Shown: positions 1 to 64,000 of the stretch, one piece after another
Numbering within the stretch: position 1 is the stretch's first letter
Layout: every line of letters starts with the position of its first letter
Source: Corallococcus soli
GTDB taxonomy: Bacteria; Myxococcota; Myxococcia; Myxococcales; Myxococcaceae
Reading direction: 5' to 3'
NCBI RefSeq assembly: GCF_014930455.1
Contig: NZ_JAAIYO010000016.1
Span: 1-64,000 of the forward strand
Length of the DNA stretch: 64,000 bases
Notes under the pieces: generated by a model
The model's database searches: none
The model's input: only the letters and a program-made list of their open reading frames with translations
Told to the model about the DNA's origin: nothing
Translations under genes and position numbers: made by a program

Positions 1-513
1 CTGCGACGCCAGGCGGAAAGCCCGGAGCACCGCCACCCCTCGCGCGAAGCTGGGGGACTGACGCGGCTGGTGAATGCTTCATGCAGCGTGCGTGCTGTGG
101 TGCCAACCAGGGCGCCATGTGCGTCCTGCGGCTCCCCACACCGCTGGCTGCGTCAGCGAACTTCTGATCGGAAAGGGCTGCGCTAGGCGGCATCGCGGGG
201 TTGGAAGCAACGCGGCTTCCTTCCTGGAAGGCTCCGGGAGCGCTGCTGGACCGCTGCGGAGGGCCTGTCGCGGGCCGGGAGGAACCCCCTGGATCATCGT
301 GTTTCGTCCAGGTTCGACGGCCCTGTGGCCTCCCTGGGGCGCCGGGTTGTGGCGGATGGTGGCCCTTGGGGGCCAAGTTCTCGGATTCCTTGGGGAATCG
401 CGTCATCGTGGATGTTTGACCGCCGTTGCCGCAGGATCTAGAGTCTCTTCTCCCCCCGGTCTGCGCACCGCCTGCCGCGGTCCGTACTCGCCGGCGCCGG
501 GCAGCCCCGCGAG
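1..513. other. Upstream region, no supported gene
   Basis: About 510 bases precede the first recognised gene. Frames here have poor codon structure and none resembles a known family. A frame that stops near position 58 could be the last codons of a gene lying outside the window, but this cannot be decided. Two small hairpins are visible (GGAAGC/GCTTCC near 200-217 and GGCCC/GGGCC at 361-374). The promoter and leader of the downstream kinase gene probably lie here, but I see no clear -35/-10 pair. Confidence 0.4.
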
Positions 514-3258
514 ATGAAGAAGCCGACCTTCTTTGGGAAGTACCTGCTCCTTGAGCGCATCAACGTCGGCGGCATGGCCGAGGTCTTCATTGCGAAGGCC
601 TTCGGCGTCGAGGGCTTCGAGCGCATCCTGGCCATCAAGAAGATCCTCCCGACGATGGCCGAGGATGACGAGTTCATCACGATGTTCATCGACGAGGCGC
701 GGATCAGCGTTCAGCTGAACCACGCCAATATCGTGCACATCCACGAGCTCGGAAAGCACGAGGACACCTACTTCATCGCGATGGAGTACGTGGCCGGCCG
801 CGATGTGCGCACGCTCTTGGAGCGCTATCGCCGCCGCAAGGAGATCATGCCCACCGCCCAGGCGGTGTTCATCGTCTCCAAGATGTGTGAGGGCCTGGAC
901 TACGCCCACCGCAAGAAGGACGCGCGTGGCCAGGACCTGGGCATCATCCACCGTGACGTCTCTCCCCAGAACATCCTCGTGTCCTACGAGGGCGAGACGA
1001 AGATCATCGACTTTGGCATCGCCAAGGCCGCCAACCGGTCGCAGAAGACGCAGGCCGGCATCCTCAAGGGGAAGTTCGGTTACATGAGCCCGGAGCAGGT
1101 CCGGGGCATGCCCATCGACCGCCGCAGCGACATCTTTGCCGTCGGCGTGCTGCTGTACGAAATGCTCACCGGCGAGAAGCTCTTCGTCGGCGAGTCGGAC
1201 TTCTCCACCCTGGAGAAGGTGCGCAACGCGGACATCCCGCTGCCTCGCGAGTTCAATCCGAACATCTCCGCGGGGTTGGAGAAGGTCGTCCTCAAGGCGC
1301 TCGCGCGCGAGCCCGAGGACCGCTACCAGTGGGCGTCGGACCTGCAGGAAGACCTGATGCGCTTCCTCCTCGCGGGGGACGCCATCTATTCATCGAAGCA
1401 CCTGTCCAGCTTCATGAAGGAGGCCTTCGCCGAGGACATGCTCCGCGAGGCGGAGAAGATGGAGCGCTATGCCTCCGTCGAGCGCCCGGACCAGATCGAA
1501 CACTCCGGGGTGACGGTCCCGCCTCCAGCGGCGCCCCGGCCGACTTCGCAGAAGCGGCCCCCCGCGGCTTCGTCCGCCGGGTCCCCTGCGGGACGCGCCT
1601 CGACGGCACCCGCGCAGCCCACGCCTGGCTACATTCCCCCGCCTACCGCCGAGGAGCTGGCGGAGATGGATGGCGCGGCGGACAAGACGCAGATCGTGGA
1701 CTCGACGCACACGTTCCGCGCGCCCGAAACCCGGATCGCCGACAGCAGCGTCGTGGTGGATGACAGCATCACGGGCCGCTCGGAAAACCCCATCGACCGG
1801 GCAGGACACCACACCAGCGCTTCACCTTTCGGGCGTGATGAGGGGCCCCGGGGCAAGAACAAGAGCGGCCCCAAGTCCCAGGTCATCATCGGGGATGAGG
1901 GCGGCGAGGCCTACGGCGGCGCCACGATGATTGGACCGGCTCCGACCGCGCCGCCCGCTCGTGCTCGCGGTGGATCCGCCGCGCCGGTGTTGGATCCTGA
2001 GGAAGAGGAGACCACGGGCAACATCACCGTCCCGGTGGGCTCCCGCCACAAAGGGTTGCGCCCGCAGGCCGAGGCGGACGACGCCTACGATGACCCGGCG
2101 GATGAGTTCGAGCATCAGGACCAGGACGCCTACGACAACGAGGCGCAGGACTCCGACGACCCACGCTACGACGATGAGCCCGACGGTCCGGCCACCATCC
2201 CGCAGAAGGGGTCGAAGCCGCCCAAGGTGGCTCCGCCCGCCAAGGCCGTGGCCAAGCCCAAACCCAAGCCCCAGGCGACGGGAGAGAAGAAGCCGATCCC
2301 CAAGCCCGCCATCATTGGTGCGGCCGCGCTGGTGGCCGTGCTGCTCGTCGGTGGCCTGGTGATGGCGGTTGGTGGCTCTTCCACGGGGTACGTCAACTTC
2401 GTCGTGAGGCCCACGAACGCCACGGTCCTGGTGGACGGGCAACCCGTGAAGGCAAACGAGGTGGTGGAACTCTCCGAGGGCCTGCATCAGGTCAGCGCCT
2501 CCGCCCCGAACTTCAATCCCACGGAGCAGCAGGTCCAGGTCGTCGCAGGACAGGAGGCGAAAGTCGTCCCCCTGCTGCTGACGCCCAAGGTCGCGACCCC
2601 ACCTCCCGCGCCGCCCGTGGCGCCGCCGCCCGTGGCCGAGAACAATCCTCCGCCGACCACGCCCGACGCTCCCCCGGACAAGCCCGTCGCCCCGGCAGCC
2701 CCGAAGACCTTCACCGCCGTGTTTGAAGGCCAGGACGGAGCGGAGATCACCGTGGACGGCAAGGCCCTGGGGAAGGTTCCCGGGGTTCGGCTCTCCGACC
2801 TGGAGGTCGGCAAGACGTACACCTTCACGGCGAAGCGGGAGGGCTTCAAGCCCTTCACGGGTGACTTCAAGTCTTCTGGTGACGCCGAGGTGAAGGTCGC
2901 CGTCAAGCTGGAGGCCGTGCCGCAGCCGCCTCCTGATACGACACCCGCCCCGCCGAAGCAGCCGAAGCAGCCGAAGCCTACGCCCGTCGTCACCGCACCG
3001 CCGCCGAAGCCTCCCAAGCCGGCGCCGAGCAACGCGGTGGGGAAGTTCGCCTGCAGCACCTCCCCGGCCGGCGCTCAAATCTGGGTGGACGGGAAGAACA
3101 CGGGGCGGGTCAGTCCCGTCCCGTTGGGCAACCCGCTCAGCCTGCCCGTGGGCAAGCGCAAGGTCGTCTTCAAGCTCAACGGCAAGTCGACCAAGCCCCA
3201 GGTCGTCGTCATCGAAGAGGGGAACGTTGCGAAGCTGATCAACGTCCCCGTGAGCTGA
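514..3258 (+). CDS. Receptor-like serine/threonine protein kinase with PEGA repeats
   Basis: A eukaryotic-type Ser/Thr kinase of 914 residues. The kinase domain covers about residues 10-280, with a glycine-rich loop ending GGMAEV, ATP lysine K42, the HRDVSPQN catalytic loop (H146-R147-D148), DFG at 166-168 and GYMSPEQ in the activation region. A Pro/Asp/Glu-rich linker of about 300 residues follows, then one membrane segment near 600-621. The C-terminal part, presumably periplasmic, holds three PEGA-type repeats recognisable by VDG cores (VLVDGQP, ITVDGKA, IWVDGKN) separated by proline-rich spacers. Such proteins are abundant in myxobacteria and relay envelope or developmental signals by phosphorylation. 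The substrate is unknown. It is transcribed alone and a hairpin follows. Confidence 0.95.
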   Translation: MKKPTFFGKYLLLERINVGGMAEVFIAKAFGVEGFERILAIKKILPTMAEDDEFITMFIDEARISVQLNHANIVHIHELGKHEDTYFIAMEYVAGRDVRTLLERYRRRKEIMPTAQAVFIVSKMCEGLDYAHRKKDARGQDLGIIHRDVSPQNILVSYEGETKIIDFGIAKAANRSQKTQAGILKGKFGYMSPEQVRGMPIDRRSDIFAVGVLLYEMLTGEKLFVGESDFSTLEKVRNADIPLPREFNPNISAGLEKVVLKALAREPEDRYQWASDLQEDLMRFLLAGDAIYSSKHLSSFMKEAFAEDMLREAEKMERYASVERPDQIEHSGVTVPPPAAPRPTSQKRPPAASSAGSPAGRASTAPAQPTPGYIPPPTAEELAEMDGAADKTQIVDSTHTFRAPETRIADSSVVVDDSITGRSENPIDRAGHHTSASPFGRDEGPRGKNKSGPKSQVIIGDEGGEAYGGATMIGPAPTAPPARARGGSAAPVLDPEEEETTGNITVPVGSRHKGLRPQAEADDAYDDPADEFEHQDQDAYDNEAQDSDDPRYDDEPDGPATIPQKGSKPPKVAPPAKAVAKPKPKPQATGEKKPIPKPAIIGAAALVAVLLVGGLVMAVGGSSTGYVNFVVRPTNATVLVDGQPVKANEVVELSEGLHQVSASAPNFNPTEQQVQVVAGQEAKVVPLLLTPKVATPPPAPPVAPPPVAENNPPPTTPDAPPDKPVAPAAPKTFTAVFEGQDGAEITVDGKALGKVPGVRLSDLEVGKTYTFTAKREGFKPFTGDFKSSGDAEVKVAVKLEAVPQPPPDTTPAPPKQPKQPKPTPVVTAPPPKPPKPAPSNAVGKFACSTSPAGAQIWVDGKNTGRVSPVPLGNPLSLPVGKRKVVFKLNGKSTKPQVVVIEEGNVAKLINVPVS

Positions 3259-3274
3259 ACGGGGGCGACCGACC

Positions 3275-3295
3275 AGAGGGCATGTTGAGCCCTCT
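3275..3295 (+). terminator. Hairpin after the kinase gene
   Basis: The 7-bp perfect stem AGAGGGC/GCCCTCT with a 7-base loop lies 17 bases after the kinase stop codon. No T-tract follows, so it may be only a weak or transcript-stabilising hairpin. Confidence 0.4.
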
Positions 3296-3374
3296 GCGAT
3301 TGTTGAGCAGGGATGTTGGGGGGCGGGCTATGACGCCTCGCCGCAGACGCTCCATCCGTTGAGGTGATGTGTCC

Positions 3375-4745
3375 ATGAACACGACGTCCACTCGAGGCAA
3401 GCCCGACGCTGGCCCCGCGCAGCAGCCATTCACCTATCCGCTCCGCAAGGAGTTCGTGGAGCCCGATTGGCGGCGCATCCCGGGCTTCAAGGACGTCACG
3501 CAGGCGGAGTGGGAAAGCTCTGTCTGGCAGCGCAAGCACACCGTGAAGAACCTGCGGGAGCTGAAGGCGACGCTCGGGTCGCTGCTGCCGGATGACCTGG
3601 CGATGAGCATGGAGCTGGACCAGAAGGAGCGGGCGACGATGTCCATCCTCGTCCCTCCCCAGATGCTCAACACCATGAGCCTGGAGGACCTGTGGCAGGA
3701 CCCCGTCCGCCGGTACATGCTGCCGGCGCTCGCGGATCGCCGCACCGACTGGGCCAACCACCCGCGCGCCAGCCGTGACAGCCTCCACGAGGCGGACATG
3801 TGGGTCGTCGAGGGCCTGACGCACCGCTATCCCACCAAGGTGCTGGCGGAGATGCTGCCCACCTGCCCGCAGTACTGCGGCCACTGCACCCGCATGGACC
3901 TGGTCGGCAACGACGTGCCCCAGGTGGCCAAGCACAAGTTCGCGACGGGCCAGAAGGAGCGCTACGAGCAGATGCTGGACTACCTGCGCCGCACGCCCAC
4001 CGTGCGCGACGTGGTGGTGTCCGGCGGCGACATCGCGAACCTGCCCATCCAGGCGCTGGAGCCGTTCGTCAGCGCGCTGATGGACATTCCGAACATCCGG
4101 GACATCCGGCTCGCCAGCAAGGGGCTGATGGCCCTACCGCAGCACTTCCTCCAGGACAGCGTCCTGCAGGGGCTGGACCGGCTGGCGAAGAAGGCCGTCG
4201 AGCGCGGCGTGGACCTGGCGTTGCACACCCACGTCAACCACGCGCAGCAGCTGACGCCGTTGGTGGGCAAGGCGGTGCGCAAGCTGCTCGACATGGGCTT
4301 CCGGGACGTGCGCAATCAGGGCGTGTTGCTGCGCGGCGTGAACGACAGCTCCAAGGCCCTGTTGGACCTGTGCTTCACGCTGCTCGATCACGCGAAGATC
4401 CTGCCGTACTACTTCTACATGTGCGACATGATCCCCAACAGCGAGCACTGGCGGCTGTCGGTGGCGCAGGCGCAGAAGCTCCAGCACGACATCATGGGCT
4501 ACATGCCGGGCTTCGCCACGCCGCGCATCGTCTGTGACGTGCCGTTCGTGGGCAAGCGCTGGATCCACCAGGTGGCCGAGTACGACCGCGAGCGCGGCAT
4601 CTCCTACTGGACCAAGAACTACCGCACGAGCGTCGAAGCGAATGACGCAGAGGCGCTTGAGCGCAAGTACGAGTACTACGATCCCATCGACACGCTGCCG
4701 GAGTCCGGTCAGGCGTGGTGGCGGGAGCAGCCGAAGGCCGCGTGA
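3375..4745 (+). CDS. KamA-family radical SAM protein (lysine 2,3-aminomutase-like), first copy
   Basis: A 456-residue radical SAM enzyme related to lysine 2,3-aminomutase, which moves an alpha-amino group to the beta carbon using PLP, a [4Fe-4S] cluster and S-adenosylmethionine. The cluster motif CPQYCGHC places the three cysteines at 164, 168 and 171. The acidic YYFYMCD motif matches a substrate-binding Asp of true aminomutases. The PLP-lysine loop is changed: the usual PGGGGK reads PFVGK, with the lysine near 394 kept. An in-frame GTG at 3369 is an alternative start. Its stop overlaps the ATG of the next gene by one base, so the two KamA proteins are translationally coupled. The substrate cannot be assigned; arginine, glutamate or a modified lysine are alternatives. 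Confidence 0.85.
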   Translation: MNTTSTRGKPDAGPAQQPFTYPLRKEFVEPDWRRIPGFKDVTQAEWESSVWQRKHTVKNLRELKATLGSLLPDDLAMSMELDQKERATMSILVPPQMLNTMSLEDLWQDPVRRYMLPALADRRTDWANHPRASRDSLHEADMWVVEGLTHRYPTKVLAEMLPTCPQYCGHCTRMDLVGNDVPQVAKHKFATGQKERYEQMLDYLRRTPTVRDVVVSGGDIANLPIQALEPFVSALMDIPNIRDIRLASKGLMALPQHFLQDSVLQGLDRLAKKAVERGVDLALHTHVNHAQQLTPLVGKAVRKLLDMGFRDVRNQGVLLRGVNDSSKALLDLCFTLLDHAKILPYYFYMCDMIPNSEHWRLSVAQAQKLQHDIMGYMPGFATPRIVCDVPFVGKRWIHQVAEYDRERGISYWTKNYRTSVEANDAEALERKYEYYDPIDTLPESGQAWWREQPKAA

Positions 4746-5977
4746 TGGATTCCTCCGTCGGCGCGGCGCCGCCCGTGTTCGCGCGCCCTTCGGTCAGTGC
4801 CGAAGGGCGCGCCCGGTTGTTCCCCTCCGCGACGGATGCGGAGTGGGGTGATTGGCGCTGGCAGCAGCGGCATGCGGTGCGCAACCTGGAGCAACTCGAG
4901 CGCTACGTGCGCTTGACCCCCGACGAGCGCGCCGGCGTGCAGGAGACGTCCTCGCTGTTCCGCGTGGGGATCAGCCCCTATTACCTGTCGCTCATCGATC
5001 CGGATCATGCGTCGTGTCCGGTGCGCATGCAGTCCATCCCCGTGCGGGCCGAGGCCCGCGTGCGGCCCGGTGAGCTGGAGGATCCGCTTGGCGAGGACAA
5101 GACCCGCCCGGAGGAGTGCATCGTCCACAAGTATCCGGACCGGGTGCTGTTCCTGGCCATCGATACGTGTTCGGTCTACTGCCGCCACTGCACCCGGCGC
5201 CGCATCACCAAGGGCGGCGAGGCGGAGCTGACCAAGGACCAGATGCGCCGGGGCATCGATTACGTGCGCAACCACCCCGAGGTGCGCGACGTGCTCATCT
5301 CCGGAGGGGATCCGTTCCTGCTGGGGGAAGAGCGGCTGGAGTCGTTGCTCGGGCCGTTGAGCGAGATTCCGCATGTGGAGATGATCCGCATCGGGACGCG
5401 GGTGCCAGTGGTGCTGCCCATGCGGGTGACGGATTCGCTCGCGCGCCTGCTTCGCCGCCATGCGCCCGTCTATGTCATCACCCACTTCAACCACCCCAAG
5501 GAAGTGACTCCCGAGGCCCGGGAGGCGTGCGAGCGGCTGGTGGACCATGGCGTGCCCGTGGAGAACCAGGCCGTGTTGATGCGGCAGCTCAATTCGGATG
5601 CGCGGATCATCAAGGAGCTGTCCCACAAGCTCCTGCGCAGCCGCGTGCGGCCCTACTACCTGCACCAGATGGACGTCGCCGAAGGGTGCGAGCACCTGCG
5701 CACGCCCATCGCCAAGGGGTTGGAGATCCTCCAGCAGCTTCGCGGGCACACCACCGGGCTGGCCGTGCCGCACCTGGCGGTGGACCTTCCGGGCGGGGGC
5801 GGGAAGGTCACCCTTCAGCCCGACTACGTCATCGAGCGCGGCCAGCGGGAGACCCTGTTCCGCAACTACAAGGGCGAGACGTACGCCTACCCCGAACCGG
5901 AGGAGACCGACTGCTCCTGTCCGTACGACGAGGTGTGGCAGGCCCGTTCGCGGGAGCTGGCTTCGCAGGGCCGCTGA
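4745..5977 (+). CDS. KamA-family radical SAM protein, second copy
   Basis: A 410-residue paralog of the preceding gene, with ATG overlapping its stop codon (TGATG). It keeps the radical SAM motif CSVYCRHC (C142, C146, C149), the lysine-aminomutase-like LRTPIAKG segment and the canonical PLP loop PGGGGK (K354). An upstream in-frame GTG at 4715 would overlap the first gene by about 30 bases and is less likely. The tight coupling suggests that the two proteins form a hetero-oligomer or act in sequence. Beta-lysine or beta-glutamate type products serve elsewhere as osmolytes or natural-product units; that is inference here. A hairpin lies between this gene and the convergent secreted-protein gene. 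Confidence 0.88.
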   Translation: MDSSVGAAPPVFARPSVSAEGRARLFPSATDAEWGDWRWQQRHAVRNLEQLERYVRLTPDERAGVQETSSLFRVGISPYYLSLIDPDHASCPVRMQSIPVRAEARVRPGELEDPLGEDKTRPEECIVHKYPDRVLFLAIDTCSVYCRHCTRRRITKGGEAELTKDQMRRGIDYVRNHPEVRDVLISGGDPFLLGEERLESLLGPLSEIPHVEMIRIGTRVPVVLPMRVTDSLARLLRRHAPVYVITHFNHPKEVTPEAREACERLVDHGVPVENQAVLMRQLNSDARIIKELSHKLLRSRVRPYYLHQMDVAEGCEHLRTPIAKGLEILQQLRGHTTGLAVPHLAVDLPGGGGKVTLQPDYVIERGQRETLFRNYKGETYAYPEPEETDCSCPYDEVWQARSRELASQGR

Positions 5978-5992
5978 GGTCCGTGCCTGTTT

Positions 5993-6019
5993 GGCCCGCG
6001 TGCTTCGTTCACGCGGGCT
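5993..6019. terminator. Hairpin between convergent genes
   Basis: The perfect 9-bp stem GCCCGCGTG/CACGCGGGC with a 7-base loop lies between the stop codons of two convergent genes. It has no clear T-tract on either strand and probably acts as a weak bidirectional end. Confidence 0.5.
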
Positions 6020-6040
6020 GAGCAGGAGGCGTCGGGCGTG

Positions 6041-6622
6041 CTACTGACCGCGACGGGCGGACTTCGACGCCTTCCGGCCAGGTGAGGCCGGCGCGGCGGC
6101 CGCCGCACCCCCGACGTCCACGGGCGGCCCGGACTCCAGGTTGGCGTCGACGTCGACGGAGACCTCCGCTCCCTCCGCGGATTCCAGCTCCACGGGCTCC
6201 GCGTCGCTGAAGCCCTGCTGGATGTGGACCTCCTGGTCACCGGCGGCGCGCTTCTTCTCCTCGGCTTCCTGGTCGGCCTTGGCCTTGTCCTCGAGGCGCT
6301 TGTCCTCGTTGGCGGCGCGGGCGTTGTCTTCGGGCGACATCCTCGCGGTGTAGCCGGCGTACTCCTTCGCGGAGATGCCGTGCTTCTCCATGACCTTGGC
6401 GGCTTCCGCCTGCTGATCGCGGATCGACTGTCCGCGCTCCGCGTTGCTCATCTCCGACGGCTTCCGGTTGCCGTAGGTCGCTTCCACCTTCGTCTGTGCC
6501 GCGGCTTCGTCACGACGGATGGCCGCCACCTTCTCGGGCGACAGGCCCTCGTCTTCCGCGAGGACGGGCGTTGCCAGCAGGAGCGACGAAGCAGCGAGCA
6601 ACAGGGAGAGGCGGGTGGTCAT
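6041..6622 (-). CDS. Secreted, charged coiled-coil hypothetical protein
   Basis: A 193-residue protein that I do not recognise. It starts with a clear Sec signal peptide (hydrophobic core LSLLLAASSLLLATPVLA, likely cut after VLA). The mature part is highly charged, with an Ala/Glu/Lys-rich stretch (about residues 95-140) of heptad character. An acidic segment follows, then a basic Lys/Arg tail. This composition suggests a periplasmic protein that interacts with the cell wall or with another protein. It stands alone, convergent with the KamA pair and next to another small envelope gene on the same strand. Confidence 0.75.
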   Translation of the reverse strand: MTTRLSLLLAASSLLLATPVLAEDEGLSPEKVAAIRRDEAAAQTKVEATYGNRKPSEMSNAERGQSIRDQQAEAAKVMEKHGISAKEYAGYTARMSPEDNARAANEDKRLEDKAKADQEAEEKKRAAGDQEVHIQQGFSDAEPVELESAEGAEVSVDVDANLESGPPVDVGGAAAAAPASPGRKASKSARRGQ

Positions 6623-6718
6623 GGCGAGGCTCCTGAGTCGGACCCATCATAGGCATGGAGCCACGGGGGACGCATGGGCGAGCGTCTCCCGGTGGGCGGT
6701 TCCATCGCGTCCGGGGGC

Positions 6719-7054
6719 TCAGCCGCCCTGACACCGCGCGCAGCCGTCTCCCGCGCCCGCGCATTGCTCCCGCGCCTGTGCGCAGCGGGGCGGCAGGTCG
6801 TCGCGATCCGTGTTCCGGTCCACGAGGCCGCAGAGCTGTTCGGCCGTGGCACAGGTCTTCGCGGAGACGTCGCATTGCTCCGCGCAGTCCAGGTCATCCT
6901 GCTGCTCGCGGGCCCGGAGTTCATCCAGTCGCGCCGTGGCTCCGTCGATGGCCGCGTCGTCGTCCCCGGCCACCCGGGTGTCCACGTGCTTCGCGCAGCC
7001 CGCCCACCCGATTCCCACGACCAGGATTGCCAACCACGATCCGGTTGCTCGCAT
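6719..7054 (-). CDS. Small Cys-rich lipoprotein
   Basis: A 111-residue protein with an N-terminal hydrophobic segment ending in the lipobox WAGC, so it should be lipidated at Cys20. The mature part contains a charged helix (about 30-55) followed by a cysteine-rich tail with at least eight Cys, which suggests disulfide bonds in the periplasm. No known domain is recognised. It sits upstream of, and on the same strand as, the secreted coiled-coil gene, separated by about 95 bases, so they could share a transcript. Confidence 0.7.
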   Translation of the reverse strand: MRATGSWLAILVVGIGWAGCAKHVDTRVAGDDDAAIDGATARLDELRAREQQDDLDCAEQCDVSAKTCATAEQLCGLVDRNTDRDDLPPRCAQAREQCAGAGDGCARCQGG

Positions 7055-7367
7055 GCCCTACCCATATGCGTCCGCTCCCGGCGCCGTCCAGCCACCGGGG
7101 CGCTCATGCTGGGCCCACCCACGGCCCAGGGGCCCCAGGGTATTCCCGGCCAGGTCCTGCTCCCTGACGACTCGGACGGGTCGACAACGGGCCCATGTGG
7201 AGCATGGCGGTTGGGATGGGCCGGTACGGGGCAAGACGGCAGTTGGGCCCGGCCGGCAACGATCCGGTCGGGGGAGCGGTGGGGGCTCTCCTTGTCACCC
7301 TGACGTCCACGGGGGGCCTGTCGACGCCCTGGCTTGCCGTGGCCCTGGGGCTGTCGCTCCCGGTGGG
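7055..7367. other. Intergenic stretch, nothing convincing
   Basis: This stretch of 313 bases lies between two minus-strand genes. Open frames exist on both strands, but their codon third positions and composition do not support a gene. The promoter of the small Cys-rich lipoprotein probably lies at the left edge. Confidence 0.35.
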
Positions 7368-7937
7368 TCAGCGGCGCTCCGGGGAGCGCATGCGGCGTTC
7401 GGGCCGGGGTTCCGGGTCCGGAGGACGGGTCCAGTACAGCCAGGCGGTCAGGGCGAGGAGCGCGGCCACGGCCAGCCTCCGCAGCCACTCCTCCCGGGCC
7501 CTTCCAGGTGAGTCCGCGTCCGCCCTCGCGGCCTGCTCCAGCGCGGTTTCCATCTGGGGGCCCAGCTCCTGCAAACGCCGGCACACCTGGGCCACGGGGG
7601 CCAGGGCCACTGGCACCGGGGCGCTGTCCTTCTCAAGGGCCGCGGCCAGCATGCGTTCCCAGGCAGCGGCTTCCTCCGCTCCCTCCGGTTCTCTCGCGGG
7701 CGGGGCCGCGCGTCGGGCCAGCGCCACGCCAGCGCGCAACAGCAGCACCGAGAAGGCTTCCGTGGAGATTCCATACCAGGTCGCGCACTCGGCGAGCGAG
7801 CGCCGCTCGACGAGACGGCGGATCAACACGGCGGCCATGCGCGGCTCCAATCCACGGAGGGCCGTGCCGAGGGCTTCGGTGGACAGGCGGGAGGCGTCAG
7901 GTCCGGAGGCGGTCACTCGGCGTCCATTCTGCGGCAT
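7368..7937 (-). CDS. Helix-turn-helix protein with C-terminal membrane anchor
   Basis: A 189-residue protein. Residues about 25-75 (LEPRMAAVLIRRLVERRSLA... followed by SVLLLRAGVALARR) have the spacing of a sigma-factor region 4 or related HTH: a conserved leucine-rich first helix, AECA, then a recognition-like helix ending RAG. Near the C-terminus a single hydrophobic segment (LAVAALLALTAWLYW) precedes a short Arg/Pro-rich tail. This suggests a membrane-tethered regulator or anti-sigma-like protein, but no sigma region 2 is present and the family is not recognised. It is divergent from the SpoIID-like gene across 139 bases. Longer in-frame starts overlap that gene and were rejected. Confidence 0.6.
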   Translation of the reverse strand: MPQNGRRVTASGPDASRLSTEALGTALRGLEPRMAAVLIRRLVERRSLAECATWYGISTEAFSVLLLRAGVALARRAAPPAREPEGAEEAAAWERMLAAALEKDSAPVPVALAPVAQVCRRLQELGPQMETALEQAARADADSPGRAREEWLRRLAVAALLALTAWLYWTRPPDPEPRPERRMRSPERR

Positions 7938-8076
7938 CCGCCTGGGGTTTTCGCGGGCCTCGGCGGCCACTCGGCGGCGATGGGGCGATTCGCCCCTGGG
8001 TGGCGGTTCCCCCGCGTGGCCCCTTGGGTCGGTTGATTTCTTGAGGCGGATCGCCACGCCCCTACACTGTTCAACC

Positions 8077-9183
8077 ATGTTGCAACGTGTGGCACTGCTG
8101 CTGCTCCTGCTCGCCTCGTCGCGGGCGTTCGCCGTGGAGACGATGCGCATTGCCATGGATGACCCCGGGAACGAGGTCCGCGTGAGCGGTCGCGGCCTTG
8201 GCTTCGGACCCGATGCGGAGGATGGGACCTTCGTGGCCATTGGCGCGGGACAGGCCACCGTGCGCCGTCGGAGCGGGCGGCTGGAGGTCAATGGGGCCCC
8301 CGTGCTGGGTGACGCCGTCCGCTTTCGCGGGGGACTGGCCGCCCTGGACGCGGGCGGACCTGGCAACGAGCCCCTCAAGGCCGGCAGCTCGCAGGTGCGC
8401 GGCGACGTCGTCGTCCGCCTCTTCCGCGACAGCCTCCAGCTCATCAACGTCATCCCCCTGGAGGACTACCTGGCGGCGGTGCTCGGCAGCGAGATGCCGG
8501 TGTCCTTCCCCCTGGAGGCCCTCAAGGCCCAGGCCGTCGCGGCTCGCACCTACGCGTTGCAGAAGAAGCTGGATGCGTACGGCGCCGCCTTCCACATGGG
8601 CAGCAGCGTGCTCCATCAGGTGTACGGCGGCGTCAATCGCGAGGACGTCAAGACGCGCGCCGCGGTCGAGGCCACCCGCGGGGAGGTGCTGACGTACGAC
8701 CTGGCCCCCATCGAGGCGTACTTCCACGCCTCCTGCGGCGGCCACACCGAATCCGGCCAGGACGCGCTCGGACGGAACCTGCCCTACCTCAAGCCCGTCG
8801 ACTGCCCGTGCGGCAAGCTGCCCGCCAGCCGCTGGTCCGCGACCCTCTCCGAGGGCGAGCTGCGCAAGGCCCTGAAGTCCTCTCCCGACGGCATGCGCGT
8901 CACCGGCCGCACCGCCACGCGCCGGGTCACGCGCGTGACGCTCGCGGATGGCTCCTCCGTGGACGGCGTGCAGTTCCGGCGCAGGCTGGGCTACACGCGG
9001 CTCAAGAGCCTGGACTTCGAGGTGGAGGCCTCCAGCAAGGGCTACTTGTTCACCGGGCGCGGCTACGGCCACGGCGCGGGCCTCTGCCAGTGGGGCGCCA
9101 AGGCGCTCGCCGACAAGGGCAAGGGGTATCGGGAGATCCTCTCGCACTACTACCCGGGCGCCGAGTTCCAGCAGCTCTACTGA
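8077..9183 (+). CDS. SpoIID/LytB domain protein (peptidoglycan-active)
   Basis: A 368-residue exported protein with a signal peptide (LLLLLLASSRAFAVE). From about residue 110 it matches the SpoIID/LytB domain: YLAAVLGSEMPVSFPLEALKAQAVAARTYA, then HASCGGHTE, then GYGHGAGLCQWGAKALA near the end. SpoIID of Bacillus is a lytic transglycosylase acting on denuded glycan strands, with a catalytic Glu in a segment equivalent to GSEMP. The protein here probably acts on peptidoglycan in the periplasm. The ATG at 8077 is chosen because it begins the signal peptide; the frame is open further upstream without coding character. The gene ends 63 bases before queA. Confidence 0.88.
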   Translation: MLQRVALLLLLLASSRAFAVETMRIAMDDPGNEVRVSGRGLGFGPDAEDGTFVAIGAGQATVRRRSGRLEVNGAPVLGDAVRFRGGLAALDAGGPGNEPLKAGSSQVRGDVVVRLFRDSLQLINVIPLEDYLAAVLGSEMPVSFPLEALKAQAVAARTYALQKKLDAYGAAFHMGSSVLHQVYGGVNREDVKTRAAVEATRGEVLTYDLAPIEAYFHASCGGHTESGQDALGRNLPYLKPVDCPCGKLPASRWSATLSEGELRKALKSSPDGMRVTGRTATRRVTRVTLADGSSVDGVQFRRRLGYTRLKSLDFEVEASSKGYLFTGRGYGHGAGLCQWGAKALADKGKGYREILSHYYPGAEFQQLY

Positions 9184-9246
9184 ACTCCGTTGTCGCGCCC
9201 CGCATGGTTCCGCGTGGGCGCGGGGACTGCTACAAGCGCTGCCCCC

Positions 9247-11525
<2,279 letters not shown>

Positions 11526-11685
11526 GCGACCAACGGGATTGCCGCGCTTCCGGCGTTCACTTGCTCACATGGGGCGCCCTTGCTAAGAGGCCACCCTTTC
11601 GGATGTTTTGCCCCCACCCGCAGGACGGGGGCGGGCACACAGGCTTTCTGTTTCCGAATCCTCCCTTCAAACCACGAGGCCGTGA

Positions 11686-12036
11686 GTGGCTGACAGTTTC
11701 CTGATTCTCGCGCAGGCCGGGGCGGGTTCCCCCCTGGGGACCTTCGGCTTCCTCGCCGTGCTGGTGGCCATCATGTACTTCGTGATGATCCGTCCCCAGC
11801 AGAAGCAGCTCAAGGAGCACCGGGCCCTGCTGGCGGGGCTGAAGAAGGGGGATGACGTCGTGACGTCTGGCGGCATCCTCGGGCGCATCCACCAGGTGGA
11901 TGACAGCACGGTGACGGTGGAGATCGCCAGCGGCGTGCGCGTGCGCGTGCTGAAGACGGCGGTCAGCGCGAAGGGGACCGTTCCGGTGGCTGCGGCCCCG
12001 ACGGCGCCCCCCGTCGAGAAGAAGGAGGAGAAGTAA
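11686..12036 (+). CDS. yajC: Preprotein translocase subunit YajC
   Basis: A 116-residue single-span inner-membrane accessory of SecDF. The hydrophobic segment (FGFLAVLVAIMYFVMI) is followed by the signature RPQQKQLKEH and the GDDVVTSGGILGRI beta-barrel-like core. The start is a GTG. The extra N-terminal segment (MADSFLILAQAGAGS) is common in proteobacterial YajC. The C-terminus carries an Ala/Pro linker ending in a Lys/Glu cluster. The stop directly abuts the ATG of secD. Confidence 0.95.
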   Translation: MADSFLILAQAGAGSPLGTFGFLAVLVAIMYFVMIRPQQKQLKEHRALLAGLKKGDDVVTSGGILGRIHQVDDSTVTVEIASGVRVRVLKTAVSAKGTVPVAAAPTAPPVEKKEEK

Positions 12037-13809
12037 ATGGACCGCGGCTGGTATTGGAAGTTCGGAATGATTGTCGCGGTGACGCTGGGAACCCTCTGGT
12101 TCCTCGTCCCCACGTACTACTCGCTGGTGGTGTTGGATCGCGCCGAGCGCAACAACATCGCCGTGCTGGAGCAGCGGCTGCCCGCGTGGGCGCCCCCCGC
12201 GAAGTACCGCCTCAACCTGGGGCTGGACCTGCAGGGTGGCATCCACATGGTCATGCGCGTGGACACCAAGACGGCCCTGCAGAAGCGCACCGAGCGCCGC
12301 GGGCAGCAGATCGCCACGTACGTCAACGACAAGAAGCTGGGCGAGGTGACGGCGGACACGGATCCGGAGCGGCTGGAACTCACGCTGACGGCCAAGGATC
12401 CGGCGACGATGGACGCCATCCAGAAGGAGGTGCTGGCCACCTTCACGGACTTCACCCAGGAGTCGCGCAACGGCGGCACGCTGGTGCTCAAGCCGGACGA
12501 GGGCCAGGTGAACCGCTTCCGCGACGAGGCCGTGGACCAGGCGATGCTCGTCATCCGCCGCCGCATCGACAAGTGGGGCGTGGCGGAAGTGGACGTGCGC
12601 AAGCTGGGCACCGACTCCATCCAGATCTCCCTGCCGGGCCGCAGCAACCCGGAGCAGGCCAAGGAACTGGTGGGCACCACCGCGCAGCTGGAGTTCCGGA
12701 TGGTGGACGACACCAACCCCCAGGTGTTCGCGCAGATGATCACCCAGAGCCCGCCCCCGGAGGAGAGCAAGATCACGCTCGTGGACGACGGGGGCTTCCC
12801 GCAGCTGTCCTCGCCCAACCGCGAGGCGCTGCTGGCGTACGCCAAGGACAAGGCGCCGGAGGGCCGCGACGTGCTCACCGAGTGCGTGGCGAACCCGGTG
12901 AAGAAGAACGACTGCATCGCGTACCGCAGCTTCCTGGTGGACAAGAACGTGCCGCTGACGGGTGAGAGCCTGTCGGGCGCGGACGCGTCCGTCAGCCAGA
13001 TGAACGAGCCGGAGGTGAACATCTCCTTCGACCCGGCGGGCGCTCGCGAGTTCGAGAAGCTCACCGAGGCGGGCGTGGGCCGGCGCATGGCCATCGTGCT
13101 GGATGACAACGTGCACACCGCGCCGAACATCAACGAGAAGATTGGCGGCGGTCGCGCGCGCATCACCATGGGCCGCGCGGGCTCTCGCAGCTTCGAGGAG
13201 TGGCTGGGCGAGGCGCAGACGCTGGCGCTGGTGCTCAAGGCGGGCGCGCTGCCCGCGCCGGTGACGGTGGGCGAAATCCGTCAGGTGGGCGCGACGCTGG
13301 GCGACGAGCTCATCAAGAAGGGCAGCCTGGCCGCGGTGGTGGGCCTGGCGCTCGTCATCGTCTTCATGGCCATCTACTACCGCAAGGCCGGCCTCATCGC
13401 GGACGTGGCGCTGCTGCTCAACGGCCTGCTCATCCTGGCGGGCCTGGCCTTCTTCAACGCCACGCTGACGTTGCCGGGCATCGCGGGGTTCGTGCTGACG
13501 CTGGGCATCGCGGTGGATGCGAACGTGCTCATCAACGAGCGCATCCGCGAGGAGCTGGCCAACGGGAAGAGCGCGCGCGCGGCGGTGGACCAGGGCTACG
13601 ACCGCGCCTTCTGGACCATCTTCGACGCGCACGTGACGACGCTCATCGCCGGCTTCATCCTGTTCTTCACCGGAACGGGTCCCGTCCGCGGCTTCGCCAC
13701 CACGCTCATCGTGGGTCTGGTGGCGTCGCTGTTCACGTCCATCGTCGTGACGCGCGTCATCACGACCTACTTCGTCCACGGCCGCAATGCGCAGTCGGTG
13801 TCGGTCTAA
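12037..13809 (+). CDS. secD: Protein translocase subunit SecD
   Basis: A 590-residue RND-type membrane protein that, with SecF, uses the proton gradient to pull exported proteins out of the SecYEG channel. An N-terminal membrane segment (about 7-26) is followed by the LGLDLQGGIHMVM signature, a large periplasmic P1 region and the SFDPAGAREF head segment. Five C-terminal membrane segments follow, including TLGIAVDANVLINERIREEL with its conserved Asp. The ATG follows the yajC stop immediately, and secF begins 27 bases after its own stop. Confidence 0.96.
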   Translation: MDRGWYWKFGMIVAVTLGTLWFLVPTYYSLVVLDRAERNNIAVLEQRLPAWAPPAKYRLNLGLDLQGGIHMVMRVDTKTALQKRTERRGQQIATYVNDKKLGEVTADTDPERLELTLTAKDPATMDAIQKEVLATFTDFTQESRNGGTLVLKPDEGQVNRFRDEAVDQAMLVIRRRIDKWGVAEVDVRKLGTDSIQISLPGRSNPEQAKELVGTTAQLEFRMVDDTNPQVFAQMITQSPPPEESKITLVDDGGFPQLSSPNREALLAYAKDKAPEGRDVLTECVANPVKKNDCIAYRSFLVDKNVPLTGESLSGADASVSQMNEPEVNISFDPAGAREFEKLTEAGVGRRMAIVLDDNVHTAPNINEKIGGGRARITMGRAGSRSFEEWLGEAQTLALVLKAGALPAPVTVGEIRQVGATLGDELIKKGSLAAVVGLALVIVFMAIYYRKAGLIADVALLLNGLLILAGLAFFNATLTLPGIAGFVLTLGIAVDANVLINERIREELANGKSARAAVDQGYDRAFWTIFDAHVTTLIAGFILFFTGTGPVRGFATTLIVGLVASLFTSIVVTRVITTYFVHGRNAQSVSV

Positions 13810-13836
13810 CCGGCGCAGGCGCCACGGGAACCCGCC

Positions 13837-15000
13837 ATGCAGATTCTCAAGCACAAGACGAACATCGACTTCATCAGCAAGCGCAAGCCGGCGCTCTTCA
13901 TCTCCACGCTCATCAACCTGGCCATCATCGTGGGCATCGCCACGGTGGGGTTCAACTTCGGCGTGGACTTCGCCGGCGGCACGGTGGTGGAGCTGAAGTT
14001 CAACACGCCCACCACCGAGGAGCAGGTGCGCGAGCGCGCGCAGGCCGGCGGTCTGCACGACGTGACGGTCCAGCGGGTCGGCCCGGCCGAGGAGAACTCC
14101 TTCCTCCTGCGCATGGGCGGCGTCACGCAGCTCACCGCGGAGAACGCGGAGAGCGCCAAGGCCGCCATCCAGGGCCTGGGCGAGACGCGCAGCGTCTACG
14201 CGGACATGGCGAACGGCATCGTCAACTTCCGCTCCGCGCAGCCCATGTCCGCCGAAGCGGTGAAGAAGGCCGTGGAGGGCGCCGGCATCGGCGTGCAGGA
14301 GGTGCGTGACCTGGGCGCGAACCAGGGCGGCAACGGCTTCGACTACCAGGTTGTCGCGAGCGGCATGGCGGACAAGGTGTTCGCCGCGCTGGGCACCGGC
14401 ATGGAGAAGCCGGACTTCGAACAGCGGCGCGTGGACTACGTGGGACCGCAGGTGGGCAAGCAGCTGCGCAACCGCGGCGTCATGGCGCTGCTGTACTCCA
14501 TGTTCGCGATCCTCATCTACGTGGCGTTCCGGTTCGACTTCAAGTTCGGTCCGGGCGCGCTGCTCGCGATGCTCCACGACGTCATCATGGTCGCGGGCTA
14601 CTACCTGGTGAGTCAGCGCGAGTTCAACCTCACGTCCATCGCCGCGCTGCTCACCATCGTGGGCTACTCGGTGAACGACACCATCGTCATCTACGACCGC
14701 ATCCGCGAGGACATGGTGAAGTACAAGGGCAAGGGCCTGCCGGAGATCATCAACATCGCCGTCAACGACACGCTGGGCCGCACCATCCTCACCTCCGGCG
14801 TGACGGCGCTGTCGCTCATCGGTCTGCTCATCTTCGGCGTGGGGGAGATCTTCGACTTCGCCATGGCGATGCTGGTGGGCATCCTGGTGGGCACGTACTC
14901 GTCCGTGTACATCGCCAGCCCGGTGGTCATCTGGCTGGGCGAGCGCGCGGCGCAGCGCGAGGCGCACTCGGGCGCCAAGCAGGAGCCGAACGCGGCCTGA
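13837..15000 (+). CDS. secF: Protein translocase subunit SecF
   Basis: A 387-residue partner of SecD. It has an N-terminal membrane segment, the GVDFAGGT signature, a short periplasmic domain and five C-terminal membrane segments carrying YSVNDTIVIYDRIRE, the conserved Asp/Arg block of this family. The last residues are hydrophilic. A strong terminator 27 bases after the stop closes the queA-tgt-yajC-secD-secF block. Confidence 0.96.
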   Translation: MQILKHKTNIDFISKRKPALFISTLINLAIIVGIATVGFNFGVDFAGGTVVELKFNTPTTEEQVRERAQAGGLHDVTVQRVGPAEENSFLLRMGGVTQLTAENAESAKAAIQGLGETRSVYADMANGIVNFRSAQPMSAEAVKKAVEGAGIGVQEVRDLGANQGGNGFDYQVVASGMADKVFAALGTGMEKPDFEQRRVDYVGPQVGKQLRNRGVMALLYSMFAILIYVAFRFDFKFGPGALLAMLHDVIMVAGYYLVSQREFNLTSIAALLTIVGYSVNDTIVIYDRIREDMVKYKGKGLPEIINIAVNDTLGRTILTSGVTALSLIGLLIFGVGEIFDFAMAMLVGILVGTYSSVYIASPVVIWLGERAAQREAHSGAKQEPNAA

Positions 15001-15026
15001 GCCGTCCCGGTGTCCTGAAGCAGCAG

Positions 15027-15066
15027 AGGCCCTCCTTCCCCCATGGAAGCGAGGGCCTTCGCTTTT
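15027..15066 (+). terminator. Rho-independent terminator of the queA-secF block
   Basis: An 8-bp perfect stem (AGGCCCTC/GAGGGCCT, 15027-15034 with 15051-15058) is continued inward by CTTCC/GGAAG around a 5-base loop. It is followed by TCGCTTTTT. This is the clearest intrinsic terminator in the window. Confidence 0.85.
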
Positions 15067-15069
15067 TCG

Positions 15070-15651
15070 CTAGAAGCGCGCGCCCAGCGTGAGCGACGCG
15101 TCCATCAGCCCGCCGCCGTCGTCGTTCGCCGCAGCGTCCGCGAAGTCCTGGTCGATGAGCACGCGGTAGGTGCCGCGCACGCCGGCGGTGAGGCCCCCGG
15201 TGTTGAACTCCAGGCCCACCGCGAGCGGCACCTCCTCCATCAGGTCCGAGTCGTAGAGGCCCGCGCCCGCGCCGCGCACGTCCACGTAGGACAGGCCCAG
15301 GCCCACGCCCGCGAAGGGGCGCACCGCGGTCAGGAAGGGCGGCGACACCTTGATGAGCGCGCTGCCGCCGTTGCGCACCAGCGAGGGCCCGTCGAAGAGG
15401 CGCGTGTCGCTCACCTTGTTCTGCGAGCCCTCGTAGCCGACCTCCAGGCCCAGGAAGGTGGTGGGCTGGACGTTGAGCGTCAGGCCCCACTGCGGGCCCG
15501 TGCTGGACAGCTCCCCCAGGGCGCCCGTGTAGTCCCCCACGCCGCCCTTCAGGAACACGTTCACGTCCCCCTGCTTCTTCTCCGCGAGCGCGCTCCCCGC
15601 GCCCAGCAGCGGGAAGAGCAGGGCGCCGCACTGGAGGGTTCTTCGAAGCAT
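15070..15651 (-). CDS. Outer-membrane beta-barrel protein
   Basis: A 193-residue protein with a signal peptide (LLFPLLGAGSALAEKK). The mature part is made of alternating, Gly- and aromatic-rich beta-strand-like segments (GLTLNVQPTTFLGLEVGYEG, FAGVGLGLSYVDVRG) and ends in Phe (LTLGARF), the usual C-terminal recognition residue for BAM-assembled barrels. The size fits a small OmpA- or OmpW-like barrel of about eight strands. It is convergent with secF and divergent from recJ. The function is unknown. Confidence 0.8.
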   Translation of the reverse strand: MLRRTLQCGALLFPLLGAGSALAEKKQGDVNVFLKGGVGDYTGALGELSSTGPQWGLTLNVQPTTFLGLEVGYEGSQNKVSDTRLFDGPSLVRNGGSALIKVSPPFLTAVRPFAGVGLGLSYVDVRGAGAGLYDSDLMEEVPLAVGLEFNTGGLTAGVRGTYRVLIDQDFADAAANDDGGGLMDASLTLGARF

Positions 15652-15822
15652 GCGCGACCTCTCTGTCCGGTGGTGTGCTTCCAAGCTGGGCACCGCGCAC
15701 CCGCCGTGCAGGTTGAAGGCAAGAGGGCGACCGAGCGCACGTCTGAACAACCGTGCAGGAGGGAGATGTGAGGGGACGGGTTGCCCTGCCAGGGTCGGAC
15801 GTCTGAGGTACTGTCCTTCTCC

Positions 15823-17538
15823 ATGCGGTGGTTGCTTCCAGACGTCGTTGAGCAGGAGGTCGGGTTGCTGGCGGGAGAGCTCTCGCTGCACCCGTTGGCG
15901 GCGAGGGTGTTGCTGCATCGCGGCTACCGGACGCCGGAGGCGGCGTCGGCCTTCCTGTCGGACCGGTTGGCGGACCTGCCGGACCCGTTCCGGATGAAGG
16001 GCATGACGGGCGCGGTGGAGCGCATCCTCCGCGCGCTGCGCCTCAAGGAGAAGGTGACGCTCTACGGGGACTACGACGTGGACGGCGTCAGCTCCACGTC
16101 GCTCATGTACCTGTTCCTGAAGGAGCTGGGCGCCACCCCGGCCACGTACATCCCGCACCGGCTGGACGAGGGCTACGGCCTCAACCTGGGCGCGGTGGAG
16201 CGCATCGCGCAGGACGGCACGCGCCTGCTGGTGACGCTGGACTGCGGCATCACGTCCGTGGCGGAGATTGCCCGCGCGCGGGAGATGGGCCTGGACGTCG
16301 TCGTGGTGGACCACCACACGGTGCCGCCCACGCTGCCGCCCGCGGTGGCGGTGCTCAACCCGCACCAGCCCGGCTGCGAGTACCCCACGAAGGTGCTGTG
16401 CGCGGCCGGGGTGGCCTTCAACCTCTGCATGGGGCTGCGCAAGCGCCTGCGCGACGACGGCTTCTTCGCCACGCGCAAGGAGCCCAACCTCAAGTCGCTG
16501 ATGGACCTGGTGGCACTGGCCACCGTGGCGGACGTGGTGCCGCTCACCGGCGCCAACCGCATCCTCGTGGCGCACGGCCTCCAGGAGCTGTCCCAGGGCC
16601 GCCGCCCCGGCATCCGCGCGCTGAAGGAGGTGGCCGGGCTGGAGCCGGACGCCACCGTCACGGCGGGGCAGGTGGGCTTCCGCCTGGGGCCCCGCATCAA
16701 CGCCGCCGGACGCCTGCACGACGCGTCGCTGGGTCTCCAGCTGCTGTGCGCGGACTCCGTGGAGGCGGCGCGCTCGCTGGCGCAGGTGTTGGATCGCGCG
16801 AACGCGGAGCGCCAGGGCATCGAGAGCAGCATCCTCACGCAGGCGCTGGCGCAGGCGGAGGAGCACCGGGACGCGCGCGGGCTGGTGCTCTACGACGAGG
16901 GCTGGCACCCGGGCGTCATCGGCATCGTCGCGTCGCGCGTGGTGGAGCGCTACCACCGGCCCACGGTGATGGTGGGCGTGAAGGACGGGGTGGGGAAGGG
17001 CTCGGCGCGCAGCATCGAGGCGTTCCACCTGTACGACGCGCTCACCGGCTGTTCGGACCTGCTCACGCGCTACGGCGGGCACAAGCACGCCGCCGGCCTC
17101 ACCGTGGACGCGGGGAACCTGCCCGCCTTCCGCGAGGCCTTCGAGAAGATCGCCTTCCAGCGCCTGTCGCCCGAGGACCTGATTCCGCGCTGCCGCGTGG
17201 ACGCGGTGGTGAACCCCCGCGACCTGGACGCCTCCGCGGTGGAGTCGCTCCAGCGGCTGGGGCCCTTCGGTCAGGGCAACCCGGAGCCGGTGCTGGTGCT
17301 GCGGGGTCAGACGGCGCGCCCGCGCGTGCTGCCCGCGAAGTCCGGCGTCAGCGGCGCCGGGCACCTCAAGCTCGCGCTGCTGGACGCGCCGGAGCTGGAC
17401 GCCATCGGCTTCGGCATGGCGGATCGCGTGTCGATGGTGGAGGGGCCGGTGGACCTGGCCTTCCAGGCCGGCTTCGACACCTTCCGGGGACAGCGAAAGC
17501 TGTCGCTGCGCCTCAAGGACCTGCGTCAGGCGGCGTGA
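15823..17538 (+). CDS. recJ: Single-stranded-DNA-specific 5'-3' exonuclease RecJ
   Basis: A 571-residue DHH-family exonuclease that digests 5' ends in RecF-pathway recombination and mismatch or base-excision repair. The DHH motifs are all present: YGDYDVDGVSS, LVTLDCGITS, VVVDHHTVPP and ATVADVVPLTG. The DHHA1 signature RYGGHKHAAGLTV lies near residue 420, and the C-terminal OB-like domain follows. The start ATG at 15823 gives the standard MRWLLPD N-terminus. The stop lies inside a hairpin shared with the convergent YHS gene. Confidence 0.96.
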   Translation: MRWLLPDVVEQEVGLLAGELSLHPLAARVLLHRGYRTPEAASAFLSDRLADLPDPFRMKGMTGAVERILRALRLKEKVTLYGDYDVDGVSSTSLMYLFLKELGATPATYIPHRLDEGYGLNLGAVERIAQDGTRLLVTLDCGITSVAEIARAREMGLDVVVVDHHTVPPTLPPAVAVLNPHQPGCEYPTKVLCAAGVAFNLCMGLRKRLRDDGFFATRKEPNLKSLMDLVALATVADVVPLTGANRILVAHGLQELSQGRRPGIRALKEVAGLEPDATVTAGQVGFRLGPRINAAGRLHDASLGLQLLCADSVEAARSLAQVLDRANAERQGIESSILTQALAQAEEHRDARGLVLYDEGWHPGVIGIVASRVVERYHRPTVMVGVKDGVGKGSARSIEAFHLYDALTGCSDLLTRYGGHKHAAGLTVDAGNLPAFREAFEKIAFQRLSPEDLIPRCRVDAVVNPRDLDASAVESLQRLGPFGQGNPEPVLVLRGQTARPRVLPAKSGVSGAGHLKLALLDAPELDAIGFGMADRVSMVEGPVDLAFQAGFDTFRGQRKLSLRLKDLRQAA

Positions 17539-17547
17539 AGCCGCCTG
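17527..17547. terminator. Bidirectional hairpin at the recJ stop
   Basis: The perfect 8-bp stem CAGGCGGC/GCCGCCTG with a 5-base loop contains the recJ stop codon and lies just 3' of the convergent YHS gene. It has no T-tract. Confidence 0.45.
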
Positions 17548-17551
17548 CCAT

Positions 17552-17785
17552 CTACGCAAGCCCCCAGCGGACCCGGCCCGGTGACATCAGCGCGCCGGCC
17601 CGCGCCAGCTCGTTGAGACGGAAGCGCTCCGCCTGACGCTCGAAGGCGGTGCGGCAGCCCTCCGAACAGAAGAAGTACCGGCGCTTCTTGTACTCCGATG
17701 ACGGATTGCCCTCCGGGGCCTCCAGCTGCCTGCCGCACACGGGGTCCCAGTGCTTGCCCTGCCCCTGTTCCTGAACGCCCTTCAT
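17552..17785 (-). CDS. YHS-domain small metal-binding protein
   Basis: A 77-residue protein with the YHS/TRASH-like pattern: WDPVCGRQL, then YKKRRYFFCSEGCRTAFE, then a basic helix. The CxR...CxxxC arrangement is the typical metal site of small YHS proteins and of the N-terminal domains of some copper ATPases. It probably binds a transition metal in the cytoplasm or acts as a metal sensor or chaperone. It is transcribed alone toward recJ. A good purine-rich ribosome site (GGAGGT) precedes the ATG. Confidence 0.85.
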   Translation of the reverse strand: MKGVQEQGQGKHWDPVCGRQLEAPEGNPSSEYKKRRYFFCSEGCRTAFERQAERFRLNELARAGALMSPGRVRWGLA

Positions 17786-17974
17786 CTTCCACCTCCAGCC
17801 CTACGCCCCTGACTCCCCCACCCGGCGCGGATGTAAGCAGGGTGCATGCCAGCGGCCCACCTCCTTGGAACGCCAAGCAAGGAGGAGGGACGGGGCGGAC
17901 GGGGCGGGAAGAAAGTTCAGCCCCCGCTTCCGGCCTCCCTGGAGGGAAGGGGGGCGGGGGGCTGGGAGGTCCGC

Positions 17975-18757
17975 TCAGAAGCCGACGCCAGCGCTGCCGC
18001 CCACGAAGAAGTCGTTGGCGTAGCCCCGGCGCAGGCCCATGGCCTCGATGCGCAGGGTGAGGTGCAGGTTGCGCGAGAGGGCGGGCCGCCCGCGCAGGCC
18101 GATGCCGTACTGGATGACGGGCTTGAGGCCGTTCACCTTCGTCTCGGTGTCGCCCACGGTGATGCCGGTGTTCTGGTAGGCGATGCCGCCGCCGGCCTGC
18201 GCGTAGATGCCGAAGGCGGACTGCCCGAAGCGCAACAGGTAGGCGGGCGCGAGGGTGAAGTAGTGAAGCCGCGTGTCCCCCTTGATGAAATCCGTGCCGT
18301 CACTGAGGCTGCCGTAGAGCCACCGCAGGTCGGCGAAGAGGGCCTCGCGCAGGGGTTCATTGTCGAGCGAGCGGCCGAACTCCCAGGTGGCGCGCACGCC
18401 CACCGCGGGCCGGTTGTCGGAGAAGTCACCGCGGGCGCTGTCCACCAGGAGCATGCCGGCGCCCAGCTCCACCGCGACGCCCAGGTTGGGGTCGTCCAGG
18501 CGGGAGAGCTTGTTGAAGCCGTCGTCGTTCTCGAGCTCGGAGGCCTCGCGGAACTCGTCGGTTTCGTCCACCAGCTTGCGACGTCGCTCGTAGGCTTCGT
18601 CATCGTCCTGCCGGGCCTTGTCCGCGGCGCGGGCGGCTTCGTCGTCCGGATAGGCGTACGGGTCGTCCTCGTCGGACTGGGCGAGCGCGGGAGCCGCGAG
18701 GAGCAGGCCGCCAGCGAGGCAGGCCTTGAGCAGGGTGTTCAAGGGAGCGGGCCTCAT
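17975..18757 (-). CDS. Outer-membrane beta-barrel protein in an envelope operon
   Basis: A 260-residue protein with a signal peptide (LLKACLAGGLLLAAPALAQ). A very acidic, charged stretch (about 24-75, DEDDPYAYPDDEAARAADK...) follows, then a barrel-like region rich in Gly and aromatic residues that ends in Phe. The ATG overlaps the stop of the upstream metalloprotease-like lipoprotein gene (ATGA), so the two are translationally coupled and probably work together at the outer membrane. No family is recognised. Confidence 0.78.
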   Translation of the reverse strand: MRPAPLNTLLKACLAGGLLLAAPALAQSDEDDPYAYPDDEAARAADKARQDDDEAYERRRKLVDETDEFREASELENDDGFNKLSRLDDPNLGVAVELGAGMLLVDSARGDFSDNRPAVGVRATWEFGRSLDNEPLREALFADLRWLYGSLSDGTDFIKGDTRLHYFTLAPAYLLRFGQSAFGIYAQAGGGIAYQNTGITVGDTETKVNGLKPVIQYGIGLRGRPALSRNLHLTLRIEAMGLRRGYANDFFVGGSAGVGF

Positions 18758-20055
18758 TCGGTGACGATGCTCGGGCAGGTGGAGCCCGCCGCCGTGCTGG
18801 GCGGGCAATAGTTGTCGATGATGAGTTGTTCGCGCGGGATCCGCAGGTGGTCCACGAACTCGTTGCACACCGCCTTGCGCAGCTCCAGGTCCCCGATGTG
18901 GCCGATGATGGCCAGCGCCGGCACGGCCAGACTGAACCGCTCCTGGTTGGGCAGGAAGCGCTGGGTGAGCTGGAAGATGCCGGGGTTGCTTTCGTTCGTG
19001 TCGTAGTAGGCGGCGACGACGGCGCGCTGGAGCACCGCCTCCTGTCCGGAGGCGCGGCCCGCCTGGTAGAGCGCGGTCGCCAGCAGCGTGCCGACCCTGT
19101 ACTCGTTGCCCCTGGCCGAGAAGGTGTTCACGTCCTGGCCCACCAGGCTGTTGTAGAGATCCTGGCTCATGCAGCGATCCGAGCGCGACAGGTCCCGCTC
19201 GTCCGTGATGGCGGAGAAGGGGCCGTTGTCGAAGGTGGTGGAGAGGAAGCGCGGATCACACCCGCTGGGGCTGCGGCAGGTGGCCCCGTAGGCGTGGTAG
19301 TCCGCGAGCCCCTCGTCGAAGGACTTGAGCACGTTGGCGCCCAGGCTGGGGCTCTGCTGGGACCAGACGATCAACGCCTCCGGCAGCGACTGGGTGGCGT
19401 ACGCCAGGCGGTTGAAGACCAGGTGCGAGTACTCGTGCGCCATCACGGCCGCGTTGAGCGGCAGAGGCGCGCGCTGGATCTGCTCGAACGGCAGCACCAG
19501 GAACGACTGGAGGATGGGGTAGAAGATGGCGTTGTCGCGCGCCGGCTCCTTGCTGGTCTGCGCGATGATGAATTCCGGGAAGTAGTAGAGCGTGGGGACC
19601 GGCTCGAACTCGGCCACCTTCACGTTCCCGACGGTGCGGAAGTACTCGTTGGCGCGCTCGAGGTTGTAATACGAGGTCGCCATGTTCCAGGTGTGGAAGT
19701 CCGCGGGCCACAGGACGTCCTCGCCCGTGGTGGGGTCCGGCTGGGTGATGTAGCTGGCCTTCACGTCGTGGCCGGCCTTCTTGAGCAGCACCTCCGCGAT
19801 GGTGTCCTCCGTCGCGTTGCCGAGCGCCGGATCATTCACGTCGATGACGATGCGGGCGCCCCCTTGCAGGTCGCCGACGGAGCCCTTGAGCCCGACGATG
19901 TCCTCGATGGTGGTGAGTTCGACCTGGGTGGGGACGTATTGGCCGTTGCTGGAGCGGGAGAGGACGGAGACCTTGACGGGCGCCTCGCTGTCCGGCGCGC
20001 AGCCAGAGGCCAGCAGTCCCAGCCCGACGGCGGCGGTGATGACTGTTCGGAGCAT
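18754..20055 (-). CDS. Putative zinc metalloprotease lipoprotein (HEYSH)
   Basis: A 433-residue lipoprotein with lipobox LASGC (Cys19). The motif MAHEYSHLVFNRLAY puts an HExxH zinc site at residues 207-211. Further on, SFDEGLADYHAYG offers the Glu ligand expected for a gluzincin-type protease, and cysteines (TCRSPSGC) follow it. The family cannot be named from sequence alone, but the HExxH plus DEGLAD pattern is a good indication of a peptidase held at the outer membrane facing the periplasm or the outside. The downstream overlapping barrel protein may be its partner or export aid. A role in processing surface proteins or prey proteins is inference. Confidence 0.75.
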   Translation of the reverse strand: MLRTVITAAVGLGLLASGCAPDSEAPVKVSVLSRSSNGQYVPTQVELTTIEDIVGLKGSVGDLQGGARIVIDVNDPALGNATEDTIAEVLLKKAGHDVKASYITQPDPTTGEDVLWPADFHTWNMATSYYNLERANEYFRTVGNVKVAEFEPVPTLYYFPEFIIAQTSKEPARDNAIFYPILQSFLVLPFEQIQRAPLPLNAAVMAHEYSHLVFNRLAYATQSLPEALIVWSQQSPSLGANVLKSFDEGLADYHAYGATCRSPSGCDPRFLSTTFDNGPFSAITDERDLSRSDRCMSQDLYNSLVGQDVNTFSARGNEYRVGTLLATALYQAGRASGQEAVLQRAVVAAYYDTNESNPGIFQLTQRFLPNQERFSLAVPALAIIGHIGDLELRKAVCNEFVDHLRIPREQLIIDNYCPPSTAAGSTCPSIVTE

Positions 20056-20315
20056 GACGCCGTTTTACTCCGGACCGCCCAGAACGTGTATTCCCCTCCG
20101 GGTGTGAGCAGGCTGGAGGCTCCGCCGGTCCGTCTTCCGCCCCGTCCCGCTGGGGGCCACGGCAGACCCACGCACCCGGACGGGCTCCCCCGGGCGCACC
20201 GCCTGGCGGGCGGCCAGCACGCGGGCCCACCCCGGGTGGGATTCCTTGACGCGCTGTTTCCTCGATCCGCTATGGTGCCCGGCCTTCCTTCACGAACAAA
20301 ACGCAGGCGGTCTCC

Positions 20316-22133
20316 ATGGCGGTCCCGTTCATCTCCGAGGTCAAGCGTACCCATACCTGTGGTCAGCTCACGGCCGCGAACGTCGGCGAAGAGGTCGTCC
20401 TCTTCGGCTGGGTGCACAACCGCCGCGACCACGGCGGCGCGGTGTTCATCGACCTGCGGGACCGCGAGGGGCTGACGCAGGTGGTGTTCGAGCCGGACAG
20501 CAAGGAGGCCCATGACATCGCGGGCAGCCTGCGCCTGGAGTTCTGCGTCGGCATCAAGGGCAAGGTGCTGTCGCGCGGCAAGAACGTGAACCCGAAGATG
20601 AAGACGGGGGAGATCGAGGTGAAGGCCTCGGACCTGACCATCTTCAACCGTTCGGAGCCCACGCCGTTCCTCATCGAGGACAACGTGGACACGTCCGAGG
20701 AGAAGCGGCTGTCGCACCGCTACCTGGACCTGCGCCGGGGACCCCTGCAGCGCACGCTGATGACGCGCTCGAAGATGAACGCGCTCACCCGTCAGTACAT
20801 GAACGGGAACAGCTTCCTGGAGCTGGAGACGCCCTTCATGGGCAAGTACACGCCGGGCGGCGCGCGCAACTTCCTGGTGCCCAGCCGGCTGAACCCGGGC
20901 AAGTTCTACGCGCTGGCGGAGAGCCCGCAGCTGTACAAGCAGCTGTTCATGGTCGCGGGCTTCGACCGGTACTTCCAGATCGTGAAGTGCTTCCGCGACG
21001 AGGACCTGCGCCTGGACCGGCAGCCGGAGTTCACGCAGATCGACGTGGAGATGAGCTTCGTCACCCAGGACGACATCTTCACCATCATCGAAGGGCTGCT
21101 GAAGAAGCTGTGGGGCGAGGTGCTGGGCCTGGACATCCCCACGCCGTTCCAGCGGATGGACTTCTACGAGTCCATGGCGAAGTACGGCAACGACAAGCCG
21201 GACCTGCGGTTCGGGCTGGAGCACATCGTGCTCACCGACCTCATCCGGGAGCATGGCGCCCAGGGCGGCGTGCCCATGATGTGGGACGCGGTGCAGGAGA
21301 AGGGCATCGTCAAGGCGATGGTCGTCCCGGCGGAGAAGGCGCTGTCCCGCGCGGAGAGCGACAAGCTGGAGGACTTCGCGAAGCAGGCGGGCGCGAAGGG
21401 CCTGGCGCGCGCGAAGGTGGGCGAGGGCGGCGAGTGGACCCAGTCCCCGCTGTCCAAGACCATCACGCCGGCGCTGCGGCTGGCCATCAACCAGGCGTGC
21501 AACGCGAAGCCGGGCGACCTCTTGCTGTTCCAGTTCGGCCGCGAGTCGCTGGTGCACACGGTGATGGCGAACCTGCGCGTGCACGTGGCGAAGAAGCTGG
21601 GCCTCATCCCCGAGTACGGCAGCGGCGGCCAGTGGAAGTTCCTCTGGGTCGTGAACCCGCCCCTCTTCGAGTTCGACGAGGACACGAACACCTGGGCGGC
21701 GGCGCACCACGCCTTCACCCGTCCGCACGACGAGGACGTGCCGTTCCTGCTGACGGATCCGGGCCGCGTGAAGTGCCACCGCTACGACGTGGTGCTCAAC
21801 GGCTTCGAGATCGGCGGCGGCTCCATCCGCCTGCATGATCCGAAGGTGCAGTCGGAGGTGTTCCAGGCGCTGGGCATCCAGGAGGAGGAGGCGCGCACGA
21901 AGTTCGGCTTCCTGCTGGACGCGCTCAAGTTCGGCGCGCCCCCGCACGGTGGCATCGCGCTGGGCATGGACCGGCTGGTGATGCTGCTGACGGGCGCGGA
22001 GTCCCTGCGCGACGTGATCCCCTTCCCCAAGACGAAGACGGGCACCGACACGATGACGGGCGCGCCCGGCGACGTGGACGAGAAGCAGCTGCGCGAGCTG
22101 CACGTGCGCACCGTGCCGCTGCCGCAGAAGTAG
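20316..22133 (+). CDS. aspS: Aspartyl-tRNA synthetase
   Basis: A 605-residue class IIb synthetase of the long bacterial type. It has an N-terminal OB-fold (CGQLTAANVGEEVVLFGWVHNRRDHGGAVFIDLRD), motif 2 around CFRDEDLRLDRQPEFTQIDVEMSF, the bacterial GAD insertion, and motif 3 GGIALGMDRLVMLLTG. It charges tRNA-Asp. Myxobacterial forms may also act on tRNA-Asn if the GatCAB route is used, which cannot be told here. It is monocistronic, with 260 bases upstream and a hairpin downstream. Confidence 0.97.
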   Translation: MAVPFISEVKRTHTCGQLTAANVGEEVVLFGWVHNRRDHGGAVFIDLRDREGLTQVVFEPDSKEAHDIAGSLRLEFCVGIKGKVLSRGKNVNPKMKTGEIEVKASDLTIFNRSEPTPFLIEDNVDTSEEKRLSHRYLDLRRGPLQRTLMTRSKMNALTRQYMNGNSFLELETPFMGKYTPGGARNFLVPSRLNPGKFYALAESPQLYKQLFMVAGFDRYFQIVKCFRDEDLRLDRQPEFTQIDVEMSFVTQDDIFTIIEGLLKKLWGEVLGLDIPTPFQRMDFYESMAKYGNDKPDLRFGLEHIVLTDLIREHGAQGGVPMMWDAVQEKGIVKAMVVPAEKALSRAESDKLEDFAKQAGAKGLARAKVGEGGEWTQSPLSKTITPALRLAINQACNAKPGDLLLFQFGRESLVHTVMANLRVHVAKKLGLIPEYGSGGQWKFLWVVNPPLFEFDEDTNTWAAAHHAFTRPHDEDVPFLLTDPGRVKCHRYDVVLNGFEIGGGSIRLHDPKVQSEVFQALGIQEEEARTKFGFLLDALKFGAPPHGGIALGMDRLVMLLTGAESLRDVIPFPKTKTGTDTMTGAPGDVDEKQLRELHVRTVPLPQK

Positions 22134-22157
22134 TCAGCACCGCCTTCCGAAGGCCCC

Positions 22158-22183
22158 CCGTCCCGCGTGTCCGCGCGGGACGG
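22158..22183 (+). terminator. Hairpin after aspS
   Basis: The perfect 10-bp stem CCGTCCCGCG/CGCGGGACGG with a 6-base loop begins 25 bases after the aspS stop. It is GC-only and lacks a T-tract, but is well placed as a transcript end. Confidence 0.5.
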
Positions 22184-22396
22184 CGCGGGGTCCTGTCGTG
22201 AGCACCAGGCCCCGGCCCGTAACGCCCGGTGGTGGACACCCCGGGCGCCCCTTCGTCCTTCGCCTCACCCCACGCCCCTCCAGGAGGCCGGGATGGGTGC
22301 CGGGAAGGTGACGGACGGTCCCGCTGGCCGGCTGGACATCCCCGGACGCGTTGCCATTGAGGAACGGTGGCGTGCGTGGGGGAGGGCCGGACGGCG

Positions 22397-23650
22397 ATGC
22401 GGAAGCAGGCCTGGGTGGGCGGGATGTTGGCGTGGGCCCTGCTGGGCTCGGGCACGGGGCTGGCGGCCGAGACGAAGATGCCCCCGGGGCTCACCGGCGG
22501 CTGGGGCGGCGCGCGCGGGCTGCTCTTCGAGATGGGCGTGGCGCTCCAGGTCCGCTACGCGACGGAGCTGGCCTTCAACGCGCGCGGCGGCAAGGGGCAT
22601 GCGCTGCGGCAGGCGGGCCAGCTCGACGTGGGGCTCGGCGTGGACCTGGAGAAGCTGGCGGGGGTGAAGGGCGGCACCTTCCAGTTCACCTTCACGCACC
22701 GCAACGGCAACAACCTGGGCGCGGACATGGAGCTGGGGAACCTCCAACTGGTGCAGGAGGTGTACGGCCGCGGCAACGTGGGGCGCCTCACGCAGCTCTG
22801 GTACGAGCAGCGCTTCTGGGACGGCCGCGTGCACTGGAAGCTGGGCCGCGTCACGATGGGCGAGGACACGGCGGACTTCCCCTGCGACTTCCAGAACCTG
22901 TCCTTCTGCGGCGCGCAGCCCGGCAACCTCGTGGGCAACTACTGGTTCAACTGGCCGGTGAGCCAGTGGGGCACGCGGCTGCGCCTGGACGTGGCGAAGG
23001 GGGGCTACGTGCAGCTCGCCGCGTACGAGGTGAACCCGCGCAACCTGGACCCGTCCTTCTACCTGGGGCGCTTCAGCGGAGCGACGGGGGTGATGCTGCC
23101 GCTGGAGGTGGGGTGGAACCCGAAGTTCCTCGGGGGGACGCTGGAGGGGCTCTACAAGCTGGGCGCCTGGTACGACACATCCAACGCGAGCGACGTGCTG
23201 CTGGACGGCGAGGTGCGCAGCGGGCGCTATGGCGCGTACTTCGTGGCGCGCCAGCAGGTCACCCACGCCCCCAACGCGCCGAACCAGGCCCAGAGGCTCA
23301 ACGTCTTCGTGCGCCTCACGCACACGGACCGGAACACCTCCAATGTGGACAGCCAGTACACCGCGGGCCTGGAGTACACGGGCGTCTTCGGCCGGGCGGA
23401 TGACGACGTGGGGTTCGCGCTGGGCCGCACGCACTCCAATGGCCGGTACGTCACGTCCCAGCGGCTGAAGCGGTTGCAGGACCCCACCACGCGGGTCCCC
23501 GGCACGGAGTACCTGGGCGAGCTGTTCTACAGCCTCCGCGCGACGCCGTGGCTGGTGCTGCGGCCCAACCTCCAGCTCATCCGCCCGGGCGCCAACGAGG
23601 ACGCGCGCAACGTCATCGTGCTGGGCCTCAAGGGCGCCCTGAGCCTCTGA
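22397..23650 (+). CDS. OprB-like carbohydrate-selective porin
   Basis: A 417-residue outer-membrane protein with signal peptide (MLAWALLGSGTGLAAE). The start of the mature protein, LTGGWGGARGLLFEMGVALQVRY, matches the OprB family (substrate-specific sugar porins). It is followed by barrel-type strands with features such as LWYEQRFWDGRVHWKLGRVTMGEDTADFPCDFQNLSFCG. It ends LGLKGALSL, which is less typical than Phe. The ATG at 22397 directly precedes the signal peptide; an earlier in-frame ATG at 22367 has no support. No sugar transporter genes are adjacent, so the substrate is unknown. Confidence 0.83.
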   Translation: MRKQAWVGGMLAWALLGSGTGLAAETKMPPGLTGGWGGARGLLFEMGVALQVRYATELAFNARGGKGHALRQAGQLDVGLGVDLEKLAGVKGGTFQFTFTHRNGNNLGADMELGNLQLVQEVYGRGNVGRLTQLWYEQRFWDGRVHWKLGRVTMGEDTADFPCDFQNLSFCGAQPGNLVGNYWFNWPVSQWGTRLRLDVAKGGYVQLAAYEVNPRNLDPSFYLGRFSGATGVMLPLEVGWNPKFLGGTLEGLYKLGAWYDTSNASDVLLDGEVRSGRYGAYFVARQQVTHAPNAPNQAQRLNVFVRLTHTDRNTSNVDSQYTAGLEYTGVFGRADDDVGFALGRTHSNGRYVTSQRLKRLQDPTTRVPGTEYLGELFYSLRATPWLVLRPNLQLIRPGANEDARNVIVLGLKGALSL

Positions 23651-23725
23651 AGGATTCCAGTGGGACGCGCGTGTGGGCGGATGCCCCCCTGCCGTGCCAC
23701 TTCTCGGGTGGCCTAGAGTGGCGAC

Positions 23726-24715
23726 ATGGCCCTGTCACCCTCGTGGCATGCATGGCTGTCGGAGAACCTGCTGCGCGGCGTGGCGGCGGAAGCGCTGACC
23801 CGGGTGCTGGTCTCCGAGGGGGTGGACGCGGAGGACGCGCGGCGGGAAGTGGAGCGCGCGGCCCGGCACCCGGCGGTGGAGGCGGGGGCCCGGTACGTGG
23901 CGCTGGGCGCGGAGGTGGCGTCGCTGCTGGACGTCCGTGCCGCGCTGCATGCACAGGCAGGGGTGGGGGTGGAGCGGCGGCGGGGCGTGTCCGCCGACGA
24001 GTTCCGCGACCGCTACTACCGCGCGCACCAGCCCGTCATCCTGGAGGACTTCCTGGAGGACTGGCCGCTGCTGGAGCACTGGCGGCCGGAGGCGCTCGCG
24101 CGCACGCACGGGGACGTGGAGGTGGAGGTCATGACGGGCCGCGAGGCCCGCTTGGACCATGACGTGTCCCCGGATGCGTGCCGCACGGTGATGCGGCTGG
24201 CGGACTTCCTCCACCGGCTGGAGCACGGCGGGCCCACCAATGATCTGTACCTCACCGCGCGCAACTTCGCGCTGGAGCGGCCGGAGCTGCGCGGGCTGCT
24301 GGACGACGTGCGCTTTCCTCCCGGCTTCCTGCACCCACGGCCCGCGCCCGGGGGCATCAAGCTGTGGGTGGGCCCGGCCGGCACGCGCACGGCGCTGCAC
24401 CATGACGTGGACTCGGTGATGTTCGGCCAGGTGCATGGGCGCAAGCGCTTCTGGCTGGTGCCCTCGTTCGAGACGGCGCGCGTGTACAACCACACGCACG
24501 TGTGGAGCGCGGTGGACGCGTCGGCGCCGGACCTGGCGCGCTTCCCCGCCTTCGGCACGGCGCACGTGCGCGAGGTGGTGCTGGGGCCCGGCGAGCTGCT
24601 CTTCATCCCGGTGGGCTGGTGGCACCAGGTGCATGCGCTCGACGTGAGCGTGTCGGTGACGTTCCAATCCCTGGACCTGCCGGGCGGCAATGCACGGTGG
24701 CACACCTCCGGTTGA
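23726..24715 (+). CDS. JmjC/cupin_8 family protein, paralog 1 of 3
   Basis: A 329-residue cupin-like (JmjC-type) protein, probably a 2-oxoglutarate/Fe(II) hydroxylase acting on protein side chains. Residues 1-95 form a helical module (WHAWLSENLLRGVAAEALTRVL) that recurs in the two following genes. The core begins at FRDRYYRAHQPVILEDFLEDWPLL, typical of cupin_8. Iron ligands are visible as H225-H226-D227 (HxD) and H300 in VGWWHQVHALD; the 2OG-binding Lys candidate is in GRKRFWL. It is followed by 270 bases and then paralog 2 on the same strand. Confidence 0.85.
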   Translation: MALSPSWHAWLSENLLRGVAAEALTRVLVSEGVDAEDARREVERAARHPAVEAGARYVALGAEVASLLDVRAALHAQAGVGVERRRGVSADEFRDRYYRAHQPVILEDFLEDWPLLEHWRPEALARTHGDVEVEVMTGREARLDHDVSPDACRTVMRLADFLHRLEHGGPTNDLYLTARNFALERPELRGLLDDVRFPPGFLHPRPAPGGIKLWVGPAGTRTALHHDVDSVMFGQVHGRKRFWLVPSFETARVYNHTHVWSAVDASAPDLARFPAFGTAHVREVVLGPGELLFIPVGWWHQVHALDVSVSVTFQSLDLPGGNARWHTSG

Positions 24716-24754
24716 GGAGGTGTGCCTTGCATTCGCAGGCGTCGCGTTGAGATT

Positions 24755-24925
24755 TCAGGCCGGCTGCGTTTCTGTTTCAGGCAGCGGCGGCGTGGGCGGT
24801 GGCGGCGTGGGCGCGGGGGGCTCGGGCGGCGGGCGCCGGCGCGGGTCTTCCTTCTCGTATTCCCCAGGCGAGAAGGGCGGCGAGGGATTCGGGACGATCT
24901 TGTGCGAGTTCGAAGGAGGCGTCAT
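24755..24925 (-). CDS. Possible small proline-rich protein
   Basis: A 56-residue minus-strand reading frame lies between the first two JmjC genes. It begins MTPPSNSHKIVPNP, has a charged middle (GEYEKEDPRRR) and ends in a Pro/Thr-rich tail. Its codon third positions are strongly G/C, like real genes here, and the ATG is clean, but the ribosome site is weak. It resembles nothing I know. It could be a short disordered protein or a remnant. It may matter because it is antisense to the space that should hold the promoter of paralog 2. Confidence 0.4.
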   Translation of the reverse strand: MTPPSNSHKIVPNPSPPFSPGEYEKEDPRRRPPPEPPAPTPPPPTPPLPETETQPA

Positions 24926-24985
24926 GGAGTCCGCTCAAGGTGGATGTGGACAACCCAACAGGTTCAGCCCGACACGGGGGGGCCG

Positions 24986-26023
24986 ATGCTGAAATCAATC
25001 ATCCCCCCTGAATGGAAGACGTGGCTCGCGCAGAACCTTGTGCGTGGGGTTTCTTCCGCGAGGCTCGGAGCCCTGTTGGAGGCGGCGGGAGTGGCGCCGG
25101 AGGTCGTCCGGGAGATGGTTCGTGAAGCCGAACACCACCCCGCGGTGGGCGGCGGTCGGACCCATGCCACACGGTTGGGTTCACTGGAATCCCTGCTCGC
25201 GACACGGTCGGAGCTGCAAAGACAAGCGCGGGGTGAGGCGCGGGTGGAGCGGTATCAGCGTCTGTCTCCAGCGGAGTTCTTCACCCATTACTACCGGCGC
25301 AACCGACCGGTGGTCATTGAAGGGCTGTTGGAGGACTGGCCGGCGATGCGGCGGTGGACGCCCGCGTGGATGGCCGAGCATTTCGGAGATGAGACGGTGG
25401 AGGTGATGGCGGGACGCGAGGCCCAGGCCCTGCCTGACTTCCACGCGGACCGGCTGCGCCGGGAGGTGCCGCTGCGCGAGCTGCTGGCCCGCTTCGACGG
25501 TGCGCCGACGAACGACATGTATCTGGTGGCGCGCAACAGCCTGCTGTTGCGCGAGGCCTTCCTCCCGCTGCTGGAGGACCTGCGAGCGCCGGAGGGCTAC
25601 ATCCACCCGGACCTGCGCGAACCCGACCGCGTGCACCTGTGGCTGGGGCCGGCGGGGACGCTGTCGAACCTGCACCACGACCACCTCAACGTCCTCTTCT
25701 GCCAGGTGTGGGGGCGCAAGCGGGTGTGGCTGGCGCCGTCGTGGGAGACGCCGTGGATGGCCAACGAGCGCGGCTTCTACAGCGCGGTGGACGTGCTCGC
25801 GCCGGACACCGGGCGCTTCCCGGACTTCGCCCGCGTGGCGCTCCACACGGTGGAGGTGGGGCCGGGAGACGCGCTCTTCATCCCCGTGGGCTGGTGGCAT
25901 GCGCTGCATGCCCTGGACGCGAGCCTGTCCGTGACGTTCGTGAGCTTCGAGCAGACCCCCGGCCTCAACACCTGCTGGCGGGAGGGCTGGCTGGGGGCCA
26001 CGCCCCAGGAGGAGCACCGATGA
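24986..26023 (+). CDS. JmjC/cupin_8 family protein, paralog 2 of 3
   Basis: A 345-residue paralog of the preceding gene with the same architecture: an N-terminal helical module (PPEWKTWLAQNLVRGVSSARL), then FFTHYYRRNRPVVIEGLLEDWPAM, then the double-stranded beta-helix. Iron ligands are intact (H230-H231-D232 and H305 in VGWWHALHALD), and GRKRVWLAPSW supplies the 2OG-contact lysine. The ATG at 24986 follows a G-rich ribosome site. Its stop overlaps the ATG of paralog 3 by four bases, so the two are co-translated. The substrate is unknown; ribosomal proteins, transporters or RiPP-like peptides are all possible for this family. Confidence 0.85.
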   Translation: MLKSIIPPEWKTWLAQNLVRGVSSARLGALLEAAGVAPEVVREMVREAEHHPAVGGGRTHATRLGSLESLLATRSELQRQARGEARVERYQRLSPAEFFTHYYRRNRPVVIEGLLEDWPAMRRWTPAWMAEHFGDETVEVMAGREAQALPDFHADRLRREVPLRELLARFDGAPTNDMYLVARNSLLLREAFLPLLEDLRAPEGYIHPDLREPDRVHLWLGPAGTLSNLHHDHLNVLFCQVWGRKRVWLAPSWETPWMANERGFYSAVDVLAPDTGRFPDFARVALHTVEVGPGDALFIPVGWWHALHALDASLSVTFVSFEQTPGLNTCWREGWLGATPQEEHR

Positions 26024-26907
26024 GTCCCTCGCGCGAAGTGGATGGCGGAGCGCCGCTGGCGCCCGAGTGGCGGCGGTGGTTGGTGGAGAACCTGCTGCGC
26101 GGCACGGTGCGGGGGGAGCTGGTGACGGCGCTGGAGAAGGCGGGCGTGACGGCGGAGCGGGCGCGTCAGGCGGTGGAGGCGGAAGCACGGGAGCCCTTCG
26201 TCGAGGGGGCCCTTCGCGCGGTGGGGATGCAGCGCAAGCTGGAGGGGCTGCTGGACGTGTACGCGGAGCTGTTCCTGCAGACGCCAGCGCCGCCCCGGGT
26301 GGACCGTCACGACGCGCTGACGCCCGCCGCCTTCTTCGAGCGCTACTACTTCCAGAACCTGCCGGTGGTGCTGCGCGATGGCTGGGCGGCCTCGCTGACT
26401 TCGGGGGAGTGGACCCCGGAGCGCGTGGCGGCGCGGCTGGGGGAGCGGGAGGCGCGTCACGCGTGCTGCGTGCCGCTGTTCGGGGAGCCACGGCTGGAGC
26501 CGCTGGCGCGGGAGCTGCCGACGCCAGGGGGCCTCGCGCTGGCGGACGTGCGCGCGTGCGAGCCCCGCCTGTGGTGGGAGCCTGGGGGCGCGGAGGTCCC
26601 GCTGCGCGCTTCGCGGCGCAACGTGCTGCTGGCGCAGGTGCACGGGGTGCGGCGGCTCCAGCTCATCCCCGCCTTCGAACTGCGGCGCGTGGCCTCGCCT
26701 GCGGAGGGTGGGGATGCACCGTTGAGCCTGGACGTGGAGCTGTCGCCCGGGGAGCTGCTGCTGCTGCCCGTGGGCTGGTGGTACGGCTTCGTCGCGCCGG
26801 AGGGCGGAGTCGCCGCCTCCTTCGAGGCGTTCGCGCTGCCGGAGCCGAACGTGACGTGGGACTCCGACGCGGAGCCGCTGCCGTCGCCGCTGCCTCCCCG
26901 GGACTGA
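26020..26907 (+). CDS. JmjC/cupin_8-like pseudoenzyme, paralog 3 of 3
   Basis: A 295-residue third paralog with the same N-terminal module (EWRRWLVENLLRGTVRGELV) and beta-helix core, but shortened and catalytically blank. The segment aligned with LHHD of the paralogs reads LRAS (R196, S198 in place of His and Asp), and VGWWH reads VGWWY (Y255). No iron triad can form from the aligned positions. It starts at an ATG overlapping the stop of paralog 2. The intact length and reading frame argue for a maintained non-catalytic partner (dimer subunit or substrate-binding protein) and not for simple decay. That is inference. Confidence 0.78.
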   Translation: MSPSREVDGGAPLAPEWRRWLVENLLRGTVRGELVTALEKAGVTAERARQAVEAEAREPFVEGALRAVGMQRKLEGLLDVYAELFLQTPAPPRVDRHDALTPAAFFERYYFQNLPVVLRDGWAASLTSGEWTPERVAARLGEREARHACCVPLFGEPRLEPLARELPTPGGLALADVRACEPRLWWEPGGAEVPLRASRRNVLLAQVHGVRRLQLIPAFELRRVASPAEGGDAPLSLDVELSPGELLLLPVGWWYGFVAPEGGVAASFEAFALPEPNVTWDSDAEPLPSPLPPRD

Positions 26908-26909
26908 AG

Positions 26910-26940
26910 GGCCTGCCCGCGGGGGCCCGTGGAGCAGGCC
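26910..26940. terminator. Hairpin between convergent JmjC and CHAT genes
   Basis: The stem GGCCTGC (26910-26916) pairs with GCAGGCC (26934-26940) around a GC-rich loop, directly after the JmjC paralog 3 stop and before the convergent CHAT gene end. It has no T-tract. Confidence 0.45.
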
Positions 26941-26969
26941 TTGGGGTTCGCGCGCCGGCCCTGGCGGGG

Positions 26970-29750
26970 CTACTGGTACAGCAGCACCTTGTCCACCCAG
27001 CGCATTCCGGGCTGCTTCTCGTGCCAGTCGAGCCGTTCGGCGCGCAGGGCCTGCGAGGGCTCCGTGCCGGACAGGATGCGCTCGCGCACCGCGCGGAAGA
27101 ACGCCCCCGCGTCGTTGGGGATCTCCGCCGTGGCCGCGAAGACGGCGCGCGCGCCCGAGGCGACGAAGGCCTGCGGCAGCGATGACGTCTGGTGCAGCAG
27201 CGGCGGGAGGTGGGCCGCGCTGCAGGCGCCCAGCACCACCAGCGGCGCGCCGAGGAACCGCCGACGGCGCAGCTCCTCCGCGGTGAGCGCGTAGCGGCCG
27301 TCCTGCTGCGGCGACAGCGCGATGACCGTGGCGTCCGACAGCGCGCGGTCCACCACGCCGTGCGCGTGGATGTCGATGTCGGTGGCCTGCTCCATCGCCT
27401 CCAGCACGCGCTCCGGCGTGGCCTGCGAGCCCTTGAGGCGCAAGAGCCGCTGCGCACCCTCCAGGTCCACCTCCGCGGAGGAGGGCAGGCGCGCCAGCCT
27501 CAGGGTCGCGGGCGGCTCCACGTCCGACACCACGACATGCATCGGGGGGCTCGCGGTCGGCGGCCCATGCGCGCCCGTGCCCACGCGGTAGCTCCAGGCG
27601 AGGTCCGGCGGCAGGATGCCCGAGCGGCTGTCCAGCGGCGGCGCGGCCAGCACGGACACGCTGGGACAGTCGCGCAGCAGGTCCACCAGCTCCCCGGGCA
27701 CCAGCCCCGAGAGGTCATCGCGCAGCGGGGTCGTTCGCGAAGCGTCGTAGTGGCCCTTCAGCTGGCCCTGGCGTCCACGCGCCACCGTCACCGTGCGCTC
27801 GTCCTCCACGGCGGCGGCCAGCACGCAGCCGTCCGGCAGGGGCACCTGGAGGCTTTCGGCCACCACGTCCAGGACTTCGCGGAAGGCCCCCGCATGGCCC
27901 GCGCTCACCGCCAGCGTCCGGTAGGCCACCACCCGGGCGTCCTTCGCGTCCGCGTTGCTTCGCAGGAGGGGCTCCGCATCGGCGATGGCACGGCGCAGCT
28001 CCTTCTGGCCCGCGCGCCAGTCGCGGTCCACCGCGAAGCGGCCCGCGATGAGCGTGGCCAGCACGCGCCGGCCCGCGTTCTCCCGCAGCGGCGTCACCCG
28101 GGCCAGCTCCGCCCGGAGGCGCGCCTCGTCGGATGGCCGTGGATCCAGGCGCGCCAGGTCCGCGAGGATCCACGCCCCCTGGAGTCCGGGCGTCTGCCCG
28201 CAGGCCAGCGAGTCCTCCAGCTCCTGCCGGGCCTCCCGGGGCCGGAAGCGCATCAGCGCCAACGACGCGAGGTTGCGGTGCGCCTGCGTGCGCGCCAGAC
28301 AGTCCTCCGGCTGCCGGGCCAGGGTCTCCATGAGGTACGCACGCGACAGCGCGATGCGCACCTGGAAGCGCGTCGCGTTGGCCAGCATCACCAGCGCCGC
28401 GCCCTCGCGCTCCCACTCACCCAGCGCGGCGGCCTCCTGCCACGCGGCGCGCGCGGCCTCTTCTCCCTCCACCAGCCGGTTGGACGCGGTCGCGCGCTGG
28501 CTCAGCCGCGTGAGCAGGTCCACGCAGCGCAGGGGCAGCTTGCGCGCACGGCACTCCGCCAGCGCCGCGCGCAGCCGGTCTCCCGCCTGCGCTCCCTGTC
28601 CCGCGAGGTCGTCCAGCCGTGCCCCTTCCTGCGCCACGCGCGAGAGGATCCATGGGTCCGTCACGTCGCGCGTCAGGGCCTGCAGCTCCTCCTGTGTGCG
28701 CGCCACGCCCGGCGTGCGCAGCAGGGCCTCCAGCAGCAGGTCGCGGGCCGAGTCCTCCTTCCGGAGACGTTCGATGAGCTCCGCGGGGGCGGGGTGTTCG
28801 TCCAGCACCAGCTTCGCGTACTCCCGCGCGAGCGGCGCCCGGCGGGTGAAGTCCAGCGCGGCCACCCGCTGCACGGTGGCCTCCAGCACGGTGTCCCCGG
28901 ACGCATGGTCCAGCACCTTCGCGAGCGGCAGCAGCTCCCGCACCCGCGCCGCGTCCTGCGAGGTCCGCAGCACGTCGTAGAACCGCTCGCGCGCGAGGCC
29001 CGGGAAGCGTCCGGAGGCCTCCACCGGCAACGGCGCGTCCGGGGTGCGCAGCCGGGTGAGGAACGCATCGCGCAGGGCCTTCCAGGCCTCCGCCCGCGAC
29101 TGGAGGCGGTCGCGCAGGCTTTGGGCCTGCCCTCGCGCCTCCTCGCTCCAGCCAGGCTCCGCCTTCGCGGCCAGTTGTTCGAAGGTGGTGGCGGCGACGA
29201 GCGACAGGCCCAGGTCGCGCGTCAGCACGGCCCGGTTCCAGCGCGCCTGCGCATGGTCGGGCACCGCTTCGAGCGTGGCATCCAGCAGCGTCAGGGCCTC
29301 GTCATGCCGTCCGCGCAGGAGCAGGGCCGCGGCCTGGTCGCTGTCCCGGTCCGGCGAGGGGGCCGTGCGCGCCAGGTGCGCGAGCGCCTGCTCCGTGTCG
29401 CCATGCAGCAGGTAGCTGACCGCGACCCCGTGCCCGTCGCCCTGCTCCTCCAGGGCGGACAGCGGCCCGAGCGGCACCGGACGGGCCAGGGTGTCCGGAC
29501 TCCTGGGCGGTGCATAGGGGCGGTGCGCGTCCGCGGCGCCAAGGCTCAGGCGCACTTCCAGCGGCCGGGTGGGCAGGTCCAACAGCCACAGCGCGCGGGT
29601 GTCGGGCGCGGGGGCGTGCTGCCTCCAGGCGCGCATGGCGCCGAAGCCCACGGCCACGCACAGCACCAGACCCACGGCGAGTCCCGCGCGCTTCACGCCG
29701 GTGTTCTCCCGAAGGCGCGTGCCCCGGGGCGTCCGCTGCATGCCTGTCAT
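26970..29750 (-). CDS. Membrane-anchored CHAT-domain protease with helical repeats
   Basis: A 926-residue protein. One N-terminal membrane segment (GLAVGLVLCVAVGFGAM, about 20-37) is followed by a long helical region with TPR-like repeats (for example HDEALTLLDATLEAVPDHAQARWNRA) up to about residue 620. The C-terminal caspase-HetF-associated protease (CHAT) domain has the catalytic pair IDIHAHG (His near 795) and VVLGACSAA (Cys near 842). CHAT domains cleave proteins on a signal sensed by their repeats. The short N-tail and single span suggest that the bulk lies on one side of the inner membrane. The start could also be ATG 29741. Downstream hairpin DNA separates it from the convergent JmjC genes; the M14 peptidase gene lies upstream on the same strand. 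Confidence 0.85.
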   Translation of the reverse strand: MTGMQRTPRGTRLRENTGVKRAGLAVGLVLCVAVGFGAMRAWRQHAPAPDTRALWLLDLPTRPLEVRLSLGAADAHRPYAPPRSPDTLARPVPLGPLSALEEQGDGHGVAVSYLLHGDTEQALAHLARTAPSPDRDSDQAAALLLRGRHDEALTLLDATLEAVPDHAQARWNRAVLTRDLGLSLVAATTFEQLAAKAEPGWSEEARGQAQSLRDRLQSRAEAWKALRDAFLTRLRTPDAPLPVEASGRFPGLARERFYDVLRTSQDAARVRELLPLAKVLDHASGDTVLEATVQRVAALDFTRRAPLAREYAKLVLDEHPAPAELIERLRKEDSARDLLLEALLRTPGVARTQEELQALTRDVTDPWILSRVAQEGARLDDLAGQGAQAGDRLRAALAECRARKLPLRCVDLLTRLSQRATASNRLVEGEEAARAAWQEAAALGEWEREGAALVMLANATRFQVRIALSRAYLMETLARQPEDCLARTQAHRNLASLALMRFRPREARQELEDSLACGQTPGLQGAWILADLARLDPRPSDEARLRAELARVTPLRENAGRRVLATLIAGRFAVDRDWRAGQKELRRAIADAEPLLRSNADAKDARVVAYRTLAVSAGHAGAFREVLDVVAESLQVPLPDGCVLAAAVEDERTVTVARGRQGQLKGHYDASRTTPLRDDLSGLVPGELVDLLRDCPSVSVLAAPPLDSRSGILPPDLAWSYRVGTGAHGPPTASPPMHVVVSDVEPPATLRLARLPSSAEVDLEGAQRLLRLKGSQATPERVLEAMEQATDIDIHAHGVVDRALSDATVIALSPQQDGRYALTAEELRRRRFLGAPLVVLGACSAAHLPPLLHQTSSLPQAFVASGARAVFAATAEIPNDAGAFFRAVRERILSGTEPSQALRAERLDWHEKQPGMRWVDKVLLYQ

Positions 29751-29855
29751 CCGGGGCCTCCCGCGTGCCCCCGCCTGTCTCTCGCGGGTCCTGCGAAGGA
29801 CAGTCTAGGGCCAATGCCCCCGGGCCCGACAGACCCGGGGGAAAAGGGCGGAGGG

Positions 29856-29879
29856 ACCGTCCGTTCTTGGCCGGACGGT
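29856..29879 (-). terminator. Hairpin at the end of the M14 peptidase gene
   Basis: The perfect 8-bp stem ACCGTCCG/CGGACGGT with an 8-base loop touches the stop codon of the minus-strand peptidase gene. In that direction it is followed by CCCTCCGCCCTTTTC, a weak pyrimidine tract. Confidence 0.5.
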
Positions 29880-31543
29880 TACTCCACCTTCAAGGGGGCG
29901 CGCGTGGCCTCCACGACCCGGTGGATGGGGTACAGCTCCCCCACCGTGAGGCTGTCGTCGAGGAACTGCCAGCGGCAGAACCCGTCGTCCGAGTGCGGCT
30001 CCAGCAGGTAGGTGATGAGCGTGCCGGTGCGCTGGTCCGTGGGGACCTTGAGGGTGCCGGCGGGGAACTCGCGCTCGGAGCGCTCGGGGGCCACGGTGAG
30101 GATGGTCTCGAAGCGCACGGGCTTGGGCTTCTGGCTGAGCGGGACCTCATTCTGCCCCGGCGGCGGCACGTTGGCGGCCACGTCCGGGCTGAAGGTCTGC
30201 TCGCGGCGGGCGATGCGGTAGCTGTCCACCTGGAAGCGCTGCGCGCTGGCCAGCTTCTCGAAGCGGATGCCGTGGCCTTCCAGGCGGGACGCCAGCGACG
30301 CGGGCACCAGGTACGCGGCCGGGGTGCTCACCGCCTGGGTGGGCACGAAGGTGCGGTAGTGCGGCGCCTTGTAGACCTTGCGGCGCTTGCCCGGGTAGCG
30401 GCGGCCCTCGATGCTGGCCTCGTCGAAGGAGTTGATGACGGCGACGTCCTTGCCCAGCACGTAGGCGGGGTAGTCGAACACCAGCGCGCCCTCCGCGTCG
30501 CGCTGCGCCACGCCGTAGTTGATGCCGACCAGGTCCTTCACGTCCGGGGACTTGCCGCGGGCGATGATGGTCGCCTCCTCGAAGGAGGTGGCGGTGCGGT
30601 AGTCCTTGGCGTAGCGGGCGGCGTCGCGGATGAGCTCCAGCACCCAGGCGCGGATGACGGCGCAGCGGCGGGGGAAGTCGATGTAGCTGTAGGTCTCCAG
30701 CAGCACGTCCAGGCGGCCCAGCAGGCCCCGGTAGTGGCTGCCGAAGCGGGGCAGCGCGGGGTAGGTGTGCCAGCCGGAGCGCGGGTCGCCTTCCTTGAGG
30801 AAGTTGCCGTACCAGAAGCTGTCGAAGCCGTGCTTCTTCTTCACGGCGGCGGAGACGCGTTCGGCCAGCTCGCGGTTGTAGTCGCGAGACATGTGGAACA
30901 GCTCCGCGTTGCCGTGCGGGATGTCGAAGGTGAGATCGAAGGCGTGGATGCTGCCGTCGGTGGTGTGGCAGTCCACGAAGAGGTGCGGCCACCACGCTTG
31001 GTACAGCTTCGCCAGCGCGCGCGTCTCCGGGGCCTCCTGCTTCATGTTGTCGCGGTTGAGGTTCCAGCCCTCGCCCGTGTAGCGCGTGCCCACGCCGCCC
31101 GGCGGGTTCACCTGGCCCTCCAGGTTCTTCAGATCGAGCGCGCGGTTTCCCGGGCTGATGCGATCATTGCCGTCCGGGTTGAAGTTGGGGACGAAGACGA
31201 GGCAGAGCCTGTCGAGCAGCTTCTTGCCCAGCGGCGTGAGGGTGAGGTCGCGCGCGAGCCCCAGCAGCGTCTCCTTTCCCTCCACCTCACCGGCGTGGAT
31301 GTTGGCCTCCACCATCACGATGATCTTCTTCTGCTTCTGCGCCAGCTCCGGCGTGAAGCAGTTGCGGTCGCTGATGACCAGGGAGATGAGCGGCTGGCCC
31401 TCTCCGCTCTGGCCGAAGTCCACGCGCTTCGCGAGCTTCGTCTGGCCGACGAGCGTGTCGATGAAGGCGACCACGTCGGCGCTGCGGGAGGTTTCCTGGT
31501 AGTCGGTGGCTTCCGCGCGGGTGCGCAGCTGGGGGATGGGCAT
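29879..31543 (-). CDS. M14-family zinc carboxypeptidase
   Basis: A 554-residue peptidase of the M14 (carboxypeptidase A-like) superfamily. Zinc ligands appear as NIHAGEVEGKE (HxxE near residues 82-85) and DCHTTDGS (His near 193). The NPDGNDR segment, the GWNLNRD Asn/Arg block and the catalytic Glu in LLETYSY (near 283) are also typical. No signal peptide is seen with the ATG at 31543. An ATG at 31555 is equally possible, and upstream codons have no coding character. It probably trims peptides or cell-wall peptides. It lies upstream of the CHAT gene on the same strand (gap about 128 bases) and divergent from a lipoprotein gene. Confidence 0.85.
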   Translation of the reverse strand: MPIPQLRTRAEATDYQETSRSADVVAFIDTLVGQTKLAKRVDFGQSGEGQPLISLVISDRNCFTPELAQKQKKIIVMVEANIHAGEVEGKETLLGLARDLTLTPLGKKLLDRLCLVFVPNFNPDGNDRISPGNRALDLKNLEGQVNPPGGVGTRYTGEGWNLNRDNMKQEAPETRALAKLYQAWWPHLFVDCHTTDGSIHAFDLTFDIPHGNAELFHMSRDYNRELAERVSAAVKKKHGFDSFWYGNFLKEGDPRSGWHTYPALPRFGSHYRGLLGRLDVLLETYSYIDFPRRCAVIRAWVLELIRDAARYAKDYRTATSFEEATIIARGKSPDVKDLVGINYGVAQRDAEGALVFDYPAYVLGKDVAVINSFDEASIEGRRYPGKRRKVYKAPHYRTFVPTQAVSTPAAYLVPASLASRLEGHGIRFEKLASAQRFQVDSYRIARREQTFSPDVAANVPPPGQNEVPLSQKPKPVRFETILTVAPERSEREFPAGTLKVPTDQRTGTLITYLLEPHSDDGFCRWQFLDDSLTVGELYPIHRVVEATRAPLKVE

Positions 31544-31706
31544 AGGTGCGCGCATCCGAGCGCCCCCCGCATGCGGCGTCAAGCACGCGCGTGCGCGGGT
31601 GCGGAAGACCCGGCATTCGCGTCCGCTGCCGGCGCCGGGGGCTGACTTGCCGCGTCGGGGCGGTGTCCCATATGAGACCGGGCCGGATGGCTGTGAGGGG
31701 GTCTTC

Positions 31707-32777
31707 ATGATTCGGCGTGACATGCGGCGCGGACGTGTCGTCGGGGTGCTGCTGCTGGGGTGCGCGGTGGGGTGGGGGACGGGCTGCAAGAAGGAGGAGG
31801 CCGTGGTGCCCGCCGCCCTCGACGCGGGCGTGGTCTCGTCGGCGGTGGCCGTGCCCGATGCCGGGGCCCCTGTGGTGGCCGCGAAGGTGAGCCGGCCGCT
31901 GCGGTTCTCGGACGTGAAGCTCTCGCACGACGGCGACCGCCTGTTGGCGACCTACACGCTCACCAATCCGGGCACGGTGCAGGGACGCGGGGATGCGTGC
32001 CTGTGGCTGCTCGATGACAAGGGCGCGGTCATCGAAGCGCTGCGGCTGAGCGCCATCACGGTGAAGGGCGGCACGTCCGACACGTTCGAGGACCGGGCGC
32101 TCGTGACGCCCTCGTTCTGGAAGCAGACCCGGTCGGTGCGGCTGTTCACGACGAACAAGTACTGCCAGCAGCGCACCCCCGACGCGAGCAGCGAGCTGTT
32201 GCACGTCCTGCCCACCGGCCGGCCCGTGCCAGAGGGCTTCGCGCGGCCCAGGGACATGGAGACGTCACAGCCCGCGGACTTCGAGGTGTCCGATGTCCGC
32301 TTGCGCCAGGACCGGGCCGCGGGCGACTACTTCATCACGTACACGGTGAAGAACCTCAGTGGCCGGCGCGCGTCGGGGACGGCGTGTCTGCGGGCGTATG
32401 CCGAGGACGGGTGCTCCTGCCATCTGGAGGAGACGACCGTGGGGGACTTCAGCCTGCCGGCGGGAGCGTCGGAGACCGTCACGGATACGATCTTGTTCAA
32501 CAAGGACAGCCACTGGGACACGGTGCAGGCGCTGCGGCTGTTCCTGGGTCCCTCCGGCTGCGCGGACGAGGTGGACGCGGTGAACCCCGGCTTCAAGTTC
32601 GACAAGCCGGAGGACCTCCGCGGGCCCGTGGAAGAGGTCGACGCGGACGGGGAGGTGGAGCTGGATCCCGACAACAACGACGCGGTGGTCGACGTGCCGG
32701 ACGAGCCTCAGGATCCGGTGGACGACCACGGCGGGGACGAGCCCTATTCGGACTCGCCGGAGGACACGGGCCACTGA
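31707..32777 (+). CDS. Lipoprotein with two beta-sandwich-like repeats
   Basis: A 356-residue lipoprotein with lipobox GTGC. Two related halves are visible: RFSDVKLSHDGDRLLATYTLTNPGTVQGRGDACLWLLDDKG and FEVSDVRLRQDRAAGDYFITYTVKNLSGRRASGTACLRAYAEDG. Each starts with a DVxL strand and ends with a CLxL strand, suggesting tandem immunoglobulin-like folds that carry cysteines. The C-terminal 60 residues are extremely acidic (Asp/Glu/Pro), possibly calcium-binding or disordered. The function is unknown. The gene is divergent from the M14 peptidase. Confidence 0.8.
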   Translation: MIRRDMRRGRVVGVLLLGCAVGWGTGCKKEEAVVPAALDAGVVSSAVAVPDAGAPVVAAKVSRPLRFSDVKLSHDGDRLLATYTLTNPGTVQGRGDACLWLLDDKGAVIEALRLSAITVKGGTSDTFEDRALVTPSFWKQTRSVRLFTTNKYCQQRTPDASSELLHVLPTGRPVPEGFARPRDMETSQPADFEVSDVRLRQDRAAGDYFITYTVKNLSGRRASGTACLRAYAEDGCSCHLEETTVGDFSLPAGASETVTDTILFNKDSHWDTVQALRLFLGPSGCADEVDAVNPGFKFDKPEDLRGPVEEVDADGEVELDPDNNDAVVDVPDEPQDPVDDHGGDEPYSDSPEDTGH

Positions 32778-32805
32778 CGGGTCTCATCCGGGCGCGGAGG
32801 AACCC

Positions 32806-33288
32806 ATGAACTTCGGAGCGATGAGCCCAGCAGGTCCCGTGCGGTACAGGCGTTCATCGCGACGGATGGGAATGGCCTCCGCGTTGTGGCTCGTTGCCGG
32901 GGGCGCCCTCCCTGCGTCCGCGGCAGGGCGGAGCCTCGCGCGCGATTCCCTGACACAAGCCGCGGACGCCTGCCGTCCAGGAGAGCCAAGCACCTTGTGC
33001 TGCTGGAAGAAGTTCAGGAGCGCGGAGGCATGCGGGATGACGGCGTCCGAGGCCGCGGAGGCCGCCACGCTGATGCAGAGTCTGCATGAGGCCCAGAAGG
33101 CGACGCGTACCGAGGCAGACGACCCGGACGAAGGTTGGAAGCAGCACTGCATTGACACGTACACGCTCTGCGCGAGCCAGAAAAAGCCGCGCTGGACGGG
33201 GGACTGCAACGCCTGCATGGAACGTTGCAAGGGACAGCACGCCTGGCCGTTCGAGATGTGTCGTCAGGGGAAGGGAGGGAAGGGATGA
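32806..33288 (+). CDS. Cys-rich secreted hypothetical protein coupled to a DUSAM gene
   Basis: A 160-residue protein with a signal peptide-like segment (MASALWLVAGGALPASAA, about 23-40). The mature part has ten cysteines in patterns such as CCWKKF, QHCIDTYTLC and DCNACMERC, which imply disulfides in the periplasm or outside. An in-frame ATG at 32866 may be the true start because it immediately precedes the hydrophobic segment. Its stop overlaps the ATG of the DUSAM gene (ATGA). The family is not recognised; the CxxxC-rich pattern is loosely reminiscent of the Cys-rich protein at 39.4-39.9 kb. Confidence 0.7.
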   Translation: MNFGAMSPAGPVRYRRSSRRMGMASALWLVAGGALPASAAGRSLARDSLTQAADACRPGEPSTLCCWKKFRSAEACGMTASEAAEAATLMQSLHEAQKATRTEADDPDEGWKQHCIDTYTLCASQKKPRWTGDCNACMERCKGQHAWPFEMCRQGKGGKG

Positions 33289-33698
33289 CGCTGGGAGACT
33301 GGGACCGGGTGCGGGAGCTGGGAAGCCAGCTGTTGGTGAATGGTGGGCTGGCGGTGACGGAGGAACTGCGAGAGTTGCTTCCCCGGGTAGCAATGGACGT
33401 GGCGCTCTCCTCCGAGGATGCACATCAGGCGCTGGCCTCACCCGAGACGGCGGCTGCGCTCCTGCGGGAGGTGCATCAACGCATCCACGATGGATCGCGT
33501 CGGCTTTCACGGGCCCTGGTGGAGTCTCACAAGTTGAAGATGGCAGGAGACCTGGGTGCTGCGCGCCAGGTACTCACTGGCGTCGCCTCCGTGGAAGTCG
33601 TGCCGCTCTATCTGGAACAGCTTCAGATCGCGCTCGACCATCTGGATGAATCCGAAGATGCCTCCGATACGGATTCGCAGGACGAGAGTAGCGACTGA
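33285..33698 (+). CDS. DUSAM domain-containing protein
   Basis: A 137-residue protein made of one DUSAM domain, a family of unknown function known from multiple paralogs in Myxococcus. Diagnostic stretches are WDRVRELGSQLL, TEELRELLPRVAMDVALSSEDA, the ALLREVHQRIHDGSRRLS segment and VEVVPLYLEQLQIALDHLDE. The C-terminus is acidic. It is cytoplasmic by sequence (no signal or membrane segment), while its translationally coupled upstream partner is exported. The pairing of a secreted Cys-rich protein with a cytoplasmic DUSAM protein could reflect an effector/immunity or regulator arrangement, but this is speculation. Confidence 0.85.
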   Translation: MTLGDWDRVRELGSQLLVNGGLAVTEELRELLPRVAMDVALSSEDAHQALASPETAAALLREVHQRIHDGSRRLSRALVESHKLKMAGDLGAARQVLTGVASVEVVPLYLEQLQIALDHLDESEDASDTDSQDESSD

Positions 33699-33853
33699 CG
33701 AAGTGACCCCTTCGCTCCGCACGGGCACCCCGAGCACGTAGGTGGCCGCGCCCTTGCCGCGCGTCAGGGTGCCGCCCGTGCGTGTCCGGTGCACTGTCAG
33801 TCCGCGACACAGCGGCTTGCCGTCCGCGCCATCGCGTCGCTAGCGTCCCGGCC

Positions 33854-34879
33854 GTGGCGCCCTCCGCTCCTCCTTCGCTCTCCGCCCGGTTGGCCCGGCA
33901 GGGACTGTTCGCGGCGGCGAAGCGGGGCGTGTCCGCCGAACGGCTCTGCCAGGACGCGGGGCTGCGGTGGGTGGACCTGGAGGACCCCGAAGCGCGCATC
34001 CCCTACGCCGTGCTGGACGACATCCTGGAGCGGGCCGTGGCCCTCTCCGGGGATGACAACCTGGGGCTGCACATGGCGGGCATTGACGTGATGGACGCTG
34101 ACGACCCGGCGTCGCTCGTCATCCTCACCAGCGCGAACCTGCGCGAGGCCCTGGCGCGAGGCTGCCGCTACCAGCGGGTGTGGGGGGACGGCGAGCGCTT
34201 CCTCGTGGAGGACACCCCCCGGGGCGTGCGCATGCGCTTCACCCCCATGGGCCCCTGCTGGCGTCCCGCGCACCGGCACCTCACGGAGGTGGCCCTGGCG
34301 CAGCTGGCCCAGGGCGTGAGCGTCCTCACCGGCGCGCCGGTGCGTCCGCTGCGAGCCCGCTTCACCCACGCGGCCCCGCTGGACCTGCGCGAACACGAGG
34401 CCGCCTTCGGCTGTCCGCTGGAGTTCGACGCGCCTGTCAGCGACCTGGAGTTCGCCCACGAGGACGCGGACCGGCCCTTCGTCCACGCGGATCCGGTGGT
34501 CCACGCCGTCTTCGAACACCCGGCCCGCAGTGTCCTGGAGCGGCTGCCCGTGATGGACACCCTGGTCGGCCGGGTGCGCGAACAGGTGCGCCGGACGCTG
34601 GCAGGCGGCGACTTCTCCTTCGTCGCCGTGGCCCGGGCCCTGCGCATGCCGCCCCGGATGTTGCAGCGCCAACTGGCGACGGAGGGCTACACGTACGCGG
34701 GCATCGTGGAGTCCCTGCGCCGCGAGCTGTCCCAGGGCTTCCTCCAGCGGTGCATGTCCATCGCGGAGGTGTCCTTCCTCCTGGGGTACGCGGACCCGGC
34801 GGCCTTCCACCGCGCCTTCAATCGCTGGTGGCGCACGTCCCCGGAAGCCTTCCGCCGGGCCCGGGCGGCAGGGGGCTGA
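33854..34879 (+). CDS. AraC-family transcriptional regulator
   Basis: A 341-residue regulator with an N-terminal arabinose-binding-like domain of the OruR/ArgR type (GLFAAAKRGVSAERLCQDAGL). The C-terminal double HTH covers about 255-335: FSFVAVARALRMPPRMLQRQLATEG, then MSIAEVSFLLGYADPAAFHRAFNRWW. A GTG at 33854 is taken as the start because upstream codons (from GTG 33782) lack coding character. No obvious target gene adjoins it. The following small lipoprotein gene lies 121 bases downstream on the same strand. Confidence 0.85.
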   Translation: MAPSAPPSLSARLARQGLFAAAKRGVSAERLCQDAGLRWVDLEDPEARIPYAVLDDILERAVALSGDDNLGLHMAGIDVMDADDPASLVILTSANLREALARGCRYQRVWGDGERFLVEDTPRGVRMRFTPMGPCWRPAHRHLTEVALAQLAQGVSVLTGAPVRPLRARFTHAAPLDLREHEAAFGCPLEFDAPVSDLEFAHEDADRPFVHADPVVHAVFEHPARSVLERLPVMDTLVGRVREQVRRTLAGGDFSFVAVARALRMPPRMLQRQLATEGYTYAGIVESLRRELSQGFLQRCMSIAEVSFLLGYADPAAFHRAFNRWWRTSPEAFRRARAAGG

Positions 34880-35000
34880 CAGGCAGGCGGCGCCCCAAGG
34901 CCATGCAGGGCGGGGAGCGGGACTCCGCCCGGAAGGGTCCGTGCCTAGGTTCTGACGACAGGACGGGCTCCTCCTGCGGGGCCCCTACAGGGAGAACACC

Positions 35001-35351
35001 ATGTGGACACGCCGGTTCAATGGGCTCGTCGTGCTGGGGGTGATTGGGACCGTGAGCCTCGCGGCGGGCTGCAATGAGCGCCAGCAGCAGTCCGCCAACG
35101 AGAACGCCCGGCAGGTGGGACAGGAGGTAGGCGAGGCCGCCCGGGACGTCCAGCACGGGGCCAGCAAGGCCGCGGAGAGCCTGCGCGAGTCCAGCCGCGA
35201 GGCCGCCGACGGCTTCCGTGAGGGCGTGGGCGGCTCGGGTGCCCTGAACTCCGAGGAGCAGGATGCCGACGAGCGCAACGGGGACGGGCCCGACATCGGC
35301 CGCAACCCGGGGGTCATCAACGATGGGGAGGGACCGCTCGAAGAGCGGTGA
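35001..35351 (+). CDS. Small helical lipoprotein
   Basis: A 116-residue lipoprotein with lipobox LAAGC (Cys24). The mature part is a long amphipathic, Ala/Glu/Arg-rich helix (VGQEVGEAARDVQHGASKAAESLRE...) resembling LEA-like or Lpp-like helical lipoproteins. A short acidic tail with GDGPDIGRNPGVINDGEGPLEE follows. It probably serves as a stress or envelope spacer protein. Purine-rich DNA (AGGGAG) precedes the ATG. A hairpin ending in a T-rich run follows the stop. Confidence 0.75.
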   Translation: MWTRRFNGLVVLGVIGTVSLAAGCNERQQQSANENARQVGQEVGEAARDVQHGASKAAESLRESSREAADGFREGVGGSGALNSEEQDADERNGDGPDIGRNPGVINDGEGPLEER

Positions 35352-35374
35352 AACACGCGCGAAACGCGCTGTGT

Positions 35375-35404
35375 CGACACCCACGGTGTCGCCGCGTTGT
35401 GTTT
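35375..35404 (+). terminator. Terminator after the small helical lipoprotein gene
   Basis: The perfect 7-bp stem CGACACC/GGTGTCG with loop CAC (35375-35391) is followed by CCGCGTTGTGTTTG. It lies 23 bases after the lipoprotein stop codon and just before the next gene. Confidence 0.55.
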
Positions 35405-35406
35405 GA

Positions 35407-36252
35407 ATGTGGACCATGGACGTGGCTCCAGCCCCCCGTGGTCCCCTCGCGCTCCCTGGGCGTTGGCTGTGCCTGTTGCCGTGCCTGTTGACGGTGGCGT
35501 GCGTGACGACGGGAGGGGTGGAGGCGCGGGTTCCCACGCTGGAGGAGCACTGCAACGGCGGAAGGGCGTCGGCGTGCGAGGCCTGGGGACAGCAGCTCAC
35601 CGTGGACCACCGGATGGAGGAGGCGGACCGGGCCTTCGGTCTGGCGTGCGCGATGGGGTCGACGTCCGCGTGCCTGACCCAGGGCAAGTCCCGGATGGCG
35701 CAGGGCGACCTGGACGGCGCGGAGCCGCCGCTGCGCAAGGTCTACGAGGAGGACCTGGAGGAGGGCGCGCTGGCGCTCGCGGACCTCCGGGAAGCGCGCG
35801 GTGACGTCACGGGAGCGTCGCGGCTGCGCTGGGAGTCGCTCGGCCTGGACAAGTCGACGGTGGAGTTCGCGCTCGGCTGGCGCATCCCGTGGCAGGGGGG
35901 GCTGGGCGGCTCGCTGGATGTCAACGTGCAGCCCCTGGGGCTGGGCGCGCGCCGGCTGACCCTGGGGGCCAACGTGTCCTTCGGCTCGGAGTCGTCGCTG
36001 AACGCGACCGTGGGCTACCAGCACTTCCTGACGAACTGGGCGGCGCCCTACGCCCGGGTGCTCGTGGGGCCTTCCCTGGACAACCGCCGCGCCCCCCTCA
36101 ACGTGGGCGCGGAGGTGGGGATGAAGGTCTTCGCGGGGTCCATCGGGCACTTCGGCGCGGGCCTGGGCACGTCGTTCGACGGCTCCACGTACACGGTCCT
36201 CCAGGTCGGGATGGACTGGATCGTGGCGCTGATGGTGCTCGCGCACATGTGA
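35407..36252 (+). CDS. Lipoprotein with repeat and barrel-like region
   Basis: A 281-residue protein. A hydrophobic signal (LCLLPCLLTVAC) ends in a lipobox-like TVAC. Residues about 45-125 resemble Sel1/TPR repeats with Cys pairs (ACEAWGQQL, ADRAFGLACAMGSTSACLTQG). The C-terminal 150 residues are Gly-rich beta strands (LGGSLDVNVQPLGLGARRLTLGANVSFGSES) like an outer-membrane barrel or beta-sandwich. ATG 35416 is an alternative start. It is convergent with endonuclease III. The function is unknown. Confidence 0.7.
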   Translation: MWTMDVAPAPRGPLALPGRWLCLLPCLLTVACVTTGGVEARVPTLEEHCNGGRASACEAWGQQLTVDHRMEEADRAFGLACAMGSTSACLTQGKSRMAQGDLDGAEPPLRKVYEEDLEEGALALADLREARGDVTGASRLRWESLGLDKSTVEFALGWRIPWQGGLGGSLDVNVQPLGLGARRLTLGANVSFGSESSLNATVGYQHFLTNWAAPYARVLVGPSLDNRRAPLNVGAEVGMKVFAGSIGHFGAGLGTSFDGSTYTVLQVGMDWIVALMVLAHM

Positions 36253-36260
36253 CGCGGGCC

Positions 36261-36902
36261 TTAAGCGGCCACGCCCAGCTTCGGGCACACGTCGTTGAGC
36301 AGGCACTCCGCGCACTTCGGCTTCCGGGCGATGCAGGTGTAGCGGCCGTGCAGCACCACGGCCGGGCCGAAGAAGGTCCAGTCTTCTTTCGGCACGAGCT
36401 TCATGAGGTCGGCTTCAATGGCCTCTGGCTTCTCCTGCTTGGACAGGCCCAGCCGCTGGCTGACGCGGGCCACGTGGGTGTCCACGATGATGCCGGAGGC
36501 CTGCTGGAAGGCGGTGTTGAGCACCACGTTTGCCGTCTTGCGTGCCACGCCGGGCAGCTTCACCAGGTCCTCCATGCGGGAGGGCACCTTGCCCTTGAAG
36601 TCGTCGAGCAGCGCGCGGCTCATCGCCTGCACCGTCTTGGTCTTCTGCTTGTAGAAGCCGGTGGGCTTGAGGTCCTCCTCCAGCTCCGCGGTGTCGGCGT
36701 CCGCGAGCGCCTGGGGGCCTCCGGGGTACTTCTGGAACAGCGTGGCGGTGACGCGGTTGACGCGCTCGTCGGTGCACTGCGCGGCCAGGATGGTGGCCAC
36801 CAGCAGCTCGTAGGGCGTGTTCCAGTTCAGCTCGTACTTCGCGTCGGGGTACTTCTCGCGAAGGCGTTCGAGCACCACGGGGATCATCGCAGCGGGTTTC
36901 AT
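36261..36902 (-). CDS. nth: Endonuclease III
   Basis: A 213-residue HhH-GPD DNA glycosylase/AP lyase that removes oxidised pyrimidines. It has the helix-hairpin-helix LPGVARKTANVVLN with its catalytic Lys, the catalytic Asp in VDTHVARVSQRLGL, and the four-cysteine iron-sulfur loop CIARKPKCAECLLNDVC. The ATG at 36902 gives a normal N-terminus. It begins 8 bases after the stop of the iron-dependent alcohol dehydrogenase gene, so it is the last gene of a three-gene minus-strand operon. Confidence 0.95.
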   Translation of the reverse strand: MKPAAMIPVVLERLREKYPDAKYELNWNTPYELLVATILAAQCTDERVNRVTATLFQKYPGGPQALADADTAELEEDLKPTGFYKQKTKTVQAMSRALLDDFKGKVPSRMEDLVKLPGVARKTANVVLNTAFQQASGIIVDTHVARVSQRLGLSKQEKPEAIEADLMKLVPKEDWTFFGPAVVLHGRYTCIARKPKCAECLLNDVCPKLGVAA

Positions 36903-36910
36903 GGGGGCTC

Positions 36911-38077
36911 TCACATCGACCGTTGGACGACCGTCGTCAACTCCGCGTCGCTGAGCGTCAGCGGATTGCCCTTCATGCTGCTGGCGGCGCGTGCCTTCGC
37001 CACGAGTCCGGGCACGTCCGCGTCCGTGAGGCCCATGGTGCGCAGGCCCCGGATGCGCAGGGCCTGGACCAGGTCCTTCACCCAGGCGATGCCGTCCTCG
37101 GCCCGCGCCTCCGGCTGGCCGGTGAGCAGCACCGCCACTTCGCGGAAGCGGGGGAGGGCGGGGTGCTCCGGATCGCGCGTGCGCAGCGCGTCCAGGTTCA
37201 CCTCCAGCGTGGCCCCGAGAAGCGCGGCGCACAGCGCCCCATGCGCCGCGCCGAGCATCCCGCCCAGCGGCGCCGCGAAGCCATGCACCGCCCCCAGGCC
37301 CGCGTTGGCCAGGCAGAGGCCGCCAAAGAGGCTGGCGATGGCCAGGTCCTCGCGCTCCGAGGGCCCGGGGCCGTGGAGCACCGCCTTGCGCAGCGAGCGC
37401 GCCGAGCGCTGCATGCCTTCGCGCGCGAGCGCGTCCGTGAGCGGCTGCGCGCGGACGGACACGAACGGTTCAATGAGCTGGGACAGCGCGTCCAGGCCGC
37501 CCGCCGCGAGCACGTCCGACGGGGCGTGCTCCAGGAGGTCGGGGTCCACCAGGGCCACGTGGGGCAGCATCAGCGGGCTGCGGAGGCTGGCCTTCACGCC
37601 GGCCTCCTTCGAGCCCAGCACCGCGTTACGCGTCACCTCCGAGCCGGTGCCGGCGGTGGTGGGAACGGCGATGAGCGGCAGCGACGGCTTCGTCAGGGCC
37701 TGTCCGCGCCCGATGACCTCCAGGTAGTCGAGCGGGTCGCCCCCATTGGCGGCGAGCGCGGCAATGGCCTTGCCCGCGTCGAGCGCGCTGCCACCGCCCA
37801 GGGCGACGACGGCGTCACAGCGGGCGTCCACGGCGACGGCGGTGCCTTCGCGCGCGGTGTCGACGGTGGGCTCGCCCGCGACGCGAAAGGAGGCGGACGT
37901 GATGCCCAGGCGTTCGAGCGCGGCGCGGACGGGCTCCGCGCGGGCGGGGCTGGTGCCGGTGACGAGCAGGACCTTCTGTCCGCCCAGGGCGCGCACCAGG
38001 TCGGGGACTTCGGTGACGCGGCCGGGGCCGAAGAGGACGCGGTTCGCGGTGGCGAACTCGAAGGTGACGGGGGGCAT
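36911..38077 (-). CDS. Iron-containing alcohol dehydrogenase
   Basis: A 388-residue group III (Fe-type) dehydrogenase. The nucleotide-binding GGGSALDAGKAIA motif, PLIAVPTTAGTGSEVT, GGLDALSQLIEPFVS and the metal-site His in VHGFAAPLGG and GAAHG are all present. It is likely to act as an NAD(P)-dependent alcohol or aldehyde reductase; related proteins include maleylacetate reductase, so the substrate is not assigned. It starts one base after the stop of the ABM-domain gene and precedes nth by 8 bases, forming one transcript. Confidence 0.9.
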   Translation of the reverse strand: MPPVTFEFATANRVLFGPGRVTEVPDLVRALGGQKVLLVTGTSPARAEPVRAALERLGITSASFRVAGEPTVDTAREGTAVAVDARCDAVVALGGGSALDAGKAIAALAANGGDPLDYLEVIGRGQALTKPSLPLIAVPTTAGTGSEVTRNAVLGSKEAGVKASLRSPLMLPHVALVDPDLLEHAPSDVLAAGGLDALSQLIEPFVSVRAQPLTDALAREGMQRSARSLRKAVLHGPGPSEREDLAIASLFGGLCLANAGLGAVHGFAAPLGGMLGAAHGALCAALLGATLEVNLDALRTRDPEHPALPRFREVAVLLTGQPEARAEDGIAWVKDLVQALRIRGLRTMGLTDADVPGLVAKARAASSMKGNPLTLSDAELTTVVQRSM

Positions 38078-38078
38078 G

Positions 38079-38396
38079 TCACCAGCCCGCGTCGTCAGGG
38101 AAGCGGTTGGCGTAGCGGCGGGCGGTGCGGGGCTCGGCCATCATGGGGGCGACGGTGTCGCGCCACGTGAGGTAGTGGGCGGTCTCCTTGTGGGCGGCGG
38201 GCGCGTCCGGGGAGCGGTAGGCCTCGACGAGGACGAAGCGGGTGGGGTCCTCGGTGTCCTGGCAGACGTCGAAGCGGGCGATGCCGGGCTCCTTCACGCT
38301 GGCGCTGGCGTTGGCGAGGGTGGCCTGGAGGAAGGCGTCGACGTGCTGCGGGAGCACGCGCACGTGGACATGGACGACGAGCAGGCTCGTGGGCAT
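38079..38396 (-). CDS. Antibiotic biosynthesis monooxygenase (ABM) domain protein
   Basis: A 105-residue single-domain ferredoxin-like protein. The pattern [38 protein letters not shown], then [26 protein letters not shown] is typical of the ABM/YgiN family. These act as quinol monooxygenases or LsrG-type isomerases and form dimers in the cytoplasm. It is the first gene of the ABM-alcohol dehydrogenase-nth operon. Its promoter region is shared divergently with menB. Confidence 0.88.
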
Positions 38397-38484
38397 GGCG
38401 CGCACGCTAGCGCGGGCGTCTTCGAGCGGGAAACTGGTAGGGTGCCCGCCGTTCAATCCCCCTCTTTTCGGAGCAAGACTGCGC

Positions 38485-39378
38485 ATGGTCTCGGACCTCT
38501 TCGACGCTTCCCGCTGGCAGCCGGTGGAAGGCTTCAAGTTCAAGGACATCACGTTCCACCGCGCGGTGGATCAGGGCACGGTGCGCATCGCGTTCAACCG
38601 GCCGGAGGTGCGCAACGCGTTCCGTCCGAAGACGGTGGACGAGCTGGCCCGGGCGCTGGAGGCCACGCGGTTCATGACGGACGTAGGCGTGGTGCTGCTC
38701 ACGGGCAACGGGCCGTCGCCGAAGGACGGCGGGTGGGCGTTCTGCTCGGGGGGAGACCAGCGCATCCGGGGCAAGGACGGCTACAAGTATGAGCCCGGTG
38801 AGGAGGCGGGGGATCCGGCGCGGCTGGGGCGGCTGCACATCCTGGAGGTGCAGCGGCAGATCCGCTTCCTGCCCAAGGTGGTGATCGCGGTGGTCCCTGG
38901 CTGGACGGCGGGAGGCGGGCACAGCCTGCACGTCGTCTGTGACATGACGATCGCGAGCAAGGAGCACGGCATGTTCAAGCAGACGGACGCGGACGTGGCG
39001 AGCTTCGACGCTGGCTACGGGTCCGCGCTGCTGGCGCGCCAGGTGGGGCAGAAGCGGGCGCGGGAGATCTTCTTCCTCGGTCAGTCCTACACGGCGGACG
39101 AGGCGTTCCAGATGAACGCCATCAACGCGTCGGTGCCGCACGCGGACCTGGAGAAGGTCGCGCTGGAGTGGGCGGCGGAGATCAACACCAAGAGCCCCAC
39201 GGCCATCAAGATGCTGAAGTATGCCTTCAACCTCCCGGACGACGGGCTCGTGGGCCAGCAGCTCTTCGCGGGAGAGGCCACGCGCCTGGGGTACGGCACG
39301 GAAGAGGCACAGGAAGGCCGGGACGCGTTCGTCCAGAAGCGCAAGCGCGACTTCAAGCGCTTCCCCTGGACGTACTGA
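38485..39378 (+). CDS. menB: 1,4-dihydroxy-2-naphthoyl-CoA synthase
   Basis: A 297-residue crotonase-fold enzyme that closes the second ring in menaquinone synthesis. The segments [70 protein letters not shown] and the C-terminal [17 protein letters not shown] match MenB closely and separate it from ordinary enoyl-CoA hydratases. The bicarbonate-dependent or Asp-dependent class is not decided. No other men genes lie nearby. It is followed at 20 bases by a damaged lipoprotein gene. Confidence 0.94.
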
Positions 39379-39398
39379 GCAAGGCTGTCCTGGGCTTC

Positions 39399-39893
39399 AT
39401 GGAGCGCCTGATGCGCCTGTCGCAATGGACGAGGGGGATGCTTCTCCTCCTCCTGTAGTTGGGCTCGGGCTGTGCTCATGCTCCGGCGTCAGCGCTACGT
39501 TTCCATGTCATCGCGGACTCCGCAGAGGGCATTGGCGCTGCGCTGGCTACCGGGGGCTCGGGCGGCCGGGATTGCCAGGCCGAGCATGAAACCTGCTTCC
39601 GGGACTGCTGGCAGAAGAGCCGTCCTCCGTACCCACACAAACACGACGAGTGGTATTACAAGCGGTGCACGGCTGAGTGCGGGAAGGCATACAACAATTG
39701 TATGGATGAGCAGGAAGAGACGGCTCCCGCGAAAGAGAAATTGGAGTTCGAGAGTCTTCAGCAGGCGCGTGACTGGCTGCGGGAGCACAAGACGGAAGTC
39801 GCTCTCGGCACCCTCGTCGTCATTGGAAGCACGGGCTTCATCCTCACCATCGGCGCGGCCGGGACCCTGATCCTGGCGCCCCTTGCCCTCTGA
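39399..39893 (+). pseudogene. Cys-rich lipoprotein gene with amber codon in the signal peptide
   Basis: Read straight through, this frame gives MRLSQWTRGMLLLLL (ATG 39411, or 39399), a TAG at 39456-39458, and then LGSGCAHAP, a perfect lipobox. So a lipoprotein signal is interrupted by one in-frame stop. The mature part (about 140 residues) has the Cys-rich block CQAEHETCFRDCW then PYPHKHDEWYYKRCTAEC, a charged linker, and a hydrophobic C-terminal hairpin (VALGTLVVIGSTGFILTIGAAG). It may be a recent nonsense mutation, a sequencing error, or a gene restarted at TTG 39459 without a signal. Such proteins seem to be myxobacterial and of unknown role. A small gene follows after 12 bases. Confidence 0.65.
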
Positions 39894-39905
39894 GCGGAGG
39901 CATTC

Positions 39906-40283
39906 ATGGCCTACAACTCAAACTTCGACGTTGATGACGTCATGGTCACCCTGGGAAAGGTCGGTGAGCGGTTCCAGGATGGGACGCCAGAGGATGAAGC
40001 GCTCCGTATCGCTGCAGTGGCTTTGCTCTACGTCCGCGACAGCGCGAAGTTGGAAGACTACCGCGACTACTTCCGGAAGTTCTTCACTCCCGCCACGGAG
40101 TCGGTGGTCGCGGTCCAGTCATTCGCGACGACGGATGAGGCCGAGGCATGGCTGTCCCAGGGCAAGGGACATGAAGGCGACCTTGTCCGTGTCGCGGGCA
40201 AGGGGTTCAGGGTCATTGCCAGGCGGAAGGGGCCTGGGCTGATGTTCCTTCGCACGCCACTGCCTGACGAAATGGGGTCCTGA
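39906..40283 (+). CDS. Small hypothetical protein paired with the Cys-rich lipoprotein
   Basis: A 125-residue cytoplasmic protein without signal or membrane segment. It has an N-terminal helical region (PEDEALRIAAVALLYVRDSAKLEDYRDYFRKF) and a C-terminal alpha/beta part with FATTDEAEAWLSQGKGHEGDLVRVAGKGFRVI. The AxxWL element echoes QQARDWLREHKTEV in the preceding protein. It follows that gene by 12 bases with a good GGAGG ribosome site, so the pair is probably one unit, perhaps an exported protein and its cytoplasmic partner. It is not recognised otherwise. Confidence 0.7.
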   Translation: MAYNSNFDVDDVMVTLGKVGERFQDGTPEDEALRIAAVALLYVRDSAKLEDYRDYFRKFFTPATESVVAVQSFATTDEAEAWLSQGKGHEGDLVRVAGKGFRVIARRKGPGLMFLRTPLPDEMGS

Positions 40284-40288
40284 GCCGC

Positions 40289-42352
40289 TCAGATGTTGAT
40301 GCGGGAGCTGACCGTCCGGACATCCAGGCCCAGCGCTGAGAACTCCGCAGCGTGGGCCCGGAGCAGCTCCAGCAACCGGGGATGCACGTCCTCCTCCTCG
40401 TTGGAGAGGATGAACCCGTAGTTCGTCTTGGACAGCATCCAGGAGATCCACAGCATCTCCGTCGCCTCATCCGGCTCCGGCGCCGCGTCCAGGTCCTCCT
40501 CCGTCGGCAGCGAGCCGTCCTTGCCCCACCGGAGGCCCAGGCACGAATACAGCACCTCGCCCGCGTCCTCCCACTGGAGATTGTTCGCCCAGGCGTGCCG
40601 GAAGGTCGCGAAGAAGACGACGTACCGGCACAGGTTCTTGAGCCCCTCCAGCTCGCCGGCCTGGGGCGCATCCGTCCGGGTCACCGCGCTGACCGCCTTC
40701 GGAGGTGGCTCCGCGGCCTTCACATCCAGGTCCATGCGCTCGGAGCGCACGAACCAGGGGGCTTCCTTCCCCGGCACCTTCGCTCGCAGATAGCGACACA
40801 CGAAGGCCGGCGCTGAATGCGCGACGAGGTCATCCGAGAACCTGCGCACCTCGTGCCACTGCGCCGCGATGTCCGCCCCATGCTCCGCGAAGAACGCGTC
40901 GATGTGCTCCCCGAGCAACCGCCAGAAGAGCTGTCCCGCTCGCGCATACCGGTGTCCTTCACAGACAGGCGCCGCGGGCGCGAACCCCTTCCAGTCGTAG
41001 CTGCCCATCAGGTGCTCCAGCCGCTTGTTGATTCCCTGCTCCGTCAGGGCACTGGCGCGCGTGATGTATCCGGTCGACCCCACCAGGAACCCGTTGGCCG
41101 AGTGGTTGATCAACACCACCTCCCGCAGGTGGGGCATGAGCAACCAGCGCAAGGGATTGCGTCGCAGGTTCCGGTGCGCGGCAATGGCATACTGTTCCAC
41201 GTTGAAGTGGCACTGCCCCAGGTGGTTCCCCAGCTCCACGTCCAGCGTCGCGCTCACCCGCGCCATCCGCTTGGCAGCTTCCCAATCCCTGCCATCCGCG
41301 GGCGTGAAGGTCCGCCGTGTCACGGGCGAACCGGGCGCCGTCGCTCCGGGCTCCCGCAGGCCCAGGATGATGCGCACGGGCAGCAGCTTGCCCTCCACCA
41401 ATCGCAGCCGCACGTCCACGTCCGGCAGGCAGTGGATGCCGTCCTGTTCGTACGCATTCCACGGCAGGTAGAGCCGGAACGCCTGGGCATCGCCGGGCAC
41501 TTCCGGGTCCCGGTCCAGGATGCTGGAGAACATGCCGTTGAGCAGGCGTTCGCCAAAATACGCGTCGCTCCGGGTGGAGCCCGGTGACTCCCGCTCCATT
41601 CGGGCGGTGGTCGACTCCGGATAGTCCGCCTGGATCTTCTCCAGGCTCGGCGCCTGGCCCAGTTGCCCCTGGAGCAGGTGCTGACGCTTGATGAGCTCAA
41701 TGGGCGCGACGGCCTTCAGCATCGCCAGGGAGCGTCCCGGCGCATACGCGGTGGGCGGGGTGCCTTCCTCCACGACGAGCAACCGCGCCAGGGGAGACGC
41801 CGGGTCGTATTCCCAATAGGGCACCCGCACCGTGCCGAAGTCATACCGGAGCCCGCCGTGGTCGTCCGGGCCTTGCTCCGAACCAATGCGCCGCCAGGTC
41901 TCCACCACCCGCCCGTCCTTGCGGAACGTGTGCTGGGGTTCAAAGAAGCGCAGCTCCAGGTCCGGCAGGTCGCCTTCACCCGCGTCCGCCGGGTCGTAGC
42001 GGATCGCGAAGGCCCCTTCCGCATCCGTGAAGCCCTCGCCCAGGAAGTCGTCCGGCGTGCCGAAGTCCCGGTCCCACAGCTCCACCTTGAGGTGGTGCAG
42101 CGGGATGGGCCCCTGGGGGCCGTCCTGCTCGAAGACGAGGCGCCCCGTGGCCACGGCGGGCAGGGTGGCCGGGTCCCTCCGCGCACGAGGGGCACGCACC
42201 TTCGCGGCCAGATTCCGGCTGACGGCCAGCCGCTGCTCCAGATCAAGCCCCGCGTACCACCGGGCCAGCTCGTCCGGCTCCAGCAGGTCGGGCTCGGTGC
42301 CGCGGGACTTGAGCCCCAGGGACGACATCAGGCGGCGCCAGGTGGTGCTCAT
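40289..42352 (-). CDS. Lipoxygenase-family protein with transthyretin-like N-terminus
   Basis: A 687-residue protein. Residues about 65-155 look like a transthyretin/carboxypeptidase-regulatory beta-sandwich (GRLVFEQDGPQGPIPLHHLKVELWDRD). The rest is lipoxygenase-like: NHLGQCHFNVEQY (H377, H382), HRNLRRNPLRWLLMPHLREVVLIN, FRHAWAN (His near 586, Asn near 590) and a C-terminal isoleucine (SSRINI), the usual last iron ligand. Aligned on RNL...LIN with the neighbouring lipoxygenase, the first His of the iron-binding block is missing (Val instead). It could be an iron-poor or altered dioxygenase. It is divergent from the second lipoxygenase gene across 163 bases. Confidence 0.78.
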   Translation of the reverse strand: MSTTWRRLMSSLGLKSRGTEPDLLEPDELARWYAGLDLEQRLAVSRNLAAKVRAPRARRDPATLPAVATGRLVFEQDGPQGPIPLHHLKVELWDRDFGTPDDFLGEGFTDAEGAFAIRYDPADAGEGDLPDLELRFFEPQHTFRKDGRVVETWRRIGSEQGPDDHGGLRYDFGTVRVPYWEYDPASPLARLLVVEEGTPPTAYAPGRSLAMLKAVAPIELIKRQHLLQGQLGQAPSLEKIQADYPESTTARMERESPGSTRSDAYFGERLLNGMFSSILDRDPEVPGDAQAFRLYLPWNAYEQDGIHCLPDVDVRLRLVEGKLLPVRIILGLREPGATAPGSPVTRRTFTPADGRDWEAAKRMARVSATLDVELGNHLGQCHFNVEQYAIAAHRNLRRNPLRWLLMPHLREVVLINHSANGFLVGSTGYITRASALTEQGINKRLEHLMGSYDWKGFAPAAPVCEGHRYARAGQLFWRLLGEHIDAFFAEHGADIAAQWHEVRRFSDDLVAHSAPAFVCRYLRAKVPGKEAPWFVRSERMDLDVKAAEPPPKAVSAVTRTDAPQAGELEGLKNLCRYVVFFATFRHAWANNLQWEDAGEVLYSCLGLRWGKDGSLPTEEDLDAAPEPDEATEMLWISWMLSKTNYGFILSNEEEDVHPRLLELLRAHAAEFSALGLDVRTVSSRINI

Positions 42353-42515
42353 CGGCCCGGTGCCTCAATCCCAGACATCACCCGGGAGGGCATCGCGAAA
42401 TCAGGTTCAGGACAGGAGTGGTTCGAGGCGGGTGTCATCGCACCCGGAAGCTACCATGCCTTGCCGGGTCCGCTTTCGGCGTCGTACCTTCCTGCGCCCG
42501 TGATAGGGGGATTCC
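42353..42515. promoter_or_regulatory. Shared divergent promoter region of two lipoxygenase genes
   Basis: These 163 bases separate the start codons of the two lipoxygenase genes and are less GC-rich than their flanks (for example GAAATCAGGTTCAGG and GTGATAGGGGGATTCC). Both promoters must lie here, so the two genes may be co-regulated. No convincing operator repeat was found by eye. Confidence 0.45.
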
Positions 42516-44546
42516 ATGACTGTCGAATACACGCTAACGATTCGCACGAACTCGCGGCTCGGCGCGGGGACCAACGCCAACATCTCCGTCGTCCTGGTTG
42601 GCACTCAGGGTGAAAGCGACTCACGCCTGCTGGACAAGCGCTTCCACAACGACTTCGAGGCCGGCGCGGAGGACTCCTACACGGTCCAGTCCCACGACCT
42701 GGGAGAGCTGCTGCTGCTCCGATTCTCGAACACCGGGAATGGGGTCGCGAGCGACTGGCTGCTCGACAATGTGCGTGTCACGGCCGGTGAGAAGCACTGG
42801 TTCTTCCCCCACCACCGCTGGGTGCTGGGCAAGGCGACCGCCGAGGTGCTGGAGGGCACGGCGCGGCTGCCGCAGCAGGTGAAGAACGAGCGCGCGGCGT
42901 CTGCGCGCATGGAGCAGCTCAAGGCCCGGCACCAGATGTACGGCTGGCGCGCGCCCGAGGCGACCGCCGGGCTGCCCGGCGCGCTCGACATCAGCGAGGC
43001 GAAGCCGCTCCCGAAGGACGAGCTCTACCGGGGACTCGTGGACGGCAGCTACGAGATCGTCATCGCGAAGACGCTGGCGGCCATCAAGCTGAACATGCCC
43101 GTGCTGAGCAAGGCCTGGAACGGCCTCGTGGACATCTTCGACTTCTTCAAGGGCATCGAGCTGCCCCAGCTCGCCAACCGCTGGAAGGACGACTACGAGT
43201 TCGCCCGGCAGGCCGTCCAGGGCATCACCCCCGTCCACATCCAGTCCATCACGGCGCTGCCCCCGGGCCTCGCGCTCACGGATGGCGAGCTGCACGGCCT
43301 GCTGTCGCCGGGCACCTCGCTGGCCCAGGCCCTGGCGGCGAAGCGCATCTTCCTGCTCGACTTCGAGATCCTGGACGACGTGCCGATGTTCAAGAAGGTC
43401 AACAAGGAGGGCGTCGAGGAGCGGCGCTGGTCGCCCGCGTCCCGTTGCCTCCTGTACCTGGACGACACCCGGCAGCTTCGGCCCATCGCCATCCAGCTCG
43501 GGAAGGATCCGGAGCAGCATCCGGTGTTCACGCCCAATGACAGTCAATACGACTGGCTGGCCGCGAAGATCTACGTCCGGTGCAGCGAGGGCAACACACA
43601 CCAGATGGTGGGGCACGCGCTGCGGACGCACTTCATCGCGGAGCCGTTCGTCATGGCGACGATGCGCAACCTCCCGGACCCGCACCCCGTCTACAAGCTG
43701 CTGCGCCGGCACTTCCGCTACACGCTCGCCATCAACGACGGCGCCCGCAGGGGCCTGCTCGCGGAGGGCGGCGTGTTCGATGACATCATCGCCACCGGCG
43801 GTCCCGACAAGGGCCACGTCTTCCTGGGCAAGAAGGGCTACCAGCGCTGGAAGCTCACGGACAACCGGCCGCGCCAGGATATCGAGCGCCGTGGGGTGCT
43901 CGACCCGGCGGTGCTGCCGCACTACCCCTACCGGGACGACGCGCTGCCCCTGTGGGATGCGTTCGAGGAGTACGTCGGCGGGGTGCTCGGGCACTTCTAC
44001 AGGTCCGACGCGGACCTGGCGAACGACGCCGAGATGCAGCGCTGGTGGACCGACCTCACCACCCACGGCATGTCCGTGGAGAAGCTGCCCTGCACGGAGC
44101 TAAAGCGCGTCTCCGACCTGGTGGACATCCTCACCACCATCCTCTTCACGGTCAGCGTCCAGCACGCGGCGGTGAACTACCTCCAGTACGAACACTACGC
44201 CTTCGTGCCCAACGCGCCGCTGTGCATGCGCAAGGCGCCTCCGACGAAGAAGGGCCTCATCGGCGCGGATGACATCGTGGACATGATCCCCTCCAAGTCC
44301 CAGATGCTCTGGCAGGTCTCCATCGGCCGCGCGCTGTCCAGCTTCGGTGACGACGAGGAATACCTGCTCCACGAGGGCGGCTGGTACGAGGAGTACTTCC
44401 AGGAGCCGGAGGTGCTCGCCATCCGCGACCGCTTCCATGCCCGGCTGCGCGCCCAGCGCGACGCTGTGAAGGCACGCAATGAGAAGTGCGAAGTGCCCTA
44501 CACGGTCCTGCAGCCCGACCGGATCCCCTGCGGCATCACCGTCTGA
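42516..44546 (+). CDS. Lipoxygenase with N-terminal PLAT-like domain
   Basis: A 676-residue lipoxygenase that should insert O2 into polyunsaturated fatty acids to make hydroperoxides. The first ~110 residues form a PLAT/LH2-like beta-sandwich (EYTLTIRTNSRLGAGTNANI; WFFPHHRW). The catalytic region has WLAAKIYVRCSEGNTHQMVGH (H362, H367), HPVYKLLRRHFRYTLAIN, and SVQHAAVNYLQYEHY (H550, N554). The terminal PDRIPCGITV aligns with the usual PDRIPNSxxI end, but the last residue is Val, not Ile. Myxococcus lipoxygenases acting on arachidonate are known. It is followed by a P450 gene after 14 bases, so the two are co-transcribed. Confidence 0.93.
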   Translation: MTVEYTLTIRTNSRLGAGTNANISVVLVGTQGESDSRLLDKRFHNDFEAGAEDSYTVQSHDLGELLLLRFSNTGNGVASDWLLDNVRVTAGEKHWFFPHHRWVLGKATAEVLEGTARLPQQVKNERAASARMEQLKARHQMYGWRAPEATAGLPGALDISEAKPLPKDELYRGLVDGSYEIVIAKTLAAIKLNMPVLSKAWNGLVDIFDFFKGIELPQLANRWKDDYEFARQAVQGITPVHIQSITALPPGLALTDGELHGLLSPGTSLAQALAAKRIFLLDFEILDDVPMFKKVNKEGVEERRWSPASRCLLYLDDTRQLRPIAIQLGKDPEQHPVFTPNDSQYDWLAAKIYVRCSEGNTHQMVGHALRTHFIAEPFVMATMRNLPDPHPVYKLLRRHFRYTLAINDGARRGLLAEGGVFDDIIATGGPDKGHVFLGKKGYQRWKLTDNRPRQDIERRGVLDPAVLPHYPYRDDALPLWDAFEEYVGGVLGHFYRSDADLANDAEMQRWWTDLTTHGMSVEKLPCTELKRVSDLVDILTTILFTVSVQHAAVNYLQYEHYAFVPNAPLCMRKAPPTKKGLIGADDIVDMIPSKSQMLWQVSIGRALSSFGDDEEYLLHEGGWYEEYFQEPEVLAIRDRFHARLRAQRDAVKARNEKCEVPYTVLQPDRIPCGITV

Positions 44547-44560
44547 GACGCCTGGAGAAG

Positions 44561-45991
44561 ATGCCCATGCCCAACCCGCTTTCTCGTGGCCTGTTCAACC
44601 TGTTCTTCGGCTCCCGGCGCAAGCCCTTCGCCTCCCTCCCCGGGCCGCAGCCCGGCGTGCTCGGCACCGCGGGCGACTTCCTGGGGCACCAGCCCTGGGA
44701 TGTCTGCGCGCGGTATGGCCGTGAGTACGGTGGTGTCACGCTCATCTGGATGGGGCCCAGCCCCGGCGTGGTGCTCAACGACCCCGCCGTCATCGCGGAG
44801 GTACTGGAGTCCCCCCGCCGGATGGAGTTCGAGAAGGGAAACATCAGCGAGCAGGTCCGGCCCACGGTGACGGACGATACGGTCTTCATCGCGAAGCTGA
44901 GCGGGGACTGGGCCCAGAAGCGCAAGCTGGAGCCCATGGAGCAGCCGTGGTCTCCGCGGTGGCTGGCCGCCCAGGTGGAGCCGATGCACCGGTCCATCGT
45001 CGAGTCCGTGGAGGCCCTGCTGAAGGAGCCCGCCATCGACTACACCACCGCGATGCGGAAGCTGACCTTCGACGCCTTCGCGGTCGCGGCGGTGGGGGAG
45101 AAGCTCCCGACCTCCGTGTTCGACGACTTCATGCTGCTGGGGAAGGGCGCGGACGCGCGCATCCAGTCGAAGCTGCCGTTGAAGTTCGTCTCACCGCCCA
45201 AGGGCTTCGACGAGGCGAAGGCGCGCTTCTACGGCCAGTTCGCGGACCGGGTGCGCGCCGCGCGCAAGAACCCCAACCCCCACGGCGTGGACGTGATGTC
45301 GTGGACGCTGCGCGAGACGCCAGGGATTGATGACCAGGTGTTGGCGCACCTGCTGGGGGGGGTCTTCTACGGTGGCGCCTTCTCCTCCAGCGTCACGCTG
45401 GTCGGCGCGTTCCACCAGCTCCAGAAGTACCCCCAGGCGGAGGCGCGGCTCGCGGAGGAGGCCGCGTCGCTGGGGGACGGGCCGCTGACGTTCGAGAAGC
45501 TGGGCGGGGCGCCCTGGGCGGAGGCCTGCGCCTTCGAATCCCTGCGCCTCCTGCCGGCGGTCCGGGTGTTCACCCGCACGCCGTCGAAGGACGCGCAGCT
45601 CGCCGGCGTCACGCTGCCGGCGGGGGCGATGATCATGATCTCCAACCAGCACCTGCACCGGGACCCGGCCCACTGGACGGAGCCGGAGACCTACAACCCG
45701 GCGCGCTGGCTGGACGGCGGGGCGGCCCGCGACCCGCTGGGCAGCGGTCACTTCTTCCCGTTCGGACGGGGGCCGCGCGCGTGCGTGGGTGGCGACTTCG
45801 CGATGGTGTTCCTGCGCACGGCGCTCGCGACCATCGCCGCCCGGGCGAAGGCGCACGTCGATTCGACGGAGCCCTTCGAAGAGGGGTTCTTCTTCGGCGT
45901 CGTCCTGCCCAAGGGCGTCACCGGGAAGCTCGTCGCGCGCCAGCCGCAAGCTGCGCAGGCGTCCTCGGAAGTCCGCGCCAGCATGGCCTGA
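44561..45991 (+). CDS. Cytochrome P450 with atypical I-helix, in the lipoxygenase operon
   Basis: A 476-residue P450. The heme loop FPFGRGPRACVGGDFA holds the thiolate Cys near 408, and the ESLR (ExxR) motif and a PERF-like NPARWLD segment are present. The I-helix reads LLGGVFYGGAFSSSVTLVG: the usual acid-alcohol pair (A/G-G-x-D/E-T) is replaced by GGAFSS. P450s that rearrange preformed hydroperoxides, such as CYP74 and prostacyclin or thromboxane synthases, also lack this pair because they need no O2 activation. Next to a lipoxygenase, a hydroperoxide isomerase, lyase or peroxygenase role is a reasonable inference. The start ATG 44561 lies 14 bases after the lipoxygenase stop; an upstream GTG is less likely. 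Confidence 0.88.
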   Translation: MPMPNPLSRGLFNLFFGSRRKPFASLPGPQPGVLGTAGDFLGHQPWDVCARYGREYGGVTLIWMGPSPGVVLNDPAVIAEVLESPRRMEFEKGNISEQVRPTVTDDTVFIAKLSGDWAQKRKLEPMEQPWSPRWLAAQVEPMHRSIVESVEALLKEPAIDYTTAMRKLTFDAFAVAAVGEKLPTSVFDDFMLLGKGADARIQSKLPLKFVSPPKGFDEAKARFYGQFADRVRAARKNPNPHGVDVMSWTLRETPGIDDQVLAHLLGGVFYGGAFSSSVTLVGAFHQLQKYPQAEARLAEEAASLGDGPLTFEKLGGAPWAEACAFESLRLLPAVRVFTRTPSKDAQLAGVTLPAGAMIMISNQHLHRDPAHWTEPETYNPARWLDGGAARDPLGSGHFFPFGRGPRACVGGDFAMVFLRTALATIAARAKAHVDSTEPFEEGFFFGVVLPKGVTGKLVARQPQAAQASSEVRASMA

Positions 45992-46001
45992 GGGGGGCCA
46001 C

Positions 46002-46023
46002 CCTCGGCCCTTCGGGGCCGAGG
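46002..46023 (+). terminator. Hairpin with TTCG tetraloop after the P450 gene
   Basis: The perfect 9-bp stem CCTCGGCCC/GGGCCGAGG closed by a TTCG tetraloop lies 11 bases after the P450 stop. There is no T-tract, but the stem is very stable and ends the lipoxygenase-P450 unit. Confidence 0.6.
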
Positions 46024-46116
46024 TGAAGCGCGAAGCCTCATGCGTTAGCCGGGCCCTCCATGCCGGTGCCCCGTTTCACGGCCACGGCTGTGCCTAGTTT
46101 GGTGCTTCGTCAGGCT

Positions 46117-47586
46117 TCAGGGAGTGAAGCGCTGGATGACGATGGGGTGGGTGCCGCCATCCCCCCTGAATTCGCGCACTGTCATGTAGAGCGTGTCCGG
46201 CTGGGTCCTCAAGATGAATGGGCCTGGAATGCCGTCGATCCGGGACAGCTCCTGAACCGTCTGCCCGTCCCACGCGGACAGCACCCGCTCCTTGTCTCCG
46301 TCTGGGAGCGTCTTGTCGACGCTGTAGACGAACCGCCGGGGGTTCTCCACGAAGACGCCGCCACGGAGGTAGTAGGGCTCCGGAAGGATGAGGGGCTGGG
46401 AAGGCTGCACTCCCTCCCATTCCAGCTTGAGCCCCGGCTCGGAGGGTTTTCCCGTCAGCCACACGACCGTTTCGGTGTCTTCACTCACGTATGAATCCGA
46501 GAAGACATCTGCGCGCTGGGAGAGCACCACCCCGGGCGTACGCATCAGCATGGAGTCATAGGAGTAATTGAGGGTGGGGGAGTTGCGGCGGATGCACCCC
46601 AACAGCCGTGGCGAGTCTCCCGCCTCGAGTTCGCATTGCGCGGCGGCCACCTGCACGCATCCCTGCGCGCTGCAATGAAAGGACTTCCGATCCTCAGGGA
46701 ACCCGCCGAACTCTTCGGTCTGGTTCACGTTGAGGATGACCGAGTCCTCATCGAGGACGAAGAAGGTGAATCCCCACGTGCTGGCCTCCGCGGTCGTCTC
46801 CCACAGCAAGGCTTCCGTGGCCGTGTCGTACATCCGGATGTGCTGCCCTGGTGTCAGCGCCGCGAAGCGGTTGCGCGAAGGAGAGAAGCGCAGCCAGGTC
46901 GCGGAGTGTTCCATCGACTTGACCTCTCCGGACTCCAGGTCGATGCGCCAGACAAGCTCCTTCTTGGTGAGCCAGATGAAGCGGTCGCCCGCCTGGATGC
47001 GCGCAACGGGGTAGGAGGCGTCATTCTCAATCCGGAACAGCGTGCGAACCGGACAGGCCTCGGCCGCGCAGGTCTCGAAGGGCACCATGCGCACGGCCAC
47101 TGCCTCGTCAGGGGTCTTCTCGGTGAAGGCCAGGTAGCGCCGGGTGCCTTCGTGCACGACCACCGAGGACCAGTGTTGGCCAATCTCGTGCGCCTGGGTC
47201 TGCCCGGGCTTCCAGACCCAGAGGGCTCGGACGTCATTCGTCGCGGGGCCTTGGAGCACGAGGACGTCGCCTTCGCGCGAGAAGTCTCCGAACTCGGCCC
47301 TGGGGGCGACGGACCACGTCGTACCTGTCGACAACTCCTGGACGAGCGTGCCGCCGTCGCGGGCCACCGCGGCCAGGAAGCGCTGCTGGGCGTCCACGTC
47401 CAGCAGGGCCGCATCCTGCAGCAAGGTCTGGGCGGGAGGGCGGCCGGCATCCTCGGGCACGCCGGCATCCGCTTCCCCTGGTGGGGTGCCTCGACAATGG
47501 GACACTGCCATCCCGAGCAGCAGGAGACCCAGGAGCTTTCGTGCCCCCATCAGGAGCGGACCTGCTCGGTGGAGAACGCTGTGCAT
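46117..47586 (-). CDS. Lipoprotein with propeller-like repeats
   Basis: A 489-residue protein with a long signal segment (KLLGLLLLGMAVSHC; lipobox VSHC). The mature part contains repeated strands of WD/YncE-like character (RALWVWKPGQTQAHEIG, ELVWRIDLESGEVKSMEHSATWLRFSPSRNRFAAL, HIRMYDTATEALLWE), suggesting a beta-propeller of about six to seven blades. Four cysteines in the middle may form disulfides. The ATG at 47586 begins the signal peptide. The function is unknown; exported propellers usually bind ligands or partners. Confidence 0.75.
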   Translation of the reverse strand: MHSVLHRAGPLLMGARKLLGLLLLGMAVSHCRGTPPGEADAGVPEDAGRPPAQTLLQDAALLDVDAQQRFLAAVARDGGTLVQELSTGTTWSVAPRAEFGDFSREGDVLVLQGPATNDVRALWVWKPGQTQAHEIGQHWSSVVVHEGTRRYLAFTEKTPDEAVAVRMVPFETCAAEACPVRTLFRIENDASYPVARIQAGDRFIWLTKKELVWRIDLESGEVKSMEHSATWLRFSPSRNRFAALTPGQHIRMYDTATEALLWETTAEASTWGFTFFVLDEDSVILNVNQTEEFGGFPEDRKSFHCSAQGCVQVAAAQCELEAGDSPRLLGCIRRNSPTLNYSYDSMLMRTPGVVLSQRADVFSDSYVSEDTETVVWLTGKPSEPGLKLEWEGVQPSQPLILPEPYYLRGGVFVENPRRFVYSVDKTLPDGDKERVLSAWDGQTVQELSRIDGIPGPFILRTQPDTLYMTVREFRGDGGTHPIVIQRFTP

Positions 47587-47803
47587 GTGAACCTCTTTAC
47601 GGTGCGAGTTGTCCCCCGCCGGCCCGGTGGGTTGAAGGACTCTCGTGGCGCCGTTCCTTCCACGGCAGGGCGCGAAGGGCCCCGCGCGAAATCGGCAATG
47701 AGTTTCTATCACAGGTCCCGGGTGCGCGCAGGCTGGGGAGGGTGCCCCCTTCGCTGCATGAGAGGGCTTGTCCGTAGGAAGGGCCCTCTCCCTCGCGGAG
47801 CCT

Positions 47804-48691
47804 TCATCGCTCCAGCACGGGTGCAAACGCCATCGCCGCCGCCATCAGGGGGGCGGGTTGCCGGGACTTGAGCCAGACGGCATGGATGGGAAACTCCGCT
47901 CGCGGGCGTGTCAGCGGCCAGGCCACCACGCCGGCCGCGCGCGGCCCTTCGGGCTGGAACGACGGCACCAGGGAGAAGCCCAGCCCCGCGGCCACGAAGG
48001 CGAGGATGCTCTCCGCGGAGTCCGCTGAATGCACCTGCCGGGGATGCACGTCGTGCAGGGCCAGGGCCCTCAACTGGAGGTCCAGCAGGTGATGGTCGGA
48101 GCCGTAGCCGATGAAGGGCTCCGCCTCCAACTGCTTGAGGTTCACGCTCCTGGAGCGCGCCAGCGCGTGGGCGCGAGGCAGCACGATGAAGCCCTTCACC
48201 CGGCCCACCTCGCGCGACTCCACGTCGTGCGGTAGCTCCGGCAGATGGTCCACCAACAGGTCCGTCTCTCCCAATCGCAGTCGTGCCAGCTCCGGCGCCG
48301 CGGATTCGAACAGGCGCACCTGGATGTCGGGACGCACGCCGCGCAGCCGGCCCAACCACGGTGGCAGCAGATGTCGCAGCACAAGGTTGGAGGCATGGAT
48401 GCGCAGCGTCCCTCCTCGCTCTCCCGTCTTCAGGGAGCGCGCCACCTGGGGCAGCCCCTCCAGGAAAGGGGCCACGAAGGCATACAGCTCCCGCCCCGCG
48501 GGCGTCAGCGCCATCCGGTCCTTGCCCACGCGGGTGAAGAGCTCCACACCCACCTCCTCCGTGAGCCGCTTCACCTGCTGATAGATGCCCGGCTGGGTGA
48601 TGGGGTAGGGGAACGCGCGCACTGCCCGCGTGTAGCCGCCCATGCGCGCCACCCAATAGAAGCCTTCGAGCCGCTGGAGTTGAATCATCAC
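47804..48691 (-). CDS. LysR-family transcriptional regulator
   Basis: A 295-residue LysR-type regulator. The winged HTH covers residues 5-65 (LQRLEGFYWVARMGGYTRAVRAFPYPITQPGIYQQVKRLTEEVGVELFTRVGKDRMALTPAG), followed by the substrate-binding domain (TLRIHASNLVLRHLLPPWLGRLRGVRPDIQVRL). The HTH is slightly unusual, with PYPITQPGIYQQV in place of the common xxSQxxLSxxIxxL. It is divergent from the malectin-like lipoprotein gene across about 95 bases, so that gene is the first candidate target. Confidence 0.92.
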   Translation of the reverse strand: MMIQLQRLEGFYWVARMGGYTRAVRAFPYPITQPGIYQQVKRLTEEVGVELFTRVGKDRMALTPAGRELYAFVAPFLEGLPQVARSLKTGERGGTLRIHASNLVLRHLLPPWLGRLRGVRPDIQVRLFESAAPELARLRLGETDLLVDHLPELPHDVESREVGRVKGFIVLPRAHALARSRSVNLKQLEAEPFIGYGSDHHLLDLQLRALALHDVHPRQVHSADSAESILAFVAAGLGFSLVPSFQPEGPRAAGVVAWPLTRPRAEFPIHAVWLKSRQPAPLMAAAMAFAPVLER

Positions 48692-48786
48692 CCACCGTTA
48701 TAGATGGGCTGGCGATTTGTGACATGCGGCTCGGACGGAATGGGAGGCAGGCTGTTTCGCGTACCCCACCACCGGAGCACGCACCC

Positions 48787-50553
48787 ATGCTGTTTCCATC
48801 TCCCCTCGCCATCCGTACCCTCGTCGCGACGCTCGCGGGCCTCACGGCGCTGACGTCGGGCTGTACCCCGCCCGATGCGCCGGGAAGCCAGCCACCCCCG
48901 GCCGTGCCTGTGCTGGCCGAAAAGAAGGAGGCCCTGGCGGAGGTGTCGCTCGCGCGCATCAACGTTGGAGGCCCCTCCGTGACCGACGCGCAGGGCCGCA
49001 CGTGGAGCGAGGACCTGGGCTTCGTCGCGGGACGCACGCTCCAGTTCACTGGCGACGTGAAGGGCACGACGGAGGATGTGCTCTACAACAGCGCCCGGGA
49101 GGGCATGGCTCACTACCGGGTGTGGCTGGGGGGCAATCGGGGCGTGTTCCGGGTGAAGCTGCTGCTGGTCGAACCCACCGAGTCCCCGGGCGCGCGCGTC
49201 TTCCAGGTGAAGGTGAACGGGCAGATCTACCTGCCCCAGGTGGACATCGCGAAGGCGGTGGGCACGCGGACTGCCTACCAGGCCGTCTTCGACGTGCCGG
49301 TGCCTTCGGGGAACCTCGAAATGGACTTCCTGCCGCTGGAGGGGCTGGCGCTCCTGTCCGCCATCGAGGTGAGCTCCGTGTCCTGGCAGCCCCTGGGCGA
49401 TCCCCGGGGACAGCTCTACATCCGCGGTGACGTGACGCTGCCGCAGGTGGCCATGGACACGACGATGCGGCCCTATGTCGCCCACCTGGAGCGGACGGGC
49501 TTCTACAGCAACGAGAACATCCTTCGGGTGGAGCGCTGGGACGGAGACCTGTCCTCGTCTCCCTGGAATGGAAGCTGGACGGCGTTGGACGTGCCGGGCG
49601 GCACCCCCGCGCCCATCACCCGCACCCAATCCTTTGCATTCATCGTGGACGGCAGCGGCGCGCCGGTCGTGGCGCACGACGAGTTCTTCTCCTCCTACGC
49701 GCTGAACGTCTCACGTTGGAGCGGCAATGCCTGGGAGCCGCTGGGGCCGCCCCAGAAGGCGGACGGCTACGGGTCGTGGGCGGATGAGACGTCCCAGGTG
49801 CTGGCCCGGGGCTCGGATGGACAGCCCATCCTCGCCTTCCTCGCCCACTCCTTCTCGGACAGCAGCCTCGTCGTCCGGCATTGGACGGGGTCGGCCTGGG
49901 AGTCCTATCCCAGCGCCCAGGGCCTGCCCACGAACGACCATCTGAGCAGTCTGAGTCTGGCCTCCCATCCCGCCGGGGGACCCGTCCTGGCCTGGATGGA
50001 GTTTGGATTTGAGCCATCCCTCACCCGGGTCCTGCGCGTGGCGCACTGGACCGGGGGCGGCTGGGTGATGCTGAGTGACGCCGGGCTGCCCATCACCCCC
50101 GGCTCCACGGTGGACGCCCCCAAGGTCTACGTGTCGAACGCGGGCGTCATCTTCGTGGCCTGGAACCAGTACAACCCCCCGGGGACGGCGAACGAGGGGT
50201 CCGAAATCCGGGTGGCCCGCTGGAACAATGGCGCCTGGGTGGCCCTGGGCGGCGGTGTGAGCATCCAGCGCAAGGCCGTGGAACAGCCCCGGATGTTCGC
50301 GGACTCGAGTGGCCGGGTGACGCTGCTGTGGGCCGAAATGACGGGTGCGCCCGGCGCGCCGGGCAACCCGCTGTACCTGCGCAAGTGGAACGGCACGACG
50401 TGGGCGACCGTGGGCGGGAGTGCCACCCCGGTCGCCGTCACGCCGGATGGGTACTTCTCACTCGCCCCGGACAAGCGGGGCCTGCCCCTGCTCACGTGGC
50501 CGGGGACGCACCAGGGCAAGTCGGTGGCCCATGTGCAGGTGTTGAACCCATAG
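48787..50553 (+). CDS. Lipoprotein with malectin-like domain and propeller-like region
   Basis: A 588-residue lipoprotein with lipobox LTSGC. Residues about 50-200 resemble a malectin carbohydrate-binding domain: LARINVGGPSVTDAQGRTWSEDL, MAHYRVWLGGNRGVFRVKLLLVEP, RVFQVKVNGQIYLPQVDIAKAVG. The remaining ~380 residues are repeats around W-x(3-5)-W with xxRWxGxxW (VSRWSGNAWEPLG, VRHWTGSAWESYP, VAHWTGGGWVMLS, VARWNNGAWVALG), which suggest a multi-bladed propeller. It probably binds glycans at the cell surface. The start ATG 48787 begins the signal peptide. Confidence 0.8.
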   Translation: MLFPSPLAIRTLVATLAGLTALTSGCTPPDAPGSQPPPAVPVLAEKKEALAEVSLARINVGGPSVTDAQGRTWSEDLGFVAGRTLQFTGDVKGTTEDVLYNSAREGMAHYRVWLGGNRGVFRVKLLLVEPTESPGARVFQVKVNGQIYLPQVDIAKAVGTRTAYQAVFDVPVPSGNLEMDFLPLEGLALLSAIEVSSVSWQPLGDPRGQLYIRGDVTLPQVAMDTTMRPYVAHLERTGFYSNENILRVERWDGDLSSSPWNGSWTALDVPGGTPAPITRTQSFAFIVDGSGAPVVAHDEFFSSYALNVSRWSGNAWEPLGPPQKADGYGSWADETSQVLARGSDGQPILAFLAHSFSDSSLVVRHWTGSAWESYPSAQGLPTNDHLSSLSLASHPAGGPVLAWMEFGFEPSLTRVLRVAHWTGGGWVMLSDAGLPITPGSTVDAPKVYVSNAGVIFVAWNQYNPPGTANEGSEIRVARWNNGAWVALGGGVSIQRKAVEQPRMFADSSGRVTLLWAEMTGAPGAPGNPLYLRKWNGTTWATVGGSATPVAVTPDGYFSLAPDKRGLPLLTWPGTHQGKSVAHVQVLNP

Positions 50554-50616
50554 GTGCCGGTGCCCGCAGGGCGGGTGCGAGTCTTCGAGGACGCGGCGCG
50601 GCGCGTGTCCCAGGTG

Positions 50617-50881
50617 CTACGGGATGCGGCCGGTGTCCATGAAGGTGTCGGCCGCGCTCTGCCACACCCTCGGGTCCCGCCCCGAGGGCAGGGGCGGCTG
50701 GAGCCACCTCTCCCACGCCTCGTGGATGTCCACGTCGTAGCGGCCCTCGCTCCAGAGCCGCTGCCTCACTTCAGGCACCCGGTGATTTCCAGTCCCAACG
50801 CCAGACGCGCAGGGAGCCCGGACGCCCCGAGTCCGGAACGTTGGCTGGACAATACTTCAGGGTGTAGGGCGGGCGGCTCAT
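50617..50881 (-). pseudogene. Short coding-like remnant or pair of tiny ORFs
   Basis: Two consecutive minus-strand frames with strong coding character lie between two lipoprotein genes. The first starts at ATG 50881 (MSRPPYTLKYCPANVPDSG...), continues with LRVWRWDWKSPGA and stops at 50771. The second starts at GTG 50769 (VRQRLWSEGRYDVDIHEAWE), continues with RWLQPPLPSGRDPRVWQSAA and ends DTFMDTGRIP before a TAG at 50617. They are 36 and 50 residues. They could be one gene of about 85 residues broken by a frameshift, or two real tiny genes. No family is recognised. Confidence 0.45.
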
Positions 50882-50978
50882 GCCCGGGCAGCTCTGGCGG
50901 GGATGTCCTGACTGCCATGATTGCGCGTCGGAAGGTCAGGCTTCATTCCGGAGCCCTGGACCGACCCAGGAGTCGTCC

Positions 50979-51425
50979 ATGAAGTCTGGAACCTCATTGC
51001 TGCGCGCGGTCGCCCTGGTGTGCACGAGTCTGGCGTTGACGGCCTGTGGCGGCGCCATGACGCCTGAGGAGGCGGCGGCCGAGGAGGCCATGGCGCTGGC
51101 CTCGGTCGAGGCTGAGCTGGGCTCCTGTGGCACCTGGTCCGGCTGGAGCAACACGGGCGCGAGTTCCTGTGCTCCCCAGTCCTCGTGTGGTTTTTACTGG
51201 GTCTGCGAACCGTGGGCCAAGGGGGGCGATCCGGAGTCCCTTGTCGGTGGGGGAGGGAGCGAGGACGCCGCCCCGGTGTGCCCGGTGGGTGAGACGGCCC
51301 GGCGGTACAACAACCCCGGCCGCTTCAACCAGCAGTCCAGCTACCGCGTGTGCTTCAACGCGGCCGGCACCTACACGCACACGGAATACCAATACCAGAG
51401 CGTATTCAATACCTGCAGCTGCTGA
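50979..51425 (+). CDS. Small Cys-rich lipoprotein, copy A of a duplicated pair
   Basis: A 148-residue lipoprotein (lipobox LTAC) with a helix MTPEEAAAEEA, a Cys-rich middle (GSCGTWSGWSNTGASSC, CGFYWVCE) and the C-terminal block QQSSYRVCFNAAGTYTHTEY ending YQSVFNTCSC. Eight or more cysteines suggest a compact disulfide fold. A second copy of identical length lies at 61029 with most residues identical, including the last 35. About 130 bases upstream are also partly conserved between the copies. The function is unknown. Confidence 0.8.
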   Translation: MKSGTSLLRAVALVCTSLALTACGGAMTPEEAAAEEAMALASVEAELGSCGTWSGWSNTGASSCAPQSSCGFYWVCEPWAKGGDPESLVGGGGSEDAAPVCPVGETARRYNNPGRFNQQSSYRVCFNAAGTYTHTEYQYQSVFNTCSC

Positions 51426-51610
51426 GCGGAACACGCTCCCGGCCCTCGGAGCAGGATTCCGTGGGCCGGTGAGGCGCGGCTGTCTGGGATGGGAACCCCG
51501 GTTCCTCCCGGGCGCATCCCGTCGCCTCGCTGAATGAATATCTCCAGGGGTGCAACGTCTCCAGGTGCGGCTCGCTTAACGGCCCTCTTTCTCGCGAAGG
51601 AAGCCCGCCC

Positions 51611-52120
51611 ATGTTCCGTGCACTTGCCCTGACGTCTACCGCTGCTCTCTGCCTGCTCGGCTCCGCCTGCGGCGAAGGTGACGAGCAAGACAGCCTCGAC
51701 GTTCAACCCCGGGACACGCGCTCCAGCGTCACCGGCACCCATCCCGTCAGGATGACGATATTCAGCACGGCGATGCTCGACGCGTCGCCGCCCGTGAATC
51801 CCTCTCTCGGTTTGACCGCGGAGGGAGGTTCGCGCGACCGCCTGCGCGTCTCCCTCTCCCCGCTCGACTGCGACCTGACCGCGACGATGACGGGCGCCTC
51901 CACCTTCGCCCTGAATCCCGGCACCTGTGGCTGGATCATCCCTCCTTCAGAAGGGAAGTTCGCCTGCGGCATCACGCTCGACATCGCCCAGGGCACCGGC
52001 GGGCGCGACACTGCTGACGGTAGGGTCGGAGTGACCCTCAACGCCAACTACCGCCTGCGGTGCGCGGACGATGACGAGCCCTTCATCACCCCCGTGATCG
52101 TGACGCTGGAGGAGGACTGA
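51611..52120 (+). CDS. Small secreted lipoprotein
   Basis: A 169-residue lipoprotein with lipobox LGSAC. The mature part is beta-rich with four cysteines (LSPLDCDLTAT, NPGTCGWI, GKFACGITLD, YRLRCADDDE), probably forming two disulfides. It has no known domain. A good ribosome site (AAGGAAG) precedes the ATG. It lies in a run of plus-strand lipoprotein genes. Confidence 0.75.
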   Translation: MFRALALTSTAALCLLGSACGEGDEQDSLDVQPRDTRSSVTGTHPVRMTIFSTAMLDASPPVNPSLGLTAEGGSRDRLRVSLSPLDCDLTATMTGASTFALNPGTCGWIIPPSEGKFACGITLDIAQGTGGRDTADGRVGVTLNANYRLRCADDDEPFITPVIVTLEED

Positions 52121-52265
52121 AACGCCAGGACCCCGTGCTCTTGGCTGGGATTGGGGCCCTGGAGTCACTGGACCTGGAATGAAGCGGAGGTCCGCGAATG
52201 ACGGCCACGGGATGCCTCCGCTGCCGTGGGGCGCGGCCGGACGCGCCACGGCTCGCAGTGGGGTG

Positions 52266-52997
52266 TCAGTCCTTTTCGGGCAGGCCGAGCAGGCGACGCA
52301 GCTCCGGCAGCGTCGTGTTGGCCCGGAAGCCCGGGCCGCCCCGCTGGAAGCGGATGGCCGCTGCCAGGTTGCCCACCACCAGGGGCTCGCAGCCGGCATC
52401 GCGCACCAACTGCGCGGCCACCTGAACGGCCGGGGTGTCGTCCCCCGCGATGGGAACCGCCAGCAGCCCGCTCTGCCGGGCCGAGGAGGCTTCAACGGCC
52501 GTGGCGTCGACGGCGCTGAAGGCCCGGACCAGCCGCGTGCCTGGCAGGTACTTCGCGGAGGTGGGGCCGACGCCGTGGGTGAGCGCCTCGCGCGCCAGGG
52601 CATCGTCGCGGCCTGGAGGGGGATTGCAGGCATCCAGGGCGACCTTTCCCCGCAGTGCCGTCCGCAGGTCGCGCCCAAGCTGCGGAAGCGCGGCATAGGG
52701 GACGGCGAACAACACGACGGAGCCGAACTCCGCTGCCTGGCGTGGCGTGCCCACCGAAGCGCGGGGACCGAGCTGGCGGGTCATGGAGACGAGCTCGTCA
52801 GGATGGCGGGAGGAGAACAGCACCTCGTGCCCGGCCCGGACCCAGACCTGACCGACGGTGCCGCCCAGCCACCCCGCGCCGATGACGCCGATCCGCATGG
52901 GTTTCGCCTGCTTCTTCGCCTCCTTCACCTGACCCAGGACCGGGAGCGAGGCCAAGGCGGCGAAGGTTCCCAGGATGGAACGACGGGAGATAGGCAT
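52266..52997 (-). CDS. Tat-exported NADP-binding reductase-like protein
   Basis: A 243-residue protein of the F420-dependent NADP reductase/pyrroline-carboxylate reductase-like group. The Rossmann motif is IGVIGAGWLGGTVG (about 36-49), followed by SSRHPDEL, the FAVPYAALPQLGRDL segment and VRAFSAVDAT. The N-terminus SRRSILGTFAALASLPVLG looks like a twin-arginine signal, which is unusual for this enzyme class and would place the folded cofactor-bound protein outside the cytoplasm. The ATG at 52997 begins the signal. Confidence 0.82.
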   Translation of the reverse strand: MPISRRSILGTFAALASLPVLGQVKEAKKQAKPMRIGVIGAGWLGGTVGQVWVRAGHEVLFSSRHPDELVSMTRQLGPRASVGTPRQAAEFGSVVLFAVPYAALPQLGRDLRTALRGKVALDACNPPPGRDDALAREALTHGVGPTSAKYLPGTRLVRAFSAVDATAVEASSARQSGLLAVPIAGDDTPAVQVAAQLVRDAGCEPLVVGNLAAAIRFQRGGPGFRANTTLPELRRLLGLPEKD

Positions 52998-53593
52998 GAC
53001 GGTGGACCTTCCAGGATGACCCTCAAGCGGTCGTCGGGAAATCGCCGAGGGCTGTCGGGGCCGCGGCGGCGGGCTGTGCACTCCATTGCTCCAGCGGGAC
53101 CCGTGGACCTCTTCGGGGGCTGTGTGGAAGAACTACGCCGTGCTCCGTCCGGGCAATAGACGCAACTGGCGCAACGGGCCTTGAAGCCAGGCTTCACAAT
53201 GGTGAGCACCGCTCTGCGGGCACGGAGTGGCGGGGGGCTCCACGCGGAGCCGGCGGGAATCGAACCGGCATCAAGGCGGAAGCAAAACCCCAGGCAGGTC
53301 GCGCTGTTACCGGCTAATGCCTTGAGCTCTCATCGGTTCGTTCTGCTGCCCCATCCCGTTTCGTCCCGTTCTCATCCCCGCTGGAGGGGCACACTGGGGG
53401 CACATGCAGCCGAACAGGGGCAATCTGCTCGGACGCAAGCGGCCTGGGTTTCCCAGTCGCCCAGGCCAGCCCTCACCTTCAACCGGCCTCCCATTTTTCT
53501 GATGCGCCGAGGGCACCACCGCGAGCTGTTCAAGCAGCGCGCGCTCGAACTGCCCTTGCGTGCCATCTATCCGCCTGCTAGACACTGAACCGA
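52998..53593. other. Long intergenic stretch with tRNA-like remnant
   Basis: Apart from the tRNA-like element described separately, this 596-base stretch has no supported gene. A perfect hairpin GGCTCC/GGAGCC lies at 53236-53251. Two GGGGCACA units occur together near 53386-53405, a type of repeat I associate with integration hot spots, and AT-richer bases precede the ArsR gene. A minus-strand frame with CASCVYCPDGA is short and unsupported. Confidence 0.4.
53249..53330 (-). pseudogene. Degenerate tRNA-like sequence
   Basis: On the minus strand GCCGGTTCGATTCCCGC is a near-canonical T-arm (loop TTCGATT). About 50 bases upstream, TAGCCGGTAACAGCG resembles a shortened D-arm. No acceptor stem or sensible anticodon stem-loop can be formed around them, and the T-stem has one mismatch. 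This looks like a decayed tRNA gene or the scar of an integration event at a tRNA, not a working tRNA. Confidence 0.35.
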
Positions 53594-53959
53594 ATGGTTC
53601 AGCTTGCAAATGCCGGCCTCGATGCTTCGTTCGCCGCACTCTCCGACGCCACCCGACGCGGTGTTCTGGAGCAGCTCGGGCGTGCGGAGGCCTCGATCAC
53701 GGACCTCGCCGAGAAGTTCAACATGACCCTCACGGGCATGAAGAAGCACGTCAGTGTCCTGGAGCGGGCCGGGCTCGTGATCACGGAGAAGGTCGGGCGC
53801 GTGCGGACCTGCAAGATCGGCCCGCGCCGACTGGAGAATGAGATGGCATGGCTTGAGAGGTACTGCCAGCTCTGGGACGCACGCTTCGACGAGTTGGACA
53901 AGGTTGTCGAAGAATTGAAGCGGAAGGAGCAGGCCGATGGACGCAAGAAGAGAGAGTGA
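53594..53959 (+). CDS. ArsR-family repressor
   Basis: A 121-residue winged-helix regulator (FAALSDATRRGVLEQLGRAEASITDLAEKFNMTLTGMKKHVSVLERAGLVITEKVGRVRTCKI). No metal-binding cysteines are seen in the recognition helix, and it belongs to the type that pairs with AHSA1/SRPBCC genes. It overlaps or closely precedes the SRPBCC gene, so the two form one operon, usually autorepressed. The sequence here is less GC-rich than its neighbours, which may hint at transfer. Confidence 0.9.
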   Translation: MVQLANAGLDASFAALSDATRRGVLEQLGRAEASITDLAEKFNMTLTGMKKHVSVLERAGLVITEKVGRVRTCKIGPRRLENEMAWLERYCQLWDARFDELDKVVEELKRKEQADGRKKRE

Positions 53960-54446
53960 GCCCACACCCATGAAGAACCAAACGATTGTGGAACGGAAGT
54001 CCGAGCGTGAGACCGTCGTCACGCGAACTTTCAATGGTCCGGCACGCATCGTGTTCGAGGCGTGGACAACGCCCGAGCTGTTCAAGAAGTGGTGGGTGCC
54101 GAAGTCGATGGGAATGACCCTGGCTTCCTGCGAGATGGATGTTCGTACCGGGGGCAAGTACCGTCTGGTGTTTGACCAAGGGATGGCGTTCTTCGGTAGG
54201 TACACCGAAGTGACACCGCACTCGCGCCTCGTCTGGACCAATGACGAAGGTGGTGAAAATGGGTCCGTCACCACGGTGACCTTCGAGGAAAAAGGGGACA
54301 AGACGCTGCTGGTCGTGAGCGAGCTCTACTCCTCGAAGGAAGCTCTCGACGCTGCCGGCACCGGGGCGGCGGATGCGCTGGTCGAGACGTTCCAGCAACT
54401 GGACGAGCTTCTCGTCACCCTGGGCGCGAGCGAAGGACGGGCATGA
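53937..54446 (+). CDS. SRPBCC (AHSA1-type) protein in an ArsR operon
   Basis: A 169-residue START/SRPBCC-fold protein (VVTRTFNGPARIVFEAWTTPELFKKWWVP; MAFFGRYTEVTPHSRLVWTN; LVETFQQLDELL). The family forms a cavity that binds hydrophobic ligands. The start is ATG 53937, giving a 23-base overlap with the ArsR gene, or ATG 53970 (MKNQTIVERK), which is just beyond it. The second fits the family start better. The role is unknown but the ArsR-AHSA1 pair is a widespread unit. Confidence 0.85.
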   Translation: MDARRESEPTPMKNQTIVERKSERETVVTRTFNGPARIVFEAWTTPELFKKWWVPKSMGMTLASCEMDVRTGGKYRLVFDQGMAFFGRYTEVTPHSRLVWTNDEGGENGSVTTVTFEEKGDKTLLVVSELYSSKEALDAAGTGAADALVETFQQLDELLVTLGASEGRA

Positions 54447-54479
54447 AGTCCTCGTTCCCGCGGTCGGCCGCCTGGCTCT

Positions 54480-54705
54480 TCACTCCTCGACGACGAGCGC
54501 GTGGAGCCAGGCGAACCAGGGGCTGATCGAGGAGACGAGGGCCAACGCCTGAGCCGTGACGCTGGCGATGAGGAGGGAGCTCCGCGCCAGGAGGCCTGTG
54601 CGCCAGCGTCGGCAGGCTTCCAAGCAGGGAGTGTCAGGCGGGGAGGTAGGTTAGCCGGATCACCAGCGCGCCGATCCGTTCGCTGTCCACGAGGTGAAGC
54701 TCCCC
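54480..54705 (-). pseudogene. Frameshifted tail of a membrane protein
   Basis: Two overlapping minus-strand frames together read like one protein end. The first is GELHLVDSERIGALVIRLTY followed by LPA and stop at 54634. The second, one base out of phase, is PDTPCLEACRRWRTGLLARS, then the hydrophobic stretch LLIASVTAQALALVSSISPW, then FAWLHALVVEE and stop at 54480. Codon third positions are strongly G/C in both. A single-base indel near 54640 would join them. It lies downstream of the TetR gene on the same strand and is convergent with the SRPBCC gene. The family is not recognised. Confidence 0.42.
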
Positions 54706-54781
54706 CCAAGCTGATCCTTCCCTGGCTTTGTGGACACCTCTGGACCGGTTGGCCCACTGCGCTTTCAGCCCGCCGGAAGCG

Positions 54782-55423
54782 TCAGGACCCGGCGGCGGCC
54801 TTGGATGCGCGCTTCGGCAGCAGCTGCGCCTCCAGCGTTCGAGCATGGTGCGCGAGCACCTTTCGGCGCCGGGCGGTGTCGTCGTGGAGCAGGTTCGCGA
54901 GCGCCAGGCCCCGGATGAGGTCGAGCGTCGCGCGCACGGCCTCGCGGGCCTCGCGGTCGCGTTCATCCAGGCCCAGCAACTGGAGGGTGAGCCGGTGCAC
55001 CTCCCGGCCCACGTCCTGTTCGAGCGGCAGCAGCAGCGCCTTCAGCTCCGCGTCAGCCACGGCCGCCACCCACAGGTGCGTCGCGGCCTTGAAGAGCGGA
55101 CCGGCATGGACATCCGAGAGCAGGTTCAGCAGCGGCTCGACACGCCGTCGGCGCTCCGGCAGGTCCTTCGCGCGCCGCAGGATCTCCTCCACCTGCTGGC
55201 GGAAGACATGCTCGACCGCGGCCGCGACCAGGACCGCGCGTGTGGGGAAGTGGTGCTGGCAGGCGCCGCGGGACACCCCGGCCCGTTCGGCGATGGCGCC
55301 CGTCGTCGCCCCGGCCCAGCCCTGCTCCACGAGCACGTCGATGGCCGCCGCCATCAGCTTTTGACGCGTCACCCGACTGCGCTCCTGCTCCTGCCGCGTC
55401 GTTGAACCCGCCGGACCGCTCAT
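54782..55423 (-). CDS. TetR-family repressor
   Basis: A 213-residue regulator. The N-terminal HTH RQKLMAAAIDVLVEQGWAGATTGAIAERAGVSRGACQHHFPTRAVLVAAAVEHVF is typical, and the C-terminal ligand domain is helical. ATG 55423 is chosen because AGAAGG precedes it at good spacing; ATGs at 55444 and 55459 overlap an operator-like palindrome. It is divergent from the AtuA-like gene with the palindrome between them, so it probably represses that gene and itself in response to an acyl or terpenoid metabolite. Confidence 0.9.
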   Translation of the reverse strand: MSGPAGSTTRQEQERSRVTRQKLMAAAIDVLVEQGWAGATTGAIAERAGVSRGACQHHFPTRAVLVAAAVEHVFRQQVEEILRRAKDLPERRRRVEPLLNLLSDVHAGPLFKAATHLWVAAVADAELKALLLPLEQDVGREVHRLTLQLLGLDERDREAREAVRATLDLIRGLALANLLHDDTARRRKVLAHHARTLEAQLLPKRASKAAAGS

Positions 55424-55450
55424 GTCGACAACCTTCTTGCGCGGCATGGA

Positions 55451-55474
55451 AAAAAGCAATCATGATTGCTTTTT
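55451..55474. promoter_or_regulatory. 24-bp perfect palindrome, likely TetR operator
   Basis: The half-site AAAAAGCAATCA is followed directly by its exact complement (TGATTGCTTTTT). The site is strikingly AT-rich in this GC-rich window and lies between the divergent TetR and AtuA-like genes, 27 bases upstream of the chosen TetR start and 45 bases upstream of the AtuA-like start. Confidence 0.8.
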
Positions 55475-55519
55475 CAAGGGACGGGGACGCCCCTTCCTTC
55501 CACGGTACCAGGGGTGAGA

Positions 55520-57214
55520 ATGGACGCTCGAACGCTGCGCATCGGCAATGCATCCGGCTTCTACGGTGACCGCTTCTCCGCGTTCCGGGAGATGTTGGAG
55601 GGCGGTCCGCTGGACGTCCTCACCGGTGACTACCTGGCGGAGCTGACCATGCTCATCCTGGGCCGCGACCGGCTGAAGAACCCGGAGGGCGGCTACGCCC
55701 GGACGTTCCTGCGCCAGTTGGAGCAGACGCTGGGGCTCGCGCTGGAGAAGAAGGTCCGCATCGTGGCGAACGCGGGCGGCCTCAATCCGGCGGGGCTCGC
55801 GAACGACCTGCGTGTGCTCGCGACGAAGCTGGGCCTCTCCGTCCGCGTCGCGCACGTCGAAGGCGATGACCTCGTCGGACGCGCGGACGAGTTCGGCTTC
55901 GGTGAGTCCCTCACGGCGAACGCGTACCTGGGCGCCTGGGGAATCGCGGCCTGCCTCGACGCGGGCGCGGACATCGTCGTCACCGGGCGGGTGACGGACG
56001 CGTCGCTCGTCGTAGGGCCCGCCGCGTCCCACTTCGGCTGGAAGCGCGACGACTGGGATCGGCTCGCGGGCGCCATGGTCGCGGGCCACGTGCTCGAATG
56101 CGGGGCCCAGGCCACCGGGGGCAACTTCGCTTTCTTCGGTGAGCTGGACGCACGCCGGCCCGGCTTCCCGCTCGCGGAGGTGTTCGCGGACGGCTCGAGC
56201 ATCATCACGAAGCATCCGGGCACGGGCGGCGCCGTCACCGTCGACACCGTGAAGGCCCAGCTCGTCTATGAAATCGCCGGGGCGCGCTATGCCGGCCCCG
56301 ACGCCACGGCGCGCTTCGACACCATCGCCATCGAATCCGCGGGCACCGACCGCGTGCGCCTGTCCGGCGTGCGCGGTGAGCCGCCTCCGCCGGACGTGAA
56401 GGTGTGCCTGAACCGGCTGGGCGGCTTCCGCAGCGAAGCCAGCTTCATCCTCGTGGGCCTGGACATCGAGGAGAAGGCCGCGCTCGTCCGGGCGCAGCTC
56501 GACGCGACGCTCAAGCCCCGGCCGGCGGAGGTCCTCTACACGCTGGCGCGCACCGACCACGCCGACGCCGCGACCGAGGAGCAGGCCTCCGCGACGCTGC
56601 GGGTCGCGGTGAAGGACGCGGACGCGAAGGTCGTCGGCCGGTCCTTCAGCGGCGCGGTGGTGGAGCTCGCGCTGGCCAGCTACCCCGGCTTCTTCCTGCC
56701 GGCGCTGCCCGGTGACGGCTCGCCCTTCGGCGTCTACACGCCAGCCTTCATCGATGCGCGCAAGGTGCCGCACGTCGCGGTGCTCCCGGACGGCAAGCGC
56801 CTGGACGTGGCGCCCACGGATGCCTCCCGTGCGCTGGAAGCCGTGGCCGTGCCGCCGCTGCCCGCGCCTCCATCCCCGGGGCCCGTCCGGCGCGTGCCGC
56901 TCGGCCGGGTGGCCCTGGCGCGCAGCGGAGACAAGGGCGGGGACGCGAACATCGGCGTGTGGGTCCGCACCGACGAGGCGTGGCGCTGGCTGGTGCATGC
57001 CCTCACGGAGGAGCACCTGCGCACGCTGCTTCCGGAGACGCGCGAACTGGTCATCCACCGGCACGTGCTTCCGAACCTGCGCGCCCTGAACTTCGTCGTC
57101 GAGCGTCTGCTGGGGGAGGGCGTCTCGTCGTCCACCCGCTTCGATGCCCAGGGCAAGGCGCTCGGCGAGTGGCTGCGTGCGCGCCACGTCGACGTGCCGG
57201 AATCGCTGCTCTGA
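55520..57214 (+). CDS. AtuA-family (DUF1446) protein
   Basis: A 564-residue protein of the acyclic terpene utilization AtuA family. Typical stretches are LRIGNASGFYGDRFSAFREMLEGGPLDVLTGDYLAELTM, KVRIVANAGGLNPAGLA, DIVVTGRVTDASLVVGPA and GTGGAVTVDTVKAQL. The C-terminal alpha/beta domain (RVPLGRVALARSGDKGGDANIGVWV) is the AtuA-like ferredoxin-fold part, fused here as in many bacteria. AtuA belongs to citronellol/geraniol degradation in Pseudomonas; here no other atu genes adjoin, so the true substrate may be another branched acyl compound. It is controlled by the divergent TetR. Confidence 0.9.
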   Translation: MDARTLRIGNASGFYGDRFSAFREMLEGGPLDVLTGDYLAELTMLILGRDRLKNPEGGYARTFLRQLEQTLGLALEKKVRIVANAGGLNPAGLANDLRVLATKLGLSVRVAHVEGDDLVGRADEFGFGESLTANAYLGAWGIAACLDAGADIVVTGRVTDASLVVGPAASHFGWKRDDWDRLAGAMVAGHVLECGAQATGGNFAFFGELDARRPGFPLAEVFADGSSIITKHPGTGGAVTVDTVKAQLVYEIAGARYAGPDATARFDTIAIESAGTDRVRLSGVRGEPPPPDVKVCLNRLGGFRSEASFILVGLDIEEKAALVRAQLDATLKPRPAEVLYTLARTDHADAATEEQASATLRVAVKDADAKVVGRSFSGAVVELALASYPGFFLPALPGDGSPFGVYTPAFIDARKVPHVAVLPDGKRLDVAPTDASRALEAVAVPPLPAPPSPGPVRRVPLGRVALARSGDKGGDANIGVWVRTDEAWRWLVHALTEEHLRTLLPETRELVIHRHVLPNLRALNFVVERLLGEGVSSSTRFDAQGKALGEWLRARHVDVPESLL

Positions 57215-57304
57215 CCCCTTGGGAGGAGTAGGATTCCCGCGCGGTCACTCCGGCCGCGCCCGGGACGGGCTGCACAGGCGGCGTGCCTGGCGAAGCAGGG
57301 TGTG

Positions 57305-57832
57305 ATGAGCGAGAAACAAATCCTCGCGGCGGTGTTGATGGGAAGCTGGGGCCTCCTCGCTTTTGGAGCCAGCTGGTTCGCCTGGCACCTGATTCAGCAG
57401 CAGCGAAAGCGCGCCTGGCTGCGCCAGCATGGGCTGCCGGCGGAGGCCACGGTGCTGCGGCTCCAGGGGACCGGGATGCGCATCAACCGCAACCAGGTCT
57501 TCGACTTCCTGCTGGAGGTGACGCTGCCCGGTCAGGCGCCGTATCAGGTCCGGTTGAGGAGCCGGTGGCACGACTGGAACGTGCGGGTGATGGACGTGGG
57601 GCTGCGGCTGAAGGTCAAGGTCGACCCGAACGACCTTCAGCGGCTCGTCGTCCTGGGGCCCGTCGTCCCGCAGGACCTGAGCAGGCTCTTCAGCGGCCTG
57701 GGGGCGTTGGCCGCTCCAGCGCCAGGGGATCCGGTGAAGGGCCTGGCGGACCTTCAGCGGATGGCGGACGAGGGGCTCGTCACCCCGGAGGAATACGCGC
57801 GCAAGAAGGCGGAGATCCTCGCCCGGCTCTGA
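57305..57832 (+). CDS. Membrane protein with SHOCT motif
   Basis: A 175-residue protein. One membrane segment (AAVLMGSWGLLAFGASWFAWHLI, about 8-30) is followed by a beta-rich cytoplasmic domain (PAEATVLRLQGTGMRINRNQVFDFLLEVTLPG). The C-terminal SHOCT helix pair (LADLQRMADEGLVTPEEYARKKAEIL) is a short oligomerisation motif common in bacterial membrane proteins. GTG 57302 is an alternative start one codon upstream. The function is unknown. Confidence 0.82.
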   Translation: MSEKQILAAVLMGSWGLLAFGASWFAWHLIQQQRKRAWLRQHGLPAEATVLRLQGTGMRINRNQVFDFLLEVTLPGQAPYQVRLRSRWHDWNVRVMDVGLRLKVKVDPNDLQRLVVLGPVVPQDLSRLFSGLGALAAPAPGDPVKGLADLQRMADEGLVTPEEYARKKAEILARL

Positions 57833-57873
57833 GCCGAGGGCCGCGCCGAGCCTGGAAGGTGGGCCACACAGCG

Positions 57874-58449
57874 CTAAAGCTTGGGGAAGTTGACGACGGT
57901 GGTGGTGACCTTGACGAGATCGAAGGACTCCTGCCGGTTGAGCAGGTTCGTCTCCTGCGCGACCAGTTGCGCGCGGAACTCCACCTGTCGAGCCTCGTGG
58001 TCGAAGAGCGCGTAGACGACGTAGTACCGCGCCTTGCGAACCATCGTCTCCGGGTCCACCGAGAGCTGGATGTCGTCCTTGTTCAGGCTGCTGTCGACGA
58101 CACACTTGAAGCCTGCCAGCTTGTGCAGGTTCTGCGAGGCGCTGTCCGTGCGGGCCTCGTGCCGGATGAGGATGCGGCCATCCTGGAACTTGTACCAGAG
58201 GCTGCAACCGCTCAGGTTCGCGGTGAAGAAGTACGTGAGGTTGTGGGTCGTGAGATCGATCCCGCACTCCGTGACATCCCCCGTCGCCCAGGGCAGGTAG
58301 AAGGCATCGGGAGCCTTGCTCTCCTTGAGCATGGCCAGCTCGCGATCTTCCAGGGTGTCGAACGTCGCCGCGTAGGCGCCCATGCCGGAGCCGGGAGCTG
58401 GACCGAGGATGAGCGGCTTCTGCTTCTGCCTGCCGGATGCGTTTCCCAT
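57874..58449 (-). CDS. Hypothetical beta-rich protein
   Basis: A 191-residue soluble protein with no signal peptide. It opens with a basic, Gly/Pro-rich tail (GNASGRQKQKPLILGPAPGSG), then strands such as HNLTYFFTANLSGCSLWYKFQDGRILIRHEA and RKARYYVVYALFDHEARQVEFRAQLVAQET, ending VVNFPKL. ATG 58449 is preferred over 58476 because AAGGAG lies at correct spacing before it. No known family is recognised. It is convergent with the SHOCT gene. Confidence 0.7.
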   Translation of the reverse strand: MGNASGRQKQKPLILGPAPGSGMGAYAATFDTLEDRELAMLKESKAPDAFYLPWATGDVTECGIDLTTHNLTYFFTANLSGCSLWYKFQDGRILIRHEARTDSASQNLHKLAGFKCVVDSSLNKDDIQLSVDPETMVRKARYYVVYALFDHEARQVEFRAQLVAQETNLLNRQESFDLVKVTTTVVNFPKL

Positions 58450-58787
58450 GGGTCTCCTTGAGTGTCTCGCACTCATAGCAGCACCCCGGCAGTTCGATCC
58501 TTGCAGGATGGACCGTCTTCACCTCAGGTCTTGAAATGGGAAGCCCTGACCGCTCAGGGCTACCCCACAGAGGGATTCCTACCCACGGTCATGCGGCAAT
58601 CGCACTGCGCGTCACATCAAAGCTTGCCTAAATCGCTCAATGAGCGGACAAGTCATTATTACGGCCTTTCCAGGATAACTGGTCGACTCCACGAATTGAG
58701 GCTCCGATTCATTGGATTGAGGCTGTCGTGCCGCCGCACATGACGGGCGGTGGCGCACGGGCACCGTGAGCTACCAGCGTGGGAAAC
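58450..58787. other. AT-richer intergenic region with hairpins and repeats
   Basis: No gene is supported in these 338 bases. They are clearly less GC-rich than their surroundings around 58600-58730. Visible structure includes a perfect 8-bp hairpin AGCCCTGA/TCAGGGCT (58542-58561), a palindrome CGCTCA-A-TGAGCG near 58632 and a direct repeat of ATTGAGGCT near 58695-58726. The promoters of both flanking divergent genes should lie here. Confidence 0.5.
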
Positions 58788-60647
58788 ATGAAAAAGACGT
58801 TCGTGGTGGCTGTCGTGATGGGCGCGGCGTTGGTGACAGGATGTGGTGGCGCAGCGGAGCCGTCTCCAGAGCGTCAGGGGGCTGTGGCCACCACCCGCCA
58901 GGCACTCCTCTCCTCGGAACTTGAGGTGTCCCTTTCGTGCGTGCAGGAGTACGTCGATGCGGGGACCTGTGACTGGCCGCACTGGAGCGAGCTGTGGCAG
59001 ACGTGCCAGACCTACGAGCACCCGGAGCTCGAAGACGGTCTCTTCCTTGATGAGGTGAAGGCAGGGCGCTGCACGTCCACCCACTGGTCCACGTTGCGCG
59101 CTCAGCTCATCGCTTCCCATGCGCCGCGCGTTCGCGTTCGCGTGCGCGTGGGCTGCGAGGGCGACTCCGCGGTCATGCAGGAAGCCGAGCTTGACGGCTG
59201 CTACACGCTCGGTGGCACGGATGCCTCCTTCGTCGAGGTTCCGTTTGGCAAGACCGTGACGCTCCATGCTGCTGCGGGCTGCGCCGGCGAATCGACTGTC
59301 GTCCAATACGACACGAGCCTCTGCGGGACCTCGTTCCCGAGCGGCGCGAGCGCGAACGAGAACGTGCGATCATTCCGGGTTCAGTCCGCCGACGAGACGT
59401 CGTCGCCAGCCAGCTACGTCTGTGCCGCCAACGAGCCGACTTGCGTCAGGAATTTCAACAACAAGCTGGGCGCGATCAACACGACGCATACGGCCAAGGT
59501 CATCCGCGTCGTCCTCGAGGGGCGCGAAACACCCTCGATCGCGACGAGCCGGAGCCGCATCCAGGCGATGTATGACTTCTTCGCCGTGGCGTCGCACAAC
59601 CAGGTGCAGCTGCAGTTCCTCGGCCCAGACGAGACCGTGAGGGTGACGAGCAGCGATTGCGAGACGGCGAAGGGCTACGCCGTGAAGAACAGCAAGCCGA
59701 ACGCGTTCTTGAACGTGTACCTCATGCCCCTGGGGATGTGCGCAAGCTCAAGGGCCAGTGCGCACCGCATCTACCTCAATGACGGCCTGATGCGGACCTA
59801 CTACCACGAGACCGGACACGTCCTCGGCCTCGCGCACGGCAACCGGCTCGATGCCTCGGGCGATGTCGACGCCTACGGCGACGCGAGCACGAACATGGGC
59901 CGGTTTCCTTCGGACAACTACAACCTCCCGCAGCTCCACTGGCTGGGTTGGACGAAGAAGGCGGACCTGGTCAAGGTCAACCCGGCGATCGAAGCCGGTG
60001 GCTCGATTGAAGTCACGCTCCGGCCGGTGGACAACAACGCCGACAGCGCCAGCCCCCTGCCGTTGGGGGCCGTCTGGGAGAGCCCCGACTCTGACATGCG
60101 GCTGTTCGTCGCCGTGCCGAAGTCACGCGTCAACAGCGTGAACCAGATCGGCGGAGGCGGTGTGTTCGTGTACCGCGCACCCAAGTGCGAGGGATGCACG
60201 GGCATGGCGATGGGGACGCTGCAGGTCGGGCGGTTTGGCCCGAAGGCGGTCGTCAGCAACATCGCGAGCGACCTGCTCATCACGCCGGTGCGCTACGAGA
60301 GTCATCAAGTCATGGTGAATGGGACCAGCACCGAGGTGTTCACCGCCATCACACTGCGCATCAAGCGGTCGCCTCCGACGGTGCTGACTCCGGCGGCTGG
60401 TTCGGTGACGAGCGACACCACGCCCACCTACAGCGGAAGAACGGAGGCCGGCTTCTCCGTCGCGATTATCGTGGATGGCGTGAAGGTGGGCACCACCAAG
60501 GCCACCGCCGGGGGCACCTGGAGCTTCACTCCCACCAAGGCGCTGACGCTGGGAGTGCACACGGTGAAGGCCTGGGCGACGGATGCGGCGGGCAATAACA
60601 GCCCACACTTCACCCCCCAGTCCTTCACCGTGGCCACCTCTGGCTGA
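58788..60647 (+). CDS. Secreted metzincin-type zinc protease lipoprotein with C-terminal Ig-like domain
   Basis: A 619-residue lipoprotein (lipobox VTGC). Residues about 45-200 are Cys-rich repeats; the protease part carries HETGHVLGLAH (340-350), the full HExxHxxGxxH zinc motif, with a Met-turn candidate in DASTNMGRF. This fits the metzincins, with overall resemblance to the gametolysin (M11) group. The last ~85 residues (TVLTPAAGSVTSDTTPTYSG... GVHTVKAWATDAAGNNSP) form one bacterial Ig-like domain. It is probably a surface or secreted protease used in predation or matrix turnover. A GTG at 58779 is an alternative start. Confidence 0.87.
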   Translation: MKKTFVVAVVMGAALVTGCGGAAEPSPERQGAVATTRQALLSSELEVSLSCVQEYVDAGTCDWPHWSELWQTCQTYEHPELEDGLFLDEVKAGRCTSTHWSTLRAQLIASHAPRVRVRVRVGCEGDSAVMQEAELDGCYTLGGTDASFVEVPFGKTVTLHAAAGCAGESTVVQYDTSLCGTSFPSGASANENVRSFRVQSADETSSPASYVCAANEPTCVRNFNNKLGAINTTHTAKVIRVVLEGRETPSIATSRSRIQAMYDFFAVASHNQVQLQFLGPDETVRVTSSDCETAKGYAVKNSKPNAFLNVYLMPLGMCASSRASAHRIYLNDGLMRTYYHETGHVLGLAHGNRLDASGDVDAYGDASTNMGRFPSDNYNLPQLHWLGWTKKADLVKVNPAIEAGGSIEVTLRPVDNNADSASPLPLGAVWESPDSDMRLFVAVPKSRVNSVNQIGGGGVFVYRAPKCEGCTGMAMGTLQVGRFGPKAVVSNIASDLLITPVRYESHQVMVNGTSTEVFTAITLRIKRSPPTVLTPAAGSVTSDTTPTYSGRTEAGFSVAIIVDGVKVGTTKATAGGTWSFTPTKALTLGVHTVKAWATDAAGNNSPHFTPQSFTVATSG

Positions 60648-61028
60648 AGACTCCCGTGGAGCTCGCTCCACCCGTCAGCCAGGCGGGTGGAGCGTCCGCC
60701 ACACGCTTCGCCCCGCTCCGGTTGAGCCACCTGGACGATGCTCCCCGACGGGGGCGCATGCCGCGAACCTGTCCAACTGTCGGGCAGGTTCTGGCGAGCA
60801 GCCTCCGACGGGCGTCCCCCATGGACTCCATTTCCTCAACGGCAGACGTCTTGCTCGTACGGCGTCCGGTCGCGGTGTCCCCGCAAACGTCGACTGGACA
60901 ATACTCCCAAGAGGCGGAGCCTGCCTTCCAGGTCTGCGCTCGTCTTGCGGAGATTCCGTGGATAGCATGAGTCCTTGTCGGAAGGCCGGGTTCCATTCCG
61001 GAGCCCTCCCCGGACCAAGGAATCATCC
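60648..61028. promoter_or_regulatory. Leader region of lipoprotein copy B, conserved with copy A
   Basis: This gene-free stretch of 381 bases contains two elements that recur at the same spacing upstream of the paralogous gene at 50979. CTGGACAATACT is at 60894-60905 here and 50845-50856 there, ending about 123 bases before each ATG. CATTCCGGAGCCCT ends exactly 22 bases before each ATG, and GTCGGAAGG lies just upstream of it in both. These are candidate promoter or leader elements copied with the gene. Confidence 0.55.
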
Positions 61029-61475
61029 ATGAAGCCTGGATCTTCATTGCTGCGCGCGGTGGCCCTGGTGGGCACGAGTCTGGCGTTGACGGCCTGTGGT
61101 GGGGTCATGACGCCCGAGGAGGCTGCGGCCGAGGAAGCGGCGGCGCTGGCCACGGTGGAGGCCGAGCTGGGCTCGTGTGGCACCTGGTCCAGCTGGACCA
61201 ACACGGGCACGACCTCCTGTGCCCCCTCCACCATGTGTGACTTCTACTGGGTCTGCGAGCGGCTCCTCAAGGAGGACGACGCCGAATCCATCCTGGGTGA
61301 AGGAGGCAGCGTGAACCGCCCCCCGGTGTGCCCGTCCGGCCAGACGGCGGTCCGGCGCTACGAGAGTGGCCGCTCCAACCAGCAGTCCAGCTACCGCGTG
61401 TGCTTCAATGATGCCGGCACCTACACGCACACAGAATACCAATACCAGACCGTCTTCAGCACCTGCGGCTGCTGA
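61029..61475 (+). CDS. Small Cys-rich lipoprotein, copy B of a duplicated pair
   Basis: A 148-residue lipoprotein (lipobox LTAC), the same length as copy A at 50979. The signal peptide, the MTPEEAAAEEA helix and the C-terminal QQSSYRVCFNDAGTYTHTEY block are nearly identical; the middle (TMCDFYWVCERLLKEDDAES) has diverged while keeping the cysteines. This pattern suggests a fold with a conserved scaffold and a variable surface. The two copies are in direct orientation about 10 kb apart. The function is unknown. Confidence 0.8.
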   Translation: MKPGSSLLRAVALVGTSLALTACGGVMTPEEAAAEEAAALATVEAELGSCGTWSSWTNTGTTSCAPSTMCDFYWVCERLLKEDDAESILGEGGSVNRPPVCPSGQTAVRRYESGRSNQQSSYRVCFNDAGTYTHTEYQYQTVFSTCGC

Positions 61476-61646
61476 GCTGGAGTGCCGTGAAGTACGCACT
61501 GGGAGGTCGCCCGGCTGGACGGCCTCTCCGTCGGCGGACTGCGCTCCATCGGCGCGCAATCCCAGGACGTAGCCTCGCGCACTGACCGCCGCGTTCGGAG
61601 TGCAGTGGTGAGGGCGCTCGGCTTCGCAGGAGGGGTGAGCCTTCCC

Positions 61647-61775
61647 GGGTCTTGCGGACACCCGAGATGAGGTGACCGAAGGATGTCCACGACGATGCCG
61701 AGACGCGAGCGCAGGAAGTACACGCCGGAGTTCAAAGCCCGGGGTGGTGAAGCAGGTGCTGGAGGAGGGCACTGA
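61647..61775 (+). mobile_element. Remnant of an IS3-type transposase OrfA
   Basis: ATG 61695 opens MPRRERRKYTPEFKAR, the typical start of an IS3-family OrfA helix-turn-helix. A frameshift follows, and the next frame gives VVKQVLEEG, which is the expected continuation. After that the similarity ends, so only about 25 codons survive. The upstream GGTCTTGCGGACACCC may be part of the element end. No OrfB and no right end were seen. Confidence 0.55.
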
Positions 61776-61913
61776 AGGCGCCCACGGCCGCCTGGGCGAC
61801 GGTGAGCGGCGGGCCACCGTCAACGGCACCAGGCCTGGCGTCGGCGGCCTGAGCATCGTGGGCGAGTCCACCGTCGACGCGAAGCAACCCGCGGCGGATC
61901 CCCGTGATGACGA
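61776..61913. other. Unassigned DNA after the IS remnant
   Basis: Frames on both strands are open but none is recognisable. Plus-strand codons (such as VNGTRPGVGGLSIVGES) have some coding character and may be another remnant. With the IS fragment and the 61476-61646 spacer this forms a 500-base stretch without an intact gene. Confidence 0.3.
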
Positions 61914-61945
61914 AGCCCCTCTCCGGCCCGTGCTGGAGAGGGGCT
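61914..61945. terminator. Strong hairpin downstream of the repeat-protein gene
   Basis: The perfect 11-bp stem AGCCCCTCTCC/GGAGAGGGGCT has a 10-base loop. It lies 33 bases beyond the stop of the minus-strand repeat-protein gene. On the minus strand it is followed by TCGTC; on the plus strand by GCTTGTTTC. It can act in either direction. Confidence 0.7.
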
Positions 61946-61977
61946 GCTTGTTTCATCCGAAGCGGGGCGCCGTCGGA

Positions 61978-62739
61978 TTACTCGATGGTGGGGGCCTGGC
62001 TCATGCCGGCCGTCGGATCCGAGTGGGCCTGCCCGAGCGCGCCACCGAGCAGCGAGCTGCCCGCGGTGCCGACGGCGCCGACGACGCCCGTCACGCCCTG
62101 GGCCACGCCCTGCACGCCCTGGGAGACCGCCTGCACGCCCTGGGTGGCGGCCTGCACCAGCTCCGTGATGCTGCTGATCACGGAGGTGATGCCCTCCAGC
62201 AGCTTGCCGAGGCTCTCGGTCTTGCTGGAGCCGCCGGCGGAGAAGCCGTCCGCCTGGAGCGACTGCATCAGGGGCGAGGAGAGCGTGGCGTCAGGCCGCT
62301 GGGCGCCGCCGGGCAGCGAGGGCGCGGAGAGCGTGGCGTCCGGCAGCTGGGCGCCGCCGGGCAGCGAAGGAGGGGAGAGCATGGGGCCAGGCAGCTGGGC
62401 GCCGTTGAGCAGCGAGGACGCGGAGAGCATGGCGTCCGGCAGCTGGGTGGCGGTGTCGAGGAGCGAGGACGACGAGAACCTGGAGTCCGGCTTCTGGGGG
62501 CCGTTCGGAGCGTTGGGCGAGGAGGGCCTGGCGTCCGGCTTCTGGGGAGCGTTCGGCGAGTTGGGAGTGGAGAGCTTGGAGTCCGGCTTCTGGGGGCCGT
62601 TCGGAGCGTTGGGCGAGGAGGGCCTGGCGTCCGGCTTCTGGGGGACGTTCGGCGAGCTCGGCTTGGAAGACGGGATGTCCTGCGCGGGGGGACGGCGGAT
62701 GGCGTTGGTGGAGGAGCCGCGAGCGGAGGAGAGCTTCAT
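61978..62739 (-). CDS. Tandem-repeat protein with hydrophobic helical C-terminus
   Basis: A 253-residue protein built of repeats. Residues about 28-95 hold alternating units of the type PSSPNAPNGPQKPDSK, and residues 95-155 hold units of the type LPGGAQLPDATLSAPS. The C-terminal ~85 residues are a long Val/Gly/Gln/Ala-rich, moderately hydrophobic region (GITSVISSITELVQAATQGV, with three QGV units following) ending in a short polar tail. There is no signal peptide or known domain. The architecture recalls secreted or surface-assembled fibrous proteins, or amphipathic membrane-inserting proteins. A strong hairpin follows the stop. Confidence 0.7.
   Translation of the reverse strand: MKLSSARGSSTNAIRRPPAQDIPSSKPSSPNVPQKPDARPSSPNAPNGPQKPDSKLSTPNSPNAPQKPDARPSSPNAPNGPQKPDSRFSSSSLLDTATQLPDAMLSASSLLNGAQLPGPMLSPPSLPGGAQLPDATLSAPSLPGGAQRPDATLSSPLMQSLQADGFSAGGSSKTESLGKLLEGITSVISSITELVQAATQGVQAVSQGVQGVAQGVTGVVGAVGTAGSSLLGGALGQAHSDPTAGMSQAPTIE
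62290..62650. repeat. Degenerate tandem DNA repeats within the repeat-protein gene
   Basis: Units of about 60 bases containing CGTCCGGC(A/T)(G/T)CTGGG recur across this span in the coding frame. Two classes of unit are adjacent, the right-hand one repeating as a doublet of about 120 bases (near 62530 and 62625). Because they lie in frame they should expand or shrink without breaking the protein, so length variation between strains is likely. Confidence 0.65.
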
Positions 62740-63049
62740 GGGGGAACTCGTTTCGGAAGAAGAGGGTGGTTGCCGCGTTCAGCGTTGAGTCCACCCATAG
62801 CAGCGGGCGTGCCAGCGCCCTGGAAGCCTGGGGCACGCGCAATCCATTGATCTTCCTCGGCTTGGAAGCGCGCCAACGCGGCGCCGCGCGGCGCGGCCTG
62901 ATGACCGCCGTCATTCCCTGGTGTCTCCTGTCACCATGCGCGGTCCGCGACGTGGGGGGGATTCGGCTCGAACCAGCGGGAACGCGCCTGCGGGCAGTGG
63001 GTCGCCCTGCTTGGGAGCGGCGGCAATCGAGTCCATGCCGCGCGGCGCT
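62740..63049. other. Intergenic region with one possible micro-ORF
   Basis: These 310 bases lie upstream of the repeat-protein gene and downstream of the 2OG oxygenase gene. A 41-residue minus-strand frame (62911-63036, beginning MDSIAAAPKQGDPLPAGAFP) starts 13 bases after the oxygenase stop and has G/C-rich third positions, but no strong ribosome site. A GC-rich inverted repeat (GGCGCCGCGCGGCGC) is near 62880. The repeat-protein promoter should lie at 62740-62900. Confidence 0.35.
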
Positions 63050-63789
63050 TCAGGTCGCGTCGTGGAAGATGATGCCCGCGGTATGTCGTTGCCCTGAGCG
63101 CACCCGGCTGACGCCGTGCCGGAGGTTGACGCGGTAGGTGCCCCGCGTGCCCTGCACCGGGCGGTGATGCACCGCGAAGACGACCGCGTCGCCCTGTCGC
63201 AGGGGGACGACCTCCGGCCGTGACTGCATCCGGGGCCGCTGCTCCGACAGCACGAACTCCCCGCCCGTGAAGTCCCGCCCCGGCTCGGACAGGAGGAGGG
63301 CCACTTGGAGCGGGAAGACGTGCTCCCCGTACAGGTCCTGGTGCAGGCAGTTGTAGTCCTCCGGGCCGTACCGCAGCAGCAGGGGCGTGGGCCGCGCCTG
63401 TCCCGCCGCGTGACAGCGCGCGAGGAAGTCCGCGTGGACATCCGGATACCGCACGTCGATGCCCATCGCCGTGTTCCAGCGGTTCGCAATGGGCGCGAGC
63501 CAGGGATACAGCGCCGTCCTCAGCTCCGACACCACCTCCGGCAGGGGATACTCGAAGTATTGGTATTCCCCCCGCCCGAACCCGTGACGCGCCATCACCA
63601 CCCGGCTGCGAAACGCATCCTCTACGTCGTACAGCAGCGCCAGGGCCTCGCACTCCTCGGGGGTGAGCAGCCGCTCCACGCTCGCGCAGCCCCGTGCATC
63701 CAGTTCCTTGGCCACCATGTCCCACGCCACCGCGCCCACCCGGGCCGCAATCCCAGCCATGGGGGCCTTCACGAGCGCGCCTCCCGCCC

Positions 63790-63793
<4 letters not shown>
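63050..63793 (-). CDS. 2-oxoglutarate/Fe(II) dioxygenase coupled to an alkyltransferase gene
   Basis: A 247-residue prolyl-4-hydroxylase-like (P4Hc) dioxygenase. Ligands are visible as H151-Q-D153 in YNCLHQDLYGEHVFPLQ and the distal His in VNLRHGVSRV, followed by the 2OG-binding Arg in RSGQRHTAG. The ATG overlaps the stop of the upstream Ogt/Ada-type gene (ATGA). Coupling to alkylation-repair genes suggests oxidative dealkylation of DNA or a related stress role, analogous in logic to AlkB, though the sequence is not AlkB itself. This role is inference. Confidence 0.85.

Positions 63794-64000
<207 letters not shown>

Follow-up and report, generated by a model that had tools for sequence, protein, structure and literature searches.

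The locus and its two lipoxygenases

Within the window, the 64,000-nucleotide stretch of Corallococcus soli DNA that was analysed, a check of the open reading frames places a PLAT plus lipoxygenase gene, here called LOX1 (42516..44546, + strand; 676 aa, ending in Val), followed by a cytochrome P450 gene (44561..45991, + strand; 476 aa) and accompanied by a divergent second lipoxygenase gene, LOX2 (40289..42352, - strand; 687 aa), whose product carries a transthyretin-like N-terminal region. The coordinates agree with the spacing given in the preliminary description: 14 nt separate the LOX1 stop from the P450 ATG at 44561, and 163 nt (42353..42515) lie between the two LOX starts. The former gap becomes 20 nt if translation of the P450 begins at the following ATG (44567), which is the start of many of its aligned orthologs. 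LOX1 and the P450 are presumed to share a transcript, and the 163-nt intergenic region appears to offer room for both putative LOX promoters.

The original reading of the two lipoxygenases as one conventional and one atypical family member holds. LOX1 has PLAT (E 1.7e-20) and Lipoxygenase (E 9e-79) Pfam matches above cut-off. LOX2 also exceeds the cut-off (PF00305, E 1.5e-8) and is called atypical because the match covers the core only; its N-terminal region gives a TTR-52 match below the Pfam cut-off, and residues 66-687 are homologous to PDB 5ek8 ("Lipoxygenase"; E 2e-142). Candidate iron ligands, whose roles we take from the general lipoxygenase pattern, are H367, H372, H550, N554, and the C-terminal V676 in LOX1 and H377, H382, H586, N590/N591, and the C-terminal I687 in LOX2. 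Both proteins thus have the PF00305 hallmark of His, His, His, Asn, and a C-terminal Ile carboxylate or equivalent. The candidate His/Asn columns are identical in all aligned copies (46/46 for LOX1, 39/39 for LOX2); the C-terminal residue is Ile in 39/39 LOX2 copies and, among 46 LOX1 copies, Val in 42, Ile in two, and uncovered by the alignment in two. Because it has a PLAT domain, LOX1 is perhaps membrane-associated.

The lipoxygenases of the locus are not new. The M. xanthus pair MXAN_1744 / MXAN_1745, of the same two LOX types, has been measured as 11-LOX and 12-LOX (PMC5760719), and M. fulvus MF-LOX1 has been assayed as a 12S-LOX (PMC6612559). LOX1 is an ortholog of MF-LOX1, which matching coordinates identify as the LOX1 of genome G057, where the same P450 lies 16 nt behind it. 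LOX1 is by inference also the counterpart of MXAN_1744, so that the reported regiospecificity of its counterparts differs (11-LOX versus 12S-LOX), and LOX2 is taken as the counterpart of the 12-LOX MXAN_1745 from the pairing of the two LOX types. M. xanthus produces hepoxilins and trioxilins (PMC5760719), and the epoxide hydrolase MXAN_1644 was assayed as well in the Myxococcus LOX studies (PMC5760719, PMC6612559). As a counter-point to any role of the P450 in these products, either M. xanthus LOX suffices for hepoxilin formation when expressed by itself in E. coli, so that the P450 is dispensable for hepoxilins. The interesting part of the locus is the P450 itself: the published survey of eight M. 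xanthus candidate genes did not cover the one next to the two LOX genes, and the thromboxane-synthase P450 candidates found inactive in that work, MXAN_0683 and MXAN_2304, are distinct from it (PMC5760719).

A P450 that lacks the I-helix acid

The P450 matches PF00067 (E 1e-43), which bears out its original family assignment. It has both the ExxR motif and an FxxGxRxC heme-thiolate loop (FFPFGRGPRACVGGD, residues 398-412, 45752..45796, + strand; thiolate Cys408 at 45782-45784), and Cys408, E326, and R329 are invariant in 34/34 aligned orthologs. The canonical monooxygenase acid-alcohol pair, [AG]Gx[DE]T[TS], is absent. In its place, the I-helix reads GGAFSSS (residues 271-277, 45371..45391, + strand), with Phe274 (45380-45382) at the acid position and Ser275 at the alcohol position. 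Phe occupies the acid position in 47/47 orthologs (GGVFS in 31, GGAFS in 14, SGVFS and GGTFS in one each), with Ser at the alcohol position, versus Asp or Glu in 84/97 control P450s. The remaining 13 controls also lack Asp/Glu, two of them (L221, L222) having Phe in an uncertain stretch of the alignment. The controls comprised 99 ORFs, from which two LOX-linked ones were set apart; eight hits (G111:C303 and C42; G112:C1116, C438, C282, C413, and C142; G036:C9:15215) are not in the set, and LOX-linked copies already collected were skipped when it was fetched.

Loss of the acid is as expected of a P450 that would use hydroperoxides. Since Ser275 is kept, oxygen activation would be weakened on paper, yet still possible. 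The AlphaFold model (mean pLDDT 79.9) falls below 50 at residues 400-406 in the heme loop, where it cannot carry conclusions on the active site.

Lack of an oxygen-activating I-helix acid and a lipoxygenase partner are also features of the CYP74 family and clan (plant AOS, HPL, EAS, and DES, and animal and bacterial clan enzymes; PMC10813956), whose hydroperoxide role is predicted for the P450 of the locus. Kinship with CYP74 is nevertheless not supported by the I-helix and heme-loop motifs and was rejected on them. Compared with the A. thaliana AOS I-helix, FNTWGGMKILF, the P450 reads VFYGGAFSSSV and has no CYP74-type FNxxGGxKI; it lacks the Asn three residues before GG, a position that varies among its orthologs. 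The altered CYP74 heme loop (NKQCAGKD type, without FxxGxRxC) is absent, the loop here being the canonical FPFGRGPRACVG. In a tree that excluded one gappy control and two LOX-linked ORFs and held no full-length CYP74 sequence, the P450 clade is nested among ordinary bacterial P450s. CYP74 chains are absent among the best 50 rows of each fold search, which counts as no evidence.

These same observations bear on a more ordinary explanation, that the P450 is a conventional hydroxylase of LOX products that depends on O2 and a reductase, with its redox partners encoded elsewhere; a CYP4F-like end step is an analogy. The canonical heme loop, the Ser at the alcohol position, and the nesting among canonical P450s would all suit such an enzyme, as would the closest solved structures by sequence and fold, which among the matches listed are monooxygenases (ferruginol synthase, CYP3A, CYP97, and BM3). 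However, the proton-relay acid is Phe in every ortholog, in contrast to most controls. The recurring neighbours, only LOX1, LOX2, and lipid genes, also speak against it, although this point is weak because redox partners are often encoded elsewhere. On balance, a hydroxylase is considered unlikely, if not negligibly so.

Conservation of the gene order

Among 96 family genomes, 46/47 LOX1 copies have the P450 next after them on the same strand, and 39/47 have a divergent LOX2 beside them with a LOX-LOX spacing of 80-310 nt; LOX2 is present in 44/96 genomes. These counts include the second pair of G025, which is truncated or frame-shifted. The gap between LOX1 and the P450 is 8-22 nt in 42 copies, 45-54 nt in three, and 137 nt by alignment in one truncated copy, these values being taken from alignment ends with a possible error of a few nt. 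Because the same order recurs in 46/47 LOX1 copies, the arrangement is beyond chance. The preliminary description had named an ordinary P450 grouping together with loss of the gene order in relatives as what would tell against its pathway; the P450 does group with ordinary P450s, and the LOX-LOX-P450 order is conserved in myxobacteria.

Across the copies that keep the adjacency, P450 identity ranges from 60 to 95% while the rest of the flanking genes differ from genus to genus. Only LOX1, the P450, and LOX2 recur in at least five of six genus groups (51 loci), an approximate count since the ORF picker misses genes (it found the desaturase discussed below in 11 loci, versus 23 genomes by direct count). 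A scan of named genomes gave 19 loci. The M. xanthus strain AM003 (L134) has the triad plus the desaturase.

A third type of lipoxygenase, about 32-37% identical to LOX1, has 22 listed members, of which 21 were read with their flanks (the G023 copy was left out). With the ortholog profile, which misses distant P450s, no further P450 was seen near them. A wider profile gives a P450 near 3/21, so third-type LOXs mostly have no P450 neighbour. Of these three, G032 and G033 each have an acid-less P450 near the LOX, and G034 has an ordinary P450 (I-helix AGHETT) roughly 3 kb away. In the four plasmid records inspected (Acaryochloris, Nostoc, Rhodococcus, and Pantoea), out of eight with a LOX, no P450 is listed within 7 kb of it in gene tables that are incomplete.

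Desaturase and hydrolase partners

Directly downstream of 23/47 P450 copies (in the Myxococcus group, Citreicoccus, and one more genus) lies a fatty-acid desaturase gene (PF00487, E 8e-26). By genus, it follows the P450 in 20/21 copies in g19, 2/2 in g5, 1/1 in g8, 0/17 in g1, 0/5 in g3, and 0/1 in g6, the sole g19 exception being at a contig end. Its start overlaps the P450 stop in a 4-nt ATGA in 7/7 junctions inspected. Within g19, a desaturase of at least 80% identity is found in 21/21 genomes with the module and 0/6 without it. Module-less genomes also keep a desaturase (80-81% in G006, G035, and G037; 74-76% in G002 and G032-G033). The locus in the window has none, and a 75% relative lies elsewhere in the same genome, which has 14 desaturase matches, all over the curated cut-off. 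A C20 omega-3 synthase was also considered as a substrate source and rejected, none of 29 PfaA matches in the genome exceeding the curated cut-off. For the protein P0004, no NCBIfam family matched, and the comparison with solved structures gave no desaturase, the one match (E 0.05) being to an unrelated-looking cyclase.

A lipase-like hydrolase gene lies behind LOX2 in two genera. In G031, LOX1, P450, LOX2, and hydrolase all run in one direction; in G042, the hydrolase follows LOX2 while LOX1, P450, and desaturase are on the other strand.

These partners bear on two further alternatives. The P450 could be a scavenger that reduces LOX hydroperoxides or peroxygenates with them for cell protection, yielding no specific signalling product. 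The shared operon and the I-helix evidence would suit any hydroperoxide-consuming P450, this one included, whereas desaturase and hydrolase partners suggest a substrate that is made or freed on purpose; scavenging is regarded as improbable. A P450 that merely shares the LOX1 transcript and acts on an unrelated substrate seems more improbable still. It would account for the second P450 of G007, which has no LOX1 neighbour, for the LOX1 of G034, which has no P450 behind it, and for the acid-less relative L144, whose neighbours look by eye like tyrosine breakdown genes with no LOX nearby. It fits poorly, however, with an adjacency that persists over so wide a range of P450 identity while other neighbours change, and with extra partners that are lipid genes.

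A predicted oxylipin pathway

Taken together, these results favour, at a probability of roughly one-half, a conserved oxylipin module of the Myxococcaceae type, in which a fatty acid would be converted to a LOX hydroperoxide and then to an oxylipin rearranged by a P450 that evolved apart from CYP74. In this model, hydroperoxides would be formed from a polyunsaturated fatty acid by LOX1 and LOX2, an activity that has been measured for the Myxococcus counterparts and is predicted for the Corallococcus enzymes. The P450 would then take the LOX hydroperoxide as both substrate and oxidant, cleave the O-O bond, and rearrange the product to an epoxyalcohol, allene oxide, aldehyde, or similar compound. 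Because the operon is conserved and the I-helix acid is lost, this step is predicted to need neither O2 nor a redox partner. In Myxococcus and relatives, the polyunsaturated substrate is probably the product of the desaturase whose gene overlaps the P450 stop, and in two genera the hydrolase behind LOX2 may free this substrate. Since the conserved module gains one or the other in relatives, a route from fatty acid to oxylipin is its natural reading. Thus, the self-contained pathway of the preliminary description is supported as far as the conserved module, its extensions, and the lost acid are concerned, but kinship of the P450 with CYP74 is not, the heme loop being canonical and the P450 lying among ordinary bacterial P450s. 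The idea of a predation or developmental signal, which that description raised as a possibility, is neither favoured nor disfavoured by these results.

Under this model, the P450 would have reached hydroperoxide chemistry from ordinary bacterial P450 stock. Thromboxane and prostacyclin synthases (CYP5A1, CYP8A1) are O2-independent peroxide isomerases of non-CYP74 origin, and CYP5A1 belongs to the CYP3 clan. In the PDB searches with the P450, CYP3A chains rank first or close to first. However, these synthases act on a cyclooxygenase endoperoxide rather than a LOX hydroperoxide, and the comparison is one of likeness. The fullest version of the proposal is advanced tentatively, as somewhat less than an even chance: an independently invented fatty-acid-hydroperoxide isomerase, a clade derived from ordinary bacterial P450s through acid loss, would act on the LOX1 product free of O2 and redox partner and, with a coupled desaturase with or without the hydrolase, would make up a complete, hormone-like oxylipin pathway that evolved in bacteria.

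The myxobacterial LOX-LOX-P450 set, often with a desaturase, looks like the lipid-hormone pathways of plants and animals, the function of the P450 being predicted. A 2024 review describes the data on what bacterial lipoxygenases do in nature as scarce (PMC11011848). The conserved LOX, P450, and desaturase operon supplies a concrete, testable step after the LOX reaction, and a candidate origin for the LOX substrate, in M. xanthus, a genetically tractable social predator. If the P450 is a hydroperoxide isomerase, LOX-P450 oxylipin cascades would have arisen in bacteria from a P450 stock other than CYP74.

Organization and conservation of the module

The ORF coordinates bear out the gene layout put forward in the preliminary description. 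In the genome of Corallococcus soli (68 contigs, 9.44 Mb), the lipoxygenase gene LOX1 (42516-44546, + strand) is followed after 14 nt by a cytochrome P450 gene (44561-45991, + strand), and a second lipoxygenase gene, LOX2 (40289-42352, - strand), is divergent, with 163 nt between the two LOX starts. LOX1 consists of PLAT and lipoxygenase domains, and comparison with solved structures places arachidonate 5-lipoxygenase and the allene oxide synthase-lipoxygenase protein at the top of its relatives. For LOX2, Pfam recognition is limited to the core; residues 66-687 match the lipoxygenase of PDB 5ek8. The columns of the putative iron-ligand His and Asn residues are invariant among the aligned copies of both proteins (46/46 for LOX1, 39/39 for LOX2). 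The C-terminal residue of LOX1 (window:42516-44546) is Val instead of Ile, as it is in 42 of 46 aligned copies. The genome encodes a third lipoxygenase on another contig (C17:155472-156836), about 32% identical to LOX1 and ending in Ile; no P450 was found in the flanks of this gene (locus L111).

The expectation that relatives keep the LOX-LOX-P450 order holds across 96 family genomes. Close LOX1 proteins (64-100% identity) number 47 copies in 46 genomes, LOX2 is present in 44, and a P450 search matched 49 copies in 47 genomes: 47 orthologs (60-100% identity) in 45 genomes, plus a distant type (34%) in G032 and G033. The P450 gene lies next downstream of LOX1 in 46 of 47 cases, and LOX2 is divergent at 80-310 nt in 39 of 47. 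Of the remaining eight, LOX2 is elsewhere in the genome in G004, G007, G014, and G015, behind the P450 in G031, and missing in G005 and G034; the eighth is the second, partial pair of G025. The sole LOX1 copy with no P450 behind it is that of G034 (G034:C1:8282004-8284028, L091), where LOX2 is also missing. One LOX2 copy (G016:C12:3132-5183, - strand) carries a single in-frame TAG within the match. Among 51 loci, the only gene families recurring in at least five of six genus groups are LOX1, P450, and LOX2; since some of these loci represent one genome under two names, groups rather than loci are the fair unit.

Activity of the Myxococcus lipoxygenases

Others have demonstrated lipoxygenase activity for the Myxococcus counterparts. 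When expressed, MXAN_1745 of M. xanthus is an arachidonate 12-LOX and MXAN_1744 an 11-LOX; the organism produces hepoxilins and trioxilins, and E. coli carrying either LOX alone yields hepoxilins [PMC5760719]. MF-LOX1 of M. fulvus is a 12S-LOX [PMC6612559], and its published position (NZ_FOIB01000010, complement 205294-207324) fits LOX1 of G057 (C10:205297-207324, stop excluded), where the P450 follows LOX1 after 16 nt and LOX2 precedes it by 214 nt. M. xanthus AM003 has all three genes (identity 81% for LOX2, 75% for LOX1, and 72% for the P450). In the M. xanthus study, the neighbor of the LOX pair is not among the eight candidate genes, and neither of the two P450s chosen there, MXAN_0683 and MXAN_2304, had thromboxane synthase activity [PMC5760719]. 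If numbering tracks gene order, the neighbors would be MXAN_1743 and MXAN_1742, tags for which no mention was found in the open-access papers searched.

An unusual P450

The closest named matches of the P450 (476 aa), in a listing that may have left out its own record, are from C. praedator and C. terminator (95%). Its heme Cys and ExxR motif are intact. In O2-activating P450s, an I-helix acid serves proton delivery; alignment with the GGSDT of ferruginol synthase places Phe274 at this acid and Ser275 at the threonine. Residues 271-275 read GGVFS in 31 of the 47 orthologs, GGAFS in 14, and SGVFS and GGTFS in one each. Once two LOX-linked copies were set apart from a control set of 99 sequences (58 Myxococcota genomes, including the window's), Asp or Glu occupied the acid position in 84 of 97 P450s; the other 13 have His (3), Gly (2), Phe (2), gaps (2), or Val, Ile, Trp, or Ala (1 each).

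Membership of this P450 in the CYP74 family is not supported: signatures derived from Arabidopsis allene oxide synthase (AOS), a CYP74 enzyme, were looked for and are absent. The protein is nested with canonical P450s. In a FastTree phylogeny (130 sequences, 438 columns), the LOX-linked P450s and a relative from another family (L144) form one group (support 1.0), with the Phe clade comprising 32 tips (support 1.0); under midpoint rooting, this group falls within a 72-tip group containing canonical P450s (support 0.94). Ferruginol synthase, CYP3A, CYP97, and BM3 rank first among solved structures. CYP74 enzymes require neither O2 nor redox partners, and their catalytic domains differ accordingly [PMC10813956].

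The 34% type (L089:5184-13980 in G033; L090 in G032) has Thr at the acid position and lies about 5 kb from a convergent lipoxygenase of a third type, with genes intervening; in G033 these encode two unknown proteins and one that, judged by eye, resembles a phosphoesterase. L144 has Trp there, so an entire sub-clade is without the acid. The L144 gene (L144:354-6738, G122; I-helix GGVWS) follows the gene of a P450 that has two cyclic-nucleotide-binding domains fused to it, and downstream genes resemble tyrosine/homogentisate breakdown (names by eye). Other P450 fusions include one with tandem cNMP-binding domains (L221:587-2788, - strand, G109) and a giant protein that unites, in one frame, part of an acyl-AMP ligase with a P450 and with domains of the cytochrome b5 and FAD oxidoreductase types (L222:1-3897, - strand, G187:C241).

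Lipid-gene partners and a possible pathway

Of the 47 P450 orthologs, 23 (in 23 genomes) are immediately followed by a fatty acid desaturase gene (PF00487): 20/21 in the Myxococcus group, 2/2 in Citreicoccus, and 1/1 in genus group g8, with none among 17 Corallococcus, 5 Archangium-group, and 1 g6 copies. The Myxococcus-group exception (G061) has its P450 at a contig end. Examples are L072:9346-10188 (+ strand) in a Myxococcus-type genome and L134:9434-10276 (+ strand) in M. xanthus AM003; the desaturase ATG and the P450 stop overlap by 4 nt in all seven junctions inspected. Within the Myxococcus group, a desaturase of at least 80% identity is found in 21/21 genomes with the module versus 0/6 without (Fisher p 3e-6, which overstates independence because the genomes are related). 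However, Corallococcus keeps a relative elsewhere (75% identical at C8:306654-307490 in C. soli, whose module locus has none), and G006, G035, and G037 lack the module yet have a desaturase of 80-81%, both of which count against a strict tie. In G031 (L086:4012-10843), LOX1, P450, LOX2, and an alpha/beta hydrolase run on a single strand. The same hydrolase (88%) lies behind LOX2, on its strand, in G042 (L103:4961-12594), opposite a LOX1-P450-desaturase run, bringing five genes together. These partners argue for a fatty acid as substrate.

Loss of the acid is expected of an enzyme supplied with ready-made hydroperoxide. In the pathway we propose, LOX1 and the P450 would share a single transcript, and LOX hydroperoxides would be the P450 substrate, turned over without O2; the desaturase might make the fatty acid and the hydrolase release it. 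Several observations count against a hydroperoxide-using P450: Ser275 is retained, 13 of 97 control P450s also lack the acid, LOXs alone yield hepoxilins, G034 and G007 are exceptions, and the context of L144 is unlike an oxylipin pathway. In addition, G034, whose LOX1 has no P450, has a third-type LOX with an ordinary P450 (AGHETT; L152:2438-4786, - strand) some 3 kb away.

On balance, the system is judged to be a putative LOX-P450 oxylipin cascade rather than a CYP74 system. Any part in predation or signaling would be conjectural; a statistical link between bacterial LOXs and multicellularity has been claimed [cited in PMC11011848]. The lipoxygenases were already known; what had been overlooked is the unusual P450 that accompanies them in a conserved operon, and what is newly noticed is its desaturase partner.
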